A stretch of DNA of 64,000 nucleotides, taken from Firmicutes bacterium HGW-Firmicutes-14 (GTDB lineage: Bacteria > Bacillota > Thermincolia > Thermincolales > UBA2595). Positions 1-64,000 of the stretch are shown piece after piece (position 1 is the stretch's first letter; each line of letters opens with the position of its first letter). Made by a program: the position numbers and the translations under genes. The notes below the pieces were generated by a model, which had not been told where the DNA came from, searched no databases, and worked only from the letters and a program-made list of their open reading frames with translations. Location: assembly GCA_002840275.1 (NCBI GenBank), contig PHAB01000003.1, positions 186,001 to 250,000 of the forward strand, written 5' to 3'.

Positions 1-1
1 T

Positions 2-2383
2 AAAGACTATGACATACCTGTTTTTATTGACACAAAGAAAAAAGTGATGCATCATCCATTGGTGGAACTTATCCGGTCTGCTCTGGAAACGGTCATCAAA
101 AAATGGTCTTATGAGCCTGTTTTTCGTTATCTTAAAACTGACTTAGTCCCCGTTGACCGGGATGAGGTTTTCCTTTTGGAAAATTACTGCCTCGCCCACG
201 GGATAAGAGGAAACAGGTGGGTTGACGGAAAAGACTGGCAGTACCGGCGCCATTATACCCTGGGTGAGGATAATGATATAAGCGAAAAAGAAAAAGCAGA
301 CCTTGTTCTGATTAATGATATCAGGGAAAAAGCTTCCAAAGCCCTGGCGGACTTTAACGATAGAGTTTCCTTATGTCATACGGTTCGCGGGGTCACAGAG
401 GCTCTGTTCATTCTTCTGGAGGACCTGAAAGCACACGAAACTATAAATGAATGGAAAACCAAAGCCGAGATGGAAGGGAACCTGGAAAAAGCCAGGGAAC
501 ACGCTCAGATATGGTCCGGCCTAATAAGCCTTTTCGATGAACTGGTTGAAGCCCTGGGAAATGAGGAAATGGCCCTTGACACATATGCCGGAATAATTGA
601 TTCCGGTTTGGAATCCATGACTATCGGTATGATTCCTCCCGGATTGGACCAGGTTATTGCCGGTTCCCCTGACCGATCCAGAAATCCCGATACTGCGGCA
701 GCCTTTCTGTTAGGCGCTGTAGAGGGAGTTATTCCGGCCAGGATTTCAGATGATGGGATTTTCAATAACACCGAAAGAGAAAAACTTGCTTCGGCAGGAG
801 CTGCCATTGCCCCGGGAAGCAGGCACAGGGTATTTGAAGAAAACTATATCGTCTATATGGCTGTAACCCGGGCAGGGAAAAGGCTCATATTAAGCTTCCC
901 CATGGCAGATGATGAAGGAAAGACCCTTCTGCCATCCCCCGTTATATCAGGAATCAAGAAACTGTTCCCCGGTGTAAAAGAAAGATTTATTCAGGTCGAA
1001 CCCCTCACCGGTGATACAGAGGAATGCACCGGATTTGTTGTCCATCCTGTTCCGGCCTTAACCTATCTTACATCCAGGCTGCGGGAAGCAAAAAGCGGGA
1101 ACAAAATGAATCCTGTCTGGTGGGACCTCTACAACTGGTATATGGGAAGCAGTATAAAAGAAAAAGCTGCCAGGGTCATAAGTTCCGTTTTTCACTCAAA
1201 TACTGCCAGGACCCTGTCGGCAGATAAATGCCGGTCCCTTTATGGAACCCCGGTAAAAACCAGTGTTTCCAGGGTTGAGAAATACATATCCTGTCCTTTT
1301 GCTCACTACTCAGCATATGGTCTCAGGTTGCAAGACAGGCAAATATATCGCCTGGAGGCCCCTGACATGGGGGAATTCTTTCATGCGGCCCTTAAGTGTT
1401 TTACCGAAGAACAGGCCAAAATGCAGGTGGACTGGGGCCGGCTTGACCGGGAAGAATGCATCCGTATCGCCGGGAAAATCGTTTCCGAACTTGCTCCCAG
1501 TCTGCAGAATGAGATTCTCTTAAGTTCCGCCCGGTACCGTTACCTGACAGGTAAGCTTAACAGGGCTGTAACCAGGGCGGTTTTGACCCTTGGTGAACAT
1601 GCCCGGTTAGGGAATTTCAGGCCGGTAGGGGTTGAGGTGTCCTTCGGCCCCGGCACCCGGTTCCCCCACACGCAGATTGAGCTTCCCGGGGGGGATTCTC
1701 TGGCCCTGACAGGCAGGATTGACCGTCTGGATGTGTTCGAGGATGAAGATAATATTTACCTGAGGGTTATAGACTATAAATCAAGTGATCAGAATATAAA
1801 GCCTGAAGACATCTTCCACGGGGTCAGGCTTCAACTCCTGACTTACCTTCATATAGCCGTAGAGCATTATTCCATGCTGACAGGCAAAAAAGTGAAGCCT
1901 GCAGGGATTTTTTACTTTACCGTTTTGGACCCCTTTGTTACAGGTGCGGGCCCGTTAGCCCCGGAAGAAGTGGAAAGGTCAGTACTGGCCAGGCTTAAAA
2001 TGAAAGGTCTTCTGCTGGAAGATTTAGATGTATTTAAAATGATGGACTCTTCGGTTGAATCGGGATGGTCAACCCTGTTCCCGGTCGGCATCACAAAAAA
2101 CGGTTCATTTTATGAAAGTGCCCCTGTTATCAGTGAGGAAAAGTTTGAACTGCTGCGCAGCTATCTGAAAAAAATGTTTGCCGAAGCGGGATCAAATATT
2201 CTTAAAGGGGATGTCAGAATATCCCCTTATAAAACCCGTTCGGAAGATGCATGCAGGTACTGTTCCTTCCGGCCTGTATGCAAATTTGACCTGTTGGTTG
2301 AGGGGAACAAATACAGGGTTCTGCCGCAGGTCTCAGACAACTTATGGGACCTGTTAGCCGGAAAGGAGGTAACCAATGGGTGA
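2..2383 (+). CDS. addB: AddB, helicase-nuclease subunit B (5' end outside window)
   Basis: Second subunit of the AddAB helicase-nuclease, which resects double-strand breaks for RecA-dependent repair. The reading frame is open from base 2, and the residues before the first possible start (PVFIDTKKKVMHHPLVEL) are typical mid-protein AddB sequence. So the gene continues to the left; about 790 of the usual 1100-1150 residues are visible. The C-terminal RecB-type nuclease is intact: GRIDRLD near 1712 and VIDYKSS near 1770. The Fe-S cluster that pins the nuclease together is represented by a Cys in SCPFAHY (about 1292) and CRYCSFRPVC near the C-terminus. The stop overlaps the addA start by 8 bases, so the two are translationally coupled. 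Confidence 0.95.
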   Translation, partial: KDYDIPVFIDTKKKVMHHPLVELIRSALETVIKKWSYEPVFRYLKTDLVPVDRDEVFLLENYCLAHGIRGNRWVDGKDWQYRRHYTLGEDNDISEKEKADLVLINDIREKASKALADFNDRVSLCHTVRGVTEALFILLEDLKAHETINEWKTKAEMEGNLEKAREHAQIWSGLISLFDELVEALGNEEMALDTYAGIIDSGLESMTIGMIPPGLDQVIAGSPDRSRNPDTAAAFLLGAVEGVIPARISDDGIFNNTEREKLASAGAAIAPGSRHRVFEENYIVYMAVTRAGKRLILSFPMADDEGKTLLPSPVISGIKKLFPGVKERFIQVEPLTGDTEECTGFVVHPVPALTYLTSRLREAKSGNKMNPVWWDLYNWYMGSSIKEKAARVISSVFHSNTARTLSADKCRSLYGTPVKTSVSRVEKYISCPFAHYSAYGLRLQDRQIYRLEAPDMGEFFHAALKCFTEEQAKMQVDWGRLDREECIRIAGKIVSELAPSLQNEILLSSARYRYLTGKLNRAVTRAVLTLGEHARLGNFRPVGVEVSFGPGTRFPHTQIELPGGDSLALTGRIDRLDVFEDEDNIYLRVIDYKSSDQNIKPEDIFHGVRLQLLTYLHIAVEHYSMLTGKKVKPAGIFYFTVLDPFVTGAGPLAPEEVERSVLARLKMKGLLLEDLDVFKMMDSSVESGWSTLFPVGITKNGSFYESAPVISEEKFELLRSYLKKMFAEAGSNILKGDVRISPYKTRSEDACRYCSFRPVCKFDLLVEGNKYRVLPQVSDNLWDLLAGKEVTNG

Positions 2384-5300
2384 CTCCAAGTGGACTCCTG
2401 AACAAAGAGAAGCAATTTCTGCCAGGGGCTGCAGCCTATTGGTGGCCGCCGCTGCCGGTGCCGGTAAGACGGCAGTGCTGGTTGAGCGTATTATCAGGCG
2501 CATAACTGATGAAACAGACCCGGTTGATGTAGACAAACTTCTTGTGGTTACTTTTACAAAAGCTGCTGCTGCGGAAATGCGGGAAAGGATAAGTTCCGCC
2601 ATCACGGCGGAATTGACTGCAAAACCTCATTCCCGACATCTCAGCCGCCAGCTGACCCTTCTTAACAGGGCCTCAATTACGACGATACACTCCTTCTGTC
2701 TCGATATCCTGAAACAGTATTTCCATAAGATAGACCTTGATCCTGTCTTCCGGGTAGCAGATGAAACAGAAACCGCCCTCCTGCGGCTGGAAACCCTGGA
2801 GGAGATGTTTGAGGACTTTTACGCCCATGAAAACCAGGATTTTTTTCACCTGGTTGATGCCTTTGGCGGGGACAGGGATGACGTGTTTTTGCAGGGAACG
2901 GTGCTTAAACTCCTGGACTTTGCGCGGAGCAACCCGTGGCCTGAAGAATGGCTGAAGAACCTTCCGGAAAATTACAACTGCACAGAGGGGGTACCCCTGG
3001 AAGAACTGCCGTGGGGCAGGACTATTCTTGATTTTGTCAGCATTCAGCTGGCCGGCTGCCGCAGCAGGCTGGAACGAGGTCTGGTCAAAGCCTCGTCTCC
3101 AGGGGGACCGGCTTCTTATATTGAGAACCTGGTCCATGACCTGGCTATAGTGGATGACCTCATCAGGGCGGTTTCGATTTCCTGGGAGGAAGCATATACT
3201 GTCTTTTCAGGTATAGAATTGATAAAGCTGAATTCATGCCGGGACAAGAATGTTGATGAACAGTTAAAGCAGGGGGTTAAAAACCTCAGGGATGAAGTGA
3301 AAAAAGCCTTGACAAACATAAAAAAAGATTACTTTTCCAGGCCCTCCGGAGAACTTCTTGCAGACCTGAAACTGGTCGCTCCCATGGCCAGAACCCTTTC
3401 AGAACTGACACTGGAGTTTGGCTCCCGGTACCAAAAGGCCAAGACAGAAAAATCAATTCTGGACTTTTCCGACCTGGAACACCTTTGCCTTAAAGCGCTC
3501 CTTGATGAAGGTTCAGCGCCTGGCAGGTTAATACCATCCCAGGCAGCGTGTGAATTAAGGGAACATTTCATTGAAGTCCTTGTAGATGAATACCAGGACA
3601 TCAATGATGTCCAGGAGTCAATATTGCAGCTCGTTTCCAGGGATGATTACAGTGGTCCCAACCTGTTTATGGTGGGAGACGTAAAACAGAGCATTTACCG
3701 GTTCCGCCTGGCTGAACCTTCTCTGTTCATGAAAAAATATGCAGAATACCCCAGGGACAAAGGCGGTCTGTCCCTGGGCATCGACCTGTCAGTGAACTTC
3801 CGCAGCAGAAGGGAAGTTGTGGATACGGTCAATTACATATTCCGCCAGTTGATGACAGGTGGGTTAAGTGAAATCAAATATGATGCGAAGGCGGAGCTTG
3901 TATTTGGCGCTGATTACCCGGAGGAACCGGCGGATAACGGACCGGTAAAGAACCCCGGGACGACCGAGATATACCTGCTTGACCGCCTTGAAGATGCGAT
4001 GCCAGGGGCAGAACATGGTGAAATTGACGCTGTACAGAGAGAAGCCCGGCTGATAGCCAATAGAATCAGAAAAATGGTTTCCGGGGACGAAGAACACCCC
4101 GGTCCGGAATTTTATATTAATGACAGGAAAATGGGCTGTCCGAGACCTGTGAGTTACAGGGATATTGTGGTCCTTCTGAGGACTACCAAAAGCACTGTCA
4201 ATACGTTCCTGGAAGAATTCCGGGCAGCTGGGCTGCCAGCCTTCGCTGATACAGGAACAGGCTATTTCGAGGCAACCGAGGTCCATACAATGATGTCCCT
4301 GCTTAAAATTATCGATAACCCCAGGCAGGATATCCCCCTGGCAGCGGTACTCAGGTCCCCGGTCGCCGGCCTCGATGCCGGAGAGTTGGCGGAAATCAGG
4401 CTTTGTGACACCGAAGGAGGCTTCTATGACGCAATCATCAGGTTTGCCGTCATGTACCTGGCAGGAAATATCTCCGGTGAGACAGGGAAAAAGGTTTCCG
4501 GATTTCTGGCAAAACTGGATAGTTGGCGTACAATTGCCCGCCAGGGGACTCTTTCCGAACTGGTGTGGCGGCTCTATAATGAAACGGATTTCTATGCATA
4601 TGTGGGCGGACTGCCGGGGGGTTCCGACCGCCAGGCTAATCTCAGGTCATTGTACCACAAGGCCAGGCAGTTTGAATCAGCAGGTTTCAGAGGATTGTTC
4701 AGGTTCCTCCGTTTTTACGAACGTTTCCTTGATACCGGCAGTGACCTGGGCACAGCCCGGGCACTGGGAGAGAATGAGGATGTGGTAAGGGTTCTCAGTA
4801 TACATAAAAGTAAGGGGCTGGAGTTCCCGGTCGTTTTTGTTGCCGGACTGGGGAAACAGTTTAATTTTACCGACCTGACCCAAAGGTTTCAGGTCCACAA
4901 AGAGCTGGGCCTGGGCCTGCCTGTGGTGGACCTGGACCTCAGGCTTGTCTACCCCTCAATTGCCCAATCTGCAGTGAAAAGAAAGCTGCACCTGGAACTC
5001 CTGGCGGAAGAGATGCGTATTCTTTATGTGGCCCTGACCCGGGCCCGGGAAAAACTTATCCTTGCCGGTTCTGCCCGGGACCTGAAGAGATCTGCGGAAA
5101 AATGGGGTGAAAATGTTCCCCTCAAAGGCTGGCCCCTGCCTGAAACGGAACTGGTCCAGGCAAAAAGTTATCTTGATTGGATTGGCCCCGCAATTATGCG
5201 GCACACAGACGGCGCACCACTGATAATCTATGCCGGTGAAATTGATAAGTCCTTATTCCTGATTCCTGAAACATCCCTTGCCAACCCGGAATTATTGGAA

Positions 5301-6050
5301 TCAGTAAAGGAATTCAAGCAGGTAGATAAAGGGGGCGGCCACCTGGATACCCTGTCCAGGCAGCTTAATTGGCAATATCCGTTCAGGAACCTGGCGGCCA
5401 AACCGGCAAAATCATCGGTAACAGAACTAAAAAGACTGTTTGCCGGGGACCTGGCAGGGGAGGAAACAAATATATTATATTCTTCCCGGCCTGTCACCAG
5501 GCCGCAGTTCCTGCAGCAATCAACAGGCCTTTCCGCAGCAGAGAGAGGAACCGCAATGCACACGGTAATGCAGCATCTTGACCTGGGTTCAGAAATAAAC
5601 GTGGAAACTGTCAGCAGCCAGCTAAACCGGCTTGTGGACAGGGAAATTATTTCCGCGGAAGCAGCCGGATCAGTTGATATAAGGTCAATCACGGCATTTT
5701 TCGAATCTGACCTGGGACAGAGGATGCTGAAAGCGGAAAATGTCAGAAGTGAAGTACCCTTTACCATGGCTGTCCCTGTCTCCATTGTTTACAGTGACCT
5801 GGAAGGCTGTGAAGATGAAATGCTTTTGGTACAGGGCGTCATTGACTGCCTTTTGGACGAAGGGGACGGAGTGGTGATAATCGATTATAAGACTGACCGC
5901 GTGTCAGCAGGAGAAACAGAGGAGGCTGCCGGGAATTACAGGGGACAGTTGAATCTTTATGCTTCCGCTGTAGAAGATATTTTAAGGAAACCGGTCAAAG
6001 AAAAGTACCTGTATTTTTTTGTTCCGGGAGTGGAAATAAAATGCTGTTAA
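2376..6050 (+). CDS. addA: AddA, helicase-nuclease subunit A
   Basis: UvrD/RecB-type helicase plus nuclease subunit of AddAB, 1224 residues, the normal AddA length. The Walker A motif GAGKTA lies near residue 28. The helicase II motif VDEYQD is near residue 402, followed by GDVKQSIYRFR (motif III region) and SIHKSKGLEFPVVF (motif V region). The C-terminal nuclease carries VIIDYKTD near residue 1168. The start overlaps the end of addB. The order addB-addA-sbcD-sbcC is common in Clostridia and makes one repair operon here. No frame disruption is seen. Confidence 0.96.
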   Translation: MGDSKWTPEQREAISARGCSLLVAAAAGAGKTAVLVERIIRRITDETDPVDVDKLLVVTFTKAAAAEMRERISSAITAELTAKPHSRHLSRQLTLLNRASITTIHSFCLDILKQYFHKIDLDPVFRVADETETALLRLETLEEMFEDFYAHENQDFFHLVDAFGGDRDDVFLQGTVLKLLDFARSNPWPEEWLKNLPENYNCTEGVPLEELPWGRTILDFVSIQLAGCRSRLERGLVKASSPGGPASYIENLVHDLAIVDDLIRAVSISWEEAYTVFSGIELIKLNSCRDKNVDEQLKQGVKNLRDEVKKALTNIKKDYFSRPSGELLADLKLVAPMARTLSELTLEFGSRYQKAKTEKSILDFSDLEHLCLKALLDEGSAPGRLIPSQAACELREHFIEVLVDEYQDINDVQESILQLVSRDDYSGPNLFMVGDVKQSIYRFRLAEPSLFMKKYAEYPRDKGGLSLGIDLSVNFRSRREVVDTVNYIFRQLMTGGLSEIKYDAKAELVFGADYPEEPADNGPVKNPGTTEIYLLDRLEDAMPGAEHGEIDAVQREARLIANRIRKMVSGDEEHPGPEFYINDRKMGCPRPVSYRDIVVLLRTTKSTVNTFLEEFRAAGLPAFADTGTGYFEATEVHTMMSLLKIIDNPRQDIPLAAVLRSPVAGLDAGELAEIRLCDTEGGFYDAIIRFAVMYLAGNISGETGKKVSGFLAKLDSWRTIARQGTLSELVWRLYNETDFYAYVGGLPGGSDRQANLRSLYHKARQFESAGFRGLFRFLRFYERFLDTGSDLGTARALGENEDVVRVLSIHKSKGLEFPVVFVAGLGKQFNFTDLTQRFQVHKELGLGLPVVDLDLRLVYPSIAQSAVKRKLHLELLAEEMRILYVALTRAREKLILAGSARDLKRSAEKWGENVPLKGWPLPETELVQAKSYLDWIGPAIMRHTDGAPLIIYAGEIDKSLFLIPETSLANPELLESVKEFKQVDKGGGHLDTLSRQLNWQYPFRNLAAKPAKSSVTELKRLFAGDLAGEETNILYSSRPVTRPQFLQQSTGLSAAERGTAMHTVMQHLDLGSEINVETVSSQLNRLVDREIISAEAAGSVDIRSITAFFESDLGQRMLKAENVRSEVPFTMAVPVSIVYSDLEGCEDEMLLVQGVIDCLLDEGDGVVIIDYKTDRVSAGETEEAAGNYRGQLNLYASAVEDILRKPVKEKYLYFFVPGVEIKCC

Positions 6051-6080
6051 ACAGTATTCAACAAAGCGGAGGGGACCGGC

Positions 6081-7394
6081 TTGAAAAAAGTAAGTTTTAT
6101 CCACACCAGTGATATTCACCTGGGGCATCAGCAATTTAACCTGGAAGAACGGTTTCATGACTTTGCCCGGGCCTTCCGGGATGTGGTTGATTATGCCCTT
6201 GATAAAAAAGTTGATTTCATGGTTATTGGAGGTGACTTTTTCCATAAGAGGGCCATAAATGCCGAAACCCTCAGGCAGGCCATGGAACTCCTTCAGCCTC
6301 TTAAGGAGTCCGGAATTCCGGTAATATGTATCGAGGGCAATCACGACAAGGCCTTTTACCAGGACCGGAGCTCATGGTTAAAACTACTAAACAGCCTTGG
6401 TTATATCCGGCTGCTTAAACCAGTGGTCTCTGAAGGGAAAATGGCTGTCACAGACTGGGTTCCTGAAGGGGATGGGTGTGTCACCCTTGTGGGCGGAATC
6501 AGGTTGATAGGACTTGGATACCTGGGGGTGACGACAGAGCAGAGACTTCTGGAAATTGGGGAACAGATTGAACCATCACATAACTTCACGGTCCTCGTTC
6601 TGCATGCCGCCGTCAATAAGTTCCTGGAAAAAGACCTGGGCGGGATTAGAAAAGAAGCGCTTGATCCCCTCAGGGAAAAAATAGATTATCTGGCCCTCGG
6701 GCATATCCACACAAGGGAAGAAGACGGGTGGTTTTATAATCCCGGTTCCCTGGAAAACTGCCACATTGATGAAGCCAGGGAAGGTCGTGAAAAGGGCTTT
6801 TACCATGTTACCGTCACGGCCAGGGAAAAAGAAGTCCTGTACATACCCTCCGGGCCCCGTCCGGTCAGACTCATCAGTATTGATATATCCGGCGCTGAAG
6901 ACCCAGAAGAAGTTTACAGTATAGTCCGCCGGTCACTGGATGCACTTGTTCCGGAAACAGGCGTCAGGCCAATGGTCCAGGTTATACTTAAAGGGGAGAT
7001 AGATTTTTCCGCCCTGGCAATTGACACAACAGCCATCTCCCGGGAAATAAAGGAAAAGGGTGACTGCCTGTATGTTGAAGTACAAAACAATGCCAACCTG
7101 CCTGAAAGCGACGGGGCTGACCCCTTATCGGAAACAGTAAACCGGCCCCAGATAGAACGCAAGGTGCTGGGCCAGCTGGTTCGCCGCAGGTTCCCCCAAT
7201 ATAAAGACTGCCAGGATGACCTGGTAAACCTGATTGTCCGGATCAAAGAATCGGCCCTTGCCGGGGAAAGTCCCGAAGAGATAATTGAGGAAATATCGTT
7301 AATAGCCAGGGACCTCCCTGACTTGGACAGGGATTCTTGCGGCGAGGGAGAAGCAGCCGCATCCGCAGCCGGGGGTGAAGATATTGAAGATTAA
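6081..7394 (+). CDS. sbcD: SbcD-like DNA repair exonuclease (Mre11 family)
   Basis: Calcineurin-fold Mn-dependent nuclease, the Mre11 partner of SbcC, which opens hairpins and processes DNA ends. Metallophosphoesterase motifs are all present: SDIHLGH near the N-terminus, GGDFFHK, GNHDK, and GHIHTREEDG. At 437 residues it is longer than many SbcD proteins because of a C-terminal tail. TTG start at 6081 is chosen because a GGAGGGG-type ribosome site lies at about 6067-6074 and the DxH motif begins a few residues later. It lies 30 bases after addA and overlaps sbcC by 20 bases. Confidence 0.9.
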   Translation: MKKVSFIHTSDIHLGHQQFNLEERFHDFARAFRDVVDYALDKKVDFMVIGGDFFHKRAINAETLRQAMELLQPLKESGIPVICIEGNHDKAFYQDRSSWLKLLNSLGYIRLLKPVVSEGKMAVTDWVPEGDGCVTLVGGIRLIGLGYLGVTTEQRLLEIGEQIEPSHNFTVLVLHAAVNKFLEKDLGGIRKEALDPLREKIDYLALGHIHTREEDGWFYNPGSLENCHIDEAREGREKGFYHVTVTAREKEVLYIPSGPRPVRLISIDISGAEDPEEVYSIVRRSLDALVPETGVRPMVQVILKGEIDFSALAIDTTAISREIKEKGDCLYVEVQNNANLPESDGADPLSETVNRPQIERKVLGQLVRRRFPQYKDCQDDLVNLIVRIKESALAGESPEEIIEEISLIARDLPDLDRDSCGEGEAAASAAGGEDIED

Positions 7395-10305
7395 AAAAAT
7401 CAGGCTCCAGAACATTAAGAGTTATACCGACCAGGAAATTACTTTTCAGGATGGAGTAAATTTTATTTCCGGCATTAACGGCGCCGGTAAGTCAACAGTT
7501 ATCGAGGCTTTGGGTTTCGCTCTGTTCGATTTTAACCCCGGGACCGTGGGAGAATTCATCCGCTATGGGGCCAAATCAGGGTCAATTACCGTGGAATTCT
7601 GCGGCGATGACGAACGTGAATACAGGGTTATTAGGAAACTAAGGAAAGTGGGGACAAGCTCCCAGTGGACCGTTTATGACCTGGAAAACGATAGTGAGCT
7701 TGACCTCCACGGTGCCAAAGACGTAATTGAATGGCTAAAGGAGGCCCTGGGTGTTGACAGGGATATAGAACTTGACCAGCTGTTCCAGGACGTTATAGGT
7801 GTCCCCCAGGGCACCTTTATTGGTCCTTTCCTTGAAACACCCGCAGTGCGCAAAAAAAAGTTTGACAGTATATTAAAAGTAGAGCAGTACAGGGATGCCT
7901 ATAATAATACAGCCAGATCGGTCAGCATTTTAAAAGAGAGGTTAAACCAAAAAGACCGGGAGAAGGCCATTAAGAATGAACAGGTGAAAAACTACGAAAT
8001 AGTCTCTGAACAGGCTTTGGAGATCAAAAGACAGATTGACCTGATTACAGAAAAGATTGCCCGCCTTGAAGAACAAATATCCCTGAAGGAAAAGAAGGCC
8101 GGCGATTTGGATGAGGTTAAAAAACGGATTGATGAGGCCGATGGCGAAATAAAGGTCCTTAAAGCAACCGGGGAAGCGCTGGCCCAGAAGAAAACCGACC
8201 TGGATAAAAATCTGGCCAGGGCCCTGGAAGCAAGAAATATGGTGCAGCATTCTGAGGATGGATATAAGAAATACCTGGAAATTGAACAGGAACTTCTGGG
8301 TTTGGAGAAAAAGAGAAGGACCAGGGAAGGCCTGGAAAAAGAATACAACCGTCTCAGACAGGAAATAGTTGGTATCTATTCATCGATTAAGGAGAGGGAA
8401 GCGGGTCACTCCAGGCTCAGACAGGAGATCACAGCTGAAAAGGAAAGCATAACTGTCCGGATGAAAGAACTGTCATTAAAAACAGAATCTCTGCAAATTG
8501 AACTGGAACAGGCTAAAGCAGGGCAAGCCAGGCTGTCAAACTGGAAACAGGCAGAGAAGACCATAGAAAGCCTTGTCCGGGACCTGGGAATAATCTGCCG
8601 GGATATCAAGTCAAATCTCACCCAGGCCAAAGAAATCCAAAACGAACAAAACCGGCTAAAGGCCCGCCTTAACGAAATGGAATCAATAGAAAAACTTGCT
8701 TCAACTTATGAGGAAAAAGAAAAATCCCTGGCCAGGGCGAGGGAGGAATATGAGGTTCTCAAGTCACGCATTCAGGCTCTGGAGAAAAACAGGAAACAGT
8801 CGGAAGGTGGATTGTGTCCCTTCCTCAACAGTCCGTGCCTTAATGTTGAGGGAAACCTGGATGAATATTTTTGCTCCCAGATAGAAGAAACCAGGAACAA
8901 AATGCAGTCTCTCAGCGAACGAGGGCAAATGCTGAAACTGGAATTTTCCGAAGCGCAAAAGGCAAGGGATATACTGATAACAATGCGGGCAGAAAAGGAG
9001 CGCCTGCTGGATTTGGCCTCCAGCATATTAAAATTAGAAAAGGACAATCAAAGGCTTTTCGATGAAGCCTCTAAGTTACCTGTTAGGAGGGAAGCAGAAA
9101 ACTTAATCAGGGAATCAGGAATACCTTTTGATAAAAAAGACTGCCTGTTTAATGATATTGACAGCATTTTAATCTCCCTGGAAGGTTTCCTGGAACAATC
9201 GGCTGAGAAAAGGCATGCTGAAGAAAAAGCCCTTTTAGAAGAAATAAATGAAAGGTCAGACAGACTTGCCAGGACGGAATCTGATTATCAAAATGCTGAA
9301 AAACGCCTGAAACAGATTTCAATCAGGGAAGACGAACTGGGGCGGGAAGAGGCTGCAGTCAGGGAAGAAGCCGAAAGGTCCCGCAAAATGCAGGAACAGG
9401 CTGATTCTATAAAAACAAACCTGGATTCATATACAGGTCTTAATGAAGAGTTGGAAAAGGCCAGGGATGAGCAGTCGGGATGCAGGACTGATTATGAAAC
9501 TTATATGAAATATAAATCTGAAGCTGATAAAACTGAAGTCCTTGAATTCGATAAAAAAAGAGTCATAGACCAGATTACAGAAAACAGCGATCAAATAAAA
9601 AGGCTCCAAAGCGCCAGGGACCAACTATTATCGGGGTTTAACCCGGAAGAATACCTTAAGCTGAAGGATGACCTGGATAAAACAAGGCAGGAACATGCTG
9701 CAGAAAAACAAATCCTTATTGAACGAAGGAAGGATTACGATGAACACAAGTCCCTTTTAGGAGTGATGGAAATTACTATTAAAGAGATTGAAGTACTGGA
9801 GAAGGAAATGGCAGCTGACCACAGGACCATGAACCTCCTGAACATAGTAAGAAGTGTCCTGAACTCCGCAGGACCGCCTATAGCCAGGATATACCTGGAA
9901 AACCTGTCCCGGGAGGCCAATGACCTTTACAGGCAGGTTTCCAGAGAAAATGTCATCCTTGAATGGCGGGAGGGTTATGATGTCGCCCTTATGGACAACT
10001 TTGACGGCCGGAAAAGGGAACGGGTCTTCAGGCAGTTCTCCGGAGGTGAACAGATGACTGCCGCCCTGGCCATAAGACTGGCGCTTCTAAAGCAGCAATC
10101 CAGGGTCAATGTGGGATTTTTTGATGAACCCACTGCCAATCTGGATTCCGAACGGAGGATGAACCTTGCGGAAACAATTCCCCTGGTAACCGGTGGTTTC
10201 AGTCAGATATTCATTATAAGTCATGATGATACTTTTGACGCCATGACAGACAATGTTATCCACCTGCAGAAAGACAACAATGATGGGTCCCATATTTCGG
10301 GATAA
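7375..10305 (+). CDS. sbcC: SbcC/Rad50-like SMC-type ATPase
   Basis: SMC-like ATPase partner of the SbcD nuclease, 976 residues. The N-terminal P-loop is GINGAGKST. A long coiled coil, rich in Glu, Lys, Arg and Leu, covers roughly residues 190-820. The C-terminal half-ATPase has the signature FSGGEQMTAALAIRLAL and Walker B FFDEPTANLDSE. The apex of the coil, near residue 482, is CPFLNSPC, where Rad50 proteins have a CxxC zinc hook; the spacing here is CX6C. GTG start at 7375 lies inside the end of sbcD, so the two are translationally coupled. Confidence 0.92.
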   Translation: MKILKIKKIRLQNIKSYTDQEITFQDGVNFISGINGAGKSTVIEALGFALFDFNPGTVGEFIRYGAKSGSITVEFCGDDEREYRVIRKLRKVGTSSQWTVYDLENDSELDLHGAKDVIEWLKEALGVDRDIELDQLFQDVIGVPQGTFIGPFLETPAVRKKKFDSILKVEQYRDAYNNTARSVSILKERLNQKDREKAIKNEQVKNYEIVSEQALEIKRQIDLITEKIARLEEQISLKEKKAGDLDEVKKRIDEADGEIKVLKATGEALAQKKTDLDKNLARALEARNMVQHSEDGYKKYLEIEQELLGLEKKRRTREGLEKEYNRLRQEIVGIYSSIKEREAGHSRLRQEITAEKESITVRMKELSLKTESLQIELEQAKAGQARLSNWKQAEKTIESLVRDLGIICRDIKSNLTQAKEIQNEQNRLKARLNEMESIEKLASTYEEKEKSLARAREEYEVLKSRIQALEKNRKQSEGGLCPFLNSPCLNVEGNLDEYFCSQIEETRNKMQSLSERGQMLKLEFSEAQKARDILITMRAEKERLLDLASSILKLEKDNQRLFDEASKLPVRREAENLIRESGIPFDKKDCLFNDIDSILISLEGFLEQSAEKRHAEEKALLEEINERSDRLARTESDYQNAEKRLKQISIREDELGREEAAVREEAERSRKMQEQADSIKTNLDSYTGLNEELEKARDEQSGCRTDYETYMKYKSEADKTEVLEFDKKRVIDQITENSDQIKRLQSARDQLLSGFNPEEYLKLKDDLDKTRQEHAAEKQILIERRKDYDEHKSLLGVMEITIKEIEVLEKEMAADHRTMNLLNIVRSVLNSAGPPIARIYLENLSREANDLYRQVSRENVILEWREGYDVALMDNFDGRKRERVFRQFSGGEQMTAALAIRLALLKQQSRVNVGFFDEPTANLDSERRMNLAETIPLVTGGFSQIFIISHDDTFDAMTDNVIHLQKDNNDGSHISG

Positions 10306-10390
10306 AGATATTCAACATCCAACCCCCAGTCATGATTCAACAACTTTCTTCATATGTTTTAAATATACACCAAAGTAAGGGGGGTTGTGA

Positions 10391-11410
10391 TTGAAACTGG
10401 AAGAAACCAATAACCTGGAAGATCAGATAGAACATTATTTAAAGGTGGTTGGCAGCAACCCTCAGGATATATGGTCCCTTATCAGACTTGGATACACTTA
10501 CACCAGGGCAAATAAATTTGCAGAGGCTGTCCATGCTTACAAAAAAGCCCTTGAGGTTGACCCAACAATGTATTTTGCCCATTATGGCCTGGGATACTCT
10601 TATATGAAATCCAGGAAGACAGACCTGGCTGTGGATTGTTTTAAAAAGGCTCTGGAAAATAACCCAAATTATGTGCAGGCCCTTTACCGGCTTGGCTATA
10701 TAGCATGTGAACAGCAGAGGTACAATGATGCCATAACCTATCTGACAAGATTAACAGAACTGGAACAAAAACACGCAAAGGGGTATTTCTGTCTGGGAAA
10801 AGCATATAATGCCCTCGAAAAATGGGATGAGGCCATTGAATCCTTAAAAAATGCAATAAGTCTTAATCCGGGCTTTGAATTTGCCTGGTACCAGCTCAGC
10901 CTTTCTTATTCCGGCAAAAAACAATTTAACAAAGCCATTGAAACCCTCGAAAAAGTAGCCGGAATTAACCCTAAGCTGGAATATGTCTATGACCAGATGG
11001 GGCGTATCTACCTGAAAACCGGGAAGACGGGGGAAGCAGTTGAGATGCATAAGAAGGCGGTGGAAACAGCCCCGAAGCTGGCTTACCTCTGGAAAAACCT
11101 TGGGGTAGCATATTTAAGGAACAGGATGTACTGGGAAGCGGTTGCCAGTCTCAATAAGTCCCTGGATATAAATAAATCCAACGGGACAGCCCATTATTAC
11201 CTGGGCTGTTCATATAAAAACCTGGGGGAAGATAAACTGTGTATAAAACACCTCAAAGAAACGCTGCGCCTGCTGCCCAACCACCAAAAAGCCAGGTCAA
11301 TGCTGGAATCCTTCGGTGAACATGTGGAACCCGCAGAAAATAAAGAACAGGATAAGTTATTTGAAAAACTTGAGATTCTCAGGGATAAATGGAAGGAGAA
11401 TACCCCTTAA
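10391..11410 (+). CDS. TPR-repeat protein
   Basis: A 339-residue protein built almost entirely of tetratricopeptide repeats (about eight), each of the form A-x-x-x-Y-K-K-A-L-E-x-x-P followed by a glycine-rich A helix such as YFAHYGLGYSYM. TPR solenoids are protein-interaction scaffolds; no enzymatic domain, signal peptide or membrane segment is seen, so it is probably cytosolic. TTG start at 10391 has the ribosome site AAGGGGGGTTG just upstream. It stands alone, 85 bases after sbcC, and is closed by a strong hairpin at 11432. The partner is unknown. Confidence 0.85.
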   Translation: MKLEETNNLEDQIEHYLKVVGSNPQDIWSLIRLGYTYTRANKFAEAVHAYKKALEVDPTMYFAHYGLGYSYMKSRKTDLAVDCFKKALENNPNYVQALYRLGYIACEQQRYNDAITYLTRLTELEQKHAKGYFCLGKAYNALEKWDEAIESLKNAISLNPGFEFAWYQLSLSYSGKKQFNKAIETLEKVAGINPKLEYVYDQMGRIYLKTGKTGEAVEMHKKAVETAPKLAYLWKNLGVAYLRNRMYWEAVASLNKSLDINKSNGTAHYYLGCSYKNLGEDKLCIKHLKETLRLLPNHQKARSMLESFGEHVEPAENKEQDKLFEKLEILRDKWKENTP

Positions 11411-11431
11411 AAAATCGAGCTTTGTTATTTC

Positions 11432-11470
11432 GGGGGCAGGTGAATTCCGGGAAATTCACCTGCCCCCTTT
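11432..11470 (+). terminator. Hairpin terminator after TPR gene
   Basis: A 15-bp perfect stem: GGGGGCAGGTGAATT at 11432-11446 pairs with AATTCACCTGCCCCC at 11453-11467, with a 6-nt loop and a short T stretch. It separates the TPR gene from the cooFS operon. Confidence 0.75.
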
Positions 11471-11620
11471 CCATTCAGAAATTCTATTACAGAAATAAAA
11501 TATTTTAATTGTTTTTTAATGCAAAAAATGGTTAAGCAAGGCATCAGGAAAAGGATTGATAAGAAGATTGCCGAAATTATAAAAAAAGCTTAAATATTGA
11601 CATTGAAGGAGGTGAAACTG

Positions 11621-12121
11621 ATGAAACAGATTCTTGTTGATATCAAGAAATGCCTTGCCTGCAAATCCTGTGAAATTGCATGTGCTGTTACCCACTCCGA
11701 ATCCAAAAGCCTCATAGGCGCTGTCCTGCAGGATAAGAAACCCAGGCAGAGGGTCTATGTGGAAGCAGGGGACGGCATTTCCTTCCCTCTCCAGTGCAGA
11801 CACTGTGAAGACCCCAGGTGTGTCTCAGCCTGTATGTCAGGTGCAATGTATACAGATGATCAGACAGGTCTTGTTGCCAATAATCCTGATAAATGTGTCG
11901 GCTGCTGGATGTGTGTAATGGTATGCCCGTTCGGCGCAATCACCCAGGATACCGAGCAGAAAATCGCCCAGAAGTGTGAACGCTGTGTTGACCTTGAAGA
12001 ACCTGCCTGTGTCATGGCATGTCCTACCAAGGCCATAAAGTTCTTGGATATAGATGTATTCAGCAAAGACGCAAGATTGCAATACCTCACCAATTTCCAT
12101 TTAAAAGAGGAGGGTAAATAA
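11621..12121 (+). CDS. cooF: CooF-like ferredoxin with four [4Fe-4S] clusters
   Basis: Electron-transfer protein expected to carry electrons from CO dehydrogenase. Four Cys motifs are visible in order: CLACKSCEIAC, CRHCEDPRCVSAC, CVGCWMCVMVC and CERCVDLEEPACVMAC. Length is 166 residues from the ATG at 11621, which has GAAGGAGGTG 6-15 bases upstream; an in-frame upstream start at 11597 lacks a ribosome site and is not used. The stop shares a base with the cooS start (TAATG), so translation is coupled. The family is the HycB/CooF ferredoxin group; physical linkage to cooS makes the CooF role likely. Confidence 0.92.
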   Translation: MKQILVDIKKCLACKSCEIACAVTHSESKSLIGAVLQDKKPRQRVYVEAGDGISFPLQCRHCEDPRCVSACMSGAMYTDDQTGLVANNPDKCVGCWMCVMVCPFGAITQDTEQKIAQKCERCVDLEEPACVMACPTKAIKFLDIDVFSKDARLQYLTNFHLKEEGK

Positions 12122-14028
12122 TGAAATGGGAAAATAAGTCCATTGACCCGGCGGTAAGAACTATGCTGGGTAAAGCTGACAAGGACGGTATAGATACTGT
12201 ATGGGACCGTTATGAAGCCCAGCAGCCCCAGTGCGGGTTTGGCCTGCTCGGTATCTGCTGCCGGAACTGTATTCAGGGACCGTGCAGGATTGATCCTTTT
12301 GGCAGCGGACCGCAGAAAGGCGTATGCGGGGCCGGGGCAGACCTTATCGTTGCCAGGAACCTCTTAAGGTCCCTGATGGGAGGGACCGCAGCCCATGCGG
12401 ACCATGCTTATGAAGCTGTTGAAGCCCTTTACATGGCCGCAGATGGACTGGCACCTTATGAGATAAAAGATGAAAACAAACTAAAATCAGTTGCTTCTAA
12501 ACTTGGAATCGATACTGAGGGCAAGGATAAAAACCGGCTGGCCAAAGAGGTCGCTGAAACAGCATTTGCGGATTTTGCCAATCATGGTTCCTCACCAATG
12601 AAATGGCTGACAGCTACGGCTCCCCAAGAGAGGGTAGAAACCTGGGGCAAACTCGGGGTCCTGCCCAAAAACCCGGACAGGGAAATCCGTACGGCGATGC
12701 ACCAGACAAGCATGGGTGTGGATTCAGACCCCGTTAATCTTATCCTGTCAGCTGTGAAACTTTCCCTGGCCGACGGATACGGCGGTCTTCATCTGGCTAC
12801 CGATATACAGGATATCCTTTTCGGCACGCCAACCCCGGTCGTTTCCGAAGCCAACCTGGGGGTGCTTAAGGCAGACCATGTAAATATCATTATCCACGGC
12901 CATGTTCCCCTTCTCTCAGAAAAAGTAGTTGAATGGGCCAGAAAACTTGAAGATGAAGCCAAATCTGCCGGTGCCAGCGGTATCCAGCTCTCCGGATTAT
13001 GCTGTACCGGAAACGAAATATTGATGAGACAGGGAGTTCCCCTGGCAAACAACTTCCTGGCCCAGGAACTGGCCATTACCACCGGTGCAGTGGATGCCAT
13101 GGTAGTGGATGTCCAGTGCATCATGCCCTCCCTGGCTGATACCGCTGCCTGTTACCATACTAAGATAATTACCACCATGCCAATTGCCAAGATGCCGGGA
13201 GCCGAACATGTGCCTTTTGAAATTGAAAAAGTGGATGAAACAGCCCAGCAGATAGTAAGAATGGCCATTGAAGCATATAAGAAAAGGGACCCCGGTAAAG
13301 TCAATATCCCGGACGAAAAGTCCTCTGTGATGGCCGGGTTCAGTGTGGAAGCAATAGTTGGCGCCCTTTCCAAGCTGGATGCATCCAATCCGCTGAAACC
13401 CCTGGTTGACAATATAGCAAACGGCAATGTCCTGGGGGCATGTGCAGTGGTTGGCTGCAACAATGCCAAGGTCACCCAAGATGCTTCCCATATCGGTCTG
13501 GTCAGGGAACTCCTGAAGAATAATGTCTTGGTCGTAGCCACCGGTTGTGCCGCCCATGCCCTTGGAAAAGCAGGTTTCCTCACCTCAGAAGCTGCGGAAA
13601 AATACGCCGGTGAAACCCTGAAGGCTGTCCTGACCGCCGTCGGTAATGCAGCAGGATTGAATGCACCCCTTCCGCCAGTCCTGCACATGGGCAGCTGTGT
13701 GGATAATTCCAGGATAGGAGACCTGGTGGCAGCTCTTGCCGGTTACCTGAAAGTTGCTGTCAAAGACCTGCCGATTGCGGCATCGGCACCCGAATACCAG
13801 CACGAAAAAGCTATTGCCATCGGCACCTGGGCTGTTTCCCTGGGCGTATTTACCCACCTTGGGGTTGTACCTCCGGTCCTCGGCAGCCAGCAGGTAACCA
13901 CTTTACTTACATCAGACCCTGTGGAATCTCTTTTGGGTGGAAAATTCTATGTGGAGACCGACCCCATAAAAGCTGCCGCGGGAATAATTGCCCATATTAA
14001 GTCCAAACGCGCCAAACTTGGCATTTAA
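12121..14028 (+). CDS. cooS: Ni-containing carbon monoxide dehydrogenase, catalytic subunit
   Basis: Interconverts CO + H2O and CO2 + 2H+ + 2e-. The 635-residue length is normal for monofunctional CooS. The N-terminal D/B cluster ligands are in CGFGLLGICCRNCIQGPC (residues about 38-55). C-cluster ligands and environment are visible: HGHVPL, LCCTGNE, DVQCIMPSL, VGCNNAK, ATGCAAHALG and MGSCVDNS, with the catalytic-lysine region QHEKAIAIG near the C-terminus. No acetyl-CoA synthase, CooC or hydrogenase genes lie in the window. With CooF and the downstream FAD oxidoreductase the expected route is CO to ferredoxin to NAD(P). Confidence 0.96.
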   Translation: MKWENKSIDPAVRTMLGKADKDGIDTVWDRYEAQQPQCGFGLLGICCRNCIQGPCRIDPFGSGPQKGVCGAGADLIVARNLLRSLMGGTAAHADHAYEAVEALYMAADGLAPYEIKDENKLKSVASKLGIDTEGKDKNRLAKEVAETAFADFANHGSSPMKWLTATAPQERVETWGKLGVLPKNPDREIRTAMHQTSMGVDSDPVNLILSAVKLSLADGYGGLHLATDIQDILFGTPTPVVSEANLGVLKADHVNIIIHGHVPLLSEKVVEWARKLEDEAKSAGASGIQLSGLCCTGNEILMRQGVPLANNFLAQELAITTGAVDAMVVDVQCIMPSLADTAACYHTKIITTMPIAKMPGAEHVPFEIEKVDETAQQIVRMAIEAYKKRDPGKVNIPDEKSSVMAGFSVEAIVGALSKLDASNPLKPLVDNIANGNVLGACAVVGCNNAKVTQDASHIGLVRELLKNNVLVVATGCAAHALGKAGFLTSEAAEKYAGETLKAVLTAVGNAAGLNAPLPPVLHMGSCVDNSRIGDLVAALAGYLKVAVKDLPIAASAPEYQHEKAIAIGTWAVSLGVFTHLGVVPPVLGSQQVTTLLTSDPVESLLGGKFYVETDPIKAAAGIIAHIKSKRAKLGI

Positions 14029-14041
14029 CGGGGTGATATCC

Positions 14042-15292
14042 GTGAATTATGTTATTATTGGAGCCAGTGCGGCCGGTCTGAGTGCAGCCGAAACTCTCCG
14101 GCGGCTGGCCCCTGATGCGGAAATTACATTAATTTCAAGGGAAAAGGAAATCGCATACTCCCGGTGTCTCCTTACATATCTTTTGTCAGGCACGATATCC
14201 AGGGACGATATTTATTTTCGTTCCCGGGAGGCCCTGGCACGTCTGAATCTTAACATCGTGTCAGGCACAGAGGTCAAGGGTGTCAACATTGAAAAAAGGG
14301 AAGTCAGTCTTTCAGACGGCAGGCAAGTGCATTATGACAGGCTCCTGGCCGCATCCGGCGCATCACCGGTGATACCCGACGGCATAAAGGGGGTCAGTGG
14401 ACAAGGGGTCTATACCCTGAGGACCCTGGAAGATGCCGACAGGATTACAAAGAACCTCGGGGAAGTATCGGGTGCAGTTATCCTGGGTGACGGGCTTGTC
14501 AGCGTGACAGCGGCCCAGGCCCTTAATTCCAGGGGAGTTAAGGTTACCATTGTCGGGATCGCCCCCCATATCCTGGCCACATTCCTTGACCGGAGGTCAG
14601 CAGAAATCCTTCAGGAAAAACTGACCGCTTCCGGGATAGAACTTATGCTTGGCAGGACATTTGCTGAGGTCCGGAGGGGAGCGGACGGTAAATTAAAGGG
14701 GGTCGCGGCAAGTGACGGAAAAGAATTTCAGGCAGACATAGTGATAATCGCCGTTGGGGTTAAACCTGAGTTCAGTTTTTTAAAGGATTCCGGAATTAAC
14801 TCTGACAGGGGTTTAACCGTCAATGAGTATCTGGAAACCTCTGTTCCGGGAATTTATGCTGCCGGAGATGTCGCCCAGGGTTATGACCGTGTAAGGGAAA
14901 CTATCGCCTGGCAGCCCCTTTGGCCGAATGCGGTCGAACAGGGCCGGACCGCTGGATATAACATGGCAGGGGTGGAAAAGTGTTATGGAGGCTGTACCAA
15001 TCTGAATTCCCTGAACATCGCCGGAACCCCGGTAATTTGCGTCGGTCAGGCCAACACTGACCGGCCGGGGCTTGAGAGCTTCGTCCTGTCAGATAATGGC
15101 TCAACTTATGAGAAAATAGTTTTTGCCGGAAATAAGTTGGCAGGGTTTATTTTGTTGGGAAAGACCGAAAAAGCAGGAGTTATAACCTCTCTGGTTTACC
15201 AGGGTGACCTCTCACCGACACAAAAGGAAAAACTTCTTAACAGGAAATTTTCCTACACCTCTTTATCCGGCCTGACACCAGTAGGGAACTAA
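14042..15292 (+). CDS. NAD(P)/FAD-dependent oxidoreductase linked to CODH
   Basis: Pyridine nucleotide-disulphide oxidoreductase family, 416 residues. It has an N-terminal FAD-binding GASAAGLSAAE, a second dinucleotide fold starting AVILGDGLVSV (a variant of GxGxxG) and a C-terminal FAD motif GIYAAGDVAQG. GTG at 14042 is chosen because GGGGTGAT lies just upstream and the FAD motif starts 6 residues in; an upstream in-frame ATG overlaps cooS. It is the third gene of the cooF-cooS operon. Trios of this kind in anaerobes are thought to pass CO-derived electrons to NAD(P)+. The family also includes NADH oxidases and rubredoxin reductases, so the acceptor is not certain. Confidence 0.88.
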   Translation: MNYVIIGASAAGLSAAETLRRLAPDAEITLISREKEIAYSRCLLTYLLSGTISRDDIYFRSREALARLNLNIVSGTEVKGVNIEKREVSLSDGRQVHYDRLLAASGASPVIPDGIKGVSGQGVYTLRTLEDADRITKNLGEVSGAVILGDGLVSVTAAQALNSRGVKVTIVGIAPHILATFLDRRSAEILQEKLTASGIELMLGRTFAEVRRGADGKLKGVAASDGKEFQADIVIIAVGVKPEFSFLKDSGINSDRGLTVNEYLETSVPGIYAAGDVAQGYDRVRETIAWQPLWPNAVEQGRTAGYNMAGVEKCYGGCTNLNSLNIAGTPVICVGQANTDRPGLESFVLSDNGSTYEKIVFAGNKLAGFILLGKTEKAGVITSLVYQGDLSPTQKEKLLNRKFSYTSLSGLTPVGN

Positions 15293-15314
15293 AAAATATG
15301 TAAGATAATTCCAT

Positions 15315-15353
15315 AATAACCCCTGGGAATATGGCAGATTCCCAGGGGTTATT
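15315..15353 (+). terminator. Terminator of the CODH operon
   Basis: Perfect 16-bp stem: AATAACCCCTGGGAAT (15315-15330) and ATTCCCAGGGGTTATT (15338-15353), with a 7-nt loop. It is placed 22 bases after the oxidoreductase stop. Confidence 0.8.
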
Positions 15354-15481
15354 TGTGTCATTTAATGGGGGTATTTGACGTACGATTCTTACTCTCCCAA
15401 GCAGGGAAAGGCATTTTTTCAATAGAACCTTAATCTTGAATCAATAAAGCAATCCTTAAAAAGAAGGGGAGAATTGAAAAA

Positions 15482-16690
15482 ATGAACAACCTTGTTTTCG
15501 AATATGAAAAAACCCCATTTCTCAAGCAGTTTGCTGACAATACCAGAACCTTTTGCAAACAGTTTTTTTCAGTGTCCACGGTTTATACCCTGGCCGGAAT
15601 TTTTTATGAAAAAACCGGGAATGAACCGAAGGCATTAGAATGCTACAAAAAATCTGTGTCTATCTGTCCTGAAAAGAATTATCTGTATTATAAAATAGGC
15701 CAAATCCAGTTTAAAATGGCCAGGATAAAGGAAGCTGCCGATTCATTCCGCAAGGCTGCGGCTTCAGGGGTACAAAACGGTTCTATCCACTGGCTGTCAG
15801 CTTGCCAGACCCAAGACCACCGTTCTCTCCACATAGATACCGGAGTTATAAACACAGAACTGGTCCAGCGGCCTAATTCCGTCAAGGCTCTGCTGGCCAA
15901 AGGCAAAAATTATTACAACCATGGTTTTGTTAAGGAGGCCAAGGCATGTTTCACCCAGGCTTTGGATTTTGATCCGGAAAACCCGGAAGCCCTGCTTCAC
16001 CTGGGGCTGTGCCTGTGTTCGGCAGGTGAGTACAATAAAGCCCTGAATTGTTTCAGAAAGTCTGCCTTTATTCAACCGGGTAATGCAGCAATCTATGTGA
16101 ATATGGGACTATGCCTGAACAAAACCGGAAATGACCGCAAAGCCCTGGAATGCTATAATACTGCAGAACAAATGGGTTTGATAAATGTTGAACTGCTGAA
16201 TAACAAAGGATTTTCCCTGGCAGAACTCGGCTGTTATAATGAGGCCCTGACATGTTATGACCTGGCCCTGGAACTAAACCAAACCGATCTGACACTATTG
16301 TCCAATAAGGGTACATGTCTTGTCAAAGCAGGAAGGCATGCAGAGGCAATCACATGTTTTGACCTGGCAATGAACATAAACCCCCATGATGTTACCCTGA
16401 TTAATAACAAGGCCCTCTGCCTGGAGGCAATGGGCCGGTACCGGGAAGCACTGGAGACATATAACAGGGGTCTTGAGATTGAACCCAGGAACACAATGCT
16501 GAACATTAACAAGGGAGGCTGCCTGGGAAAACAGCAAAGGTACCATGAAGCCCTGGCATGTTTTGATAAGATGATTAAATACGATCCCTTCAGCCGGGAT
16601 GTCTGGAGCTATAAGGCTGAGATAATGGATAAGATGGGATACCATGAGGAAGCAGTAAACTGTTACAACAAAGCCCTGGGCCTGCAATAA
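15482..16690 (+). CDS. TPR-repeat protein, second
   Basis: A 402-residue protein made of about ten tetratricopeptide repeats. It is unlike the first TPR protein in that most repeats carry a Cys at the same place (ALECYKK, ALNCFRK, ALTCYDL, AITCFDL, ALACFDK). There is no signal peptide, membrane segment or catalytic domain. ATG at 15482 has AAGGGGAG about 10 bases upstream. It is monocistronic and convergent with the diguanylate cyclase gene. Function is unknown beyond protein binding; the regular Cys pattern may reflect recent repeat expansion rather than chemistry. Confidence 0.82.
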   Translation: MNNLVFEYEKTPFLKQFADNTRTFCKQFFSVSTVYTLAGIFYEKTGNEPKALECYKKSVSICPEKNYLYYKIGQIQFKMARIKEAADSFRKAAASGVQNGSIHWLSACQTQDHRSLHIDTGVINTELVQRPNSVKALLAKGKNYYNHGFVKEAKACFTQALDFDPENPEALLHLGLCLCSAGEYNKALNCFRKSAFIQPGNAAIYVNMGLCLNKTGNDRKALECYNTAEQMGLINVELLNNKGFSLAELGCYNEALTCYDLALELNQTDLTLLSNKGTCLVKAGRHAEAITCFDLAMNINPHDVTLINNKALCLEAMGRYREALETYNRGLEIEPRNTMLNINKGGCLGKQQRYHEALACFDKMIKYDPFSRDVWSYKAEIMDKMGYHEEAVNCYNKALGLQ

Positions 16691-16706
16691 CCTGAATTAA
16701 CAGGAA

Positions 16707-16724
16707 AACCGGCTGCAACCGGTT
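16707..16724 (-). terminator. Terminator between convergent genes
   Basis: AACCGG (16707-16712), loop CTGCAA, CCGGTT (16719-16724). Read on the minus strand it follows the stop of the diguanylate cyclase gene and runs into TTTT. Confidence 0.5.
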
Positions 16725-17807
16725 CTAAAGTCTCCTGTGGATTTTGTTGCGGCCCTTGTGTTTGGCCGAATACAGGACTTCATCTGCTATTCTCAAAAGC
16801 TGTTCACCATTGCTGGCATCCAGGGGGAAACATGCCACACCGCCACTGATGGTGACCTTAAGCGGTTCCTGATTGTAGTCAACTTTTATGGGGTAATGCT
16901 GGACTGCCTCCCTGATGCGTTCGGCACACCTGTAAGCCTCCTCAATACCTGTAGTTGGAAGGAGTATCAGAAACTCTTCTCCACCATATCTGCACAGGAC
17001 ATCTTTATCCCGGATATTCTTTTTGAATATCCGGGATACTTCTTTTAAGGCTATATCTCCTGCCGGATGCCCATATGTGTCATTGAAGTCTTTAAAATGG
17101 TCAATATCCAGAATAATCAGGGATAGAGGCTTGTTAATCCTATTGAACAAATCGATTTCCTTGTCCAGCCGTTCGGTAAAAAACCGGTAATTATATAACC
17201 CGGTCAGTGGATCTGTGTTAGCCATTTCCTCCACCTGGGCATTATATGCACAGAGTTGTTGATATGCAGCCTGAAGTTCAGTGAGAAGGTCTTCCTTTTC
17301 CAATTGCTGCTGGTAATTTCTTTTAAAAATATAAGCACTCATCAAACCAAAAGCTGTATAAAACATTACCTGTAAAAGAAGGTTGACCGGCTCCGGTGAA
17401 ACACCCGTAAAACGATTTACAGCAGCAGTACTACAGACATATAAAATACTGCTTAGTATAACCATCCAGTGATACCTGGCCATTCCATAACGTATCCCCA
17501 TGACCAGGATGAGAAAATAATACATTTGGGGAAGCCCGGCCCCTTTCAGCAGGGAAAGAGAATAAAAATAGGCCAGGTAAGCGGTATCTATGATTGAAAG
17601 GGCAACATTAAACCTGTATATGCCTGTCTTTCTTAGCATATAAAATTGAATGATGCCGTTATAAAACGCCATTAAAACCGATAAATAGAGCAGTTGAGGA
17701 ATAACCTCATGGGTATGAAACCATAAAAGGGCAGGAGCCCCGATTATTGTCAGCCAGCGGACCTTTGTAATAAACAATTCATTTTCGACCTTATTAAAAC
17801 TATCCAC
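16725..17807 (-). CDS. Membrane-bound diguanylate cyclase (GGDEF)
   Basis: Makes cyclic di-GMP from two GTP. The first ~180 residues contain about five or six hydrophobic segments, followed by a short linker helix and a C-terminal GGDEF domain. The active site is RYGGEEF, and an inhibitory-site RxxD (RDKD) sits five residues before it, so catalysis and product inhibition are both expected. Length is 360 residues. GTG start at 17807 has GGTGGTGA upstream. The membrane domain is not a recognised 7TM or MASE type by eye, so the signal is unknown. A second c-di-GMP enzyme lies at 28560. Confidence 0.9.
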   Translation of the reverse strand: MDSFNKVENELFITKVRWLTIIGAPALLWFHTHEVIPQLLYLSVLMAFYNGIIQFYMLRKTGIYRFNVALSIIDTAYLAYFYSLSLLKGAGLPQMYYFLILVMGIRYGMARYHWMVILSSILYVCSTAAVNRFTGVSPEPVNLLLQVMFYTAFGLMSAYIFKRNYQQQLEKEDLLTELQAAYQQLCAYNAQVEEMANTDPLTGLYNYRFFTERLDKEIDLFNRINKPLSLIILDIDHFKDFNDTYGHPAGDIALKEVSRIFKKNIRDKDVLCRYGGEEFLILLPTTGIEEAYRCAERIREAVQHYPIKVDYNQEPLKVTISGGVACFPLDASNGEQLLRIADEVLYSAKHKGRNKIHRRL

Positions 17808-17934
17808 CTAATCACCACCGGCAAAGCATACGAATTGCTTTTATTTTTCTTCAGCCCATCTGGTTTTATTTTAAAAAGAGGAAATTCAGTTCGGCTCAAG
17901 AAAATTATTAACCAATATAAAGGAGGAGAAGCTG

Positions 17935-18573
17935 ATGAATAAACACTCTAATTTATGGTTAATAGCAGGAATGATAACTTTGTTCCTTATTCCTTTAATT
18001 TCCGGATGCAATAACAGCAAACATATTGAAACCCCTGATACATACCTTAAGAACGATGCTGCAGCCGGCCTGAAAGGAGCCTATGCAGAACAATTTACGC
18101 GGCTCACCATAATCAGGGGAGCCCTGAACAAATATCTGGTCAGCCCGGGCAATCAACAGCATCTTGGCACAGTTATCGGCGCGGTCGAAGCAACCGTGTT
18201 CCCAGAGGAATATGAATTGAAACGATTTGAACACCTGGAAAACCTTCCGGCGGAAACAAGAAAGGAAATTATCAGTCAGCCAATGCTGAACATTACTCTT
18301 AAGACCAGGGAGGTCTTAAACCACATATATACAGCTGTCCTCAAACCTCTGGCAAGCAGGGTGGAACAGGGCAAAACTCCTGAAACGAGGGAATCAGCTG
18401 TATTAAACAACCTGACGGGATACCTGGATAACCTGGCCCAGGATTATCATCTTCTTTCAAACGAGGAAACAGACCTGAACAGCATTGAAGCACAGCATGC
18501 CTTTATCTCCATTCAGAACACCCTGAGGGAACTGCAGAAACTTGATCTAATTAAACAGCAAGAAGGTTCTTGA
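17935..18573 (+). CDS. Lipoprotein of unknown function
   Basis: A 212-residue protein with a lipoprotein signal: basic start, hydrophobic core and lipobox ISGC at residues 22-25. The mature part looks all-helical (long amphipathic stretches, few Gly or Pro) with no recognised domain. ATG at 17935 has AAAGGAGGAG upstream. The last 23 bases overlap the convergent DUF2225 gene. Divergent from the diguanylate cyclase gene, with about 125 bases between starts. No function is proposed. Confidence 0.75.
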   Translation: MNKHSNLWLIAGMITLFLIPLISGCNNSKHIETPDTYLKNDAAAGLKGAYAEQFTRLTIIRGALNKYLVSPGNQQHLGTVIGAVEATVFPEEYELKRFEHLENLPAETRKEIISQPMLNITLKTREVLNHIYTAVLKPLASRVEQGKTPETRESAVLNNLTGYLDNLAQDYHLLSNEETDLNSIEAQHAFISIQNTLRELQKLDLIKQQEGS

Positions 18574-19483
18574 GTTCCTCCACAGATTTCAGAGCAAGGT
18601 CCGGGTATTTCTCTGCCAGCAATTCTATGATAACCTTAATGATCTCCGCATCCTCAATCCTGGCCCCATGGTATTCAAAGGAGCGCTGTACGACATGCTT
18701 AAGCCATTCAGCCTGCTCATGTCCTAAAACGATACTTATTTCAACAGGTTTCATTTCTTTTTTTTCTTCCTGTGGTTCACCGGCGGAGCCTTTTTTATGT
18801 TCTTCCCTGGCGACTTCCCACTGGTCCCTGATGAGTCTCTGCAGATCAGGTTCGACTACCATGTTCCTGTTAGAGAGTATCCGGCTGAACCATCTTACGG
18901 CATCATCGAAGTTCCCGAGCTTTCGATTTAATTCGCCAATCAAATACATAACCCTGGCCTGGCCCATCTGTTCAAGGTAACGGTTCGATTCTTTTTCGAA
19001 AGAGTATTCATACAACCTTTTGGCCTTGCCAAGAAACTCTTTTTCCATTTCTGTATTGCCAATTTCCCGGAATATCCATGACCCCCTTAGAAACAGGCCT
19101 GCCATTACTATTGCCGGCGCCTGCCTGATTATGGCCGAGCGCAGGGCCAGGTGCACTGCCCTTAATGCTGTCTCAGGTGTCCGTTCATGCCAGAGGTCGG
19201 GTTCACTGGATTTCAGGGGCGGCAACTCTGTTTTCAGCTTTTTCTTGTCATTTTCACTTAAACCTTTGACAAATTCATTTTCCATATTGGCATATTGACA
19301 ATTAGGACAGACCCATATACTATACAAAAGAGGGTCTAAATCCCGGTATTTTACGCGAAAATCACTTTCCCTGCGCAACACAAAACAAGCGGAACTGCGT
19401 ACCCTTGTTATAGTAAATCCATTTTCACAGACAGGACAAGTGATCTTCTGCTCAAACAAGGCTTTTTTAGCCACTGCAATCAT
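18551..19483 (-). CDS. DUF2225 family protein
   Basis: A 310-residue protein. The N-terminal ~80 residues fit DUF2225: CPVCENGF near residue 16 and CPNCQYA near residue 60, two CxxC pairs likely to bind zinc. The middle is helical and TPR-like; the C-terminus is a charged helix. The family is common in Firmicutes and spirochaetes and has no established function. ATG at 19483 is taken; a GTG a few codons in (AVAKKALF) would have a better placed AAAGGATG and is an alternative start. The 3' end overlaps the facing lipoprotein gene by 23 bases. Confidence 0.75.
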   Translation of the reverse strand: MIAVAKKALFEQKITCPVCENGFTITRVRSSACFVLRRESDFRVKYRDLDPLLYSIWVCPNCQYANMENEFVKGLSENDKKKLKTELPPLKSSEPDLWHERTPETALRAVHLALRSAIIRQAPAIVMAGLFLRGSWIFREIGNTEMEKEFLGKAKRLYEYSFEKESNRYLEQMGQARVMYLIGELNRKLGNFDDAVRWFSRILSNRNMVVEPDLQRLIRDQWEVAREEHKKGSAGEPQEEKKEMKPVEISIVLGHEQAEWLKHVVQRSFEYHGARIEDAEIIKVIIELLAEKYPDLALKSVEELKNLLAV

Positions 19484-19641
19484 CCTTTACACATATAATA
19501 TTAAATATTTTCGATTTTTTTTGACAATATCCTCCTTATAGAAAAATTTCAGTGTTTTTAGCAGGAGGATTGATAAAAATCTCGAAAATAATGATTTAAA
19601 TTGAAAAACAATTCTAAATACTTAGCAAAGGGGAAACTCTA

Positions 19642-20382
19642 TTGAGAGCCTATCTGGTTGAGATTTTTTCTTCAATCCAGGGTGAAGGGCCGTATGCAGG
19701 TGTAAGACAGGTTTTTGTCAGGTTCGCCGGGTGTAATCTCAAATGCAGTTATTGTGACACGCCCCATGAACGCGAAGCCGAATATCGTGTGGAAACGGTT
19801 CCGGGGTCAGGCGTTTTTGACCGGTTTCCCAACCCCGTGGATGAGGAAACAGTATCCTGTATTATCAACAATTTAATTTCCGGAAATATTCACAGCATCT
19901 GTCTCACAGGCGGGGAACCGCTCCTTCAGACAGAATTCATCAGGAACCTTGCCCAAATTTTGAGAAAAAACGGTCTGAAGGTTTATCTTGAAACAAATGG
20001 TTCGCTTCCCGGAGCTCTGGAGGAGGTGCTGCCTTTTGTGGATTATATAAGTATGGATATTAAGCTGCCCGGAAGTACAGGCATTGAAGTTGAGTGGAAT
20101 ACCCATAAGGAATTCTTGAAAAAAGGCCTGCAGAAAAACATCTTTGTTAAGGCAGTTGTCTCTTCAGATACTTCTGATTCCGAGATAACAGCTGCCTCCA
20201 GATTAATCCAGGGCGTAGATACACATATACCGCTGATTATTCAGCCTGTGACCCCCCATCCCGGGTTTCCCGGTGAAACACCGACAGCGGGGAGGTTACT
20301 TAAACTGCAGGAACTATCCCTTAATCACATTAATGACGTAAGGGTAATACCACAGACACACAAGATGATGGGCCAATTGTAA
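19642..20382 (+). CDS. queE: QueE, 7-carboxy-7-deazaguanine synthase
   Basis: Radical SAM enzyme that converts 6-carboxytetrahydropterin to 7-carboxy-7-deazaguanine, a step to preQ0 and queuosine. The FeS motif is CNLKCSYC (CX3CX2C) near residue 31, preceded by [20 protein letters not shown], which is typical of Que[10 protein letters not shown] is the SAM-binding GGE motif. Length 246 residues. TTG start at 19642 follows AAAGGGGAAA. It is 13 bases before folE, whose product supplies the pathway's first intermediate; queC and queD are not in the window. Confidence 0.93.
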
Positions 20383-20395
20383 GGAGGATTTTTTT

Positions 20396-20959
20396 ATGTT
20401 TGATGGGGAAAAATTAGAAAAAGCGGTTCTCATGATCCTTGAAGCCATTGGAGAAGACCCGAACAGGGAAGGTCTTAAAGATACCCCCGCGCGGGTTGCC
20501 AGGATGTATAATGAAATATTCTGCGGGCTTGTTGAAGACCCTAAGGAGCACTTGCAGGTTCTTTTCACAGAGGATCACGAAGAGATGGTCCTGGTAAAAG
20601 ATATCCCTTTTTATTCCATGTGTGAACATCACCTGCTGCCGTTTTTCGGGCAGGCTCATGTTGCTTATATCCCCAGGAAAGGGAAGATAACCGGTCTTTC
20701 CAAGCTGGCCAGAACGGTAGAGACAATTGCCAAGAGACCACAACTACAGGAAAGGCTTACCTGTGCAATTGCAGATATGATCACTGAATGCCTCAATCCT
20801 CTTGGGGTGATGGTTGTGGTGGAAGCTGAGCACATGTGCATGACCATGAGAGGGGTTAAAAAACCTGGCTCAATGACCCTTACCTCAGCTGTCCGGGGCC
20901 TTTTTCAGACCAGTGAAGCCACCAGGGCGGAAGCTTTCTCCCTTATCAGAAGCCGGTAA
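20396..20959 (+). CDS. folE: FolE, GTP cyclohydrolase I
   Basis: Opens GTP to 7,8-dihydroneopterin triphosphate, feeding both folate and, given the neighbour queE, 7-deazaguanine synthesis. A 187-residue homodecamer-type protein. Zinc ligands are in [10 protein letters not shown] and [19 protein letters not shown] and GLSKLARTV are family signatures. ATG at 20396 has AAGGAGGA 6 bases upstream. Co-transcribed with queE. No alternative-metal COG1469 form is present here. Confidence 0.97.
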
Positions 20960-21060
20960 TAACCCACAGTTGTTTCCGGCGGGTGTCCATCCCATTTATT
21001 TTTTTCCGGAAAACTGCATACATTATTATTGGCTGAATGGTGGAAGGAGTATTATTTTTT

Positions 21061-21237
21061 ATGGAAGAGCAAACTAAGGGCAAGCTTGAATTAGTGGCGA
21101 CAAAAAGCTTTAAGCCATATGACGACATGTATAAAATAGTTGATTATTTGAACAAAAGCCTAAAACACAAAAACCTCATGTTTGGACTTACCAAAAACGA
21201 TGACGGATTCATGACAATTACCATATATGAAGTTTAA
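21061..21237 (+). CDS. YpmA-like small protein (DUF4264)
   Basis: A 58-residue cytosolic protein. The core DDMYKIVDYLNKSLKHKN followed by LMFGLTKN closely resembles Bacillus YpmA, a conserved Firmicute protein of unknown function. ATG at 21061 is preferred over the in-frame ATG at 21037 because GGAAGGAG falls between the two, about 11 bases before 21061. A terminator follows directly. Confidence 0.8.
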   Translation: MEEQTKGKLELVATKSFKPYDDMYKIVDYLNKSLKHKNLMFGLTKNDDGFMTITIYEV

Positions 21238-21261
21238 AGCAGGTAACTTCCTGCTTTTTTT
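21237..21261 (+). terminator. Terminator after YpmA-like gene
   Basis: AAGCAGG (21237-21243), loop TAACTT, CCTGCTT (21250-21256), then a T run to 21261. Confidence 0.8.
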
Positions 21262-21308
21262 ATCCGGCTATGTGCCGCTATAACTAATGACTTACGAGGT
21301 GAGAACAG

Positions 21309-22079
21309 ATGCTGATTCTGGTCAGTAATGATGACGGTATCCATGCCCCGGGAATTAATGCCCTAAGGACCGCCCTGGAAAAGTATGGCGATGTATATGT
21401 TGTCGCCCCTGACAGGCCAAGAAGCGCCACAGGACTTGGTATTACAATTCACAAGCCCCTGAGGGCAGATGAAATAAACTTCCCCGGAAGCAGTGCAAAA
21501 GGGTTTGCCATTAACGGGACTCCTTCAGACTGTGTAAAACTCGGAATCCAAGCCCTGCTGCCCAATAAACCGGACATAGTTGTATCGGGAATAAACCTGG
21601 GCCCTAACCTGGGTACCGATGTGCTTTATTCCGGTACAGTGTCAGCTGCCCTGGAGGGTGTAATTAACGATGTGCCTTCCATAGCTGTGTCCCTCGCATC
21701 CTGGGAATGCACCGATTTCGGCTATGCAGCAGATTTTGCGGCAGGGCTGGTAAAAATCGTTACAGGCAAAGGACTCCCGGAAGAGACACTTCTGAATGTA
21801 AATATTCCGGTTACCAAATGTGGCAGCAAACCTCCAAAAGTCAATGTTACCAGGCTGGGTAAAAGGAGGTATGAAAACACCTTTGAAAAACGCCTTGACC
21901 CGCGGGGAAAGAGTTATTGGTGGATGGGCGGGGAAGTCATGGATATTCAGGCCGAGCCCGATACAGACATAGCATCGGTAAAAAGGGGGGAGGTCTCGGT
22001 AACACCCCTTTTATTTGATGTAACAGACCACAAATTCATGGACCTGATTAAAGAATGGGACCTGAACCAGATTCTTTAG
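21309..22079 (+). CDS. surE: SurE, 5'/3'-nucleotidase
   Basis: Divalent-metal nucleoside monophosphate phosphatase linked to stationary-phase survival. The N-terminus LVSNDDGIHAPGI has the metal-binding DD pair, followed by APDRPRSATG, NGTPSDCVKLG and VSGINLGPNLG, all SurE signatures. Length 256 residues is normal. ATG at 21309 has ACGAGGTGAGAA upstream. It is separated from the preceding gene by a terminator, and its 3' end faces the SpoVB-like gene with only 13 bases between stops. Confidence 0.95.
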   Translation: MLILVSNDDGIHAPGINALRTALEKYGDVYVVAPDRPRSATGLGITIHKPLRADEINFPGSSAKGFAINGTPSDCVKLGIQALLPNKPDIVVSGINLGPNLGTDVLYSGTVSAALEGVINDVPSIAVSLASWECTDFGYAADFAAGLVKIVTGKGLPEETLLNVNIPVTKCGSKPPKVNVTRLGKRRYENTFEKRLDPRGKSYWWMGGEVMDIQAEPDTDIASVKRGEVSVTPLLFDVTDHKFMDLIKEWDLNQIL

Positions 22080-22092
22080 ACTGTTTTTTGTA

Positions 22093-23643
22093 CTACCGTA
22101 TCAATTTCCGCAAAAAACTGATTCTGCGAAAATCGTGTCTCGTTACTGCCCCGAATAAGACCAGGGCCACCAGGTAGGACAGGAAGCCTAAGGCAAGGGA
22201 AAAAGCCACACCGGCGCCGGTGCCCGACAGCCCGTAAAAAATGGCATATACCCTGGAAATTACTATTCCAGCTATTATACCGGCCCAGGCCGGTTTTAGT
22301 ATGTTATTAACAGGGTTTAAAGCAAACCCTGTACTGCTGGCCAGGCATTTCAGGTTGAGACCTGCCGATATAAAAAAAAATGCATTATAAGCATATACTA
22401 CCCCCATTATCCCCAAGCCTTTCCCGGCAGCCAGGATGGTGATTAAGGCGGCTTTTATAATACCGGCTGCCGCAATGCTGATCATAGGTATTACCGGGCG
22501 CCCCATCCCCTGCAGGACTCCTGAAGTGGTCTGCTGCAGATAGGCAAAAATACACCCAAAAGCCAGCGCTCTCAACATCCCTCCGCTCTGGGGAGACCCG
22601 AATACCGCCTCACAGAGACCGTCCGGGATAATAAGAAAAGCAGTTATAAACGGAATGCCTGCCAGCAGGGTTACCCGTATAGCTTCCCCTGTCCTGGAGC
22701 TGACCAAAATTGGACGGTTTTGGGCACATGCCTCAGAGATGGCCGGTACCAGGCTGGTAGCCATGGATATGGTAATTACCGACGGGACGAAAAGAAGGGT
22801 GAGGGCCACTCCGGTAAACTGGCCAAACAGGGCAGTTGCCGCTGACGCGGTATATCCTGCTTTGGTCAGCATCAGGGGAATGAGCACCGAATCCACCGAG
22901 ATTATCAGGGTGGCAACTATTCTTCCCAGGGTTATCGGGGTACATAATTCAAACAGGTATCGTAATATATTGAGTGACACGTTTATATCCGGCAGTTCAA
23001 ATCTGAGATTAAGGGGTTTTCTCCTGAAAAAAATCCCCAGGACCACCAGGAGGCCTGCCATCTCTCCAATTACCGTCGCCGCTGCGGTCCCGGCAGCAGC
23101 CATGTGCAAACCTTGCGGGAGCAATAAGGCTGCCAGGGAAACGCCGGCAATCACCCTGACCGTCTGTTCCGCAATCTGGGCCAGGGCAGGAGGTTTCATA
23201 TCCATCATACCCTGAAAAAACCCGCGGAAAGCCGAACTTACTGATATTATAAAAATACCCGGTATCAGGCATAAGAAAACCGGATAAACCATTTCATTAA
23301 CGAAAACATATTTTAAGAGTATAGGAAGAAACAGATAAGACAGCAGAGAAAAAAGGGATCCGGAAAAAATTAATAAAATAACCGATAACCAAAGAACATA
23401 ATAACAACCTCTCAGGTTGCCCATTGCTTTTTCCTCGGAAACAAGCTTGGATATCCCCAGGGGTATGCCGGCGGTAGCCAATACCAGTATCAGTATGTAT
23501 ACCGGGTAGACGGAATTAAACAGGCCCACTCCTTCAGGGCCTATATAACGATAAATTACAGCCTGGTAAATGAACCCCAAAACCCTGTTAACCATTGATG
23601 CCGCCATTAAAATAAATGCCCCGTGAATAAATGACTGTCCCAT
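22093..23643 (-). CDS. SpoVB-like lipid flippase (MATE/MOP superfamily)
   Basis: A 516-residue integral membrane protein with about 14 hydrophobic segments. The N-terminal region VNRVLGFIYQAVIYRYIGPEGVGLFN and the following IPLGISKLVSEEKA match the polysaccharide-transport/SpoVB group, proteins that flip lipid-linked envelope precursors; SpoVB itself acts in spore cortex synthesis. Paralogues in one genome are common, so it may be YtgP- or YkvU-like rather than SpoVB. ATG at 23643 has GCGGAGG 7-8 bases upstream, and that ribosome site borders a leader hairpin. Confidence 0.85.
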   Translation of the reverse strand: MGQSFIHGAFILMAASMVNRVLGFIYQAVIYRYIGPEGVGLFNSVYPVYILILVLATAGIPLGISKLVSEEKAMGNLRGCYYVLWLSVILLIFSGSLFSLLSYLFLPILLKYVFVNEMVYPVFLCLIPGIFIISVSSAFRGFFQGMMDMKPPALAQIAEQTVRVIAGVSLAALLLPQGLHMAAAGTAAATVIGEMAGLLVVLGIFFRRKPLNLRFELPDINVSLNILRYLFELCTPITLGRIVATLIISVDSVLIPLMLTKAGYTASAATALFGQFTGVALTLLFVPSVITISMATSLVPAISEACAQNRPILVSSRTGEAIRVTLLAGIPFITAFLIIPDGLCEAVFGSPQSGGMLRALAFGCIFAYLQQTTSGVLQGMGRPVIPMISIAAAGIIKAALITILAAGKGLGIMGVVYAYNAFFFISAGLNLKCLASSTGFALNPVNNILKPAWAGIIAGIVISRVYAIFYGLSGTGAGVAFSLALGFLSYLVALVLFGAVTRHDFRRISFLRKLIR

Positions 23644-23651
23644 GATAACCT

Positions 23652-23687
23652 CCGCAGTATGTTTCCAGTTAATATTTATTACTGCGG
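23652..23687 (-). promoter_or_regulatory. Leader hairpin touching the SpoVB-like gene ribosome site
   Basis: CCGCAGTA (23652-23659) and TACTGCGG (23680-23687) form an 8-bp inverted repeat 20 bases apart. Read on the minus strand, the second arm ends in TACTGCGG and continues into AGG, so the stem takes in part of the GCGGAGG ribosome site. It could be an operator or a translational control element; no regulator is identified. Confidence 0.35.
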
Positions 23688-23793
23688 AATTTGATTATGT
23701 CATTATATATTGGAGGAATCTTTAAACCTTCTGTCAAAACAATAACATGGATATGCTATTGAAAACAGGTTGTAATGGAGGCTATCATAGATA

Positions 23794-24327
23794 ATGAATC
23801 TTACAGGGGAAAGGGTAAAAATAAGAAAAATTACCAGGGAAGATATATCACACCTGGTAAAATGGAAAAACGACCCGGAAATTGCTGATCTTATTAAGGG
23901 GGGACCCATTAACACCACTTTTGAAATAGAAAAAAGGAGATACGAAAAAGGGTTAGGGGAGTATGACATCATCAGGTTAATAATTGAAACCTTTTCAGGC
24001 AAACCTATTGGTTTCATCTCTATTACCGACATCGACAAACAGAACCGGAAGGCTCAAATAGGCATGCTCATTGGGGAAAAGGATTTCTGGAACCGGGGCT
24101 ATGGTACTGAAGCCCTGGTACTCCTGCTGAAACACATGTTTTTTGGACTCGATTTCAACCGGGTGGGCCTGGAGGTATTTGAATATAATCTCAGAGCCCA
24201 AAAGGCTTATGAAAAAATCGGTTTTAAGGTTGAAGGGATCCAGCGGCAGGGGCTGAAGAGGGGAAACAGGCATTACGATATTCTAATAATGGGTATCCTA
24301 AAGGAGGATTTTGCACGCAATTTATAG
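23794..24327 (+). CDS. GNAT-family N-acetyltransferase (RimJ/RimL type)
   Basis: A 177-residue acetyl-CoA-dependent transferase. The N-terminal LTGERVKIRKITREDI, the motif A region IGEKDFWNRGYGTEAL (acetyl-CoA pyrophosphate binding) and NLRAQKAYEKIGFKVEG are typical of the RimJ/RimL subgroup, which also includes acetyltransferases acting on polyamines and antibiotics. The substrate cannot be read from sequence. The gene stands alone between the SpoVB-like gene and tRNA-Trp. Confidence 0.85.
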   Translation: MNLTGERVKIRKITREDISHLVKWKNDPEIADLIKGGPINTTFEIEKRRYEKGLGEYDIIRLIIETFSGKPIGFISITDIDKQNRKAQIGMLIGEKDFWNRGYGTEALVLLLKHMFFGLDFNRVGLEVFEYNLRAQKAYEKIGFKVEGIQRQGLKRGNRHYDILIMGILKEDFARNL

Positions 24328-24342
24328 CTGTATTGCATAAAA

Positions 24343-24371
24343 TAAAAAAACCGCAGATACCTGCAGTTTTA
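24343..24371 (-). terminator. Bidirectional terminator by tRNA-Trp
   Basis: AAAACCGCAG, loop ATAC, CTGCAGTTTT (one mismatch). On the minus strand it follows the tRNA by about 10 bases and runs into TTTTTTTATTTTAT; on the plus strand it follows the acetyltransferase gene. Confidence 0.75.
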
Positions 24372-24380
24372 ATTTGCTTA

Positions 24381-24456
24381 TGGCAGGGGAGACAGGACTC
24401 GAACCCGCAACCAACGGTTTTGGAGACCGCTACTCTACCAATTGAGCTACTCCCCT
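24381..24456 (-). tRNA. tRNA-Trp (anticodon CCA)
   Basis: A 76-nt cloverleaf on the minus strand. The acceptor stem AGGGGAG pairs with CTCCCCT, followed by G and an encoded CCA end. The D arm is GCTCAATTGGTAGAGTAGC, the anticodon loop is CTCCAAA with anticodon CCA, and the T loop is GGTTCGAGTCC. No other tRNA is beside it. Confidence 0.97.
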
Positions 24457-24548
24457 TTATATAGAATCATATAAACTCAAGCAACATTTAGTATAAACGA
24501 AAAACTTTTTTTAGTCAAGAGAGAACATCTGGTGAATCGGAGGTTAAT

Positions 24549-25376
24549 ATGGCTATTGACCTGCACATTCATACTACCGCATCCGATGGGGATATCGAAC
24601 CCGCCACAATCGTAAAAATGGCCACCGCTGCCGGACTGGAGACTATAGCACTTGCCGACCATGAAACCACCTCCGGTTTCGAGCCGGCCTGCCAGGCAGG
24701 TTTTCTATATGGAGTCAAAGTTATTCCGGCAGTGGAGATTCTCACCTATTACAAAGACCTTGAAATCCATATTCTTGGTTACTTCAATGACCCCAATAAC
24801 AAATCCCTGCAGAAAGAACTTGCCGGACTCCGCAGCCGCAGGACTGCGTGTACCAAAGCAACAGTAAAAAAACTCAGGGAATTTGGTTTTGATATATCAT
24901 GGCCTGATGTAAGAAGACTGGCCCAGAAAGACTGCTGTATAAGCAAGGGACATATCATTCAGGCTATAAATAACGCCGGGTACATAAGAAACCGTTCAGA
25001 TGCTATAGAAATTCTGAAGAGGTACCTGAACCGGGAAGGACTGGCTTATACTTGCCACACTTACCCCTTCCAACATGCCGTAGATTTGATCAAGACCGCA
25101 GGTGGTATTCCTGTACTTGCTCACCCCGGCCTGGTCAGAGATGACGATATTGTTGAAGACCTGTGTTCAATGGGGGTTGAGGGCATTGAGGTCTATTACC
25201 ACTATTTTGGCCCTCAAAAGGAGGAACGGATTGCCCGGTACAATAAACTGGCAGAAGAAAAGAGCCTGCTGAAAACCGGAGGCAGTGATTATCATGGAAC
25301 ATATACCCCCGTGCGACTGGGGGATAACCACGTACCCTTTGAAGAAGTAATTGAGTTTCTGAAGCTGTTTGAATAG
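24549..25376 (+). CDS. PHP-domain phosphoesterase (RNase AM/YciV type)
   Basis: A 275-residue metal-dependent hydrolase of the polymerase-and-histidinol-phosphatase fold. Metal-binding motifs are DLHIHTTASDG at the N-terminus, ADHET near residue 37, and the late motifs LAHPGL and GGSDYHG. The arrangement is that of the RNase AM/nucleoside 3',5'-bisphosphate phosphatase group. The activity on RNA ends or pAp is inferred from family only. ATG at 24549 has CGGAGG upstream, and ddl follows after 23 bases, probably in one transcript. Confidence 0.88.
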   Translation: MAIDLHIHTTASDGDIEPATIVKMATAAGLETIALADHETTSGFEPACQAGFLYGVKVIPAVEILTYYKDLEIHILGYFNDPNNKSLQKELAGLRSRRTACTKATVKKLREFGFDISWPDVRRLAQKDCCISKGHIIQAINNAGYIRNRSDAIEILKRYLNREGLAYTCHTYPFQHAVDLIKTAGGIPVLAHPGLVRDDDIVEDLCSMGVEGIEVYYHYFGPQKEERIARYNKLAEEKSLLKTGGSDYHGTYTPVRLGDNHVPFEEVIEFLKLFE

Positions 25377-25399
25377 AATTTCTATTATGGAGGTGCTGT

Positions 25400-26341
25400 A
25401 TGTCCAAAAAGGTAGCAATTCTCTATGGAGGTCTCTCTACAGAAAGGGAAGTGTCCCTCAACACAGGCAAATCTATATTTAAAGCCCTAAAAACAAAAGA
25501 ATATCATACCGAGTTAATTGATGCCGACAGAAACCTGGCCGAAAAACTCAAGGAATCCAGCCCGGATGTTGCGGTCATTGCCCTTCACGGGAAATACGGG
25601 GAAGACGGATGTGTCCAGGGCTTGCTGGAAATCCTGGGTATCCCTTATACCGGGCCTGGAGTTATGGCCAGCTCGCTGGCTATGAATAAAATAATGACCA
25701 AAAAGATTCTTGTTTTTGAAGGAATCCCGACTCCCGATTTCATGGTCCTAAACGGCAGGGATGCCGGGCCGGAAGAACTTACCGGCCAAATACTGAAGAA
25801 AATGGAGCCGCCCTTGGTATTGAAAGCTGCCAGCCAGGGATCATCCATAGGAATTTGTTTTGCCTTTGATAAACATGAAATAGGAACCGGTTTAACAGAA
25901 TGTCTCAAATATGATACAGAAATTCTGGTGGAACAGTTTGTCAAGGGAAGGGAGTTCACCGTATCTGTTATGGGAAACGAGGACCCGGTTGCCCTTCCGA
26001 TACTGGAGATTGTCTCTTCCACAGGGGTCTATGACTATCACGCCAAATATACCCCCGGGGCAAGTGACCACTTTGTCGCCGGTCTTCCCGCAAATACGGA
26101 AAATACCATTAAAGATCTTGCCCTCAGGACATATAAAGCTATTGGGTGTATAGGGCTTTCAAGGGTTGATTTCCTGTTGGCCGAAGACGGCAAACCCTAT
26201 GTCATTGAAGTCAATACCAGTCCCGGAATGACTGCAACAAGCCTGTTTCCGGATGCGGCCAAGGCTGCCGGTATCAGCTTTCCTGACCTAATTGAAAAAC
26301 TGGTTAATTATGCCCTTGAAGCCCATAAAAGCCGGAAATAA
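25400..26341 (+). CDS. ddl: D-alanine--D-alanine ligase
   Basis: ATP-grasp enzyme joining two D-Ala for peptidoglycan precursors; cytosolic. A 313-residue DdlB-type protein. Visible signatures: YGGLSTEREVSLNTG at the N-terminus, LHGKYGEDGCVQG, VKGREFTVSVMG, and the metal/phosphate end EVNTSPGMTATSLFP. ATG at 25400 has GGAGGTGC upstream. Follows the PHP gene by 23 bases. Confidence 0.95.
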   Translation: MSKKVAILYGGLSTEREVSLNTGKSIFKALKTKEYHTELIDADRNLAEKLKESSPDVAVIALHGKYGEDGCVQGLLEILGIPYTGPGVMASSLAMNKIMTKKILVFEGIPTPDFMVLNGRDAGPEELTGQILKKMEPPLVLKAASQGSSIGICFAFDKHEIGTGLTECLKYDTEILVEQFVKGREFTVSVMGNEDPVALPILEIVSSTGVYDYHAKYTPGASDHFVAGLPANTENTIKDLALRTYKAIGCIGLSRVDFLLAEDGKPYVIEVNTSPGMTATSLFPDAAKAAGISFPDLIEKLVNYALEAHKSRK

Positions 26342-26444
26342 ACTTTCATCGAAAAAATGTATTAACTTTTTGAAGGATTTTAAGATTTTTTGTAGAATAA
26401 GATATACATTCTAAAATATAGACGCACTTATTTACGCCCGCCTT

Positions 26445-26497
26445 CACCTTATATATTTAAGGTGTTTGCCTTGAGCTTTTGCTTAAGGCTTTTTTTT
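26445..26497 (+). terminator. Tandem hairpins with terminator after ddl
   Basis: Two hairpins in a row: CACCTT/AAGGTG (26445-26464) and GCCTTGAGC-TTTT-GCTTAAGGC (26468-26489), the second followed by eight T. The hairpins lie about 100 bases after the ddl stop and 56 bases before the next start, so they may instead be an attenuator in the leader of the YkvA-like gene. Confidence 0.6.
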
Positions 26498-26552
26498 AAT
26501 AACCGGATACGGGCAAGCCTTAATTTGACCGCTGGAAAGGAGTATTGCGCAA

Positions 26553-26942
26553 ATGTTGAAAAAGCCTGCCGGTTTCGATTCTGCCAGAAAAAAGGCTGAG
26601 ACATATTCGGGTGATATAGTAAAAACAAAAGAACTTCTCAATGAAGCTATTGCCAAATCAGAGAAACTGAAGGGTAAAATCGAAAAAGTAAGCGAAGAAC
26701 TAAATATGATGATAAAAATGGTCAGGGCATGGATCAGGGGAGAATATAAAAGTGTTCCTGCCAAAACCCTGGTTACGGTCATGGCAGCCCTGATATATTT
26801 TGTCAACCCTATTGACATCATACCCGATTTCCTTGCCGGGCTGGGTTTCCTTGATGATGCAACAATAATATCATTTGTCTTCAGTTCCATCCATTCAGAT
26901 ATAGAACATTTCAAAGAATGGCATAAGAGCCAAACAGGGTAA
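26553..26942 (+). CDS. YkvA-like DUF1232 membrane protein
   Basis: A 129-residue protein. The C-terminal part contains the DUF1232 core: a hydrophobic helix ending LIYFVNPIDIIPDFL followed by GFLDDATIISFVF. The N-terminal 60 residues are a charged helix. The family occurs across bacteria and has no proven function. ATG at 26553 has GAAAGGAG about 12 bases upstream. It lies 40 bases before the SGNH hydrolase and may be co-transcribed. Confidence 0.75.
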   Translation: MLKKPAGFDSARKKAETYSGDIVKTKELLNEAIAKSEKLKGKIEKVSEELNMMIKMVRAWIRGEYKSVPAKTLVTVMAALIYFVNPIDIIPDFLAGLGFLDDATIISFVFSSIHSDIEHFKEWHKSQTG

Positions 26943-26981
26943 TCTAACTACAAAGAGAATTTTCAAAAGAAGGTAGGATCA

Positions 26982-27530
26982 ATGAAAGCTAAAATTATCT
27001 GCCTTGGTGACAGTATCACATGGGGATACCCTTATGGTCCTGAATATTCATGGGTCAAAATATCTTCCCATGAACTGGGAATTCCAATGGAAAACAGGGG
27101 AATCAACGGTGAAACCGCAGATGACCTCGCGCGCAGGTTTGACCGTGACGTTGCAGCCCGGGTGCCTTCCCATGTTTTTATAATGGCCGGGACCAATGAT
27201 GCCAGTATAGGTATACCCTTGCAAAAATACAGTGATAGTATTCTTAAACTGGGTTCCCTGTCTATCTATAATGAGATTACCCCAATATTCGGCCTGCCTG
27301 TCCCAAGTGCAGACCGCTGGCTGGAACATAAATTGGAAAAATACCGCATTTGGCTCAAGGGTTTTGCTACAGCCAATAAGCTGGGAATTGTTGATTTTGC
27401 AGACGCCATGCTTATGGATAACGGGCTTCCCAACCCTGAATGCTATATGGATGAGGTACACCCCAGTAAAATGGGCTACCGGGCAATGGCCGCATGTTTT
27501 ACCAAATATATTAAACAGGTTGTTTTTTAA
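26982..27530 (+). CDS. SGNH/GDSL-type hydrolase
   Basis: A 182-residue esterase or lipase-fold protein. The four SGNH blocks are clear: GDSITWG (nucleophile Ser), NRGINGETADDL (Gly), MAGTNDA (Asn) and DEVHPSKMGY (Asp and His). No signal peptide, so it is probably cytosolic. The fold covers lysophospholipases, thioesterases and carbohydrate esterases, and the substrate is unknown. ATG at 26982 follows AGAAGGTAGG. Confidence 0.85.
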   Translation: MKAKIICLGDSITWGYPYGPEYSWVKISSHELGIPMENRGINGETADDLARRFDRDVAARVPSHVFIMAGTNDASIGIPLQKYSDSILKLGSLSIYNEITPIFGLPVPSADRWLEHKLEKYRIWLKGFATANKLGIVDFADAMLMDNGLPNPECYMDEVHPSKMGYRAMAACFTKYIKQVVF

Positions 27531-27533
27531 CCA

Positions 27534-27569
27534 TTCCTTTATTTTTTGAAGGAATTTCTTTTTTTTTGC
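27534..27569 (+). terminator. Terminator after SGNH hydrolase gene
   Basis: ATTCCTT and AAGGAAT form a 7-bp stem around an A/T-rich loop, followed by TTCTTTTTTTTT. Confidence 0.65.
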
Positions 27570-27646
27570 TGAATATTACAATAATACAAACATTATGTGT
27601 CTTTGACCTGCCCGGCCGCATATAGTAACCAAAGGAAGTGATTGCC

Positions 27647-27916
27647 TTGGAACTGCATAATTACACGGAAACGGTCGTCAAAGAAGTCCTTAACGAAATT
27701 CTTTCTAAAAGAGACAATATATGCAAATGTGAAAAATGCCGCCTTGACATTATGGCCATAGCTTTAAATAATCTGCCTGCCCAGTATTATGTATCCCGGA
27801 AAGGCGAGGTGTTCTCTAAGCTGCTGGCCAGTTATATGGAAACAAGAACAAGGGTTGTGACTGAAGTAACAAAAGCCGCCATACAGGTGGAAAGAATGCC
27901 CCATCACCAGCAATAA
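27647..27916 (+). CDS. ComFB-like small protein
   Basis: An 89-residue protein resembling the late-competence protein ComFB family: LHNYTETVVKEVLNEIL, then CKCEKCRLDIMAIALNNLPAQYYVSRKGEVF. The Cys cluster CKCEKC probably binds a metal. Homologues are scattered in Clostridia and cyanobacteria, where some bind c-di-GMP (established for cyanobacterial ComFB-type proteins); that is only suggestive here. TTG at 27647 is preferred to GTG at 27638 because AAAGGAAG lies 9 bases before it. Confidence 0.75.
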   Translation: MELHNYTETVVKEVLNEILSKRDNICKCEKCRLDIMAIALNNLPAQYYVSRKGEVFSKLLASYMETRTRVVTEVTKAAIQVERMPHHQQ

Positions 27917-27993
27917 AGCCGCGAAATTTTTACCCAAGTTACATACTTTATGATATATTATAAATAGGGAGAGCCGCAAAGGGGGGAGTTGAG

Positions 27994-28161
27994 ATGGAAG
28001 TCAGATGCATGATGTGCGGAAAAAAGGAAGGCATCAAAGAGGACCATATAGACTACAGGAAATTACAAAAAAACCCAAAGGCCGTTTACATCTGTACCTT
28101 ATGCATGGCAAGGGCATTTCATGAAGCAAAAGAAGGGCAAAAACCCAACAAACCAATTTAA
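27994..28161 (+). CDS. YlaI-like zinc-ribbon protein (DUF2197)
   Basis: A 55-residue protein starting MEVRCMMCGKKEGI and ending near YICTLCMARAF: two CxxC pairs that make a zinc ribbon. The layout matches the YlaI/DUF2197 family of Firmicutes, function unknown. ATG at 27994 has GGGGGGAG upstream. Confidence 0.75.
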   Translation: MEVRCMMCGKKEGIKEDHIDYRKLQKNPKAVYICTLCMARAFHEAKEGQKPNKPI

Positions 28162-28256
28162 TACACAACATCATGCCTTAAACAGAATTCTGACAACGAT
28201 GAACTTATCATTATATATGCACATGTTTCCTTAATCTATTCAGAGGGGGGTATGAA

Positions 28257-28367
28257 ATGTTTAATTCATGGTTGGACGGACTTATTTTTGGAGTGATAGC
28301 AACGTTTTTTACAGGTGTCCTGGTCAGTATTATCGCAAGAGCAGACCTTAAGAACATAAAAAATTAA
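28257..28367 (+). CDS. Very small single-membrane-span protein
   Basis: A 36-residue peptide, MFNSWLDGLIFGVIATFF continuing TGVLVSIIARADLKNIKN. It has one central hydrophobic helix and a basic C-terminal tail. GAGGGGGG sits 6 bases before the ATG, and a terminator starts 5 bases after the stop. A good ribosome site, coding-like spacing and its own terminator support a real gene. Function unknown. Confidence 0.6.
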   Translation: MFNSWLDGLIFGVIATFFTGVLVSIIARADLKNIKN

Positions 28368-28371
28368 TGTT

Positions 28372-28397
28372 AACGCCTTTACAGGCGTTTTCTTTTT
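28372..28397 (+). terminator. Terminator after small membrane peptide gene
   Basis: AACGCCT (28372-28378), loop TTAC, AGGCGTT (28383-28389), then TTCTTTTTG. Confidence 0.8.
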
Positions 28398-28559
28398 GTT
28401 TTGCGCAAATTCTGTAACTTGCTAATTTATCTATACTTTAGAAGGATTTCTCTAACTTTTGTCTAAATAATATTATTGTTAGCAACATTTAACATTATTT
28501 TTCATTATTCGACATCTTACAGGGACGTAGGGGTGTAGAATACAGGGAGGTATAATGCA

Positions 28560-30716
28560 GTGTCAGTTGATATGGCATGGCAGGACTTTGTTAAAACAGG
28601 CAGTTCTGCTGACCAAAACATAAGGCAGGAGATTGTGGAATCGTGGGTTAGATGTCGTGAAAAAGGTATCAACCCCCTTAAGCCAGCCGGTTCAATGCAT
28701 ATTTCACAGCAGGAACTTGAAGAAAAATGCAGTCTTAAACAGGAACTTCTGTCCTCTGTCAAGCCATTTGTGGAAGGACTCTTTTCGGTTATCAGTGATA
28801 GTGAATATTTCATCATTTTAGCTGACGAAAACGGATTCATCCTTGAGGTTTCCGGGGAATATGATACTCTGATTGCCGCCAGCCATATAGATATAGTTCC
28901 AGGGGCAAACTGGAACGAGGAAATAAAAGGGACCAATGCCATAAGTGCCTGTCTTTCCTTAAGAAGTCCGGTCCAGGTAGCGGGGGCGGAACACTATCTA
29001 AAGGCCCTTCATAGCTTCAGTGCCAGTGCAGCACCGGTTCTGAACTCCGATGGTTCAGTAAGAGGCGTGCTGGTGATAGGAGCATATGACAACCCAGTGC
29101 CCCATCCTCATACCCTTGGCACAGCAATAGTTGCTGCAAAATCCGTGGAACACCGTTTAGCACTAGAACGACAGAACTTAGTACTTAACGTTGTAAATCA
29201 TCACCTGCTGGAAAGCTGTCCCCATGCTATTATATCTGTTGACAGCATGGGTATTGTAACATCCTTTAACAAAGGAGCCGAAGACCTGTGCGGAATCCCT
29301 TCGTATTCGGCGCTGGGAGAAAATGTTGACCTGATTTTCGCCAGTGAAAAAACCGGCACCGGGAATATGGCAAACCTGCTTAAGTCTACCCTGAAAACAG
29401 GCCGTCCGTTAAAGGACCTTAATTATACCTTCAAACTCCAGGGCGGGCGCAGTCTGACTTGTATGGTTGACAGCCATCCCTTAAATAATATATCAGGAGA
29501 ATTGATTGGAGTAATGGCTGTCTTAAGAAAACAAGCCACAAGAAAACAGCCGGCCAGGAACGACTCAGTTTTTCTGCGGCATTCCAATTCACCGGCGATA
29601 ATAGACAGCCTTACAGGTCTGTTCAACCATAAGTATTTCCATGAACGACTGGAAGAAGAAGTTGACAGGGCAAAACTCCAAAACACTAAATTATCCCTTT
29701 TGATGCTGGATATAGATTATTTTAAACATTATAATGAGGTGCTTGGATATCCGGCGGGTGATAAGCTGTTGAGAGAGTTTGCTGAAATCCTGAAAGGACT
29801 CGTCCGGAGTAAAGATGTAATTTCCAGGTACGGGGGCGAAGAATTTGCTATTATCCTTACCGATACAGACACAAAACTTGCTCTTGATGTGGCTGAACGT
29901 ATATGTTCCTGTGTGGAAAACCATCCCTTTGACGGAAGGGAAGTACAGCCAAAAGGCAAGTTGACTGTCTCTCTGGGAGTGGCAACTTTCCCTGATAACT
30001 CGGTTAACCGGGAAGAACTGCTTAAAATGTCGGAAGAGGCGCTTTACCGGGCAAAACACATTTCTAAAAGCAAGGTCGCCCTTTATTTCTCGGTATTTGA
30101 TGACCTTAAAGCTGAACTAAACCATTCAGACTTCAATCTCCTGAATACCATCAAAACCCTTATTACTGTTATCAATGCCAAAGACAAGTATACCTTCGGC
30201 CATTCAGAAAGGGTGCTGAAATACTCCACCGCTCTTGCCGGGCACCTGGGCCTGGATGAGGAACAGGTTAAGTTCATTAAATATGGCGCTTACCTGCATG
30301 ATATTGGGAAGATTGAGATCAGCCGGGAAATCCTTAACAAAAAGGGCACACTGACAGATGACGAGTGGCTGGTTTTAAAATGCCACCCTCAATGGGGAGC
30401 CGATATTATTAAACCGGTCAGCGCACTTCAGCAAATTCTCCCCCAGATTTTATATCACCATGAACGGTTTGACGGCAAAGGATATCCGGTCGGTCTGGGA
30501 GGGACAGATATTCCGTTAAATGCCCGGATTCTTGCTATTGCAGACAGTTTTGACGCTATGACGACAGACAGACCCTATAAGAGAGGCTTAACCCTTAAAA
30601 CTGCTGTAAAAGAACTTTACCGTTGTTCAGGGGCTCAGTTTGACCCCAATCTGGTAGAACTTTTCGTCAAAGCCCTAAATAAAATGGAATTAGGAAACCA
30701 TGTCCTGGTTTCCTAA
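28560..30716 (+). CDS. Sensor with GAF, PAS, GGDEF and HD-GYP domains (c-di-GMP turnover)
   Basis: A 718-residue cytosolic protein that may both make and break cyclic di-GMP. Residues about 1-190 resemble the N-terminal sensor of AcoR-type sigma-54 activators (EIVESWVRCREKGINP, then a GAF-like region with GTNAISACL). A PAS domain follows at about 215-320. The GGDEF domain has RYGGEEF near residue 424, with an RSKD inhibitory site before it. The HD-GYP domain has HDIGKIEI near 580 and HHERFDGKGYP near 634. GTG at 28560 is used because GGGAGG lies upstream and the nearby ATG at 28555 is out of frame. A 13-bp perfect hairpin covers its last codons. Confidence 0.93.
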   Translation: MSVDMAWQDFVKTGSSADQNIRQEIVESWVRCREKGINPLKPAGSMHISQQELEEKCSLKQELLSSVKPFVEGLFSVISDSEYFIILADENGFILEVSGEYDTLIAASHIDIVPGANWNEEIKGTNAISACLSLRSPVQVAGAEHYLKALHSFSASAAPVLNSDGSVRGVLVIGAYDNPVPHPHTLGTAIVAAKSVEHRLALERQNLVLNVVNHHLLESCPHAIISVDSMGIVTSFNKGAEDLCGIPSYSALGENVDLIFASEKTGTGNMANLLKSTLKTGRPLKDLNYTFKLQGGRSLTCMVDSHPLNNISGELIGVMAVLRKQATRKQPARNDSVFLRHSNSPAIIDSLTGLFNHKYFHERLEEEVDRAKLQNTKLSLLMLDIDYFKHYNEVLGYPAGDKLLREFAEILKGLVRSKDVISRYGGEEFAIILTDTDTKLALDVAERICSCVENHPFDGREVQPKGKLTVSLGVATFPDNSVNREELLKMSEEALYRAKHISKSKVALYFSVFDDLKAELNHSDFNLLNTIKTLITVINAKDKYTFGHSERVLKYSTALAGHLGLDEEQVKFIKYGAYLHDIGKIEISREILNKKGTLTDDEWLVLKCHPQWGADIIKPVSALQQILPQILYHHERFDGKGYPVGLGGTDIPLNARILAIADSFDAMTTDRPYKRGLTLKTAVKELYRCSGAQFDPNLVELFVKALNKMELGNHVLVS

Positions 30717-30718
30717 TT
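30688..30718 (+). terminator. Perfect hairpin over the end of the GGDEF/HD-GYP gene
   Basis: AATTAGGAAACCA (30688-30700), loop TGTCC, TGGTTTCCTAATT (30706-30718): 13 bp without mismatch. It includes the last nine codons and the stop. There is no T run, so termination is not certain; it may protect the mRNA 3' end. Confidence 0.5.
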
Positions 30719-30724
30719 AAGACG

Positions 30725-30832
30725 CTATTCCACAGGTATGGCCAGCCTCTGGCCTATATAAAGGTTGCTGGGATTATATATATTATTACACCTTCTTTTA
30801 CTTAAGAGGCATTTTCTGTTGTATTCTATAAT
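30725..30832 (-). pseudogene. Remnant of a LysM domain
   Basis: On the minus strand a stop-free stretch of about 35 codons ends in NNIYNPSNLYIGQRLAIPVE and a stop. That is the C-terminal half of a LysM peptidoglycan-binding repeat (compare ...NPNALRIGQVICIP in the LysM protein at 41915). The N-terminal half of the motif, a ribosome site and a start are missing, and upstream sequence is A/T rich. It is read as the leftover end of a lost LysM gene. Confidence 0.55.
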
Positions 30833-30911
30833 TTAGTATTTATTACCTTCTTGAGCAAGAAATTTGTTTTGCTTTTTTTCATTAGGTATAAAGTAAAGCT
30901 TATGTTTTGAC

Positions 30912-31001
30912 GATACCTATGTATAGTGAGGTATCAAAGTATCAACCAGTTATCACCTGTTTCCGGAACCGTTCAAAAACTAGGAAAGGTGGGTAACACC
31001 G
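30912..31001 (+). promoter_or_regulatory. Structured leader of the Flp-type pilin gene
   Basis: Two hairpins. The first is GATACC (30912-30917) with GGTATC (30930-30935). In the second, CACC-TG-TTTCC (30954-30964) pairs with GGAAA-GGTG (30983-30991), enclosing a small GAAC/GTTC stem. The second arm contains the GGAAAGG ribosome site of the pilin gene, so the fold would hide it. CTTTCC inside the coding start (31011-31016) could pair with the same GGAAAG, giving an alternative. It does not match the c-di-GMP-I riboswitch consensus by eye. Confidence 0.4.
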
Positions 31002-31163
31002 GTGAAATTGCTTTCCGAACTGTATAACTGTGACGACGGCCAGGGATTAACGGAGTACGGTCTGCTCCTGGGGGCCTTTGTCATAGCTGTCGTCGGGGCC
31101 CTGATGTTACTGGGGCCAAAGGTTTCCGCACTATATTCCAATACCAGTTCCCAGTTTAATTAG
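31002..31163 (+). CDS. Flp/Fap-type pilin
   Basis: A 53-residue protein: short charged N-terminus, then GQGLTEYGLLLGAFVIAVVG, a hydrophobic helix, and a small polar tail. The G-x-x-x-E-Y pattern before the helix is the prepilin-peptidase processing region of Flp pilins (Tad system). GTG at 31002 has GGAAAGGTGGG upstream within a hairpin. No Tad assembly genes lie in the window, so the pilin would depend on machinery elsewhere or have another role. A terminator follows immediately. Confidence 0.8.
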   Translation: MKLLSELYNCDDGQGLTEYGLLLGAFVIAVVGALMLLGPKVSALYSNTSSQFN

Positions 31164-31167
31164 CTTG

Positions 31168-31190
31168 AGCCGCAACAGCGGCTTTTTTTA
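31168..31190 (+). terminator. Terminator after pilin gene
   Basis: AGCCGC (31168-31173), loop AACA, GCGGCT (31178-31183), followed by a run of seven T. Confidence 0.85.
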
Positions 31191-31307
31191 TGTGCTTTTC
31201 GGGAACTTATTCATCTAAGGGCAGGGAATCAGGCTGCTTCTGTCGAAATAGAAGCCAGATATCCTATGCAAATTATGATTTCCATTTTATTCAAAGGGGA
31301 GAGATAA

Positions 31308-32282
31308 GTGAGAAAAAGACTTGTCCTTATTACAGCAGCTTTCTTGTCACTGGTGCTTTTTGCCGGCCTTTTTGCCGGGTGTGGAACTAATAAAACAGGT
31401 TCTGAAAAAAAAGACCAGTCACTTAAAATAGGGGTTTTGTATATTGAAGACAATCTTCCCCTGTTCGTTGCCGAGGCTGAGAAGAGATTTGAAAAAGCAG
31501 GAATCGATGTTGCATTAGTGCCTTTTCCCAGTGCTGCAGAACGGGATGCAGCTATTCAGGCAGGCCAGATTGACGGTGAAGCGGCTGATATAGTGGCAGC
31601 AAGTCTGCTTAAAAAGGGCGGAACAGATGTGCGTATCACTTCGATTACCCTCGGTGTAACCCCGGAGGAAGGCAGGTTTGTGCTGCTCGGTTCACCTGAT
31701 TCTGAGTTTAACTCTGTAAGCGACCTGGCCGATGTAGATATAGCTATTTCAGAAAATACCATTATCGAATACATTACAGACATGCTTTTACTCCGGAACG
31801 GTCTTGAAAAAGACCAGATCAAGAAACTCGGGATTCCCAAAATGCCCATAAGGTTACAGATGTTGGTCAATAACCAGGTTAAGGCCGCACTTCTTCCTGA
31901 CCCTCTGGCTTCCCTGGCCGAAAAACAGGGCGCCAGGGTCATCCTCGATGATACCATGTCTGACATGAATGTCTCCCAGGTGGTGATGCTCTTCAGGAAG
32001 GATTCAATTGACAGCAAGAAGGAATCCATAAAAAAACTTATTGATATATATGGGGAAGCAGCTGCTGCCCTGACCCAAAACCCTGAACAGTACAGGTCTC
32101 TGCTAATTGAAAAAGCACGGATTCCGGAACCGGTTAAAAACACATATAAATCTCCCACCTTTTCACCGCCCCAGGCTCCTTCCGAACAGGATGTGCTAAA
32201 CGTGGTTAACTGGATGGTTGATAAAAAACTCCTCGATAAACCCTTTACCTATGATGAATTGGTGGATGATACCCTGATATAG
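31308..32282 (+). CDS. ABC importer substrate-binding lipoprotein (NitT/TauT type)
   Basis: A 324-residue lipoprotein with a signal peptide ending in the lipobox FAGC (about residues 22-25). The mature part starts LKIGVLYIEDNLPLFVAEAEKRFEKAGIDVALVPF, the layout of SsuA/TauA/NMT1-type binding proteins for sulfonates, nitrate, thiamine precursors and similar small molecules. The ligand is not determined. GTG at 31308 has AAAGGGGAGAG upstream. First gene of an operon with the ATPase (32339), the permease (33097) and the YkuD-like protein. Confidence 0.88.
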   Translation: MRKRLVLITAAFLSLVLFAGLFAGCGTNKTGSEKKDQSLKIGVLYIEDNLPLFVAEAEKRFEKAGIDVALVPFPSAAERDAAIQAGQIDGEAADIVAASLLKKGGTDVRITSITLGVTPEEGRFVLLGSPDSEFNSVSDLADVDIAISENTIIEYITDMLLLRNGLEKDQIKKLGIPKMPIRLQMLVNNQVKAALLPDPLASLAEKQGARVILDDTMSDMNVSQVVMLFRKDSIDSKKESIKKLIDIYGEAAAALTQNPEQYRSLLIEKARIPEPVKNTYKSPTFSPPQAPSEQDVLNVVNWMVDKKLLDKPFTYDELVDDTLI

Positions 32283-32338
32283 AGTGTTATTTTACTGCCA
32301 TTTATCCTGACTATTAATGGTTTAAAGGAAAAAACATA

Positions 32339-33100
32339 ATGATCTTTGTCGAAGACCTTGCGCTGACATATGAACAGCAGAACAATAATATATATGATAA
32401 TGGAGTAAAAGCCCTGGCAAACGTGAACCTTAAAGCCCGCAGGGGGGAAAGGGTTTCAATAATAGGCCCTTCCGGGTGTGGTAAGAGTTCCCTTTTGTTT
32501 ATCCTGGCGGGTTTAATCCGCCCAAGCTCGGGAAATGTCCTGATTGACAGCTGTGAGCCTGACAGCAGGCGGACTGACACAGCCCTAATCCTCCAGGATT
32601 ACGGGCTATTTCCCTGGAAAACGGTAGTTGAAAATGCCAGCCTGGGCCTGGAAATCCGTGGATTGGGTAAAAGGGAACAGTCAGATATCGTTATTCCTAT
32701 ACTGGAAAAACTCGGTCTGTCTGAATTCAGCACTGCCTATCCGGCCCAGTTGAGCGGCGGGCAAAGACAGCGGGTGGCAATTGCCAGGTCCCTGGCGTTT
32801 AAACCCAGTCTCCTGCTTATGGATGAACCCCTGTCATCCCTGGATGCCCTTACCCGGGAAACCCTTCAACAGTTCATCCTGGAAATTTGGCGGGAACACA
32901 ATCTGACACTGGTGCTGGTCACCCACAGCATTGAAGAAGCAGTTTTTTTGGGCAGTACAATTGCCGTTATGTCCGAACGCCCCGGCACCATTATTGAAAC
33001 AATCGTTAACCCCCTGGCCGGAACTCCGGGATACAGGCAGAGACCTGAGTTCCACAAAGTCTGTTCCAGACTTCGCAGTTTATTGGGGGTGGGGAATTGA
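32339..33100 (+). CDS. ABC importer ATPase (NitT/TauT type)
   Basis: A 253-residue nucleotide-binding subunit. Walker A GPSGCGKSS, signature LSGGQRQRVAIARS and Walker B LLLMDEPLSSLD are intact; QDYGLFPWKTV is the Q-loop region typical of SsuB/TauB. It powers import with the adjacent lipoprotein and permease. Its stop overlaps the start of the permease gene by 4 bases. Confidence 0.93.
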   Translation: MIFVEDLALTYEQQNNNIYDNGVKALANVNLKARRGERVSIIGPSGCGKSSLLFILAGLIRPSSGNVLIDSCEPDSRRTDTALILQDYGLFPWKTVVENASLGLEIRGLGKREQSDIVIPILEKLGLSEFSTAYPAQLSGGQRQRVAIARSLAFKPSLLLMDEPLSSLDALTRETLQQFILEIWREHNLTLVLVTHSIEEAVFLGSTIAVMSERPGTIIETIVNPLAGTPGYRQRPEFHKVCSRLRSLLGVGN

Positions 33101-33855
33101 GCCGGAAAAACCCTTTGCTCAAGAAATCTGTCGATGTATTTATTGCAACTACAGTGATTATGGCATTCTGGTATTTTTTGGCCATTTATGTCAAAAACAA
33201 TATGCTGCCCACCCCTTGGGCGGCAATGAGAGAATTCATGTCCATTTTTCGTTCAACCATCCTGCAGCACTTTTATATCAGCGGGCTCAGGGTAGTGGTC
33301 AGCCTATTGGCCTCAACGGTCATTGCCGTGCCCCTGGGACTGTTCCTCGGGCGGGAAGACAAATATGACAGGTATGTTTCACCGGTTATTTACCTCTTAT
33401 ATCCCATTCCCAAGATAGTGTTTTTACCCATTGTTTTTCTCCTCTTTGGTCTCGGTAATTTTCCGAAGATATTTATGATAGGGCTGATTGTATTTTTTCA
33501 GATACTGGTCACCACCAGGGATGCCTCCAAGGGTGTGCCGGTGCAAAACATCTATTCAATGCTGTCCCTGGGGGCTTCCCGGTTTCAGATTTACAGGCAC
33601 GCGGTATGGCCTGCCTGCCTGCCAAAAATCCTCACTTCCCTCAGGATAAGCCTGGGAACAGCAATAGCTGTGCTTTTCTTTGTAGAGTCTTTTGCTACCA
33701 GTGAAGGACTTGGATATTTCATCATGGATTCCTGGAGCACCGCATCGTACAGCCAGATGTTTGCCGGCATAATGGGGATGAGTTTTCTTGGCCTTATCCT
33801 TTATATTGTCCTTGATATCATTGAATCCAGATGGTGCAAATGGCAATATCTTTAG
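33097..33855 (+). CDS. ABC importer permease (NitT/TauT type)
   Basis: A 252-residue membrane subunit with about six hydrophobic segments. The EAA-type loop that contacts the ATPase is GASRFQIYRHAVWPACLPKI. It matches the SsuC/TauC permease group. TTG at 33097 lies inside the last codons of the ATPase gene. Substrate unknown. Confidence 0.92.
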   Translation: MSRKNPLLKKSVDVFIATTVIMAFWYFLAIYVKNNMLPTPWAAMREFMSIFRSTILQHFYISGLRVVVSLLASTVIAVPLGLFLGREDKYDRYVSPVIYLLYPIPKIVFLPIVFLLFGLGNFPKIFMIGLIVFFQILVTTRDASKGVPVQNIYSMLSLGASRFQIYRHAVWPACLPKILTSLRISLGTAIAVLFFVESFATSEGLGYFIMDSWSTASYSQMFAGIMGMSFLGLILYIVLDIIESRWCKWQYL

Positions 33856-33890
33856 AAATCAGAAAAGAGGGGAAGGGGGTTAAACCATCG

Positions 33891-34559
33891 GTGAGCCGGC
33901 TAAGGAAGCTGATAATTTTTTCTGCTGCAGGATTGCTGCTGCTAATAACATCCTATAACCTGTGGGCATATCAGGGAACACTCCTTGGCCCCTTCATCAG
34001 GAACTCAGCCACAGATGACCCTCACAAGGAACTTGCCGTGGTCCTGGAAGACCTTGGTATTCTGAAACCGGTCCCTGATTTGTGGCTTGAGGTGCTTAAA
34101 ACCACTCATACCCTTAATATGTATTCAGGAGAAACATTAATTAAATCGTACAAAATTGCTCTCAGCAGAGATTATAGGCTGGATAAGGAGAAAGCCGGGG
34201 ACGGGAGGACACCGGAAGGAGATTTTCTTATTTCAGAAAAGGAAGAACTCAGACCTGCCAGGCGCTTCTATGGTTCAAGGTTTCTCCGCCTGGATTATCC
34301 CAGTGAGGAAGATGCCCTCAGGGGTCTCCGTGAGGGTTTGATAACCGGCAAGGATTTTCTTGCTGTCAGTAAAGCCCATGAGAATGGGGAAACTCCTCCC
34401 CAGGATACCCCATTAGGTGGCAACATTGCTATTCACGGGGGCGGAGGGCCCTTAATGGGCATTTCATGGACCAATGGTTCAATAGGCATGTACTCCAAAG
34501 ATATAGAGGAACTTTATGAATATGTGCCTGTTGGGACCAGGATAGTTATTAAAAAGTAA
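33891..34559 (+). CDS. YkuD-like protein with Ser in place of the catalytic Cys
   Basis: Resembles L,D-transpeptidases, which crosslink peptidoglycan. A membrane anchor (LIIFSAAGLLLLITSY) is followed by a YkuD-like domain: KTTHTLNMYSGE, GDGRTPEGDF, and IHGGGGPLMG. Where the family normally has a GC(I/V) nucleophile motif after the HG, this protein reads TNGSIGM, with TCA (Ser) at the Cys position. It may be inactive or chemically altered. GTG at 33891 is chosen because AGAGGGGAAGGGGG lies upstream and the anchor begins directly after; an in-frame start at 33831 would overlap the permease gene. Likely the last gene of the ABC operon. Confidence 0.8.
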   Translation: MSRLRKLIIFSAAGLLLLITSYNLWAYQGTLLGPFIRNSATDDPHKELAVVLEDLGILKPVPDLWLEVLKTTHTLNMYSGETLIKSYKIALSRDYRLDKEKAGDGRTPEGDFLISEKEELRPARRFYGSRFLRLDYPSEEDALRGLREGLITGKDFLAVSKAHENGETPPQDTPLGGNIAIHGGGGPLMGISWTNGSIGMYSKDIEELYEYVPVGTRIVIKK

Positions 34560-34586
34560 ACCTATTTTAATGTAGGAGGAATCGGC

Positions 34587-34988
34587 ATGGAAACTGTTTC
34601 CCTTCCTGATGACTTAATGGACCTGATGGGACATCATGGTCACCTCTGTTTTGGAGTATTGACAGGGTATAAAGCATGCAAATATGCAGTTGAAATTATA
34701 GGAGTATCGGAAAACATGAAAGCGGTTACTGAAAACGGCAGCTGTGGTGATGACGCGATCAGGGTTATCCTCAATTGTACCGAAGAAAACGGCCGGCTTA
34801 CACAAAAAAAAGGCCGGCAGCAATCATGGTCATTCTATAATCCTGATGAGGAAGAGGGTATTCAACTAACCCTTAATCCCCATCTCCTTTCACAGCTTCC
34901 CGCAGATAAGGACCAGGCAATACGATTCATTCTGGAACTTCCGGGAAACCTCCTTTTTATGGTCGAATCGTTTTCCCCTGACATGTAA
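34587..34988 (+). CDS. FmdE-like protein
   Basis: A 133-residue protein of the FmdE family, named from formylmethanofuran dehydrogenase subunit E but widespread in bacteria without that enzyme. The motifs HHGHLCFGVLTGYKA and ENGSCGDDAIRVILNC carry the conserved His and Cys residues thought to bind a metal. No C-terminal zinc finger is present, unlike longer members. ATG at 34587 has GTAGGAGGA upstream. It ends 7 bases from the convergent small repeat protein. Confidence 0.8.
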   Translation: METVSLPDDLMDLMGHHGHLCFGVLTGYKACKYAVEIIGVSENMKAVTENGSCGDDAIRVILNCTEENGRLTQKKGRQQSWSFYNPDEEEGIQLTLNPHLLSQLPADKDQAIRFILELPGNLLFMVESFSPDM

Positions 34989-34995
34989 AAGGTTA

Positions 34996-35259
34996 CTAGT
35001 GGGTTTCATCATAAGACAGGGTAGTTACCCTGGTAGACTCACCCTCTTTAATCTCTTCCGGATCGGCATCTTTCTCCAGAAAATCCCTCATCCCCGGTGC
35101 AACTGCCGGTTCTGCATCTCCTTCTCCCAGGTCTACCCCCGGATAATCGCCATGGACACCGGAATACCTGTCATGTACCCCTGCATACATATTATGGACA
35201 CCATGATATTCGGCCTTATTTTCCGGAATGCCGGCATTTACTTCCCTGTCATCCTTCAT
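34996..35259 (-). CDS. Small heptad-repeat protein, function unknown
   Basis: An 87-residue acidic protein. Its centre is four tandem seven-residue units, YHGVHNM, YAGVHDR, YSGVHGD and YPGVDLG, that is Y-x-G-V-H/D-x-x; the rest is charged and probably disordered. No known domain. ATG at 35259 has AGGAGG 7 bases upstream, which supports expression. The His-Asp-Tyr repeat could bind metal ions, but nothing in the sequence proves this. It is convergent with the FmdE-like gene and lies next to the iron transport operon. Confidence 0.65.
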   Translation of the reverse strand: MKDDREVNAGIPENKAEYHGVHNMYAGVHDRYSGVHGDYPGVDLGEGDAEPAVAPGMRDFLEKDADPEEIKEGESTRVTTLSYDETH

Positions 35260-35322
35260 TCATATTCCTCCTGAAATTAATATACATCCCTTCAGTCTTA
35301 TTATCCCATACATTTATGCCTT

Positions 35323-35952
35323 TCATTCCGCAGATAATTGAACAATTTTATCAGCGAGAAAATCCGCATCTTCTTTATTGTGTGTGACAAGAACAGTGGT
35401 GATTTTTTGTGATTTAATAATCCGCTTTAAATCCTTTCGTAACTCATCCACCAAATTTGTATCAAGGTTGCTAAAGGGTTCGTCCATGAGGAGAAGGGCG
35501 GGCTTTGAAGCGAGGGTTCGGGCTAAAGCTGTCCTTTGTTGTTGTCCACCGCTCAATTCGTGAGGATACCTGTTTTCAAGCCCTTTTAATTGTGTCAACT
35601 CCAGCAATTGATGTAACTGTTCAGAACTTGGCTTTTTCATACCAAACTTAATATTTTGCTCAACTGTCATAAAGGGAAAGAGGGCATAGTCTTGAAATAC
35701 GAAGCCTATGTTCCGTTTTTCAACAGGCACAAATAACAACTTATTCTGAAAAACAGTATTTCCAATTCTTATCGATCCTTGAGCATTCTCTTCCAGACCG
35801 GATATGATGCGCAGTAATGTGCTTTTTCCACAACCGCTGCTTCCTAAAACAGCCAGAATTTCACCTTCCTCAACCGAGAGACTGAATCCGTTAAATATCT
35901 TTTCTGCCTTTGGATGGTACCTAAAGTGTAAATTTTCGATTACAAGTTTCAT
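35323..35952 (-). CDS. Iron(III) ABC importer ATPase
   Basis: A 209-residue nucleotide-binding subunit with GSSGCGKST, LSGGQQQRTALART and LLLMDEPFSNLD. It is short for an FbpC-type protein because the C-terminal regulatory domain is missing. The start overlaps the permease stop by 4 bases. Third gene of a binding protein-permease-ATPase operon read leftward from 38683. Confidence 0.9.
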   Translation of the reverse strand: MKLVIENLHFRYHPKAEKIFNGFSLSVEEGEILAVLGSSGCGKSTLLRIISGLEENAQGSIRIGNTVFQNKLLFVPVEKRNIGFVFQDYALFPFMTVEQNIKFGMKKPSSEQLHQLLELTQLKGLENRYPHELSGGQQQRTALARTLASKPALLLMDEPFSNLDTNLVDELRKDLKRIIKSQKITTVLVTHNKEDADFLADKIVQLSAE

Positions 35953-37607
35953 CTTTTTTTTATTCCTCCTTTACCGGAGCTGATCCTAACAAGCAATATT
36001 ACAGCCAGGGTACTCAGGGAAATTATTATAAGCGCGGGTACCGATGCCTCATGAATCCTTTCATCGTTGGCATATTCATAAACCCTGCTGGCGAGGGTGT
36101 TATAATTAAATGGACGCAAAAGCAGGGTGAGGGGAAGTTCTTTTATGATATCAATAAACGTAAGTATAAAACCTGTAATCAGAGAACTTTTGAGCATGGG
36201 AAGCTCAATCTTCATCATTGCTTTGGTTCTCCCTATACCTAAAGTTCTTGCAGCATCATTATACTTTACTCCGATTTTGGCAAATGCAGAGTTCACACTG
36301 TTGAATCCGATGGCCATATAGCGGACGACAAAGGCGAAAACAAGCATAGTTATACTGCTGCTCAGCAATAGTTTTTTGCTGTTCGGATCAAAATAACGGT
36401 ATAATGGATGCAATAAGCCGTCTATAGCAACAAAGACTGTAATAGTACCAACTGCTATGATTGCCCCAGGCATTGAGTAACCTAACTGAGTAAGCTTACT
36501 CATAATAAGACCGGATTTCGCCGCCATCCACCTCCGGCTATGGGCAATCCATACATTAAGTGCTAGAATCAGCACAGTAGCCAAAATGCAGTAAATCAGG
36601 GTATTGAACAGGATCTGGTTTAAATTTGAAAGGTTTACTTTATAGAAAGCAAGCATTGCCCAAACCAACATCTGGCCGACAGGGACTATGAAGGCAATAC
36701 CGATAAACAGAGTTATTAAGATAATTACCGCATATCCCTTGAAACCCTTCAGCTTTACTGGCTTTATCGGCCTTCCGCGTCCACTGCCTATAACGTATTT
36801 TTTTCTCCCTCTCATTATTTCTTCTATACCCTGCAGGGCAATTATACATATCATCACATAGAAAGAAAGCCGGATAGCGACACCTGTCTCTCCCATACCA
36901 AACCATGACTGAAAGATGGTGGAGCTCATGGTTTGAATATTAAAGTACTTTACAACACCATAATCGCTCACAACCTCCATCATAACCAACATCAGTCCGC
37001 CAATGAGAGGAATGCGGATCAAGGGAAGGATCACTTTACCAAAAAGCTTTATTGGTTTGTAACCAAGCACCCTGGCAGTATCGACAAGATTTCCGGAATG
37101 ATTCTCCAAGAAGGATTTCACTGCACCGTAGATATAAGGGTAGAGTGTGATAGAATAAATAAAAACGGCACCTCTCAGGTTCATGATATCCAGCCATTGG
37201 GGCTTAAGGTCGATACCCCAGCTCCTGCATAAGCGCTGAATAATGCCTGTATAGCTCAGCATTCCCGCATAAACATAAGCAGCTATATAAGGCGGAATAG
37301 TTATTGGAATATAAAGAACCCACTTAAACAAATGTTTTAATGGGAAGTCAAAAAGGGCAACGATAACCGCAAACAGCACCCCTATAATACCTGAGAGCAG
37401 CAAAGTGAACAGCACAAGATAAAATGTATTACTTACAGCGTCAAGCAAAAGATATTGCTTAAAATGTTCCCAGTTATCATTTGATGAAAAATTGACCCTG
37501 CTGATGATAGCAATAATAGGCAGATTGATAATAATTATAAAGAGAAAAGCCAGCAAGGTGCGTATGCTGACTTTTCTTTTTATATTGGTTTTCTTTAAAA
37601 TATTCAT
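35949..37607 (-). CDS. Iron(III) ABC importer permease (two fused halves)
   Basis: A 552-residue FbpB-type permease with about 12 hydrophobic segments. It has two internally duplicated permease units, each with an EAA-like loop (DTARVLGYKPIKLFGKVILP and DAARTLGIGRTKAMMKIELP). ATG at 37607 is preferred over TTG at 37616 because it shares a base with the stop of the binding-protein gene (TAATG), a common coupling arrangement. Confidence 0.9.
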   Translation of the reverse strand: MNILKKTNIKRKVSIRTLLAFLFIIIINLPIIAIISRVNFSSNDNWEHFKQYLLLDAVSNTFYLVLFTLLLSGIIGVLFAVIVALFDFPLKHLFKWVLYIPITIPPYIAAYVYAGMLSYTGIIQRLCRSWGIDLKPQWLDIMNLRGAVFIYSITLYPYIYGAVKSFLENHSGNLVDTARVLGYKPIKLFGKVILPLIRIPLIGGLMLVMMEVVSDYGVVKYFNIQTMSSTIFQSWFGMGETGVAIRLSFYVMICIIALQGIEEIMRGRKKYVIGSGRGRPIKPVKLKGFKGYAVIILITLFIGIAFIVPVGQMLVWAMLAFYKVNLSNLNQILFNTLIYCILATVLILALNVWIAHSRRWMAAKSGLIMSKLTQLGYSMPGAIIAVGTITVFVAIDGLLHPLYRYFDPNSKKLLLSSSITMLVFAFVVRYMAIGFNSVNSAFAKIGVKYNDAARTLGIGRTKAMMKIELPMLKSSLITGFILTFIDIIKELPLTLLLRPFNYNTLASRVYEYANDERIHEASVPALIIISLSTLAVILLVRISSGKGGIKKR

Positions 37608-38683
37608 TATTTCCAACCAACTTCATTCAAAATCTTTACTGCCTTTTCATTGAGTTCACCCAGTTTTGACAAACTTACCGACTGTTCTTTGAAAGAGCCC
37701 CACGATTTCAGGAGGTCGGAGGAATCAACACTTTTTAGAACAGGATATTCATAGTTTGCTTCTGCATAAGACTTCTGAGCTTTTTCGCCGGCCAGGAATT
37801 CAAGAAGCTTAATTGCATTTTCCTTATTCTTGGCATCTTTTACGACCCCGCCGCCGGATACATTGATGTGTGTGCCACTGCCATCCTGGTCAGGGAAAAA
37901 TACGGCCAGTTTTTCTGTGACTTTCTTTTCTTCCGGATCAGATGAATTCAACATGAGGCCAAAGTAATAGGTATTCATGATTGCGATATCACCTTCGCCC
38001 GCAGCTATTGCTTTCGCCTGATCCCTGTCACCGCCTTTTGGTGCCCGTGCCATGTTAGCTACGATTCCTGCAGCCCATTTTTTTGCATTTTCTTCACCCA
38101 TAATTTCTATAAATGAAGCAAGGAGTGATTGGTTATAAATACTGTCTGAACCTCTGACAAGAATTTTCCCTTTCCACTTAGGATTTGTTAAATTCTCATA
38201 TGTAGATAATTCTGCCGGATTTATTCTATCCTTAGCATAAACGATAACACGTGCTCTTTTAGTAAATCCAAACCAGTAGTTTTCACTGTCTCTAAGATTT
38301 TCCGGGATGTTGGCCTTAAGTATTTGACTATCAACAGGCTGCAGCAGGGAAGATGACTTGGCTCTATGCAATCGTCCGGCATCGGCAGTAATAAAAAGAT
38401 CAGCTTCCGTATCAGCACCTTCAGTTTTGAGCCTTTCAATAAGCTCATCCGATTTACCTTTGACAATATTTACTTTGATACCTGTTTTTTGAGTAAAAGC
38501 ATTATAGAGACTGTCATCGGAATCATAATGCCTGTCAGTATACAGATTGACGTATTCGGGCTTTGTTTCATCACCTTTTGAACCGCTTTCCGTGGCCTTC
38601 TGAGAAGTGGATGAGCATCCTGCAAAAAGCATCGTTGCAGTTAACCCAATGGCTAAGAGTTTAGTAAATTTAAAAGCTTTCAT
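37607..38683 (-). CDS. Iron(III)-binding ABC lipoprotein (FbpA/FutA type)
   Basis: A 358-residue lipoprotein with lipobox FAGC at residues 20-23. The mature protein begins VNLYTDRHYDSDDSLYNAF, the FutA/FbpA layout, and carries late tyrosines (NTYYFGLML) at the usual iron-ligand site. ATG at 38683 has TAGGAGGTAC upstream. A Fur-box-like site covers the region just downstream of its -10 element, consistent with iron repression. Confidence 0.9.
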   Translation of the reverse strand: MKAFKFTKLLAIGLTATMLFAGCSSTSQKATESGSKGDETKPEYVNLYTDRHYDSDDSLYNAFTQKTGIKVNIVKGKSDELIERLKTEGADTEADLFITADAGRLHRAKSSSLLQPVDSQILKANIPENLRDSENYWFGFTKRARVIVYAKDRINPAELSTYENLTNPKWKGKILVRGSDSIYNQSLLASFIEIMGEENAKKWAAGIVANMARAPKGGDRDQAKAIAAGEGDIAIMNTYYFGLMLNSSDPEEKKVTEKLAVFFPDQDGSGTHINVSGGGVVKDAKNKENAIKLLEFLAGEKAQKSYAEANYEYPVLKSVDSSDLLKSWGSFKEQSVSLSKLGELNEKAVKILNEVGWK

Positions 38684-38703
38684 ATGTACCTCCTAATATG
38701 TTT

Positions 38704-38751
38704 GATATTGATTCTTATTCTCAATTATAATTCAAGATTATATTTTGTCAA
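38704..38751 (-). promoter_or_regulatory. Promoter with Fur-box-like operator for the iron operon
   Basis: Minus strand: -35 TTGACA (38746-38751), 16-nt spacer, -10 TATAAT (38724-38729). Directly downstream, 38704-38722 reads GAGAATAAGAATCAATATC, matching the 19-bp Fur consensus GATAATGATAATCATTATC at 15 of 19 positions. Placement over the transcription start fits iron-dependent repression. Confidence 0.7.
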
Positions 38752-38810
38752 GGACTAATATTATGATATAATAAAAAATTATTTGGGATAAACGTCCGGA
38801 AGGTGATTCG

Positions 38811-39503
38811 GTGATGTTCAAGAAACTTTTGGCCGGGCTGGGATTCGGTGGAGCCAAAATTAAACTTTTTCTGCCTGATGTCCAATTGAGACAAGGGAAC
38901 ACGGTAGAGGGTAAAATTATCCTGGCAGGGGGGAATATACCCCAGGAAGCGGCCCAGGCTTATATTCATCTGGAAGTGACATCATATTTTGACCCAGGCA
39001 CCGGGGAAAAAATGTTTACCGATACCCTGGACAGCTTATTGATTAAATGCCCCCTGGAAATCGACGGGGAACACTTCTGGGAAGAAATACCCTTTTTTTA
39101 TACAGTACCGACGGGTATTCCGTTTTCAGCCGGATCAACCAGGTATGAACTTATATCAGGTCTTGATATCAGGGATGCCATAAACCCTGTTGAAAGGCTT
39201 GACATAAAAATTCTCCCGATTGCCGAAATAGAAGCAGTTACAACAGCAATAGAGAAGATGGGGTTCCTGCCTCAATATCCCCACGGCAGTTTTGACGGAA
39301 AAGTCCAGCGCCTGGTTTATAAACCGCCGTCTGATTCACCGGGCAAAAGAGGTCCAATAACTGTAAATTTTAGAATCGTTTCTTCAGGCATTATGATCTG
39401 TTTTAACGGTTCATCATATAAACTGGAGAGTGCATCCCTGCTGACAGGCGGCTATCCTGACCCTGATAAGGCTGAAGCACTTATTAAGGATTATTTTTCT
39501 TGA
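38811..39503 (+). CDS. Spo0M-like sporulation-control protein
   Basis: A 230-residue protein of the Spo0M (SpoOM) family, an arrestin-like beta-sandwich protein that affects early sporulation in Bacillus. The N-terminus MFKKLLAGLGFGGAKIKLFL and the following QLRQGNTVEGKIILAGG are typical. Start is GTG at 38811 or the adjacent ATG at 38814; GGAAGGTG lies upstream. Monocistronic, followed by the riboswitch. Confidence 0.85.
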   Translation: MMFKKLLAGLGFGGAKIKLFLPDVQLRQGNTVEGKIILAGGNIPQEAAQAYIHLEVTSYFDPGTGEKMFTDTLDSLLIKCPLEIDGEHFWEEIPFFYTVPTGIPFSAGSTRYELISGLDIRDAINPVERLDIKILPIAEIEAVTTAIEKMGFLPQYPHGSFDGKVQRLVYKPPSDSPGKRGPITVNFRIVSSGIMICFNGSSYKLESASLLTGGYPDPDKAEALIKDYFS

Positions 39504-39539
39504 TTGTTTGGACAATATAGAATACAATATATATAAATT

Positions 39540-39635
39540 GGACAGGGGGAGTAACTACCCGTTTATCAACGGGAACAAAGTCGTCAGGACGGCCTCTGGC
39601 CCGGCTTTGTTGACTTATAAGTTAAGTGAGACTCT
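39540..39635 (+). promoter_or_regulatory. yybP-ykoY-type manganese riboswitch
   Basis: The leader contains the hallmark blocks of this class: GGGGGAGTAA near 39545, then GTCGTCAGGACGGCCTCTGG with CCCGGCTTTGTTGAC (the paired metal-binding legs), and GTGAGACTCTGC closing the aptamer near 39627-39637. It lies directly upstream of a TerC-family gene, a standard partner of this riboswitch. An intrinsic terminator follows as the expression platform. The family senses Mn2+. Confidence 0.88.
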
Positions 39636-39669
39636 GCATCCTCTTATGAATTGTGGGTGCAGGGTTTTT
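39632..39669 (+). terminator. Riboswitch-controlled terminator
   Basis: CTGCATCC (39634-39641) pairs with GGGTGCAG (39655-39662) and is followed by GGTTTTTA. The 5' arm overlaps the end of the aptamer (GAGACTCTGC), so ligand binding could prevent the terminator from forming. Confidence 0.75.
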
Positions 39670-39718
39670 AATTTTCCAAATCATAACATCAAAGTGATAA
39701 TCAGAAGGAGGGTTTCAC

Positions 39719-40561
39719 GTGTCTTTAAAGAATGCATTAAAATGGGTGGTATTTTGGTTTAGTATTGCCATGGCCTTCAATACCGGTGTTTATTTTTTTA
39801 AGGGGACTGAAAAAGCCCTGGAATTCTTTGGTGGATACATCATTGAACTCAGCCTCAGCATGGACAACCTTTTTGTATTCCTGCTGGTTTTCTCATGTTA
39901 CGGTATTCCCGCGGCATATCAAAGAAGGGTACTTACGTACGGAATCGCCGGGGCCGTAATCCTTAGGCTGATTTTCATAGTTTTGGGTGTGGCTGTAGTG
40001 GACATGTTCCACTGGGTGCTTTACATCTTTGGTCTTATTCTGATTTTCAGTGGCATAAAAATGTTTGGCAAAAATGATGAATGCCAGGATTTCAGTGAAA
40101 GCCGTGTCCTGAGGCTTCTTGGCAGAGTGCTGCCGAATACAAATGAACTACACGGTGAGAGGTTTTTTGTCAGGGAAAAGGGAATTCTTTATGCAACACC
40201 CCTGTTTGCCATCCTGGTCCTGATTGAAGCATCAGACATTATGTTTGCTATTGATTCCATTCCGGCCATATTCTCCTTAACCACCGACCCGTTCATCGTT
40301 TACAGTTCCAACATTTTTGCCATACTTGGTCTGAGGAACCTCTATTTCGTGCTTGAACGCATGCATTCCGCTTTCTGTTATGTAAAATACGGAGTTGGCC
40401 TGATCCTTGTTTTCACCGGGATCAAGCTATCGGTTTTGTTCTTCCACATTGAAATTTCCCTTGTCACCTCTATTATTGTGATTGTCTCCACCCTGGCTCT
40501 CAGTATCATCATTTCAATACTGTATCCGGATAAGCGCGGCCTGGATTGTAAAATTAATTAA
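39719..40561 (+). CDS. TerC-family membrane protein, predicted Mn2+ exporter
   Basis: A 280-residue integral membrane protein with about eight or nine hydrophobic segments. The TerC signatures EFFGGYIIELSLSMDNLFVF and LIEASDIMFAIDSIPAIF carry conserved Asp and Glu residues in the membrane. TerC proteins such as MeeF/MeeY help export manganese, and the yybP-ykoY riboswitch upstream supports that role here. GTG at 39719 has GAAGGAGGG 7 bases upstream; an overlapping frame at 39508 is not coding. Confidence 0.92.
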   Translation: MSLKNALKWVVFWFSIAMAFNTGVYFFKGTEKALEFFGGYIIELSLSMDNLFVFLLVFSCYGIPAAYQRRVLTYGIAGAVILRLIFIVLGVAVVDMFHWVLYIFGLILIFSGIKMFGKNDECQDFSESRVLRLLGRVLPNTNELHGERFFVREKGILYATPLFAILVLIEASDIMFAIDSIPAIFSLTTDPFIVYSSNIFAILGLRNLYFVLERMHSAFCYVKYGVGLILVFTGIKLSVLFFHIEISLVTSIIVIVSTLALSIIISILYPDKRGLDCKIN

Positions 40562-40593
40562 TCTATCCCTGATTCGGATATTCGGAGGAAAAC

Positions 40594-41196
40594 ATGTTTT
40601 CATGGCTTGAACATATTTTGAAGACCGACATCGAACAATACAGGCTGCTCGCCATTTTTATTACAATGTCCCTGGAGAGTGCTTGTATCCCTATCCCCAG
40701 TGAAATCGTCATGCCATATGCCGGTCATCTGGTAGCAAAAGGGAGCCTGGGTATGTTCGAAGCAACACTTACGGCAACAGCAGCTAACCTGACAGGCAGC
40801 TGGCTGGCCTATGCCGCAGGCAGGTTCGGGGGAAGGTCATTTATTGACAGGTATGGCCGATACATCTTCTTGTCAAAAAAGCACCTGGCCATGGCCGACC
40901 GGTGGTTTGCCCAAAAAGGGGAGGTTACGGTATTTTTCTCGAGAATGCTGCCTGCTGTCCGTACTTTTATCTCCCTTCCGGCCGGTATAGCAAGAATGGA
41001 CATTTTAAAGTTCAGCATCTATTCTTTTTTGGGGGCGCTGCCCTGGAACCTGGCCCTGGTTTACCTGGGGTACGTATTTACCGGCAATTGGGAACAGCTT
41101 CAAAACTACTTACATGAATTCAACATCGTAGTCTTTGCCGTAATCGGGCTGTTGGTCATATCGTACCTGGTATGGAAAAAGTTCAGGAAGACTTAG
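40594..41196 (+). CDS. DedA-family membrane protein
   Basis: A 200-residue protein with about five hydrophobic segments. Family features: ESACIPIPSEIVMPYAG near the N-terminus and FFSRMLPAVRTFISLPAGIARM in the middle. DedA/VTT proteins include flippases for undecaprenyl phosphate and phosphatidylethanolamine; which one applies is unknown. ATG at 40594 has TCGGAGGAA upstream. Lies 32 bases after terC and may share its riboswitch-controlled transcript. Confidence 0.9.
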   Translation: MFSWLEHILKTDIEQYRLLAIFITMSLESACIPIPSEIVMPYAGHLVAKGSLGMFEATLTATAANLTGSWLAYAAGRFGGRSFIDRYGRYIFLSKKHLAMADRWFAQKGEVTVFFSRMLPAVRTFISLPAGIARMDILKFSIYSFLGALPWNLALVYLGYVFTGNWEQLQNYLHEFNIVVFAVIGLLVISYLVWKKFRKT

Positions 41197-41203
41197 ATAG
41201 CAA

Positions 41204-41236
41204 AAGCCGCCCTATTGAAAATAGCTGCGGCTTTCG
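41204..41236. terminator. Bidirectional terminator between dedA-like and DUF3243 genes
   Basis: AAAGCCGC near 41204 pairs with GCGGCTTT near 41227, around a 16-nt loop that can form an inner CTATT/AATAG stem. It lies between convergent genes. Confidence 0.6.
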
Positions 41237-41246
41237 CTTTACCGGA

Positions 41247-41516
41247 TTAAAGGTTCTTCTTAGCCAGTTTTACCATACAGTTGGCAATAATCTTTTGCTC
41301 CTCAGGGCTTGCCACCTCCCATAATTCCTTAATGGCCCTGTTTTCAGCCAGGTCAGCAGGCACGTTATTGGTCAGGTAGTTACCGAACTGAGCGGCAAAG
41401 TTAGAAATAGTGTCCTGGGAAATACCCAGTTCTTCTGCAAACTCAACCGCTACCCCCAGGGAGTGTTTCCATCCCTTCCAGCTGGAAAGATCCATCCTTT
41501 GAACAATCTCGTTCAA
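41247..41516 (-). CDS. DUF3243 (YmfJ-like) protein
   Basis: An 89-residue protein. WKGWKHSLGVAVEFAEELGIS, FGNYLTNNVPADLAENR and LWEVASPEEQKIIANCMVKL match DUF3243, a small helical family of Firmicutes whose function is unknown. TTG at 41516 is used because AAGGAGAG lies 10 bases before it; a longer reading from 41555 would place that ribosome site inside the gene. Confidence 0.75.
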   Translation of the reverse strand: MNEIVQRMDLSSWKGWKHSLGVAVEFAEELGISQDTISNFAAQFGNYLTNNVPADLAENRAIKELWEVASPEEQKIIANCMVKLAKKNL

Positions 41517-41625
41517 TAAATCCACTCTCCTTATTATAAAATTACATTCTGTCACAGAATAGTATTAGCCGGGTACAAAAAAATATAAGCCCTGTTAAAG
41601 GAAATGTGTTAAAGGAGCTGGTAAT

Positions 41626-41850
41626 ATGGAAGGTTTCACAAAAATAGCTGTCCTGGAAAACGAGATTGAAGCACAACTTTTGGGGTCGATTCTTAAGGAA
41701 CGGGAGATACCTCATGGAATCAGGTCATATTATGACCTTGCCTATGACGGTATTTTTCAGATGCACAAAGGCTGGGGGGCCATTTATGCCCCTGAGGAAT
41801 TCAGTAAAGATATCATTGAGGTCCTTGAGGAAGTTCGTAAAAATATATGA
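41626..41850 (+). CDS. Small conserved-type protein (DUF2007-like)
   Basis: A 74-residue cytosolic protein. KIAVLENEIEAQLLGSILKEREIPHGIRSY resembles the DUF2007 group of putative signal-transducing proteins, which share an alpha-beta half with PII-like folds. The match is by layout only. ATG at 41626 has AAAGGAG about 10 bases upstream. Confidence 0.6.
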   Translation: MEGFTKIAVLENEIEAQLLGSILKEREIPHGIRSYYDLAYDGIFQMHKGWGAIYAPEEFSKDIIEVLEEVRKNI

Positions 41851-41870
41851 TTTGTTTTTTGACGAAAAGT

Positions 41871-41897
41871 AATGGCGGGTGCCGGGGACCCGCCATT
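41871..41897. terminator. Bidirectional terminator
   Basis: AATGGCGGGT (41871-41880), 7-nt loop, ACCCGCCATT (41888-41897). It separates the small DUF2007-like gene from the facing LysM gene. Confidence 0.65.
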
Positions 41898-41914
41898 TCT
41901 CTGCCGCTTACCTG

Positions 41915-42637
41915 TTAAAAAAACATCTGGGTCATCATTCCGGGTATACAGATTACCTGGCCGATACGCAGGGCATTCGGGTTTACTCCCGGGTTTGCTG
42001 CTATTATTGCTGCCACAGTGGTGTTAAACCTGTTGGCAAGGTTGAAGAAGGTATCTCCGGCTCTGATGGTATATGGTGTCGTCCCGGCCGGGCAGACAGG
42101 AGGTGCAGCAACAGGTATGCAGATCACCTGGCCAACCAGCAGGGCATTGGGATTAACTCCCGGATTTGCGGCAGCTATTGCTGCCACAGTAGTGTTAAAC
42201 CTGATGGCAAGGTTGAAGAAGGTATCTCCGGCTCTGATTGTATAAGGTGTCGTCCCGGTCGGACAGGTGACCGGCGGGACTGCGACAGGAATACAAATTA
42301 CCTGTCCGGGGATAAGGTTTTCCGGGTCGATACCCGGATTGGCCTCCAGAAGGTCATCAAGGGACACATTAAAAAACCTGGCCAGGGCAAAAAGGGTGTC
42401 TCCGGGCTGAATCGTGTAAAAATTCCCCTCAGGGCACGGGGGGAATATCGGCTGCCTGGGGACACAGATTACCTGTCCAATTTGCAGAAAATTCGGGTCA
42501 ACACCGGGGTTTGCCGAAATAAGCGCCGGTACGGTGGTATTGAACCGTCTCGCAATACTAAAGTAAGTGTCTCCGGCTCTAATAGTGTATGGCACAGTAT
42601 TTGGGGGACACTGCTGCCTGTAGCCGTAAAAATACAT
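41915..42637 (-). CDS. LysM-repeat protein (SafA/spore-coat type)
   Basis: A 240-residue protein with four LysM peptidoglycan-binding repeats, each about 45-57 residues: YTIRAGDTYFSIARRFN, YTIQPGDTLFALARFFN and two copies of YTIRAGDTFFNLA, each closing with a GQVIC(V/I)P block. No signal peptide is seen, as in spore-coat morphogenetic LysM proteins loaded from the mother cell. Each repeat carries a Cys in GQVIC and a Cys before the next repeat, which could crosslink. The last two repeats are nearly identical at the DNA level. Confidence 0.9.
   Translation of the reverse strand: MYFYGYRQQCPPNTVPYTIRAGDTYFSIARRFNTTVPALISANPGVDPNFLQIGQVICVPRQPIFPPCPEGNFYTIQPGDTLFALARFFNVSLDDLLEANPGIDPENLIPGQVICIPVAVPPVTCPTGTTPYTIRAGDTFFNLAIRFNTTVAAIAAANPGVNPNALLVGQVICIPVAAPPVCPAGTTPYTIRAGDTFFNLANRFNTTVAAIIAANPGVNPNALRIGQVICIPGMMTQMFF
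41944..42265 (-). repeat. Near-identical tandem LysM modules, 171-bp period
   Basis: The third and fourth LysM repeats share long identical DNA blocks (for example GTGTTAAACCTG followed by GGCAAGGTTGAAGAAGG) offset by 171 bases, 57 codons. This looks like a recent in-frame tandem duplication. Confidence 0.75.
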
Positions 42638-42807
42638 TTTATCACACCTTTCTCAATGAGGTTTTGTTCAACAGAAATGGTCAACAAGCTGCTAAACTTT
42701 ATGTCAATACAGTATATTCAGGAAAATATAATTTGTTAGGGGTTTTAGCATAAAACATCACCTGCCCACAAAAAATATTTTTAAATTGACGCAGGGAGGT
42801 TGTTTTT

Positions 42808-44067
42808 TTGCGCAGCTACAGGGATATTGACACATGGAAAGACGTGGAACCTGACCAATGGAATGACTGGCACTGGCAGGTGGCCAACCGTATCACCGGC
42901 ACAGTGCAGCTGAAAAGAGTCGTAAACCTCACACCCGAAGAAGAAAGCGGTATAAATAACTGCCTGGAGACCCTAAGAATGGCAATAACCCCATATTATG
43001 CCCTGTTAATGGATCCGGACAATCCGGAATGCCCTGTCCGCAAACAGGCCATTCCTGTTACCTGGGAACTGGATGAAAGCCCCTGTGACCTGGAAGACCC
43101 GCTCCTGGAAGATACCGATTCACCTGTGCCGGGGCTTACCCACCGCTATCCTGACAGGGTTTTGTTCCTGATTACAGACCAGTGTTCCATGTATTGCCGT
43201 CACTGTACCAGGCGGCGCCTGGCAGGCACCACTGACAAGTCTATGCCGGGAGATATCATCGAAAATGCCCTGGAATATATCAAAAACACGGCTGGTATAA
43301 GGGATGTGCTTATTTCCGGCGGAGACAGCCTCCTTACAGAAAACGACAGGCTTGAGTACCTGCTGACAAGACTGCATAATATTCCCCATGTGGAAATAAT
43401 CAGGTTTGGGACAAGGACCCCGGTTGTATTGCCGCAAAGGATAACCGATGATTTGTGCAGTCTCTTGCGCCGGTTCCATCCGATCTATGTAAATACCCAT
43501 TTCAACCACCCGCAGGAAATCACCCCGGAAGCCGAACGAGCCTGTGCTATGCTTGCAGATGCAGGAATTCCCCTGGGCAACCAGACAGTCCTGTTAAAAG
43601 GGATTAATGACTGTCCGTACATCATCAGGAAACTGGTCCATATGCTCCTAAAAATAAGGGTCCGCCCTTATTACCTTTACCAGTGCGACCTTTCGGAAGG
43701 GTTGGAACACCTGCGCACATCGGTGGCCAAAGGCATAGAAATAATTGAATTTCTTCGGGGTCATACCTCCGGGCTGGCAGTACCCACATATGTCGTGGAT
43801 GCTCCCGGGGGCGGGGGTAAAATTCCCGTATCACCCCAGTACCTTATTTCCATGTCAGATGAAAAAGTAATCCTGAGAAATTATGAAGGGGTTATCAGTG
43901 CATATACTGAACCCGCCGACAGGTCCGGCAAATGCCTGGAATGCGGTTTATGTGAAGATCAGCCGGTCTTCAGGACCGGCCTGCAAAAACTGTTTTCCAA
44001 CAGGAAGGTCAGCCTGGTACCCAAGGGGAACATCAGGGAACAGAGGAGAGAAAACTACATTCAATAG
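42808..44067 (+). CDS. ablA: Lysine 2,3-aminomutase
   Basis: Radical SAM, PLP-dependent enzyme making (S)-beta-lysine from L-lysine. A 419-residue protein with the FeS motif CSMYCRHC (CX3CX2C), ISGGDSLL (SAM binding) and the PLP lysine in DAPGGGGKIP. A C-terminal CLECGLC motif adds extra cysteines. TTG at 42808 follows GCAGGGAGG. With the acetyltransferase gene 14 bases downstream it makes the N-epsilon-acetyl-beta-lysine osmolyte pair, which favours osmoprotection over lysine fermentation. Confidence 0.93.
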   Translation: MRSYRDIDTWKDVEPDQWNDWHWQVANRITGTVQLKRVVNLTPEEESGINNCLETLRMAITPYYALLMDPDNPECPVRKQAIPVTWELDESPCDLEDPLLEDTDSPVPGLTHRYPDRVLFLITDQCSMYCRHCTRRRLAGTTDKSMPGDIIENALEYIKNTAGIRDVLISGGDSLLTENDRLEYLLTRLHNIPHVEIIRFGTRTPVVLPQRITDDLCSLLRRFHPIYVNTHFNHPQEITPEAERACAMLADAGIPLGNQTVLLKGINDCPYIIRKLVHMLLKIRVRPYYLYQCDLSEGLEHLRTSVAKGIEIIEFLRGHTSGLAVPTYVVDAPGGGGKIPVSPQYLISMSDEKVILRNYEGVISAYTEPADRSGKCLECGLCEDQPVFRTGLQKLFSNRKVSLVPKGNIREQRRENYIQ

Positions 44068-44081
44068 GAGTTGTATATGGG

Positions 44082-44936
44082 ATGACATATACCAAAGAAA
44101 AGGATGACTTTTCAGTCAAGGTTTTTATAGACTGCACAAATGAAAGAATTAAGGTGCTGGACTATAAGGGCCCGTCCATACCTTTCCTGGCTGACTACCT
44201 AAATTACCTGGCACAGGAAAACGGGTTTGGGAAGATAGTCCTGGTAGCCAGGGAAGGGGACTGGGATAATTTTATTTCCCGGGGTTACATCCTTGAGGGT
44301 TTCATAAAAAATTACTTCAGGGGAGAAAACGGCTACTGTCTTTCAAGGTTTTTCGGCATGGAACGCAGAATCAGCCCGGCGATAGAAGAGGAAGATGAAA
44401 TATTACAAAAGATTCTGGCCCATCCGGTAAACTCGTCTTTGAAGGAAATTCACCGCGATTACCGCCTGCGGCAGGGGACCGCCGAAGATATTCCAATGCT
44501 TGTGGACCTTTTTACATCGGTGTTTCCCAGTTACCCCACACCCCTGAACAGACCGGAATACCTGGAGCAGGTAATTGGTGAAAAGGCGTATTTTATGGTG
44601 ATTGAACACCATGGCAGGATAATCAGCGCCGCTTCCGGTGAAATCAACCACGACCACCTGGCAGCAGAAATAACCGATTGTGCAACCCTTCCGAATTACA
44701 GGGGCCAGGGGTTGATGTCCTATCTTGTACAGGCCCTTGAGAAAGAACTCGGAGATATGCATATCCGGACTTTTTATTCCCTGTCCAGGGCCAGGTCCTA
44801 TGGAATTAACCTTGTTTTTCACCGCCTGGGATATGTGTTCTCAGGACGTTTGATAAATAACTGTGACATCATGGGACAATTTGAGGACATGAACCTATGG
44901 GTAAAACCGGCAGAAGAAAATAAACATTTTCATTAA
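44082..44936 (+). CDS. ablB: Beta-lysine N6-acetyltransferase
   Basis: A 284-residue GNAT protein that acetylates beta-lysine from AblA to give the compatible solute N-epsilon-acetyl-beta-lysine. The acetyl-CoA site is TDCATLPNYRGQGLMSYLV; the N-terminal half (about 140 residues) is the AblB-specific part. ATG at 44082 has TAGGAG about 11 bases upstream. The adjacent ablA supports the assignment. Confidence 0.9.
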   Translation: MTYTKEKDDFSVKVFIDCTNERIKVLDYKGPSIPFLADYLNYLAQENGFGKIVLVAREGDWDNFISRGYILEGFIKNYFRGENGYCLSRFFGMERRISPAIEEEDEILQKILAHPVNSSLKEIHRDYRLRQGTAEDIPMLVDLFTSVFPSYPTPLNRPEYLEQVIGEKAYFMVIEHHGRIISAASGEINHDHLAAEITDCATLPNYRGQGLMSYLVQALEKELGDMHIRTFYSLSRARSYGINLVFHRLGYVFSGRLINNCDIMGQFEDMNLWVKPAEENKHFH

Positions 44937-45052
44937 TTTTTTGCTCAAATTTGAAGGGTTTTTTTATAAATTATATAATCTTTATACCAGGCTTTGTAAT
45001 CAGAGCCGGATTGTATATTCAACTTATTATTTCAACGGGGGGAAAGAATTTA

Positions 45053-46219
45053 ATGAAGAAAAAACTGGCATTTTTTCTGGCGGTACTCATGGTCTTCACA
45101 ATCCTTGCCGGCTGCACTTCCGGGACTGATACCGGAACCAAAACAGGGACAGGGGCTGAACAGCCAAATGACGGAGAAAAGCCGCCCGCTGTGGAAGATA
45201 ACAAGGTGCGCGTTGCATATGTGGCCATGACTAACGGCTCTGCCCAGGTATTTATAAACCAGAAATACAATATCTTCTCCGAGCAGCTTGGTACCCTTGG
45301 CAAAGAGGTTGAGTACATTGCAGCTCACGGTCTCCAGGAAGTATACCCTCTGCTGGACAAAGAAGAAGGTGCCCCGGACTTTATGTATTTACCCCACACG
45401 GCATTTTCCACTTATAATACCAAGAAATCAAAGTACGGCGGAAGTGAAAAATACATGCTAATCGCTGCCAGTGTCAACTCCAATGATATCAATCTGGTAA
45501 CCAGGCCGGAAATCAAGTCTCTAAAGGACCTTGACGGTAAAAAGGTGGGGATTGCCAACCTCAGATATGCCGATGATTACCAGCTCAACAAAGTCCTGTC
45601 TGCGGTGGGGCTCAAGACAAGCACCTACGGCGGGACTGTGGAAATTGTCTGGGACAATATCGTAAGTGACCTTTGGAATAATTACGGAGAAGGTAAGTAT
45701 GCGGCTATCGTTAATTTTGACAATGCCAATAACCTGCCCAAGGCCAAGTCCATGGTCCCCGGCAGCAAGGTATACAGCCTCAACCCGGATGGGCTTTTCG
45801 GCAGGGTCCAGCCCAGGCTCTGGCTGGTTGCCAAAAAGGAACTGGTCAGGGACAATCCCGAACTTGTCAAAGCATTCCTTAAAGGGCATATCCTCTCCAC
45901 TGAGAAGGCAATTGAAAAGATTCATGAATTACCTGAAATAAACAGAGAACTAAGGATGGCCTGGTTCGAGGGCAAGGGTGTTCAACAGGAAGTGATTGAC
46001 AAGGAAAACGAACTGGAGATCTTCAGAGAGTCCTGGAATGAAGCAGAAATCAGCTATGACCCCAACATGGATTACATAAAAGGCTTGTTTGATTACATGG
46101 TTAAAGAAGGGCATTTCTCTTATAAAACCCTGGATGAATTTGCTTCAGTCGAACTGCTGAATGAGGTTTTACAGGAAATGGGCAAACCCCCGGTAAAACA
46201 GGAGGTCTGGAATGAATAA
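45053..46219 (+). CDS. Orphan substrate-binding lipoprotein (NitT/TauT-like)
   Basis: A 388-residue lipoprotein. The signal peptide ends in the lipobox LAGC at about residue 20, followed by a Thr/Gly-rich linker and a periplasmic-binding fold (RVAYVAMTNGSAQVF, then IKSLKDLDGKKVGIANL). ATG at 45053 is chosen because GGGGGAAAG lies just upstream; an in-frame ATG at 44951 adds 34 residues before the signal peptide. No ATPase or permease is adjacent. Its stop overlaps the next gene, a four-helix membrane protein. Confidence 0.85.
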   Translation: MKKKLAFFLAVLMVFTILAGCTSGTDTGTKTGTGAEQPNDGEKPPAVEDNKVRVAYVAMTNGSAQVFINQKYNIFSEQLGTLGKEVEYIAAHGLQEVYPLLDKEEGAPDFMYLPHTAFSTYNTKKSKYGGSEKYMLIAASVNSNDINLVTRPEIKSLKDLDGKKVGIANLRYADDYQLNKVLSAVGLKTSTYGGTVEIVWDNIVSDLWNNYGEGKYAAIVNFDNANNLPKAKSMVPGSKVYSLNPDGLFGRVQPRLWLVAKKELVRDNPELVKAFLKGHILSTEKAIEKIHELPEINRELRMAWFEGKGVQQEVIDKENELEIFRESWNEAEISYDPNMDYIKGLFDYMVKEGHFSYKTLDEFASVELLNEVLQEMGKPPVKQEVWNE

Positions 46220-46496
46220 ATATTCCCAAATACTTATTATTAATTTCGTTATTATCAACGTAATTGCAGCCCTGTTTAATTCAATTTTTGCCTCCAACAG
46301 CATTGTACTGGGATTGCCGGTGATAATGGCGGTCACTCTGGGGGTTGTTGTTTCAATTGGCAGATCACTGATAAACTTAAACCCAGGCGCCAGAAAAACG
46401 GTCACAATCTTCGCTATTCCCGGGTTCTTAATCCTGATGATTATTAATACCCTCGTGGCCAATGGCACCGCCAATGTTGTCAGGAAATTATTCTAG
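46212..46496 (+). CDS. Small integral membrane protein, unknown
   Basis: A 94-residue hydrophobic protein with three hydrophobic segments (about residues 6-28, 30-50 and 62-85). No domain recognised. The ATG overlaps the end of the binding-protein gene by 8 bases, with AGGAGG inside that gene, so the two are translationally coupled. Too small to be a normal ABC permease. A terminator follows. Confidence 0.65.
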   Translation: MNKYSQILIINFVIINVIAALFNSIFASNSIVLGLPVIMAVTLGVVVSIGRSLINLNPGARKTVTIFAIPGFLILMIINTLVANGTANVVRKLF

Positions 46497-46519
46497 TTTC
46501 TAAAGCAGCCGATGCAAGC

Positions 46520-46553
46520 AAGCGGATACCCTGAATCCGCTTATTTCTTTTTG
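46520..46553 (+). terminator. Terminator after binding-protein/membrane-protein pair
   Basis: AAGCGGAT (46520-46527), 7-nt loop, ATCCGCTT (46535-46542), then ATTTCTTTTT. Confidence 0.8.
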
Positions 46554-46568
46554 GAGGGGTAACTGTTT

Positions 46569-47450
46569 ATGGCAAACGATAATGAATACTGGAAAACTCC
46601 CCTGACTCCTGGACAAAAAAAAGAACTTGACCTGGATCTCATTGAAGAAATTGACAGGAAAACCGGGGATGATGACCACCGAAACAGTGACTATCAGGAT
46701 ACAGTAACCCAAATGAGAGAATTCAGACAGATGATGTTAAGAATGATAGGTTTCTTAACAGTCCTGGCCTTCATTTTTCTGGCTTTAAACAACTGGACCA
46801 GGCTGGTGAACATGCCATCCCTTGATTTCCTTATGAAATCCCTGGAAATCACCCAGGACCCGGCAATCCGGGAGCTGCAGCATGGGGTGGCCGCGGTCAG
46901 CGCCGGCGGTCAAAGGGGTACAGGATTTAACATTCACCCTGATGGAATGATAATTACAAACTACCATATTGTCAGGGAAACCCCGGATGTGTTTGTCACC
47001 TTTTCTGACGGGCCGCCATACCGGGGAAAAGAAATCTTCCGCTATCCCGAATCCGACCTGGCAGTCGTAAAACTCGAGGGCAGTGATTTGCCGGTCCTGA
47101 CCCTGGAAAAAAGACCTGAAACCCAACCCGGGGATGAGGTTGTAATAATCGGCAACCCGCTCGGATTTCCCCAGGTGGCAAGTACAGGTGAGATAATAGG
47201 GAAAACCAGAATTCGGGGATGGGACAACCCGGTTCTTATGATCAGGGGTCCTGTCCATAAAGGGAACAGCGGCAGTCCTGTATTCAATTCAGAAGGGAAG
47301 GTGATTGCCGTAATATTTGCAACTCTTTCCCAGGAAAGGCTGTCCAGGGAAGAAAGGAATCAGGACCCCATCGGTCTGGCTGTGCCTGTGGAATCCATTC
47401 TGGATTATACAGAAGCTAAGGTTGATGAAGACACATCGCCGGAGAATTAG
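46569..47450 (+). CDS. Membrane-anchored HtrA-like serine protease
   Basis: A 293-residue trypsin-fold protease. A charged cytosolic N-terminus of about 60 residues is followed by one membrane helix (MIGFLTVLAFIFLALN) and an extracytoplasmic domain. The catalytic triad is visible: His in TNYHIV, Asp in ESDLAVV, Ser in GNSGSP. No C-terminal PDZ domain, unlike HtrA/DegP. ATG at 46569 has TTGGAGGGG upstream. Probably an envelope protease; substrate unknown. Confidence 0.88.
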   Translation: MANDNEYWKTPLTPGQKKELDLDLIEEIDRKTGDDDHRNSDYQDTVTQMREFRQMMLRMIGFLTVLAFIFLALNNWTRLVNMPSLDFLMKSLEITQDPAIRELQHGVAAVSAGGQRGTGFNIHPDGMIITNYHIVRETPDVFVTFSDGPPYRGKEIFRYPESDLAVVKLEGSDLPVLTLEKRPETQPGDEVVIIGNPLGFPQVASTGEIIGKTRIRGWDNPVLMIRGPVHKGNSGSPVFNSEGKVIAVIFATLSQERLSREERNQDPIGLAVPVESILDYTEAKVDEDTSPEN

Positions 47451-47560
47451 AAATGTAAATAATTTGTAAACATTCATTTGGGTCGGACACCTTATTTTCC
47501 TTCGTCCCGAATTATGTAGTTATATGATAAAGGTTTCCTACAAACAAGGAGGCGCTGAGA

Positions 47561-48205
47561 TTGAACAATCTAAAGAAGAAATTTATCATGCTGCCGGTTA
47601 TGTTGCTGTTTTTGTCCCTGAATGCATTACCACTCATGGCAAACCGTTCTTTTTCAGACCTCAGAACAAACCACTGGTCATTCAGTGTGGTCACTGAATT
47701 GGCAGATATGGGTTACATAAAAGGATATCCTGATGGCACCTTTAAACCCGGAGGAAACATAACCAGGGCTGAATTCATTGCTGTGATGAACAAACTGGTT
47801 TCTGATTTGTACCCGGACGGGACTGAAGCTGACAACAAATGGCTGCTCACAGATATCAGTCCCAACCACTGGGCATATAATGCAGCTGACAGTGTGTTAA
47901 GCCACATGACCAAGGAAGATGTAAAAAACATATTTGGAAGCAAATTTTCCCCTGACAGGAAAACTACCAGGGAGGAAGTAGTGGCAGTCATTCACGCTAT
48001 AATCAGGCACCACGCCGATTTTTCCGGTATTGACCTGTCCAAAAACAGGTTTTCCGATATCAGTGACGCGAGATTCAGGGAAAGCATCAACCTCTGTGTT
48101 GAACAGGGCATAATATCAGGTTATCCTGACGGCACATTTAAACCCGGAGGAAACATAACAAGAGCGGAGATAGCAGCCATCCTGGTCAAAGTGGCTCGCG
48201 GGTAA
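47561..48205 (+). CDS. SLH-domain surface protein
   Basis: A 214-residue exported protein with a signal peptide (residues about 1-27) and three S-layer homology repeats. The first and third are canonical (IKGYPDGTFKPGGNITRAE, ISGYPDGTFKPGGNITRAE); the middle one is degenerate (SKFSPDRKTTREE). There is no other domain, so it may bind pyruvylated wall polymer as a surface subunit. TTG at 47561 has AAGGAGGCG upstream. The first and third repeats are also close at DNA level. Confidence 0.9.
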   Translation: MNNLKKKFIMLPVMLLFLSLNALPLMANRSFSDLRTNHWSFSVVTELADMGYIKGYPDGTFKPGGNITRAEFIAVMNKLVSDLYPDGTEADNKWLLTDISPNHWAYNAADSVLSHMTKEDVKNIFGSKFSPDRKTTREEVVAVIHAIIRHHADFSGIDLSKNRFSDISDARFRESINLCVEQGIISGYPDGTFKPGGNITRAEIAAILVKVARG

Positions 48206-48215
48206 ATATATTTTT

Positions 48216-48245
48216 GAAGGAGGCGCCTCCTGGGGCGCCTCCTTC
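48216..48245 (+). terminator. Strong GC-rich hairpin after the SLH gene
   Basis: GAAGGAGGCGCC (48216-48227), loop TCCTGG, GGCGCCTCCTTC (48234-48245): perfect 12-bp stem, no T run on either side. Possibly a Rho-type pause or an mRNA-stabilising 3' end. Confidence 0.55.
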
Positions 48246-48287
48246 AGGTACAATTTACCATAAAATATTTCTGGATAAAAAAGAGTG

Positions 48288-48315
48288 ATTCGGCATATTT
48301 TGTCGAATTTTTTTT
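48288..48315 (+). terminator. Intrinsic terminator
   Basis: ATTCGGCA (48288-48295), loop TATTT, TGTCGAAT (48301-48308, one G-T pair), then eight or nine T. Confidence 0.75.
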
Positions 48316-48373
48316 ATTAAGTATTTTGGGTGTCCTGATTCATTCATTATTAAATACCGGAGGGGGAAACACA

Positions 48374-50419
48374 ATGTTGTCCAATCACACAAAAAAACAG
48401 CTGGCAGCATTCATTATTTTAGCAGTTCTGGTTACCGGTATTCTCTCTGGATGCTCAAACAAAGACACCCCTGCGACAGCGGGAGGAGGAATCCAGCTGC
48501 CCCCAAAAAGCGACCCTGCTGTAGCGGATGCAAAAGAAGACCCGGAAAAAATCCGCAATGAAGCCAGGGAGGCCGGGGCAAATGAGCTGGGGGCCGTACC
48601 TATTCTGGTATACCATTTAATAGGGGAAAAGGAAGGCCGCTGGACCAGGACTCCCGAAAACTTCCGCCGTGACCTGGAAGAACTCTATAACAGAAATTAT
48701 GTACTTATCCCTCTTAATGACTATCTGTCCGGTGATATCGATATACCGGCCGGTAAATCCCCGGCGATAATTACTTTTGACGACAGCTCCCTTGGGCAAT
48801 TCAGGCTATTGGAAGAACAGGACAGCACTGAGGTTGACCCAAACAGTGCAGTTGGTATCCTCAGGGATTTTGGCTCCAAACACAAAGGGTTCGGCCATGC
48901 AGCAACTTTTTTTATCAATGCCCAGCCCTTTGGTCAACCCGGTTTGTGGCAGAAAAAGCTTAAGCTTCTGGATGAGTGGGGCTTTGAAATAGGGAACCAT
49001 ACATATGGACATAAAAACCTCGGCGGACTCACCCCGGAGCAGGTGGCTGATGAAATCGTGCGTCTTCAGGACCACATAAATCAAGCTGTACCCGGTTATG
49101 AGACCAAGTCTTTTGCCATAGTCCAGGATGGTATGCCTAAATCCTACGATTCCCTGTTAAGCGGCAGTAAAGACGGTAAAGAGTATAATCATACGGGAGT
49201 GCTGATGTGGGCCTGGAGCGCTGCCAAGTCTCCTTTCCACAAGGATTATGATCCTAAACGCATTCAGCGTATCCAGGTCTTTCAGGATAATGGCAAAAGT
49301 TCCCTGGTTAACTGGCTTGAAAGGATAACCGCAAAACGGTATGTCAGTGACGGTAAAAAAGATACCATAGCCCTTCCGGAAGGATGGGAGGAATCCCTTG
49401 GCACCATCAGCGGAAAAACCACAGTTATATATCAGCCGGAAAATGCAAACCGTACCCCCGGCCAGGAGAAACAAGCCTCCAGGGCAAAAGGTATCCATGT
49501 TACTTTTTCCTATGCCTCTTCCCAGGATAGGAGAGATGAGATAATAAATTTGATTGAGAAAGAAAATCTTAATACAGTCCAGTTGGATGTCAAGGACGAA
49601 TCAGGCCGTATCGGCTACTTATCAGAGGTAAAACTGGCCAAAGAAACAGGTTCGGGCCGTAAAATGGTACCCATCCGCGAGTATTTAACACAACTGAAGG
49701 AACAGGACATTTATACCATTGCCAGGATAGTCGTATTCAGGGACCCTTTTCTTGCCCGGGCAAAACCCGGGCTCAGGGTAGTTAAACAGGACGGGTCCCC
49801 GGTTCTCAAAGGAGAGTGGGTAAGCCCTTATTCCAGGGAAGTTTGGGAATATAACATCAGTCTGGCCCGCGAGGCTTATGACCTCGGTTTTGATGAAGTT
49901 CAATTTGACTATATCCGCTTTCCGGAAAACGCCCGTACTGCGAATTATGCTGAAAATGACGGAAGGCACAGGGTGGAAGTCATCAGTGACTTCCTTAGTT
50001 ATGCCCGGCAAGAACTGGGGTGGGATAAAATCATGTCAGCCACTGTATTCGGTTTTACCGGATTTGCTGTTGATGATATGGGAATAGGGCAGCGGCCGGA
50101 ACAGTTGGCCCCTTATATAGATTATATTTCACCCATGGTCTATCCCTCCCATTACAGCAAGGGAAACTACGGTTTTCCCAACCCTAATGCTCATCCCTAT
50201 GAAGTAGTTGACGGTTCGCTCAAAGATATCAACAGCCTGGTTGAATCTTCCGGATGCCGGCTGCGCCCCTGGCTGCAGGCTTTTTCACTGGGCCGGCCGC
50301 CCTATGGGAAAAAAGAAATAGTGGCTCAGATAAAATCCACAGAGGACAACGGGATAAACACATGGCTTCTCTGGAGTCCTATTGTGAAGTACCCCGATAA
50401 TTTATTGTCAGCTCCATAA
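48374..50419 (+). CDS. Lipoprotein with NodB deacetylase and DUF4015 glycoside-hydrolase-like domains
   Basis: A 681-residue lipoprotein (lipobox ILSGC at about residues 22-26). Residues about 75-270 form a polysaccharide-deacetylase domain: VPILVYHLI, IITFDD (metal Asp pair) and GNHTYGHKNLG (metal His). Residues about 375-680 form a DUF4015 glycosyl-hydrolase-like barrel: KGIHVTFSYASS, NTVQLDVKDESG, FDEVQFDYIRFPE and MVYPSHY. This suggests modification plus cleavage of a wall or exopolysaccharide. ATG at 48374 follows GGAGGGGGAA; an in-frame ATG at 48326 precedes the signal peptide and is rejected. Confidence 0.9.
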   Translation: MLSNHTKKQLAAFIILAVLVTGILSGCSNKDTPATAGGGIQLPPKSDPAVADAKEDPEKIRNEAREAGANELGAVPILVYHLIGEKEGRWTRTPENFRRDLEELYNRNYVLIPLNDYLSGDIDIPAGKSPAIITFDDSSLGQFRLLEEQDSTEVDPNSAVGILRDFGSKHKGFGHAATFFINAQPFGQPGLWQKKLKLLDEWGFEIGNHTYGHKNLGGLTPEQVADEIVRLQDHINQAVPGYETKSFAIVQDGMPKSYDSLLSGSKDGKEYNHTGVLMWAWSAAKSPFHKDYDPKRIQRIQVFQDNGKSSLVNWLERITAKRYVSDGKKDTIALPEGWEESLGTISGKTTVIYQPENANRTPGQEKQASRAKGIHVTFSYASSQDRRDEIINLIEKENLNTVQLDVKDESGRIGYLSEVKLAKETGSGRKMVPIREYLTQLKEQDIYTIARIVVFRDPFLARAKPGLRVVKQDGSPVLKGEWVSPYSREVWEYNISLAREAYDLGFDEVQFDYIRFPENARTANYAENDGRHRVEVISDFLSYARQELGWDKIMSATVFGFTGFAVDDMGIGQRPEQLAPYIDYISPMVYPSHYSKGNYGFPNPNAHPYEVVDGSLKDINSLVESSGCRLRPWLQAFSLGRPPYGKKEIVAQIKSTEDNGINTWLLWSPIVKYPDNLLSAP

Positions 50420-50463
50420 TAGAAGTGGCAATAATCAGATAAAAGTCAAAAGGGGGCTTAAGT

Positions 50464-51957
50464 ATGGACAGCAAATCGATAATCATTATTGGCGGGGGGC
50501 TGGCCGGGCTGTCAGCCGGCTGCTACGCCCAGATGAACGGTTACAGCTCCGGCATATTTGAGCTGCATTCTCTCCCCGGAGGTGTATGTACTGCCTGGAA
50601 ACGGCACGGGTATACCATGGACAGCTGTATCCACTGGCTGATGTCCTGTAAGCCCGGTTCTTCATTTTACCCCTTATACCGGGAACTGGGAGTTATGGAC
50701 GGAAGCCCGATCCAACCTATAACAGAATTTGCATCATTCCTTGACGAAAAAACCGGGCAGACCCTGTCTGTCACCTCTGATCTGAACAAGCTGGGAGAGG
50801 ACATGAAATCTATTTCTCCTGAGGATACCGCTGTTATTGATGAATTAATACGTTGTTCCAAAGCATTACAGGGTTTTGACTCGGGAATACCCAAACCGCC
50901 GGAATTATCAGGTGCAGCAGATACCCTTAAAATGTTGTGGAAGTTCCGGCGGGTCCTGAAATACCTGTTCCGCTACGGAATGCCCGTTGAAGAACTGGCC
51001 GGCAGGTTTAACCACCCATTTCTACAGCAGTGTATAAAAAACATTTTCCTGCCAACCATGCCTGCCTATTTCCTATTTGCCATACTGGGACAACTGGCTG
51101 ACGGTCAGCTTTGCCGGTACCAGGGCGGTTCCCTGAGTTTTTCTGAAGCCATTGCCGCAAGGTATGCAGATCTGGGTGGAACGGTAACATATAACACCGA
51201 GGTTGCGGAAATCCTGGTCGAAGATGACACGGCCGTTGGTATTCGCCTTTCCGATGGCACTGAACACCGGGCCGATATAGTTATTTCTGCGGCTGACGGC
51301 CACAGTACTATCTTTAATATGCTGGGCGGCAGATATATAGACACGGCCTTGGTCCACCGGTATGATAACTGGCCTCTGTTCTCAGGTTTAATTATCTGCA
51401 GTTTCGGCGTTGCCCGCAGTTTTGCCGGTGAATCCCCGGCAAAAACTATTTTATTGGATAATCCCCTGGATACCGGGTGTAAAAGGCCGGACAGCTTACT
51501 CCTCCGCATCCTGAATTATGACCCTTCCCTGGCGCCGGATGGCAAAACCGTTGTCCAGGTTGTCCTGGAATCAGATTTTGACTACTGGAATGAACTGTAT
51601 AAAGATAATGACCGCTATACAGCACAAAAAACCCGGATTTCCAATCAGGTCCTCGCATGGCTGGAATCCCTTTACCCAGGGGTCACTTCCCAGGTGGAAG
51701 TGGCGGATGCAGCCACTCCATATACGTACTGGAGATATACCCGTAATTTTAAGGGTTCTTATGAGGGTTGGATGATGACTCCTGAAACTATCCGGACCCA
51801 AATACCCAAAACCCTGCCAGGCCTCAAAAGTTTCTATATGGCAGGGCAATGGGTCGAGCCGGGTGGCGGCATCCCGCCGGCTTTATATTCAGGCCGCAAT
51901 GTTATACAGATTATCTGTAAACAGGACGGAAAACGGTTTACAGCAGTACGTTCATAA
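50464..51957 (+). CDS. CrtI/CrtN-type FAD-dependent desaturase or isomerase
   Basis: A 497-residue flavoprotein of the phytoene-desaturase family. The N-terminal dinucleotide motif is IIGGGLAGLSAGCYAQMNGY, and the C-terminal FAD motif is MAGQWVEPGGGIPPALYSG. GGVCTAWKRHGYTMD and GGSLSFSEAIAARYADLGG are shared with the family. No other carotenoid genes are nearby, so a different lipid or isoprenoid substrate is possible. ATG at 50464 has AAAGGGGG upstream. A terminator-like stem lies at 51972. Confidence 0.85.
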   Translation: MDSKSIIIIGGGLAGLSAGCYAQMNGYSSGIFELHSLPGGVCTAWKRHGYTMDSCIHWLMSCKPGSSFYPLYRELGVMDGSPIQPITEFASFLDEKTGQTLSVTSDLNKLGEDMKSISPEDTAVIDELIRCSKALQGFDSGIPKPPELSGAADTLKMLWKFRRVLKYLFRYGMPVEELAGRFNHPFLQQCIKNIFLPTMPAYFLFAILGQLADGQLCRYQGGSLSFSEAIAARYADLGGTVTYNTEVAEILVEDDTAVGIRLSDGTEHRADIVISAADGHSTIFNMLGGRYIDTALVHRYDNWPLFSGLIICSFGVARSFAGESPAKTILLDNPLDTGCKRPDSLLLRILNYDPSLAPDGKTVVQVVLESDFDYWNELYKDNDRYTAQKTRISNQVLAWLESLYPGVTSQVEVADAATPYTYWRYTRNFKGSYEGWMMTPETIRTQIPKTLPGLKSFYMAGQWVEPGGGIPPALYSGRNVIQIICKQDGKRFTAVRS

Positions 51958-51971
51958 CGTTTTCTGTCGAA

Positions 51972-51998
51972 AACCGGTGTTATCACTAGTTTTTTTAT
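51972..51998 (+). terminator. Weak terminator after the desaturase gene
   Basis: AACCGGTG, loop TTAT, CACTAGTT with one mismatch and one G-T pair, followed by seven T. Confidence 0.55.
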
Positions 51999-52100
51999 CA
52001 TAAATAGAGTTGTTATGTAATTTTCATGCTTTTTACAGGATTTCGGTATTATTTATAGAAATCTGCTCTCTAAGAATACTATTTCAAGGGGAGAGATAGC

Positions 52101-52373
52101 ATGGTGACAACAAAAAAAATACCTACTGACGAGTTCCGGCAGAGAAAAATCAGTGAGAGTAAATCCAAAGTTACAGAAGCGGTGGGCAGCTTTAAAGGAG
52201 CATTTAACAGTGTCCTTGACGAAGCTGTTGCCCCAGTCTATGAGAAAATTGAAGAACTCTATAAAAACGCGGTAACCATTTCAGATTTCGCCAGGGCCGA
52301 GATAGTGACCCAGAAAATCATGGCAGAGCTTATCGATATTGTTGACAATAAACTTAAGAGACTGGTAAGCTGA
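52101..52373 (+). CDS. Small helical protein, unknown
   Basis: A 90-residue soluble, highly charged protein predicted all-helical. No recognised domain. ATG at 52101 has AAGGGGAGAG 6 bases upstream and a terminator follows at 52402, so it is a self-contained gene. Confidence 0.6.
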   Translation: MVTTKKIPTDEFRQRKISESKSKVTEAVGSFKGAFNSVLDEAVAPVYEKIEELYKNAVTISDFARAEIVTQKIMAELIDIVDNKLKRLVS

Positions 52374-52401
52374 AATCGGTTTTAACTAAATTTAACCGCC
52401 T

Positions 52402-52440
52402 GACTGTCTTGAAGCATTTTGGGGCAGTCTTTTCTTTTTA
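52402..52440 (+). terminator. Terminator after small helical protein gene
   Basis: GACTGTC (52402-52408) pairs with GGCAGTC (52423-52429, one G-T pair), followed by TTTTCTTTTT. Confidence 0.65.
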
Positions 52441-52535
52441 GCCGTAATAATTCATACTATATTACATTTTTTCTTCATTGTTGATATAATTAGTAAACAG
52501 AGTTTGTAAGCATTTTATATTAAGGAAACGTTACT

Positions 52536-53438
52536 ATGGACATAATTATTCTGAAAGTCATTCCAATCCTGTTAATCTTTTTGCTGGGAATCCTTCTAAA
52601 AAGGCTCAGTATCCTAAATGACGATTCTGCTGATTCTTTTTTAAAATTCGTGTTTCATGTCTCTTTCCCAGCCTCAATTTTAATTTCTATTCCCCGGATG
52701 GTGCTAACCAGTGAACTCCTGTTTCTACCGCTCACCGCTATTGCCATAATAATCCTGTCTTACTTCGCGGCAAGGGCTGCAGGTGCCTTTTTCAACCTGT
52801 CCGGCCCTGCTTTAGGGGTGTTTTTGGTCGGGTCTATGATAATCAATACAGGTTTTACATATCCCTTTATTATTGCGGTCTTTGGTCAGGAGGGTTTTGC
52901 CAGGGCTGCTCTCTTTGATTTTGGCAATTGCTTAATTATCTTAACTTTTGTTTATTATGTTGCAGTTAAGTATGGACGCAATGGTGAAACCAAAATTATT
53001 AATAAGTTTTTAGGGTCCACCCCATTATGGGCATTATCCATAGCAGTTTTCCTCAATCTCACCGGTACAAGCATTCCGGTGATGATTGACGATTTTTTAC
53101 AGCTGCTGGGCAATACCCTTATCCCGTTATTTATGATATCCCTGGGACTTCGCTTCAGCCTCAAAGTTGTGAATTTTAAAGCCCTTTTTGCTGTCATTTC
53201 CATCAGAATGTTTTTTGGGCTTCTGCTGGGTATTGGTTTTGTCAATATCTTTGGGATAGAGGGGCTGAGCAGGTCTGTTGTCCTGATCAGTTCTGCCGCC
53301 CCGGTTGGTTTCAATACATTAATGTTCGCTACACTGGAGGACCTGGACAAAGAATTTGCAGCCAGCATTGTTTCCTTTTCTATTTTAATCGGAATTGTCT
53401 TGACAACAATCATGCTGTTTTTTCTCGGGTCATCTTGA
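52536..53438 (+). CDS. AEC-family transporter
   Basis: A 300-residue membrane protein of the auxin-efflux-carrier family, which in bacteria exports or imports malate, malonate or other small organic acids. About ten hydrophobic segments in two bundles around a central linker (KYGRNGETKIINKFLGSTPLW). The conserved GxxxxNTGFTYPF-type site appears as SMIINTGFTYPFI. Substrate unknown. It ends 24 bases before dinB. Confidence 0.85.
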   Translation: MDIIILKVIPILLIFLLGILLKRLSILNDDSADSFLKFVFHVSFPASILISIPRMVLTSELLFLPLTAIAIIILSYFAARAAGAFFNLSGPALGVFLVGSMIINTGFTYPFIIAVFGQEGFARAALFDFGNCLIILTFVYYVAVKYGRNGETKIINKFLGSTPLWALSIAVFLNLTGTSIPVMIDDFLQLLGNTLIPLFMISLGLRFSLKVVNFKALFAVISIRMFFGLLLGIGFVNIFGIEGLSRSVVLISSAAPVGFNTLMFATLEDLDKEFAASIVSFSILIGIVLTTIMLFFLGSS

Positions 53439-53462
53439 CCGAACACTTGGAGGTGGATTTGC

Positions 53463-54671
53463 TTGGGCAATATCTTGTTGGCAGATATGAATTCCTTTTA
53501 TGCTTCAGTCCACCAGGCAGAAGATCATTCCCTTCGGGGCAGGCCTGTAATAGTCTGTGGCGATCCGGAAAAAAGACATGGGATTGTGCTTGCTGCATCC
53601 TATGAAGCGAAAAAATTTGGTGTCAGGACCACCATGCCCCGGTGGGAAGCGGAGAGACTTGTGCCCAATGCCGTCTTTCTCAAACCTGACCACCGAAAAT
53701 ACCTGGAGTTTTCATCCCGCATCATGAATATATTAAGGGACTTTTCGCCCCTGGTTGAACCGTATTCTATTGATGAGGCATATATAGATATTTCCGGATG
53801 CAGACTGTTCGGCTCCGGTATTGAGACCGCCAAACAGATTAAGAAAAGAATCAGGGAAGAGATCGGTGTCCAGTGTTCAGTAGGTATCGGGCCCAACAAA
53901 CTGCTGGCCAAGATGGCTGCGGAAATGGAAAAACCGGACGGACTTACTGTGTTAGCCCTGGAAGATGTCCCGGACAAGCTCTGGCCCCTGCCGGTGAATC
54001 AGCTGTTTGGCGTAGGAGCAAAAACAGAAAAGAAACTGCGTTTTCTTGGGATAAGGACAATCGGCGATTTAGCAGGTTACCCGGAAAAAGTACTGCAGGA
54101 ACGTTTTGGTAAAATGGGTCATCATCTGCACCTGTCGGCAAACGGCATAGGCAGCAGCCTGGTCAGCAGCGGTTCCCACCACGAAGTCAAATCTATAGGG
54201 AAGCAGCTTACCCTGAGCAGGGACTGCCAGTCTGAAGAAATTATACCCATCCTCATAGACCTGGCAGAGAAAGTGGGTTACAGGGTGAGACAGGGAGGGT
54301 ATATGTACAGGACCATCACCCTTATCCTGAGGGATACGGGATTTATCAACCACACCTGGTCCGTATCCCTGGCTGACCATACGGACATTACCGAAACTAT
54401 TTTCAGCACATCTATCAGGCTCCTGACAGAAAACTGGCCAAAATCCAAAAAGGTCAGGCTGGCCGGCATCAGTGTATCTAACCTGGTAAAAAAAAGCACG
54501 GAACAACTGGAAATGTTCGCAGAAAAAGAAAAACTGCGCAAACTTAATGTTGCCTGTGATGACATCAAAAACAAATATGGCCATAAAATCATATTCCGGG
54601 GAGCATCCCTGGCCCTCGGCAATGAGGACCGTCCAATGAAAAAAGATCATCCAGTGAATAGGGAGACATAA
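53463..54671 (+). CDS. dinB: DNA polymerase IV (Y family)
   Basis: Translesion polymerase, 402 residues. Catalytic acidic residues are in ILLADMNSFYASV and YSIDEAYIDIS; GIGPNKLLAKMAAEMEKPDG and FGVGAKTEKKLRFLGI are the palm and HhH regions. The C-terminus carries QLEMF, a plausible beta-clamp-binding motif. TTG at 53463 follows TTGGAGGTGG. No SOS box was recognised in the 24-base gap, so regulation is unclear. Confidence 0.93.
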   Translation: MGNILLADMNSFYASVHQAEDHSLRGRPVIVCGDPEKRHGIVLAASYEAKKFGVRTTMPRWEAERLVPNAVFLKPDHRKYLEFSSRIMNILRDFSPLVEPYSIDEAYIDISGCRLFGSGIETAKQIKKRIREEIGVQCSVGIGPNKLLAKMAAEMEKPDGLTVLALEDVPDKLWPLPVNQLFGVGAKTEKKLRFLGIRTIGDLAGYPEKVLQERFGKMGHHLHLSANGIGSSLVSSGSHHEVKSIGKQLTLSRDCQSEEIIPILIDLAEKVGYRVRQGGYMYRTITLILRDTGFINHTWSVSLADHTDITETIFSTSIRLLTENWPKSKKVRLAGISVSNLVKKSTEQLEMFAEKEKLRKLNVACDDIKNKYGHKIIFRGASLALGNEDRPMKKDHPVNRET

Positions 54672-54932
54672 TAACTTTGACGGCATTTTCTTATCCAGAT
54701 ATACTGCCGGCCATCCCACCATGTTAAAAGGGCAGGTTTTTATAAACTATGAAATGTCCTTAAAAATGTCTCAGTACAAAACCATTTTTGGAGGCGCGTT
54801 TTCTGTCCTTGGGCTTTCGCTTTCCCATAAAAGCTGGTTAAAGTGGCATATGCTAAATGAAGCCACTGGAAATACTGAAACCAAGGCCGATGATTAGAAG
54901 GATGTATCTTTCATAGTTGATATTTACTCTTG
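54672..54932. other. Non-coding gap between dinB and the regulator operon
   Basis: About 260 bases with no convincing gene. An ATG at 54721 opens 58 codons (MLKGQVFINYEMSLKMSQY...) ending at 54897, but there is no ribosome site and no known family, so it is not called. The open frame extends upstream of the ATG without a start, which could mean a decayed gene. Confidence 0.4.
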
Positions 54933-54980
54933 AAAAAATAACACTTATAGTGTAATATTACACTATAAGTGTTATTTTTT
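54930..54980 (+). promoter_or_regulatory. Promoter covered by a perfect 48-bp palindrome (operator)
   Basis: Bases 54933-54980 are a perfect inverted repeat with no central loop. Each half contains its own ACACTnnnAGTGT repeat (54941-54953 and 54960-54972). A promoter overlaps: -35 TTGAAA (54930-54935), 17-nt spacer, -10 TAATAT (54953-54958), on the symmetry centre. The next gene is a DNA-binding regulator, so self-control of the operon is likely. A hairpin in the 5' RNA is also possible. Confidence 0.75.
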
Positions 54981-54995
54981 ACTGGAGTTGGTGTT

Positions 54996-55448
54996 ATGGA
55001 CCGGGAAAACCTGATTAAATTAATAAGTGAAAAAATGAAACTTGTCCGGACAGAGGCTGATTTTACCCAGGACCATATGGCAGAAATCCTTGGCATTTCA
55101 AAGAAAACCCTGGTACAGATTGAAAAACAGCGGATCACTGCCAATTGGACCACTGTCGCAGCCTTTTGTTCTTTATTCCGGGACAGCCAGTTACTCCAGT
55201 CGGTCTTAGGAGGTGACCCGCTGGAAGTGGTATCAATTGTGGCCTTTGAACACTACGAAGGTCCCTTGGAAAAAACCATGGGCGGGAAGGTGTGGTGGCG
55301 CGAAATTAAAAACAAAGGGCGTTTCCGCCTGCAGCAAAACCTGATAAGCAAACACTACCGTATCTTGGATGAATTTGACCGGCGCTGGTCAAGTTCCTTT
55401 GATGAAGACTATATAAATAAAAGGCTCCGGGAATTAAGCAGTGATTAA
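54996..55448 (+). CDS. XRE-type transcriptional regulator
   Basis: A 150-residue protein. Residues about 10-65 form a helix-turn-helix of the XRE type: DFTQDHMAEILGISKKTLVQIEKQR. The C-terminal ~80 residues (GPLEKTMGGKVWWREIKNKG...) are not recognised and may be the sensor. ATG at 54996 is chosen because CTGGAGTTGG lies upstream; an in-frame GTG at 54969 is inside the palindrome. It lies at the head of the operon that runs to 61644 and probably binds the palindrome. Confidence 0.85.
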   Translation: MDRENLIKLISEKMKLVRTEADFTQDHMAEILGISKKTLVQIEKQRITANWTTVAAFCSLFRDSQLLQSVLGGDPLEVVSIVAFEHYEGPLEKTMGGKVWWREIKNKGRFRLQQNLISKHYRILDEFDRRWSSSFDEDYINKRLRELSSD

Positions 55449-55467
55449 AAGAGGGAGGCAAAAAACA

Positions 55468-55731
55468 GTGGATGAAAATATTAAAAAGTGGCAGGGGTTT
55501 GCCCTGGGAGTCTCGCCAACCCTGGTGATTTTGGGATTATCCGTCGGGACACCGCCGGGCGCTGTATGGGCATTTTTCGGGACTCTGATTTACCTGGTGG
55601 CCGGAAGTATTGCCGCTGCGGTCATCCACAGGAAGACCGCGGAAGAAACCACGGGTTCCAACCCGGTCATTATCGGTATATTCACAGGAATATTTGCTTC
55701 AGCTATTTTGACAGTGGTACTCTGCTTTTAA
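55468..55731 (+). CDS. Small membrane protein of the regulator operon
   Basis: An 87-residue protein with a short charged N-terminus and three hydrophobic segments (about 10-30, 32-52 and 65-86). No family recognised. GTG at 55468 is preferred to GTG at 55441 because AGAGGGAGG falls between them. It starts 20 bases after the regulator stop. DNA after the stop repeats part of the gene end (GTACTCTGCTTTTAACAGCAGTACTTTGCTTTTAA), a small direct repeat. Confidence 0.65.
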   Translation: MDENIKKWQGFALGVSPTLVILGLSVGTPPGAVWAFFGTLIYLVAGSIAAAVIHRKTAEETTGSNPVIIGIFTGIFASAILTVVLCF

Positions 55732-55768
55732 CAGCAGTACTTTGCTTTTAATTTGGAGGGATTAGGCT

Positions 55769-57223
55769 ATGGAACCGGCGCAGCATAGAACCGATAAGGA
55801 ATATATCTTTCATGAATTGACCCGGAGCGTCTGCCCGTCATGCCTGAAGCTGATAGACGCCAAAATAGTAATTACCAGGGACAACAGGGTAAAAATGCTG
55901 AAAAGATGCCCTGAACACGGGAGTTTCGAGGTCTTATTATCCTCTGACGCGGGTCACTACTGTGACACCCTTACATATAACAAACCGGGAAGCATCCCCT
56001 TTCATTTAAGTACTTCTGTATCTAAGGGCTGTCCCCATGACTGCGGGATATGCCCTGATCATGAACAGCATACCTGCCTGGCCCTGATGGAAATAACCGG
56101 CAGGTGTAACATGAAATGCCCCATCTGTTATGCTGACAGCGGTGCTGACAGCGGTTCTGTCAGCGGTGCTGACAGCGGGACAGGGAAGGACATCTCCCTC
56201 GAACAGGCCCAAAAAATGCTGGACAGTTATACTAAAGCCGAGGGGAAACCTGAAGTACTGCAGATAAGCGGGGGGGAGCCGACTCTCCACCCTCAGCTTC
56301 ATGAAATCCTGGATATGTACAGGAACAGCGGTTTGAAGGCTTTTCTTATCAATACCAACGGGGTCAGGATATCAAGGGAAGAAGCATTCGTAAAAAGCCT
56401 GGCCGGGTACGGGTCTGAACTGGAAATATACCTGCAGTTTGACAGCCTGAGCAGAGACGTAGGTTTAAAACTCAGGGGGCAGGATGTCAGCGAGCTTAGA
56501 ATACAGGCCCTGGACAACCTGGAAAAACACGGAATCCTGGCAAACTTAGTTGTTACCCTGGTAAAAGGGATAAATGAACATGAAATTGGACCTGTTATCA
56601 ATGAGGCAGTAAAAAGGCCGAACGTTACGGGGATAGTTTTCCAGCTGATTACAGGGGTCGGCCGGGCGGTCAGCTTCAGACAGGACATGTCCGACAGGCT
56701 GACTGTCCCTGATGTCCTTGGCCGGATAGAACACCAGACAGCAGGGATGTTTCGCCGGGATGATTTTATTCCACTTCCTTGCCCCCACCCCTCATGCTGT
56801 TCCCTTACATACGCATTTGTTACAGGAGACAAAAAGAAAACTGTAAAACCGGTGACACGGTATATAGATGTGCGAAAATACCTGGATTATTTTAAAAACA
56901 CTATCTGTATCGATGCCAGGGATATTCTTAATGAAGCATTATATCATTCTGTGGACAGGTTGTGGTCAGCCTCGGCAAGTCTCAGGCTAACCGAGGTATT
57001 GAAGGATTTCAGCCGCTGCTGTGGAATCAAATTCAAGGCAACCGGTGAAAGTGACCCCTTGAAACAGATACCCGGCAAACCTCTCCGTATTTTAATCAAA
57101 CCCTTTATGGATGCCTACAATTATGATTTGAAGAGAGCCAAAAAATGCTGTATTCATGTCCTGACAGGGGATGGCCGCCTGGTGCCTTTCTGTAATTACA
57201 ACATTTTTCACCGGGGAGGATGA
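55769..57223 (+). CDS. Tes/MJ0619-type radical SAM protein
   Basis: A 484-residue radical SAM protein. N-terminal zinc-type motif CPSC...CPEHG, then an extra cluster motif GCPHDCGICPDHEQHTC (about residues 87-103), then the radical SAM site RCNMKCPICY (about 110-119) and ISGGEPTLHP. This order is that of the MJ0619/tetraether-synthase-like family, members of which act on pterins or join lipid chains. A tandem 12-bp repeat just after the radical SAM site gives ADSG-ADSG-SVSG-ADSG. ATG at 55769 has TTGGAGGG upstream. The stop is 4 bases before the Lgt-like start. Substrate unknown. Confidence 0.85.
   Translation: MEPAQHRTDKEYIFHELTRSVCPSCLKLIDAKIVITRDNRVKMLKRCPEHGSFEVLLSSDAGHYCDTLTYNKPGSIPFHLSTSVSKGCPHDCGICPDHEQHTCLALMEITGRCNMKCPICYADSGADSGSVSGADSGTGKDISLEQAQKMLDSYTKAEGKPEVLQISGGEPTLHPQLHEILDMYRNSGLKAFLINTNGVRISREEAFVKSLAGYGSELEIYLQFDSLSRDVGLKLRGQDVSELRIQALDNLEKHGILANLVVTLVKGINEHEIGPVINEAVKRPNVTGIVFQLITGVGRAVSFRQDMSDRLTVPDVLGRIEHQTAGMFRRDDFIPLPCPHPSCCSLTYAFVTGDKKKTVKPVTRYIDVRKYLDYFKNTICIDARDILNEALYHSVDRLWSASASLRLTEVLKDFSRCCGIKFKATGESDPLKQIPGKPLRILIKPFMDAYNYDLKRAKKCCIHVLTGDGRLVPFCNYNIFHRGG
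56132..56179 (+). repeat. Four 12-bp tandem repeats in the radical SAM gene
   Basis: Unit GCTGACAGCGGT, four copies (the third is TCTGTCAGCGGT, the fourth ends in G). In frame, encoding a four-residue unit repeated four times directly after the CX3CX2C motif. Confidence 0.85.
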
Positions 57224-57227
57224 ACCG

Positions 57228-57962
57228 ATGTACCCGGTATTATTTCACCTGGGCAGCCTGGAGATTAACTCATATGCCTTTTTCAACGCCCTGGCCCTGC
57301 TGACAGGTGCCGGTATATATTTGCGCCTGACTTACTCCCGGGGTACCCCGGAAAATACAATGTTTTTACTGGCCGGGGCCCTTTCGGGCGGGTTTATCGG
57401 TGCTAAAACCATTGATTTAATACTCAATTTTAAACTGGTATCAGCAAACCTTTTTCCCTATCTCAGCCAGGGGATAGGTTCCAGGACTATACTGGGAGGT
57501 CTGATCGGCGGATGGATTGGGGTTGAAGCGGCCAAAAAGATAAGAGGCATCAGGGAAAAAACAGGGGACCCTTTTGCTTTGTCAGCCCCGGCAGCCATGG
57601 GTATCGGACGGATTGGCTGCCTGCTGGGCGGATGCTGTTTCGGCAAACCTACCGGTGAATGGTACGGGATTTATATGGCAGGTCAATACAGGTATCCGAC
57701 ACAGCTGATCGAAATAGTATTTGACTTCAGTCTTTTCCTCCTGCTTTGGGTTATCCGTAATAAAATGAAGTATCCCGGTGACCTATTCAAGCTTTTCATC
57801 CTGGGCTATTCAGTTTTTCGTTTCCTGATAGAGTTTATAAGAGCCGAACCTGTTGTCTGGCTGGGGTTAACGGTTTACCAGCTGATTGCCGTCCCCCTGA
57901 TTTTAATTACCGGTATTTACTTTTTCAGAAAAGGGGATTTGTATGGATTTAACCGCCGGTAA
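57228..57962 (+). CDS. Divergent Lgt (prolipoprotein diacylglyceryl transferase) paralogue
   Basis: A 244-residue membrane protein with about seven hydrophobic segments. The fold is Lgt: GSRTILGGLIGG aligns with the Lgt HGGLIG region, GRIGCLLGGCCFGKPT with GR(I/L)GNFINGE, and RYPTQLIE and FLIEFIRAEP with later motifs. The catalytic His is replaced by Leu and the Asn of GRIGN by Cys, and two more Cys follow. Normal lipoprotein lipidation is therefore doubtful. ATG at 57228 follows GGGGAGGA; it overlaps the next gene by 20 bases. Confidence 0.82.
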   Translation: MYPVLFHLGSLEINSYAFFNALALLTGAGIYLRLTYSRGTPENTMFLLAGALSGGFIGAKTIDLILNFKLVSANLFPYLSQGIGSRTILGGLIGGWIGVEAAKKIRGIREKTGDPFALSAPAAMGIGRIGCLLGGCCFGKPTGEWYGIYMAGQYRYPTQLIEIVFDFSLFLLLWVIRNKMKYPGDLFKLFILGYSVFRFLIEFIRAEPVVWLGLTVYQLIAVPLILITGIYFFRKGDLYGFNRR

Positions 57963-58824
57963 CCGGTTATTGTTTTTATTTGGATTTCCGGTAATTATCA
58001 TACTTATGCTGTATATAAGCGCCCTGATAGGATTTAAGTGGCAGGGGGCCTGGGTGCGTTCCCCGGTATATTCGATGGTCAGCAGGTCGCCCCGGCCGCT
58101 GAGGCTGGCCGCTGCCGGCGCCGCCGGGGCAGTAACCCCTTTTTGTTCATGTACGACTGTTCCCGCATTTGCCGCTATTATTGAATCTGAACTTGGTCTT
58201 GATACTGCTATGGCTTTTTTAATCGCCTCACCCTTAATTGATCCTGCCGGGATAATCCTTTTGGTCCTCATGTTTGGTATAAAACTGACAGCCGTTTATG
58301 TTGCCGGATGTTTTGCCGCTGCGGTGTCCGGCGGCTGGATTTTGGGCAGGGTTTTTTCAGTACGGGATATCAATCCGGCGCTTTTGTTTGGCTGTATTGA
58401 GGATTCCGGAAATATAACATGGCGGCAGTCATCATCCCACGCCTGGTCGTATATCAGTAAATTCTGGTGGGTAGTGGTATTAAGTACTCTGATTGGTTTT
58501 CTGATTTATGATTATGTACCGTCCGGGCTGGTAGCATCTTATTCGTCCTTCGGAACAAATGCCGCTGTTCCCGCTGCAGCTGTCACCGGCGTGTTTGTGT
58601 ATGCCCATTTTGCCGTACTGGTACCTGTGGGAACCGCCCTTTTAACAAAGGGTATTGCCCCTGGGATTGTCCTGGCTTTTTTGGCTTCCTCGGCAGGCAT
58701 AAGCCCCCCGGAAATTGTTCTGTTATCAAAGCTGCTCAGCTTCCGCCTGACAGTATCCTATATAGCTGTCACGCTGACCCTCATTTCACTGATGGGTCTT
58801 ATCGCCAACATGATAGGAACGTGA
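57943..58824 (+). CDS. UPF0718-family permease (ArsP/YraQ-like)
   Basis: A 293-residue membrane protein with about eight to ten hydrophobic segments. The hallmark TPFCSCTTVPAFAAI near residue 65 and IASPLIDPAGIILL belong to the UPF0718 permease family, which includes ArsP, an exporter of trivalent organoarsenicals that uses the CSC cysteines. Export of an arsenic, sulfur or selenium compound is plausible but unproven. ATG at 57943 lies inside the Lgt-like gene; the stop overlaps the next start (GTGA). Confidence 0.85.
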   Translation: MDLTAGNRLLFLFGFPVIIILMLYISALIGFKWQGAWVRSPVYSMVSRSPRPLRLAAAGAAGAVTPFCSCTTVPAFAAIIESELGLDTAMAFLIASPLIDPAGIILLVLMFGIKLTAVYVAGCFAAAVSGGWILGRVFSVRDINPALLFGCIEDSGNITWRQSSSHAWSYISKFWWVVVLSTLIGFLIYDYVPSGLVASYSSFGTNAAVPAAAVTGVFVYAHFAVLVPVGTALLTKGIAPGIVLAFLASSAGISPPEIVLLSKLLSFRLTVSYIAVTLTLISLMGLIANMIGT

Positions 58825-59360
58825 ATAACATGTTTTTTAAGAAAAAAGAGCCGGAACCCAAGGCCCTGCTGCTATATACAAACATCCAGGATGTCATATA
58901 CAGCCACTCAGTTCTGCTGAAAGAGGGATTAGGGGTCAGCCTTGTCCCACCACCCGCCGGTATAGCGGCAGGATGCGATCTGGCTGTCCAGTTTAACCCG
59001 GCCGAAGCTGAAACAGCAAAAAGCCTGATGCACAGCGGCCATATCCTTCCCGGGCAGCTGCATTATGTGGCCTGTTCCATTGACCCTGTGGAAAACGTGG
59101 CCATGATAATTGAAATTGAACCAGGTTACCTGATGGCCAAATGTAACAATATCAAGGTAACCATTGATCAGGCAAACGGTGAAATAGTTAATATTTCCGG
59201 GGGAGGTTGCCCTGATATTCCCTATGTCGCCCAGACGGTCACCGGGAAAACCCTTTGGGACTGCCCGGAGCCGGTCGAAATCGGTTCTACCCTGTGTACA
59301 TACATGGTGCAGCTGGCCATCGATACCCTGAGACAGGAGGTGGGAAGATGCTGGCTGTAA
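58821..59360 (+). CDS. DUF3343 protein with an extra C-terminal domain
   Basis: A 179-residue soluble protein. Residues about 12-75 fit DUF3343, a putative Se/S carrier-like domain: ALLLYTNIQDVIYSHSVLL, then SLVPPPAGIAAGCDLAVQF with the family Cys. Residues about 80-179 (VACSIDP, LMAKCNNI, GGGCPDIPY, LWDCPEP, GSTLCTYM) form a second, cysteine-containing domain I do not recognise. GTG at 58821 overlaps the permease stop; ATG at 58830 is an alternative. The 3' end overlaps the kinase-like gene by 13 bases. Confidence 0.75.
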   Translation: MNNMFFKKKEPEPKALLLYTNIQDVIYSHSVLLKEGLGVSLVPPPAGIAAGCDLAVQFNPAEAETAKSLMHSGHILPGQLHYVACSIDPVENVAMIIEIEPGYLMAKCNNIKVTIDQANGEIVNISGGGCPDIPYVAQTVTGKTLWDCPEPVEIGSTLCTYMVQLAIDTLRQEVGRCWL

Positions 59361-60193
59361 TCGGGACTGTTCCCATGCCTGAGGGTATTTACGAGGGAGA
59401 AGCGAGTTTTGAAGGCAGTTCTATTAAATTAAACGGTGTCCTCCTGCCGGCCGGGATGGGAACCATGGCATCAGCCGCCGCAGCCCTGCGGGTTTTGCAG
59501 CATTTTGGCAGTGAAAGAGTTTATTGTCTGCTGGCCGGGGACCGCAGCGGCCAGGGGAGCAGTATGCTCCTGGAGAAAGCTGTCCATTACCTCCCCTGCA
59601 GCGGCAGTGACACAATAGTACTGCATTACATGTTTGTCCTGATCAAGTATGGGGAGGTCATTAGAAACACCCTGGACAAAATGAAATCAAAGCCTTACCT
59701 GATCGCAGATGCGGGTGGAATGTACCTGGCCAAAGCAGCCGGGATAGCCGGTGTTTTCGACCTGTTTACCCCTGATTCCGGGGAAATGGCCTTTCTGGCT
59801 GATCCCAAGGCCCTGCACCCGATGTATACCTCTCCCCGGTTTTTTTCTTTGCCAATCCCTGACCTGGCGGAATCAGCCCTGAAACACGGGAATGCGCCGG
59901 ATAACCTGCTGGTAAAAGGCAGGACCGACTTCATCTTTGCCGGGGGGAAACTGAACAAAACTGTCGGCAGCCCCGTAATAACGGCCATGGAAGTGATAGG
60001 GGGGACAGGGGATACCGTAACCGGGATTGTAGCCGCCCTGCAGCATCTTGGAATAAAAGACTTCAGCTATAAGGCAGCATTATTAAACAGGCTGACCGGA
60101 CAAAAAACCGGCTGCACTCCGCGGACCCGGATAGGAGAGTTTATCGGCAACCTTGACCCGGCCCTGTTGGAAAAGGCTGGTGTTGAAGTTTGA
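59348..60193 (+). CDS. Ribokinase/NAD(P)HX-dehydratase-fold protein
   Basis: A 281-residue protein. The C-terminal GGTGDTVTGIVAAL near residue 217 is the anion-hole and catalytic-Asp motif of the ribokinase-like superfamily, nearest in look to the ADP/ATP-dependent NAD(P)HX dehydratase group. Its partner epimerase domain is absent. YLIADAGGMYLAKAAG and LFTPDSGEMAFLADP are other fold features. ATG at 59348 has GGAGGTGGGA upstream and overlaps the preceding gene. It may act on a small metabolite of the operon rather than on NADHX. Confidence 0.75.
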   Translation: MLAVIGTVPMPEGIYEGEASFEGSSIKLNGVLLPAGMGTMASAAAALRVLQHFGSERVYCLLAGDRSGQGSSMLLEKAVHYLPCSGSDTIVLHYMFVLIKYGEVIRNTLDKMKSKPYLIADAGGMYLAKAAGIAGVFDLFTPDSGEMAFLADPKALHPMYTSPRFFSLPIPDLAESALKHGNAPDNLLVKGRTDFIFAGGKLNKTVGSPVITAMEVIGGTGDTVTGIVAALQHLGIKDFSYKAALLNRLTGQKTGCTPRTRIGEFIGNLDPALLEKAGVEV

Positions 60194-61644
60194 TATATTT
60201 TATATATCCGTTATTGTTAGCTTTCTTCCTCTTTGTGCTTTATATGGTGCCAGAAAACTTTATCTCAGGTATCCTGGCAAATCCGGTCATTACTTTCGGT
60301 TTTGTTATAACAGGCGCTTTTCTAAGTGCAGCATTGAGCAAAAGAAACAGGATTATTATCCCCAATTACCCGTTCACAGCAGTTCAGGGGCTGTTGGGCG
60401 GAATCCTGATGGGGTATGGTTCAGGCATGGCATTACTCCCCCAAATGGGAAACACCCTGTCAATGATACACGGTGTTTTCTACTGGCTGAGCCGGTTAAT
60501 GCCCCAGGGGTTTATTTACCTGGCAGGAATGCTGGCAGGTGGATATGCGGCCCTGGCACTGCAAAAACGTTGTTTTTCGAAAGTCCGGCTGAAACCCCTT
60601 TCTCCGGCAACGATGGGTCTTGCAGCCAGTATTGCTAAGGTATTATTCATTTTGCTTCTGTTTTCCCTGGTGTTTATTAGTTATCAGCTGTTTATGTCCT
60701 CCGGCATCGAAAACGGCCTGCTGGGAACCGGCCTGGCCCTGATGTCCGGTTTTTTGCTGGAGCGCAACAGGATGTGTATGGGACTGATGATGAAAGAAAC
60801 CTTCTATACCGGGTCCCGGGGAACACTGGTGAAAGCTGCGGCAATAACCGTATTGCTGGGAATCTCATGGCAAATCCCCTGGCGAATCCCCGGGGTGGAG
60901 CAGTTCTCCCTAAATTTGCCGACTCCGAATTCCGCAGTGTTAACCACGTTTTTCGTAACGTTTTGCGGGTCGTTGTTAATGGGTTTCGGTTACATAATGT
61001 CTGACGGCTGTTTTATGGGAAGTCTGTGGAAAGCAGGGCAGGGGATCCTGACAAGTCTCATATCCGTGTTCGGAATATTTATCGGGGCGGCAATATCAAT
61101 TATATTACCTGATCTGGAATCAGCCTTTCCCGGTTGGCAGGATATAATTCTTAAAACCGGTCTGTTGGTCCTGCTGTTAATATGGACTGGGGCTTATTTA
61201 ATGGAACCACCCAATAAAACCGTCAAACGTGGTTCGTTGTTTAAGTGGCTTTTTTCCGAGGCCACTATACTGTTAACCTTATTCGTAATATTTGCGGGTC
61301 CAAAGAGTTCTTTCCCGTTAACACTGCAGGGATTAGGGGCATTTTTGTACTTATCAGGCATAATCCTTTACGTGTTATCCAGAATATACCTGGGGAAAAA
61401 CTGGGGTGAAGCAATCGTCATCAGGGAAGGCCATAAAATAGTCACTGAAGGACCATACCGCATTTTTAATCACCCAATATATATCTCAATGGTTATAATG
61501 CTTGTTGGAATCAGTTTTCTCAATAACAGCCTGTGGGGAACTGTTGGGTCTGTTGGTTTTGTAATGCCGTTTCTGGTTTTGAGGGCCAGGGAAGAACAGC
61601 GTATCCTTAAAGAGGTACCGGAAGAAAATGACTTATCCTCATAA
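60190..61644 (+). CDS. YeeE/YedE-type transporter fused to an ICMT-like methyltransferase domain
   Basis: A 484-residue membrane protein. Residues about 1-340 are a YeeE/YedE-type (thiosulfate or selenium-related) transporter. The second half keeps the Cys motifs ERNRMCMGLMMKE and SDGCFMGSLWKAGQG; the first half has lost the equivalent Cys (GYGSGMALLPQMGN). Residues about 370-480 are an isoprenylcysteine-methyltransferase-like domain with VTEGPYRIFNHPIYIS near 417 and RAREEQRIL, the SAM-binding PEMT/ICMT pattern, also found in methanethiol methyltransferases. TTG at 60190 overlaps the preceding stop by 4 bases. Confidence 0.82.
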   Translation: MIYFIYPLLLAFFLFVLYMVPENFISGILANPVITFGFVITGAFLSAALSKRNRIIIPNYPFTAVQGLLGGILMGYGSGMALLPQMGNTLSMIHGVFYWLSRLMPQGFIYLAGMLAGGYAALALQKRCFSKVRLKPLSPATMGLAASIAKVLFILLLFSLVFISYQLFMSSGIENGLLGTGLALMSGFLLERNRMCMGLMMKETFYTGSRGTLVKAAAITVLLGISWQIPWRIPGVEQFSLNLPTPNSAVLTTFFVTFCGSLLMGFGYIMSDGCFMGSLWKAGQGILTSLISVFGIFIGAAISIILPDLESAFPGWQDIILKTGLLVLLLIWTGAYLMEPPNKTVKRGSLFKWLFSEATILLTLFVIFAGPKSSFPLTLQGLGAFLYLSGIILYVLSRIYLGKNWGEAIVIREGHKIVTEGPYRIFNHPIYISMVIMLVGISFLNNSLWGTVGSVGFVMPFLVLRAREEQRILKEVPEENDLSS

Positions 61645-61747
61645 TATTTAAAGACATTTGATCGTTAAAGAAATTTCGTCAATCTTACGATTTTACAGTG
61701 AAGAGATACTTTTCTGCAGAAAACATACATTTTTCGGAGGCCCGGCT

Positions 61748-62854
61748 GTGAAAGGATCGCAAAGGATTACCGAACTTGACGCTTTAAGAGGATTTGCTGC
61801 AATTGGAGTTGTCCTGTGGCACTATTCCGGACATTTCGATTCGCGGCCATGGGAGGCTGTGTTTGGCCCATTTTATTACCAGGGGCTGTATCTGGTAGAC
61901 TTCTTTTTTGTCCTCTCCGGTTTTGTTCTGAGCAAAGCCTATTTCAGAAAATCCCGGCAGTACAATTTAGCCGAAAATATAATCAGAAGGGCGGCAAGAA
62001 TATATCCCCTTCACCTGTTCACCTTCGGACTTGTGTTTATCGGGCAGTTTATTATGACCCGGGTCCTGAGAGAGCCCTCTTTTGTTTACAGCTTCAATGA
62101 CTTATATCATTTTTTCCTGAACCTTACTCTAACCCAGTCCCTTGGTATCCAGAAGGGGCTGTCTTTTAACGGCCCATCATGGTCTATTTCGACGGAATTT
62201 TATGTAAGTATCATATTTTTTATCATTCTGGCTACCTCCAAAAAGCCCGTGCTGGCACTGATAAGTTTACTTATCGTAAGCGGTGGCCTGTTGACAACTC
62301 TTATCATGTCCGGGCACATGCGTTTTATTGAACCCAGCATTTTCAGGACATTAGCAGGCTTCCTTGCCGGTGTTGTCCTTTTTAAAATTTGTTCCCCCAC
62401 GAAAATACTAAAAACACGATGGTGTGACCTTGCCTTTTTACTGCTTCTGTTCCTCCTGGCAGCAGGCGCCAAATATGGAAGCATGAATTCATATTTTACT
62501 GAATTTATGCTGGTTATATTGGGTTTTCCGCTGATCATCTTTACCGTTCTTAACGGACGGGATATACCAGGTTTTTTGAGGCTCAAATTCTTTTCTTTCC
62601 TTGGAGACATATCATTTTCCATATACCTGATCCATTTTCCCATTCAGCTGTTTTTCCACATAGCCAAATCTGCCGGACTTATCTCACCGGATTTTAATCA
62701 ACCGGTTACCCTTTTAGTTTATTTTGCTGTCACAATTGTATTATCAGGTATATGTTATTACTATTTTGAACATCCTGTGCAAAACCTGATAAACACCTGG
62801 TGGACAAAAAAATATGTGGTTATCGATAAAAAACGTGCTGGAATTTGCAGGTAA
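61748..62854 (+). CDS. Acyltransferase 3 family membrane protein
   Basis: A 368-residue protein with about ten hydrophobic segments. ITELDALRGFAAIGVVLWHYSGH is the acyltransferase-3 start with its catalytic His, and LVDFFFVLSGFVLSK follows. These proteins O-acylate surface sugars, peptidoglycan or lipids. GTG at 61748 is chosen because CGGAGG lies 7 bases upstream; an in-frame TTG at 61658 lacks one. It is 104 bases after the transporter-methyltransferase gene, so membership of that operon is uncertain. Confidence 0.88.
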   Translation: MKGSQRITELDALRGFAAIGVVLWHYSGHFDSRPWEAVFGPFYYQGLYLVDFFFVLSGFVLSKAYFRKSRQYNLAENIIRRAARIYPLHLFTFGLVFIGQFIMTRVLREPSFVYSFNDLYHFFLNLTLTQSLGIQKGLSFNGPSWSISTEFYVSIIFFIILATSKKPVLALISLLIVSGGLLTTLIMSGHMRFIEPSIFRTLAGFLAGVVLFKICSPTKILKTRWCDLAFLLLLFLLAAGAKYGSMNSYFTEFMLVILGFPLIIFTVLNGRDIPGFLRLKFFSFLGDISFSIYLIHFPIQLFFHIAKSAGLISPDFNQPVTLLVYFAVTIVLSGICYYYFEHPVQNLINTWWTKKYVVIDKKRAGICR

Positions 62855-63002
62855 TTATGACTTTTTGTAGAAGAGAATAAGTAAATACAAACATATATGA
62901 GGAAGCAAGAGAGCGATACACTTCGATGCATATAACAGGCACTTTTCCGTAATTACCGGTCAGGTGCCCTTTTCATACCGGTTGAACAGGAGGTGTGGCA
63001 TA

Positions 63003-63377
63003 GTGCAGTGCATTTTGGTATTAGAAGATAACGTTTTTATGCGGGTCGTTCTCCGGGATAAATTAGAGATGCTGGGCTATGATGTCCTGGATGCCCCGGA
63101 CGGGGAATCAGGTATGAGATTGTTTCATAAGCACCTCCCGCGACTGGTAATTACCGATGTCTTTATGCCGGGGAAAAACGGTCTGCAGGTTATTACAGAA
63201 ATAAAGCTGAATAATCAGGAAACAAAAATAATTGCCATAAGCGGGGGAGGCATAGCAAAAAACTCCAATTGCCTGGAGGTTGCAAAGGCAATAGGCGGAG
63301 ACCGGGTTTTTGACAAGCCGATTAAATGGGAAGAATTTTTGAATGCCGTGAATGAATTAATGAACTCCGAGGGATAA
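63003..63377 (+). CDS. Stand-alone response regulator receiver (CheY-like)
   Basis: A 124-residue receiver domain with no output domain. The acidic pocket is LEDN, the phospho-acceptor Asp is in LVITDVFMPGKNG, the conserved Ser is in IAISGGG, and the Lys is in FDKPIKW. GTG at 63003 follows CAGGAGGTG; a longer frame from 62964 is rejected. Stop directly abuts the ATG of the next gene. No histidine kinase is in the window. Confidence 0.88.
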   Translation: MQCILVLEDNVFMRVVLRDKLEMLGYDVLDAPDGESGMRLFHKHLPRLVITDVFMPGKNGLQVITEIKLNNQETKIIAISGGGIAKNSNCLEVAKAIGGDRVFDKPIKWEEFLNAVNELMNSEG

Positions 63378-64000
63378 ATGTTGATGTTAGAAAATTATAA
63401 AAAGGTAAAACAGGTCCTCTGGATAATTCTGTTGGCAAACCTTGCAGTTGCCGTACTTAAGATAATTGTCGGGACCATCATTAAGAGTGCAGGAATGACA
63501 GCAGATGGATTTCATTCACTAACAGACGGTTCGTCAAATATTATTGGCCTTATTGGGATCAGTTTTGCTGCAAAAGGGGTAGATGAAGATCACCCCTATG
63601 GGCACAAAAAATATGAAACCCTGGCCGGGTTATTTATTGCAGGTATGCTGTTAGTTATCAGTGGAAAAATTGTTTTAACCGCGGTATCGAGAATCCTGAA
63701 TCCTGTTAAACCTGATATAACGGTTGAAAGCATTATAATCCTGGTTGTCACCCTGATAATTAATATATTTATCAGTATATTTGAACTGAGGCAGGGGAAG
63801 AAACTTAACAGCCTGATTTTAGTCTCTGATTCAATACATACAAGAAGTGATGTTTATGTTTCAACCGGGGTGCTTATAAGTTTATTCCTTATCAAGGCCG
63901 GTATGCCTGTTATAATCGACCCTGTAGTATCTTTGCTCGTATCTGGTTTTATCCTTTATGCAGCATATAATATTTTTAAATCTGCAAGAGATATTTTAGT
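63378..64000 (+). CDS. Cation diffusion facilitator transporter (3' end outside window)
   Basis: Starts MLMLENYKKVKQVLWIILL and is open to the right edge, 207 codons visible. Hydrophobic segments with KSAGMTADGFHSLTDGSSN (metal-site D and HxxxD), DEDHPYGHKKYE and LVSDSIHTRSDVYVS (second HxxxD) identify a CDF exporter of Zn2+, Fe2+, Co2+ or Mn2+. The ATG abuts the receiver stop, so the two genes are co-transcribed. The metal cannot be told from this part. Confidence 0.92.
   Translation, partial: MLMLENYKKVKQVLWIILLANLAVAVLKIIVGTIIKSAGMTADGFHSLTDGSSNIIGLIGISFAAKGVDEDHPYGHKKYETLAGLFIAGMLLVISGKIVLTAVSRILNPVKPDITVESIIILVVTLIINIFISIFELRQGKKLNSLILVSDSIHTRSDVYVSTGVLISLFLIKAGMPVIIDPVVSLLVSGFILYAAYNIFKSARDIL

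Follow-up and report, generated by a model that had tools for sequence, protein, structure and literature searches.

The operon analysed here, which lies in a window of 64,000 nucleotides of DNA, is a composite of two cassettes. The B-C-D cassette comprises a small membrane protein (B), a radical SAM enzyme (C) and an Lgt paralogue (D), whereas the F-G-H cassette comprises a DUF3343 protein (F), a ribokinase-fold protein (G) and the N-terminal YeeE part of a fusion protein (H); a permease (E) and the ICMT domain of H are extra to both. The association of B-C-D with a selenium/sulfur cassette suggests an unrecognised route by which a lipid is attached to, or altered on, a membrane protein. The more precise proposal, in which one XRE switch (A) governs a B-C-D maturase-plus-target set together with a selenium/sulfur import cassette, is put forward with somewhat less than even confidence. 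The evidence consists of the gene content, the linkage, the conservation of residues, a bias in membrane topology and a unique operator.

All eight open reading frames were confirmed on the forward (+) strand, and both the Pfam domain calls and an AlphaFold model of G agree with the set of genes listed in an earlier note on this DNA. Gene A (54996-55448) encodes an XRE-family HTH regulator of 150 residues, with weak Pfam matches to HTH_31 and HTH_19 (E 3e-5). Gene B (55468-55731) encodes an 87-residue membrane protein of three helices ending in ...ILTVVLCF; the first in-frame GTG, at 55441, would extend it to 96 residues, and the ribosome-binding site GGGAGG favours the GTG at 55468. These genes are followed by C (55769-57223), D (57228-57962, starting with the ATG at 57228), E (57943-58824, a UPF0718/ArsP_1 permease with a TPFCSC motif), F (58821-59360, DUF3343, Pfam Se_S_carrier, PF11823), G (59348-60193) and H (60190-61644, the YeeE-ICMT fusion). 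The junctions measure +19 (or -8 from the alternative start of B) for A-B, +37 for B-C, +4 for C-D, -20 for D-E, -4 for E-F, -13 for F-G and -4 for G-H; five of the seven are thus overlapping or at most 4 bases wide, in agreement with the earlier count of five overlapping or within 5 bases. A perfect palindrome of 48 bp (54933-54980, no strand assigned) occurs 5' of gene A, its two arms of 24 nt being 100% complementary without any spacer, and position 54933 is the first base of this inverted repeat and no gene start. It contains two operator-like boxes, ACACTTATAGTGT, which are the only two copies in the 3.65-Mb genome; similarly, ACACTWATAGTGT occurs genome-wide at only two places, both inside the palindrome. 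The palindrome is probably the operator of the regulator A.

Enzyme C exhibits, in the ligand columns of the alignment, a rubredoxin-like site, an N-terminal auxiliary cluster, the CX3CX2C motif and the ligands of a C-terminal cluster, all of these ligands of Tes being present, and it matches the MJ0619 structure 7tol with an E-value of 1.7e-74. It scores 351 bits against the TrsS profile (NF045646), under the curated cut-off of 490, and 309 bits against the Tes profile (NF045702), under the cut-off of 450; its relatives reach 317-368 bits against TrsS, compared with 668 bits for the true TrsS of genome L053. In the tree C falls in a D-linked clade (support 98/94), and its identification as either TrsS or Tes was ruled out by the cut-offs, the clade and the missing partner genes. 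Tes acts on lipid tails (PMC9433317), and its bacterial homologues have been proposed as makers of membrane-spanning lipids (PMC8941075). A Tes-like formation of C-C bonds is not assured across the C family, since the Bacteroidota rows of the alignment lack cysteines 343, 460 and 475 of the C-terminal cluster, and the rows of Paenibacillus type lack the last two of these; some cysteines of this cluster are lost in the c0/c4 relatives.

Protein D belongs to the LGT Pfam family (118 bits) but remains under the cut-off of the Lgt profile TIGR00544 (64.9 against 118.9 bits). Two further proteins of the same genome exceed this cut-off (174 and 168 bits), which rules out D as the housekeeping Lgt, and a separate Lgt above the cut-off was found in all four genomes checked. 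According to the alignment, D keeps R143, G154, Y235 and R239 of the E. coli Lgt, and within the D family R143 (57/57), Y235 (58/58) and R239 (58/58) are invariant; R143 and R239 are essential in E. coli (PMC4728403). His103 belongs to the HGGL motif, for which a role in binding the lipobox peptide has been proposed (PMC4728403); at its position all 57 members carry an aliphatic residue (V, M, L or I). This loss of His103 is not decisive and is not taken to mean that activity is lost, because the bona fide Lgts of D-bearing genomes themselves have Tyr or Gln there.

Gene B has no Pfam or NCBIfam match. A small membrane protein is present in 51 of the 56 D-bearing loci, and the last helix bears a Cys at its outer end in 63/67 of the module small proteins versus 6/36 control ORFs, several of these controls being themselves tandem copies of the module. 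This positional test is relied upon in place of a count over the last 25 residues, in which a Cys occurs anywhere in 15/36 control ORFs, tandem module proteins included. The positive-inside distribution of charges places the tail Cys outside in 63 of the 67 proteins, and the charge pattern of gene B itself is neutral. Between B and the other small proteins sequence similarity was not detectable; the assignment of B as the tail-cysteine protein of the operon is based on its position, size, topology and Cys. The small protein of one Paenibacillaceae genus is encoded upstream and is zinc-finger-like at its N-terminus, yet ends in the same AICGGM-type tail.

B-C-D-type cassettes are distributed among the Bacteroidota, Bacillota, Cyanobacteria, Chloroflexota and others, and the cassette as such is unnamed in every family library searched. 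Of the 56 C-loci having D, 53 have it as the same-strand gene immediately upstream of C, the gap being at most 50 bases in 45. When the search starts from D, C adjoins it in 30/30 Paenibacillaceae loci, and the small protein accompanies them in 20/20 of those examined. Such linkage opens the substrate of the bacterial Tes-like enzymes to direct test. B-C-D could be a new kind of post-translational modification system of the membrane, present in many phyla, in which the Lgt-derived transferase and the Tes-related radical SAM enzyme jointly lipidate a Cys at the outward-facing C-terminal end of the last helix of the small membrane protein and modify its lipid; in the window organism the system would have gained a terminal methyltransferase and the use of selenium or sulfur. 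We advance this only tentatively. That the modified site would represent an uncleaved, C-terminal lipobox is equally tentative. A somewhat less probable possibility is that B-C-D tailors membrane lipids with no protein lipidation involved, C joining or modifying lipid tails as Tes does, D transferring a glycerolipid to a non-protein acceptor and B serving as a scaffold or presenter that binds a metal or a lipid through its Cys. The close structural match of C to Tes, with its clusters kept, the membrane-spanning lipids proposed for the bacterial homologues and the absence from D of the putative peptide-binding His103 are all in line with such tailoring; however, no feature of the B-type proteins is more constant than the Cys, which sits at the outer face, where Lgt acts, and their N-terminal parts are interchangeable.

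The second cassette, made of F, G and the YeeE part of H, is supported as a conserved, selenium-tied module corresponding to the known YedE-type cassette. F consists of an N-terminal DUF3343 domain and a C-terminal domain without Pfam match but with an invariant SGGGCPD, and C52, C130 and C159 are invariant in an alignment of 12 sequences; its AlphaFold model (pLDDT 81) has no PDB match at E<=0.001, the matches being weak and ferredoxin-like. In G, GGTGDT is invariant among 13 aligned sequences, and the best PDB matches of its model (pLDDT 93) are kinases of the ribokinase superfamily (Foldseek E 1e-6). H comprises a YeeE/YedE-like transporter (residues ~1-340; Sulf_transp, 47 bits) fused to an ICMT/PEMT methyltransferase domain (~372-475; ICMT 42 bits, PEMT 43 bits). 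It scores 39.5 bits against seleno_YedE (TIGR04112, cut-off 200), compared with 497.5 bits for the YedE of genome L060, and 60.5 bits against NF040696 (cut-off 160). F adjoins G in 17/17 other loci, and the larger F-G loci contain YedE (11/12) and TusA (12/12); in one genome the YedE-F-G-TusA module lies next to SelD. SelD is present in all 18 G-positive genomes versus 26/35 others of the sample, an association that is weak by itself (one-sided hypergeometric ~0.016), and the genome of the operon encodes two SelD above the cut-off. Half of the set is this known cassette, and the earlier idea of a single new system for chalcogens is, as it was worded, not supported.

The earlier note had read the operon as taking up, carrying, methylating or lipid-linking and exporting a chalcogen or metalloid, the lipid-linking part being the best of its guesses. 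One metabolic operon of this kind, to which C and D have become adapted, would account for the linkage of F-G-YedE and SelD, for a separate relative of C found directly after SelD in a selD-rSAM-methyltransferase operon (genome G299), for the TGA (Sec) codon at the first Cys of the conserved CSC motif in near homologues of E, and for the ICMT gene that neighbours C and D in genomes G308 and G408, from two further genera. We nevertheless consider it unlikely, as the flanks of 80 C-type loci in a scan of species genomes contain no homologue of SelD, YedE, F or E, and C-D-B recurs in aerobes, e.g., Flavobacteria and Paenibacillus, without adjoining selenium or sulfur genes. As a single pathway the chalcogen reading is half correct: it is supported for F-G-YeeE, whereas for B-C-D the persistence in such aerobes makes a core function in lipid or membrane-protein modification more likely than chalcogen transport.

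With respect to the complete set, the conserved linkage that had been anticipated is found for B-C-D and for F-G, but neither for E nor for the whole. E matches ArsP_1 (106 bits), scores 57 bits against SaoE of the SAO organometal system (NF040736, cut-off 325), and lies apart from the other operon genes in 29/29 other loci checked. The full-length H fusion occurs in one of 398 genomes of the phylum, that of the window, and all the parts occur together in none of the other genomes searched; the whole operon was accordingly rejected as a conserved unit, and the case for joint working of the two cassettes comes from a single operon of a single genome. A role in anti-phage defence was also discarded, since PADLOC matched no system and its hits were confined to generic HTH ones and weak ones of the viperin rSAM type. 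A chance fusion, by which B-C-D, YedE-F-G, a permease and a methyltransferase came under a single promoter without any joint product, would fit with each half being complete elsewhere without the other, with the isolation of E, and with neither C nor G being found in the nine further genomes from the order of the window organism, of which eight also share its family. Five tightly coupled junctions under one operon-specific operator, together with the independent linkage of ICMT to C and D in another lineage, make it the kind of accident to which we attach little probability.

Returning to the composite operon under one switch, we infer the substrates, the order of steps and a product common to both cassettes as follows. 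B would be the target, its last helix running from inside to outside and exposing at the outer face a Cys that is lipobox-like but C-terminal. D, with the Lgt fold and its catalytic arginines kept, would place a glycerolipid on this Cys, and C would perform radical chemistry on the aliphatic chain, either joining chains or inserting sulfur or selenium, before or after the transfer. F, G and the YeeE part of H may import and carry selenium or sulfur, E may export the product or an excess, and the ICMT domain may methylate a thiol, a selenol or the lipidated Cys. Many bacterial radical SAM proteins of the Tes/MJ0619 type are now tied to a specific transferase and a specific proposed target cysteine in culturable, manipulable organisms. 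If the proposal is true, a C-terminal counterpart of the lipobox would join the biology of bacterial lipoproteins, and the window operon would be a case of such a system wired to selenium or sulfur supply.

Several known systems resemble parts of the operon. By NCBIfam score C is nearest to TrsS, with which it has the cluster-rich architecture and the selenium connection in common, but it falls under the cut-off and in another clade, and the TrsS partners (DVU_1551/1553/1555/1556 and an XdhC-related factor) are all missing from the operon, whereas the DVU families are all present in L053. With the tetraether lipid synthase Tes/GDGT-MAS (MJ0619), C shares the rubredoxin-like site, the Cys3-His N-cluster, the rSAM cluster and the cysteines of the C-terminal cluster, and differs by its score under the cut-off, its separate clade, its bacterial origin and its linkage to an Lgt paralogue and a small protein. 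D retains the fold family and the residues R143, G154, Y235 and R239 of canonical Lgt, and departs from it by the aliphatic residue at His103, a Cys at N146 and its score under TIGR00544. Compared with the YedE/DUF3343/SirA-like selenium genes (PMC5322559; TIGR04112), where among the phylum hits F and G are invariably paired with each other, YedE lying upstream and TusA downstream, the operon has a divergent YeeE placed after G and fused to ICMT, and no TusA-like gene. The MYXO-CTERM/JDVT-CTERM systems similarly combine a dedicated enzyme with a target in which an invariant Cys adjoins a C-terminal membrane helix; in JDVT-CTERM the genes of the sorting enzyme and of its target form a conserved pair of neighbours, the target Cys being thought to be lipidated (PMC11980579), and an Lgt-like transferase is the leading lipidation candidate in those systems. 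Their Cys precedes the helix and their tail is cytoplasmic, whereas the B-type Cys comes after the helix, on its outward side; B-C-D includes a radical SAM enzyme, and a CPBP protease was not identified in its neighbourhoods. Finally, the DAG-RiPPs (PMC12636315) also associate an enzyme-modified peptide with a Cys-diacylglyceryl modification, but their lipobox is N-terminal, and they depend on MNIO enzymes together with the general lipoprotein pathway.

The eight genes described in the earlier note all lie on the forward strand, five of their seven junctions overlap or are 4 bases apart, and the families named for them were confirmed with Pfam and NCBIfam profiles. The genes are designated A (XRE regulator), B (small membrane protein), C (radical SAM), D (Lgt paralogue), E (permease), F (DUF3343), G (ribokinase fold) and H (YeeE-ICMT fusion), with B preferably starting at GTG 55468 and D at ATG 57228. 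The complete operon occurs in only one of the genomes searched. Position 54933, the first base of the interval, opens a perfect 24+24-bp inverted repeat just 5' of the XRE gene, which holds ACACTTATAGTGT twice; this box has no further copies elsewhere in the 3.65-Mb genome. On the simplest reading, gene A would encode a regulator dedicated to this operon, and the repeat would be its operator. Two genes elsewhere in the window encode a radical SAM protein of the lysine 2,3-aminomutase type (42808-44067) and a member of the prismane/CO dehydrogenase family (12121-14028).

Gene C scores best with TrsS (351 bits, cut-off 490) and Tes (309 bits, cut-off 450), below both thresholds, and the LGT-family protein D is similarly below the Lgt cut-off. 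E belongs to ArsP_1/UPF0718, G to the ribokinase superfamily, and H fuses a divergent YeeE to an ICMT/PEMT domain. F consists of DUF3343 and a C-terminal domain, with invariant Cys52, Cys130 (SGGGCPD) and Cys159 in the alignment; the C-terminal domain (residues 100-170 of F, whose gene lies at 58821-59360; motifs SGGGCPD and TLCA) has neither a Pfam family nor a PDB fold match.

The left half of the operon, B-C-D, represents a widespread arrangement. Scanning the C alignment against 84,980 named species genomes led to 80 close relatives being fetched, and D lies directly 5' of C on the same strand, mostly overlapping or nearly so, in 53 of the 56 C-loci having D. The hosts include Bacteroidota, Paenibacillaceae, other Bacilli, Cyanobacteria, Melainabacteria and Spirochaetia, with variants in Anaerolineae and Planctomycetales. 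An independent search, begun from D instead of C in 201 Paenibacillaceae genomes, gave D matches in 32, and C adjoins D in all 30 loci retrieved.

The third gene recurring in these loci encodes a membrane protein of about 54-149 residues, whose scanned representatives stayed below the cut-off of every Pfam and NCBIfam family. In 63 of 67 small proteins, the last hydrophobic helix has a cysteine at its outer end, within a few residues of the C-terminus (tails such as ISLGIC-GALISGF, FLLNAAC-FGLL and GFSVC-S). Control membrane ORFs of these loci, several of them tandem copies of the small protein that had gone unrecognised, show this in 6 of 36 cases. Since the net charge is higher before the last helix than after it (63/67), the cysteine is predicted to face outwards. 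Among the 20 larger Paenibacillaceae loci, the small protein is downstream in 13; in the other seven, six of them assignable to a single genus-level group or all closely alike in sequence, a small protein lies upstream of D and displays a Cys/His-rich N-terminus and a single helix ending in AICGGM or similar. Upstream of D, loci L214, L218-L223 and L051 encode small proteins whose N-terminus resembles a zinc finger and whose only helix, in the tail, ends in AICG; the one scanned had no NCBIfam match. Such a variable N-terminal part joined to a constant tail would look like a recognition tag. Gene B, with zero matches in Pfam and NCBIfam, is placed in this group from its position, size and tail cysteine, without sequence similarity.

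With respect to the enzymes, the D family retains R143, Y235, R239 and G154 of Escherichia coli Lgt in every row with a letter there. N146 is replaced by Cys, and His103, essential in E. coli together with R143 and R239 (PMC4728403), by V, M, L or I in 57/57. This loss is no proof of altered chemistry, because Lgts from the same Bacillota genomes possess Tyr or Gln at position 103. In C, the ligands of the rubredoxin-like site, the N-terminal cluster and the radical SAM cluster are conserved. The C-terminal cysteines 343, 460 and 475 are common to MJ0619 (Tes, the tetraether lipid synthase), the window C and nearly all Chloroflexota/Acidobacteriota relatives; all three are replaced in Bacteroidota rows and two in Paenibacillus-type rows. 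MJ0619 forms C-C bonds via an intermediate in which a substrate carbon is bonded to a cluster sulfur (PMC9433317).

In a maximum-likelihood tree, the window C occupies the base of the D-linked clade with a support of 98/94, a placement less sure than these values suggest on account of its long branch. It is separate from the TrsS-like and MJ0619 clade (100/100) and from the Chloroflexota/Acidobacteriota group, where a methyltransferase (DVU_1556-related in the one scanned) mostly follows the C genes. In one genome of that group (G299), selD lies directly 5' of the radical SAM gene and the methyltransferase 3', which independently ties a relative of C to selenium. There, selD (with an in-frame TGA), the C-like gene, the DVU_1556-like methyltransferase and a NapH-like gene form one apparent operon (L050:7403-10602). 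Five loci from Acidobacteria and one gammaproteobacterial bin (L081, L085, L090, L111, L133), assigned by eye, associate a C-like gene and methyltransferase with an FAD-dependent disulfide-oxidoreductase-like gene and an MFS transporter.

The right half, F-G-YeeE, belongs to a selenium-linked cassette of which part, DUF3343 and YedE, has been described earlier (PMC5322559); here its genes are rearranged and its transporter is divergent. This assignment is deduced from gene linkage, a TIGR04112 match and SelD co-occurrence. Homologues of G occur in 17 other genomes among 398 of the phylum, and F adjoins G in all 17; in the larger loci YedE is upstream in 11/12 and TusA nearby in 12/12. One G-linked YedE reaches 497.5 bits against TIGR04112 (putative selenium transporter), and in locus L064 G adjoins SelD. 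SelD scores above cut-off in 18/18 G-positive genomes versus 26/35 of the remaining sampled genomes; two SelD genes are present in the window's genome, the higher-scoring one with an in-frame TGA.

Genomes G308 and G408, from two genera of another order, exhibit the gene order C-ICMT-DUF4395-D-small protein with a tail cysteine, and ICMT is therefore tied to C and D twice, as a separate gene there and as the C-terminal part of H here. The E family is common (145/398 genomes), with no further linkage to the other operon genes among the loci checked. In several near homologues of E, TGA takes the place of the codon for the first Cys of TPFCSC, which would be compatible with a chalcogen, metal or metalloid substrate. 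UPF0718/ArsP-type permeases with TGA at this position were encountered at L227, L228, L230, L236 and L239, and are probably selenoproteins. A fatty-acid-synthase-like cluster that possibly specifies an unusual lipid pathway lies at a distance of about 24-36 kb on the downstream side of the operon (L057:3037-14831, about 271-283 kb of contig C39 in the window's own genome, G000). It comprises a dehydratase-like gene, two ketosynthases, two short-chain reductases and a carrier protein, together with a separate ICMT gene, a cysteine desulfurase-like gene and a tandem pair of radical SAM genes of the Tes/TrsS-like type.

Linkage, conserved residues, topology bias and operator are observed; going beyond them, a mechanism can be proposed: D would move a glycerolipid onto the tail cysteine of B, C would alter the aliphatic chain, F, G and YeeE would supply selenium or sulfur, and E and ICMT would act on the product or on excess. 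Full-text searches of non-subscription papers found none combining Lgt with this Tes/TrsS-like radical SAM family. An ICMT beside a tail cysteine is reminiscent, by analogy only, of CaaX processing. The closest working analogy is the pairing of an enzyme with a tagged target in sorting systems like MYXO-CTERM/JDVT-CTERM, for which Lgt-like lipidation of a C-terminal cysteine is suspected (PMC11980579), whereas the order of cysteine and helix, and the direction, are reversed in small proteins of the window type.
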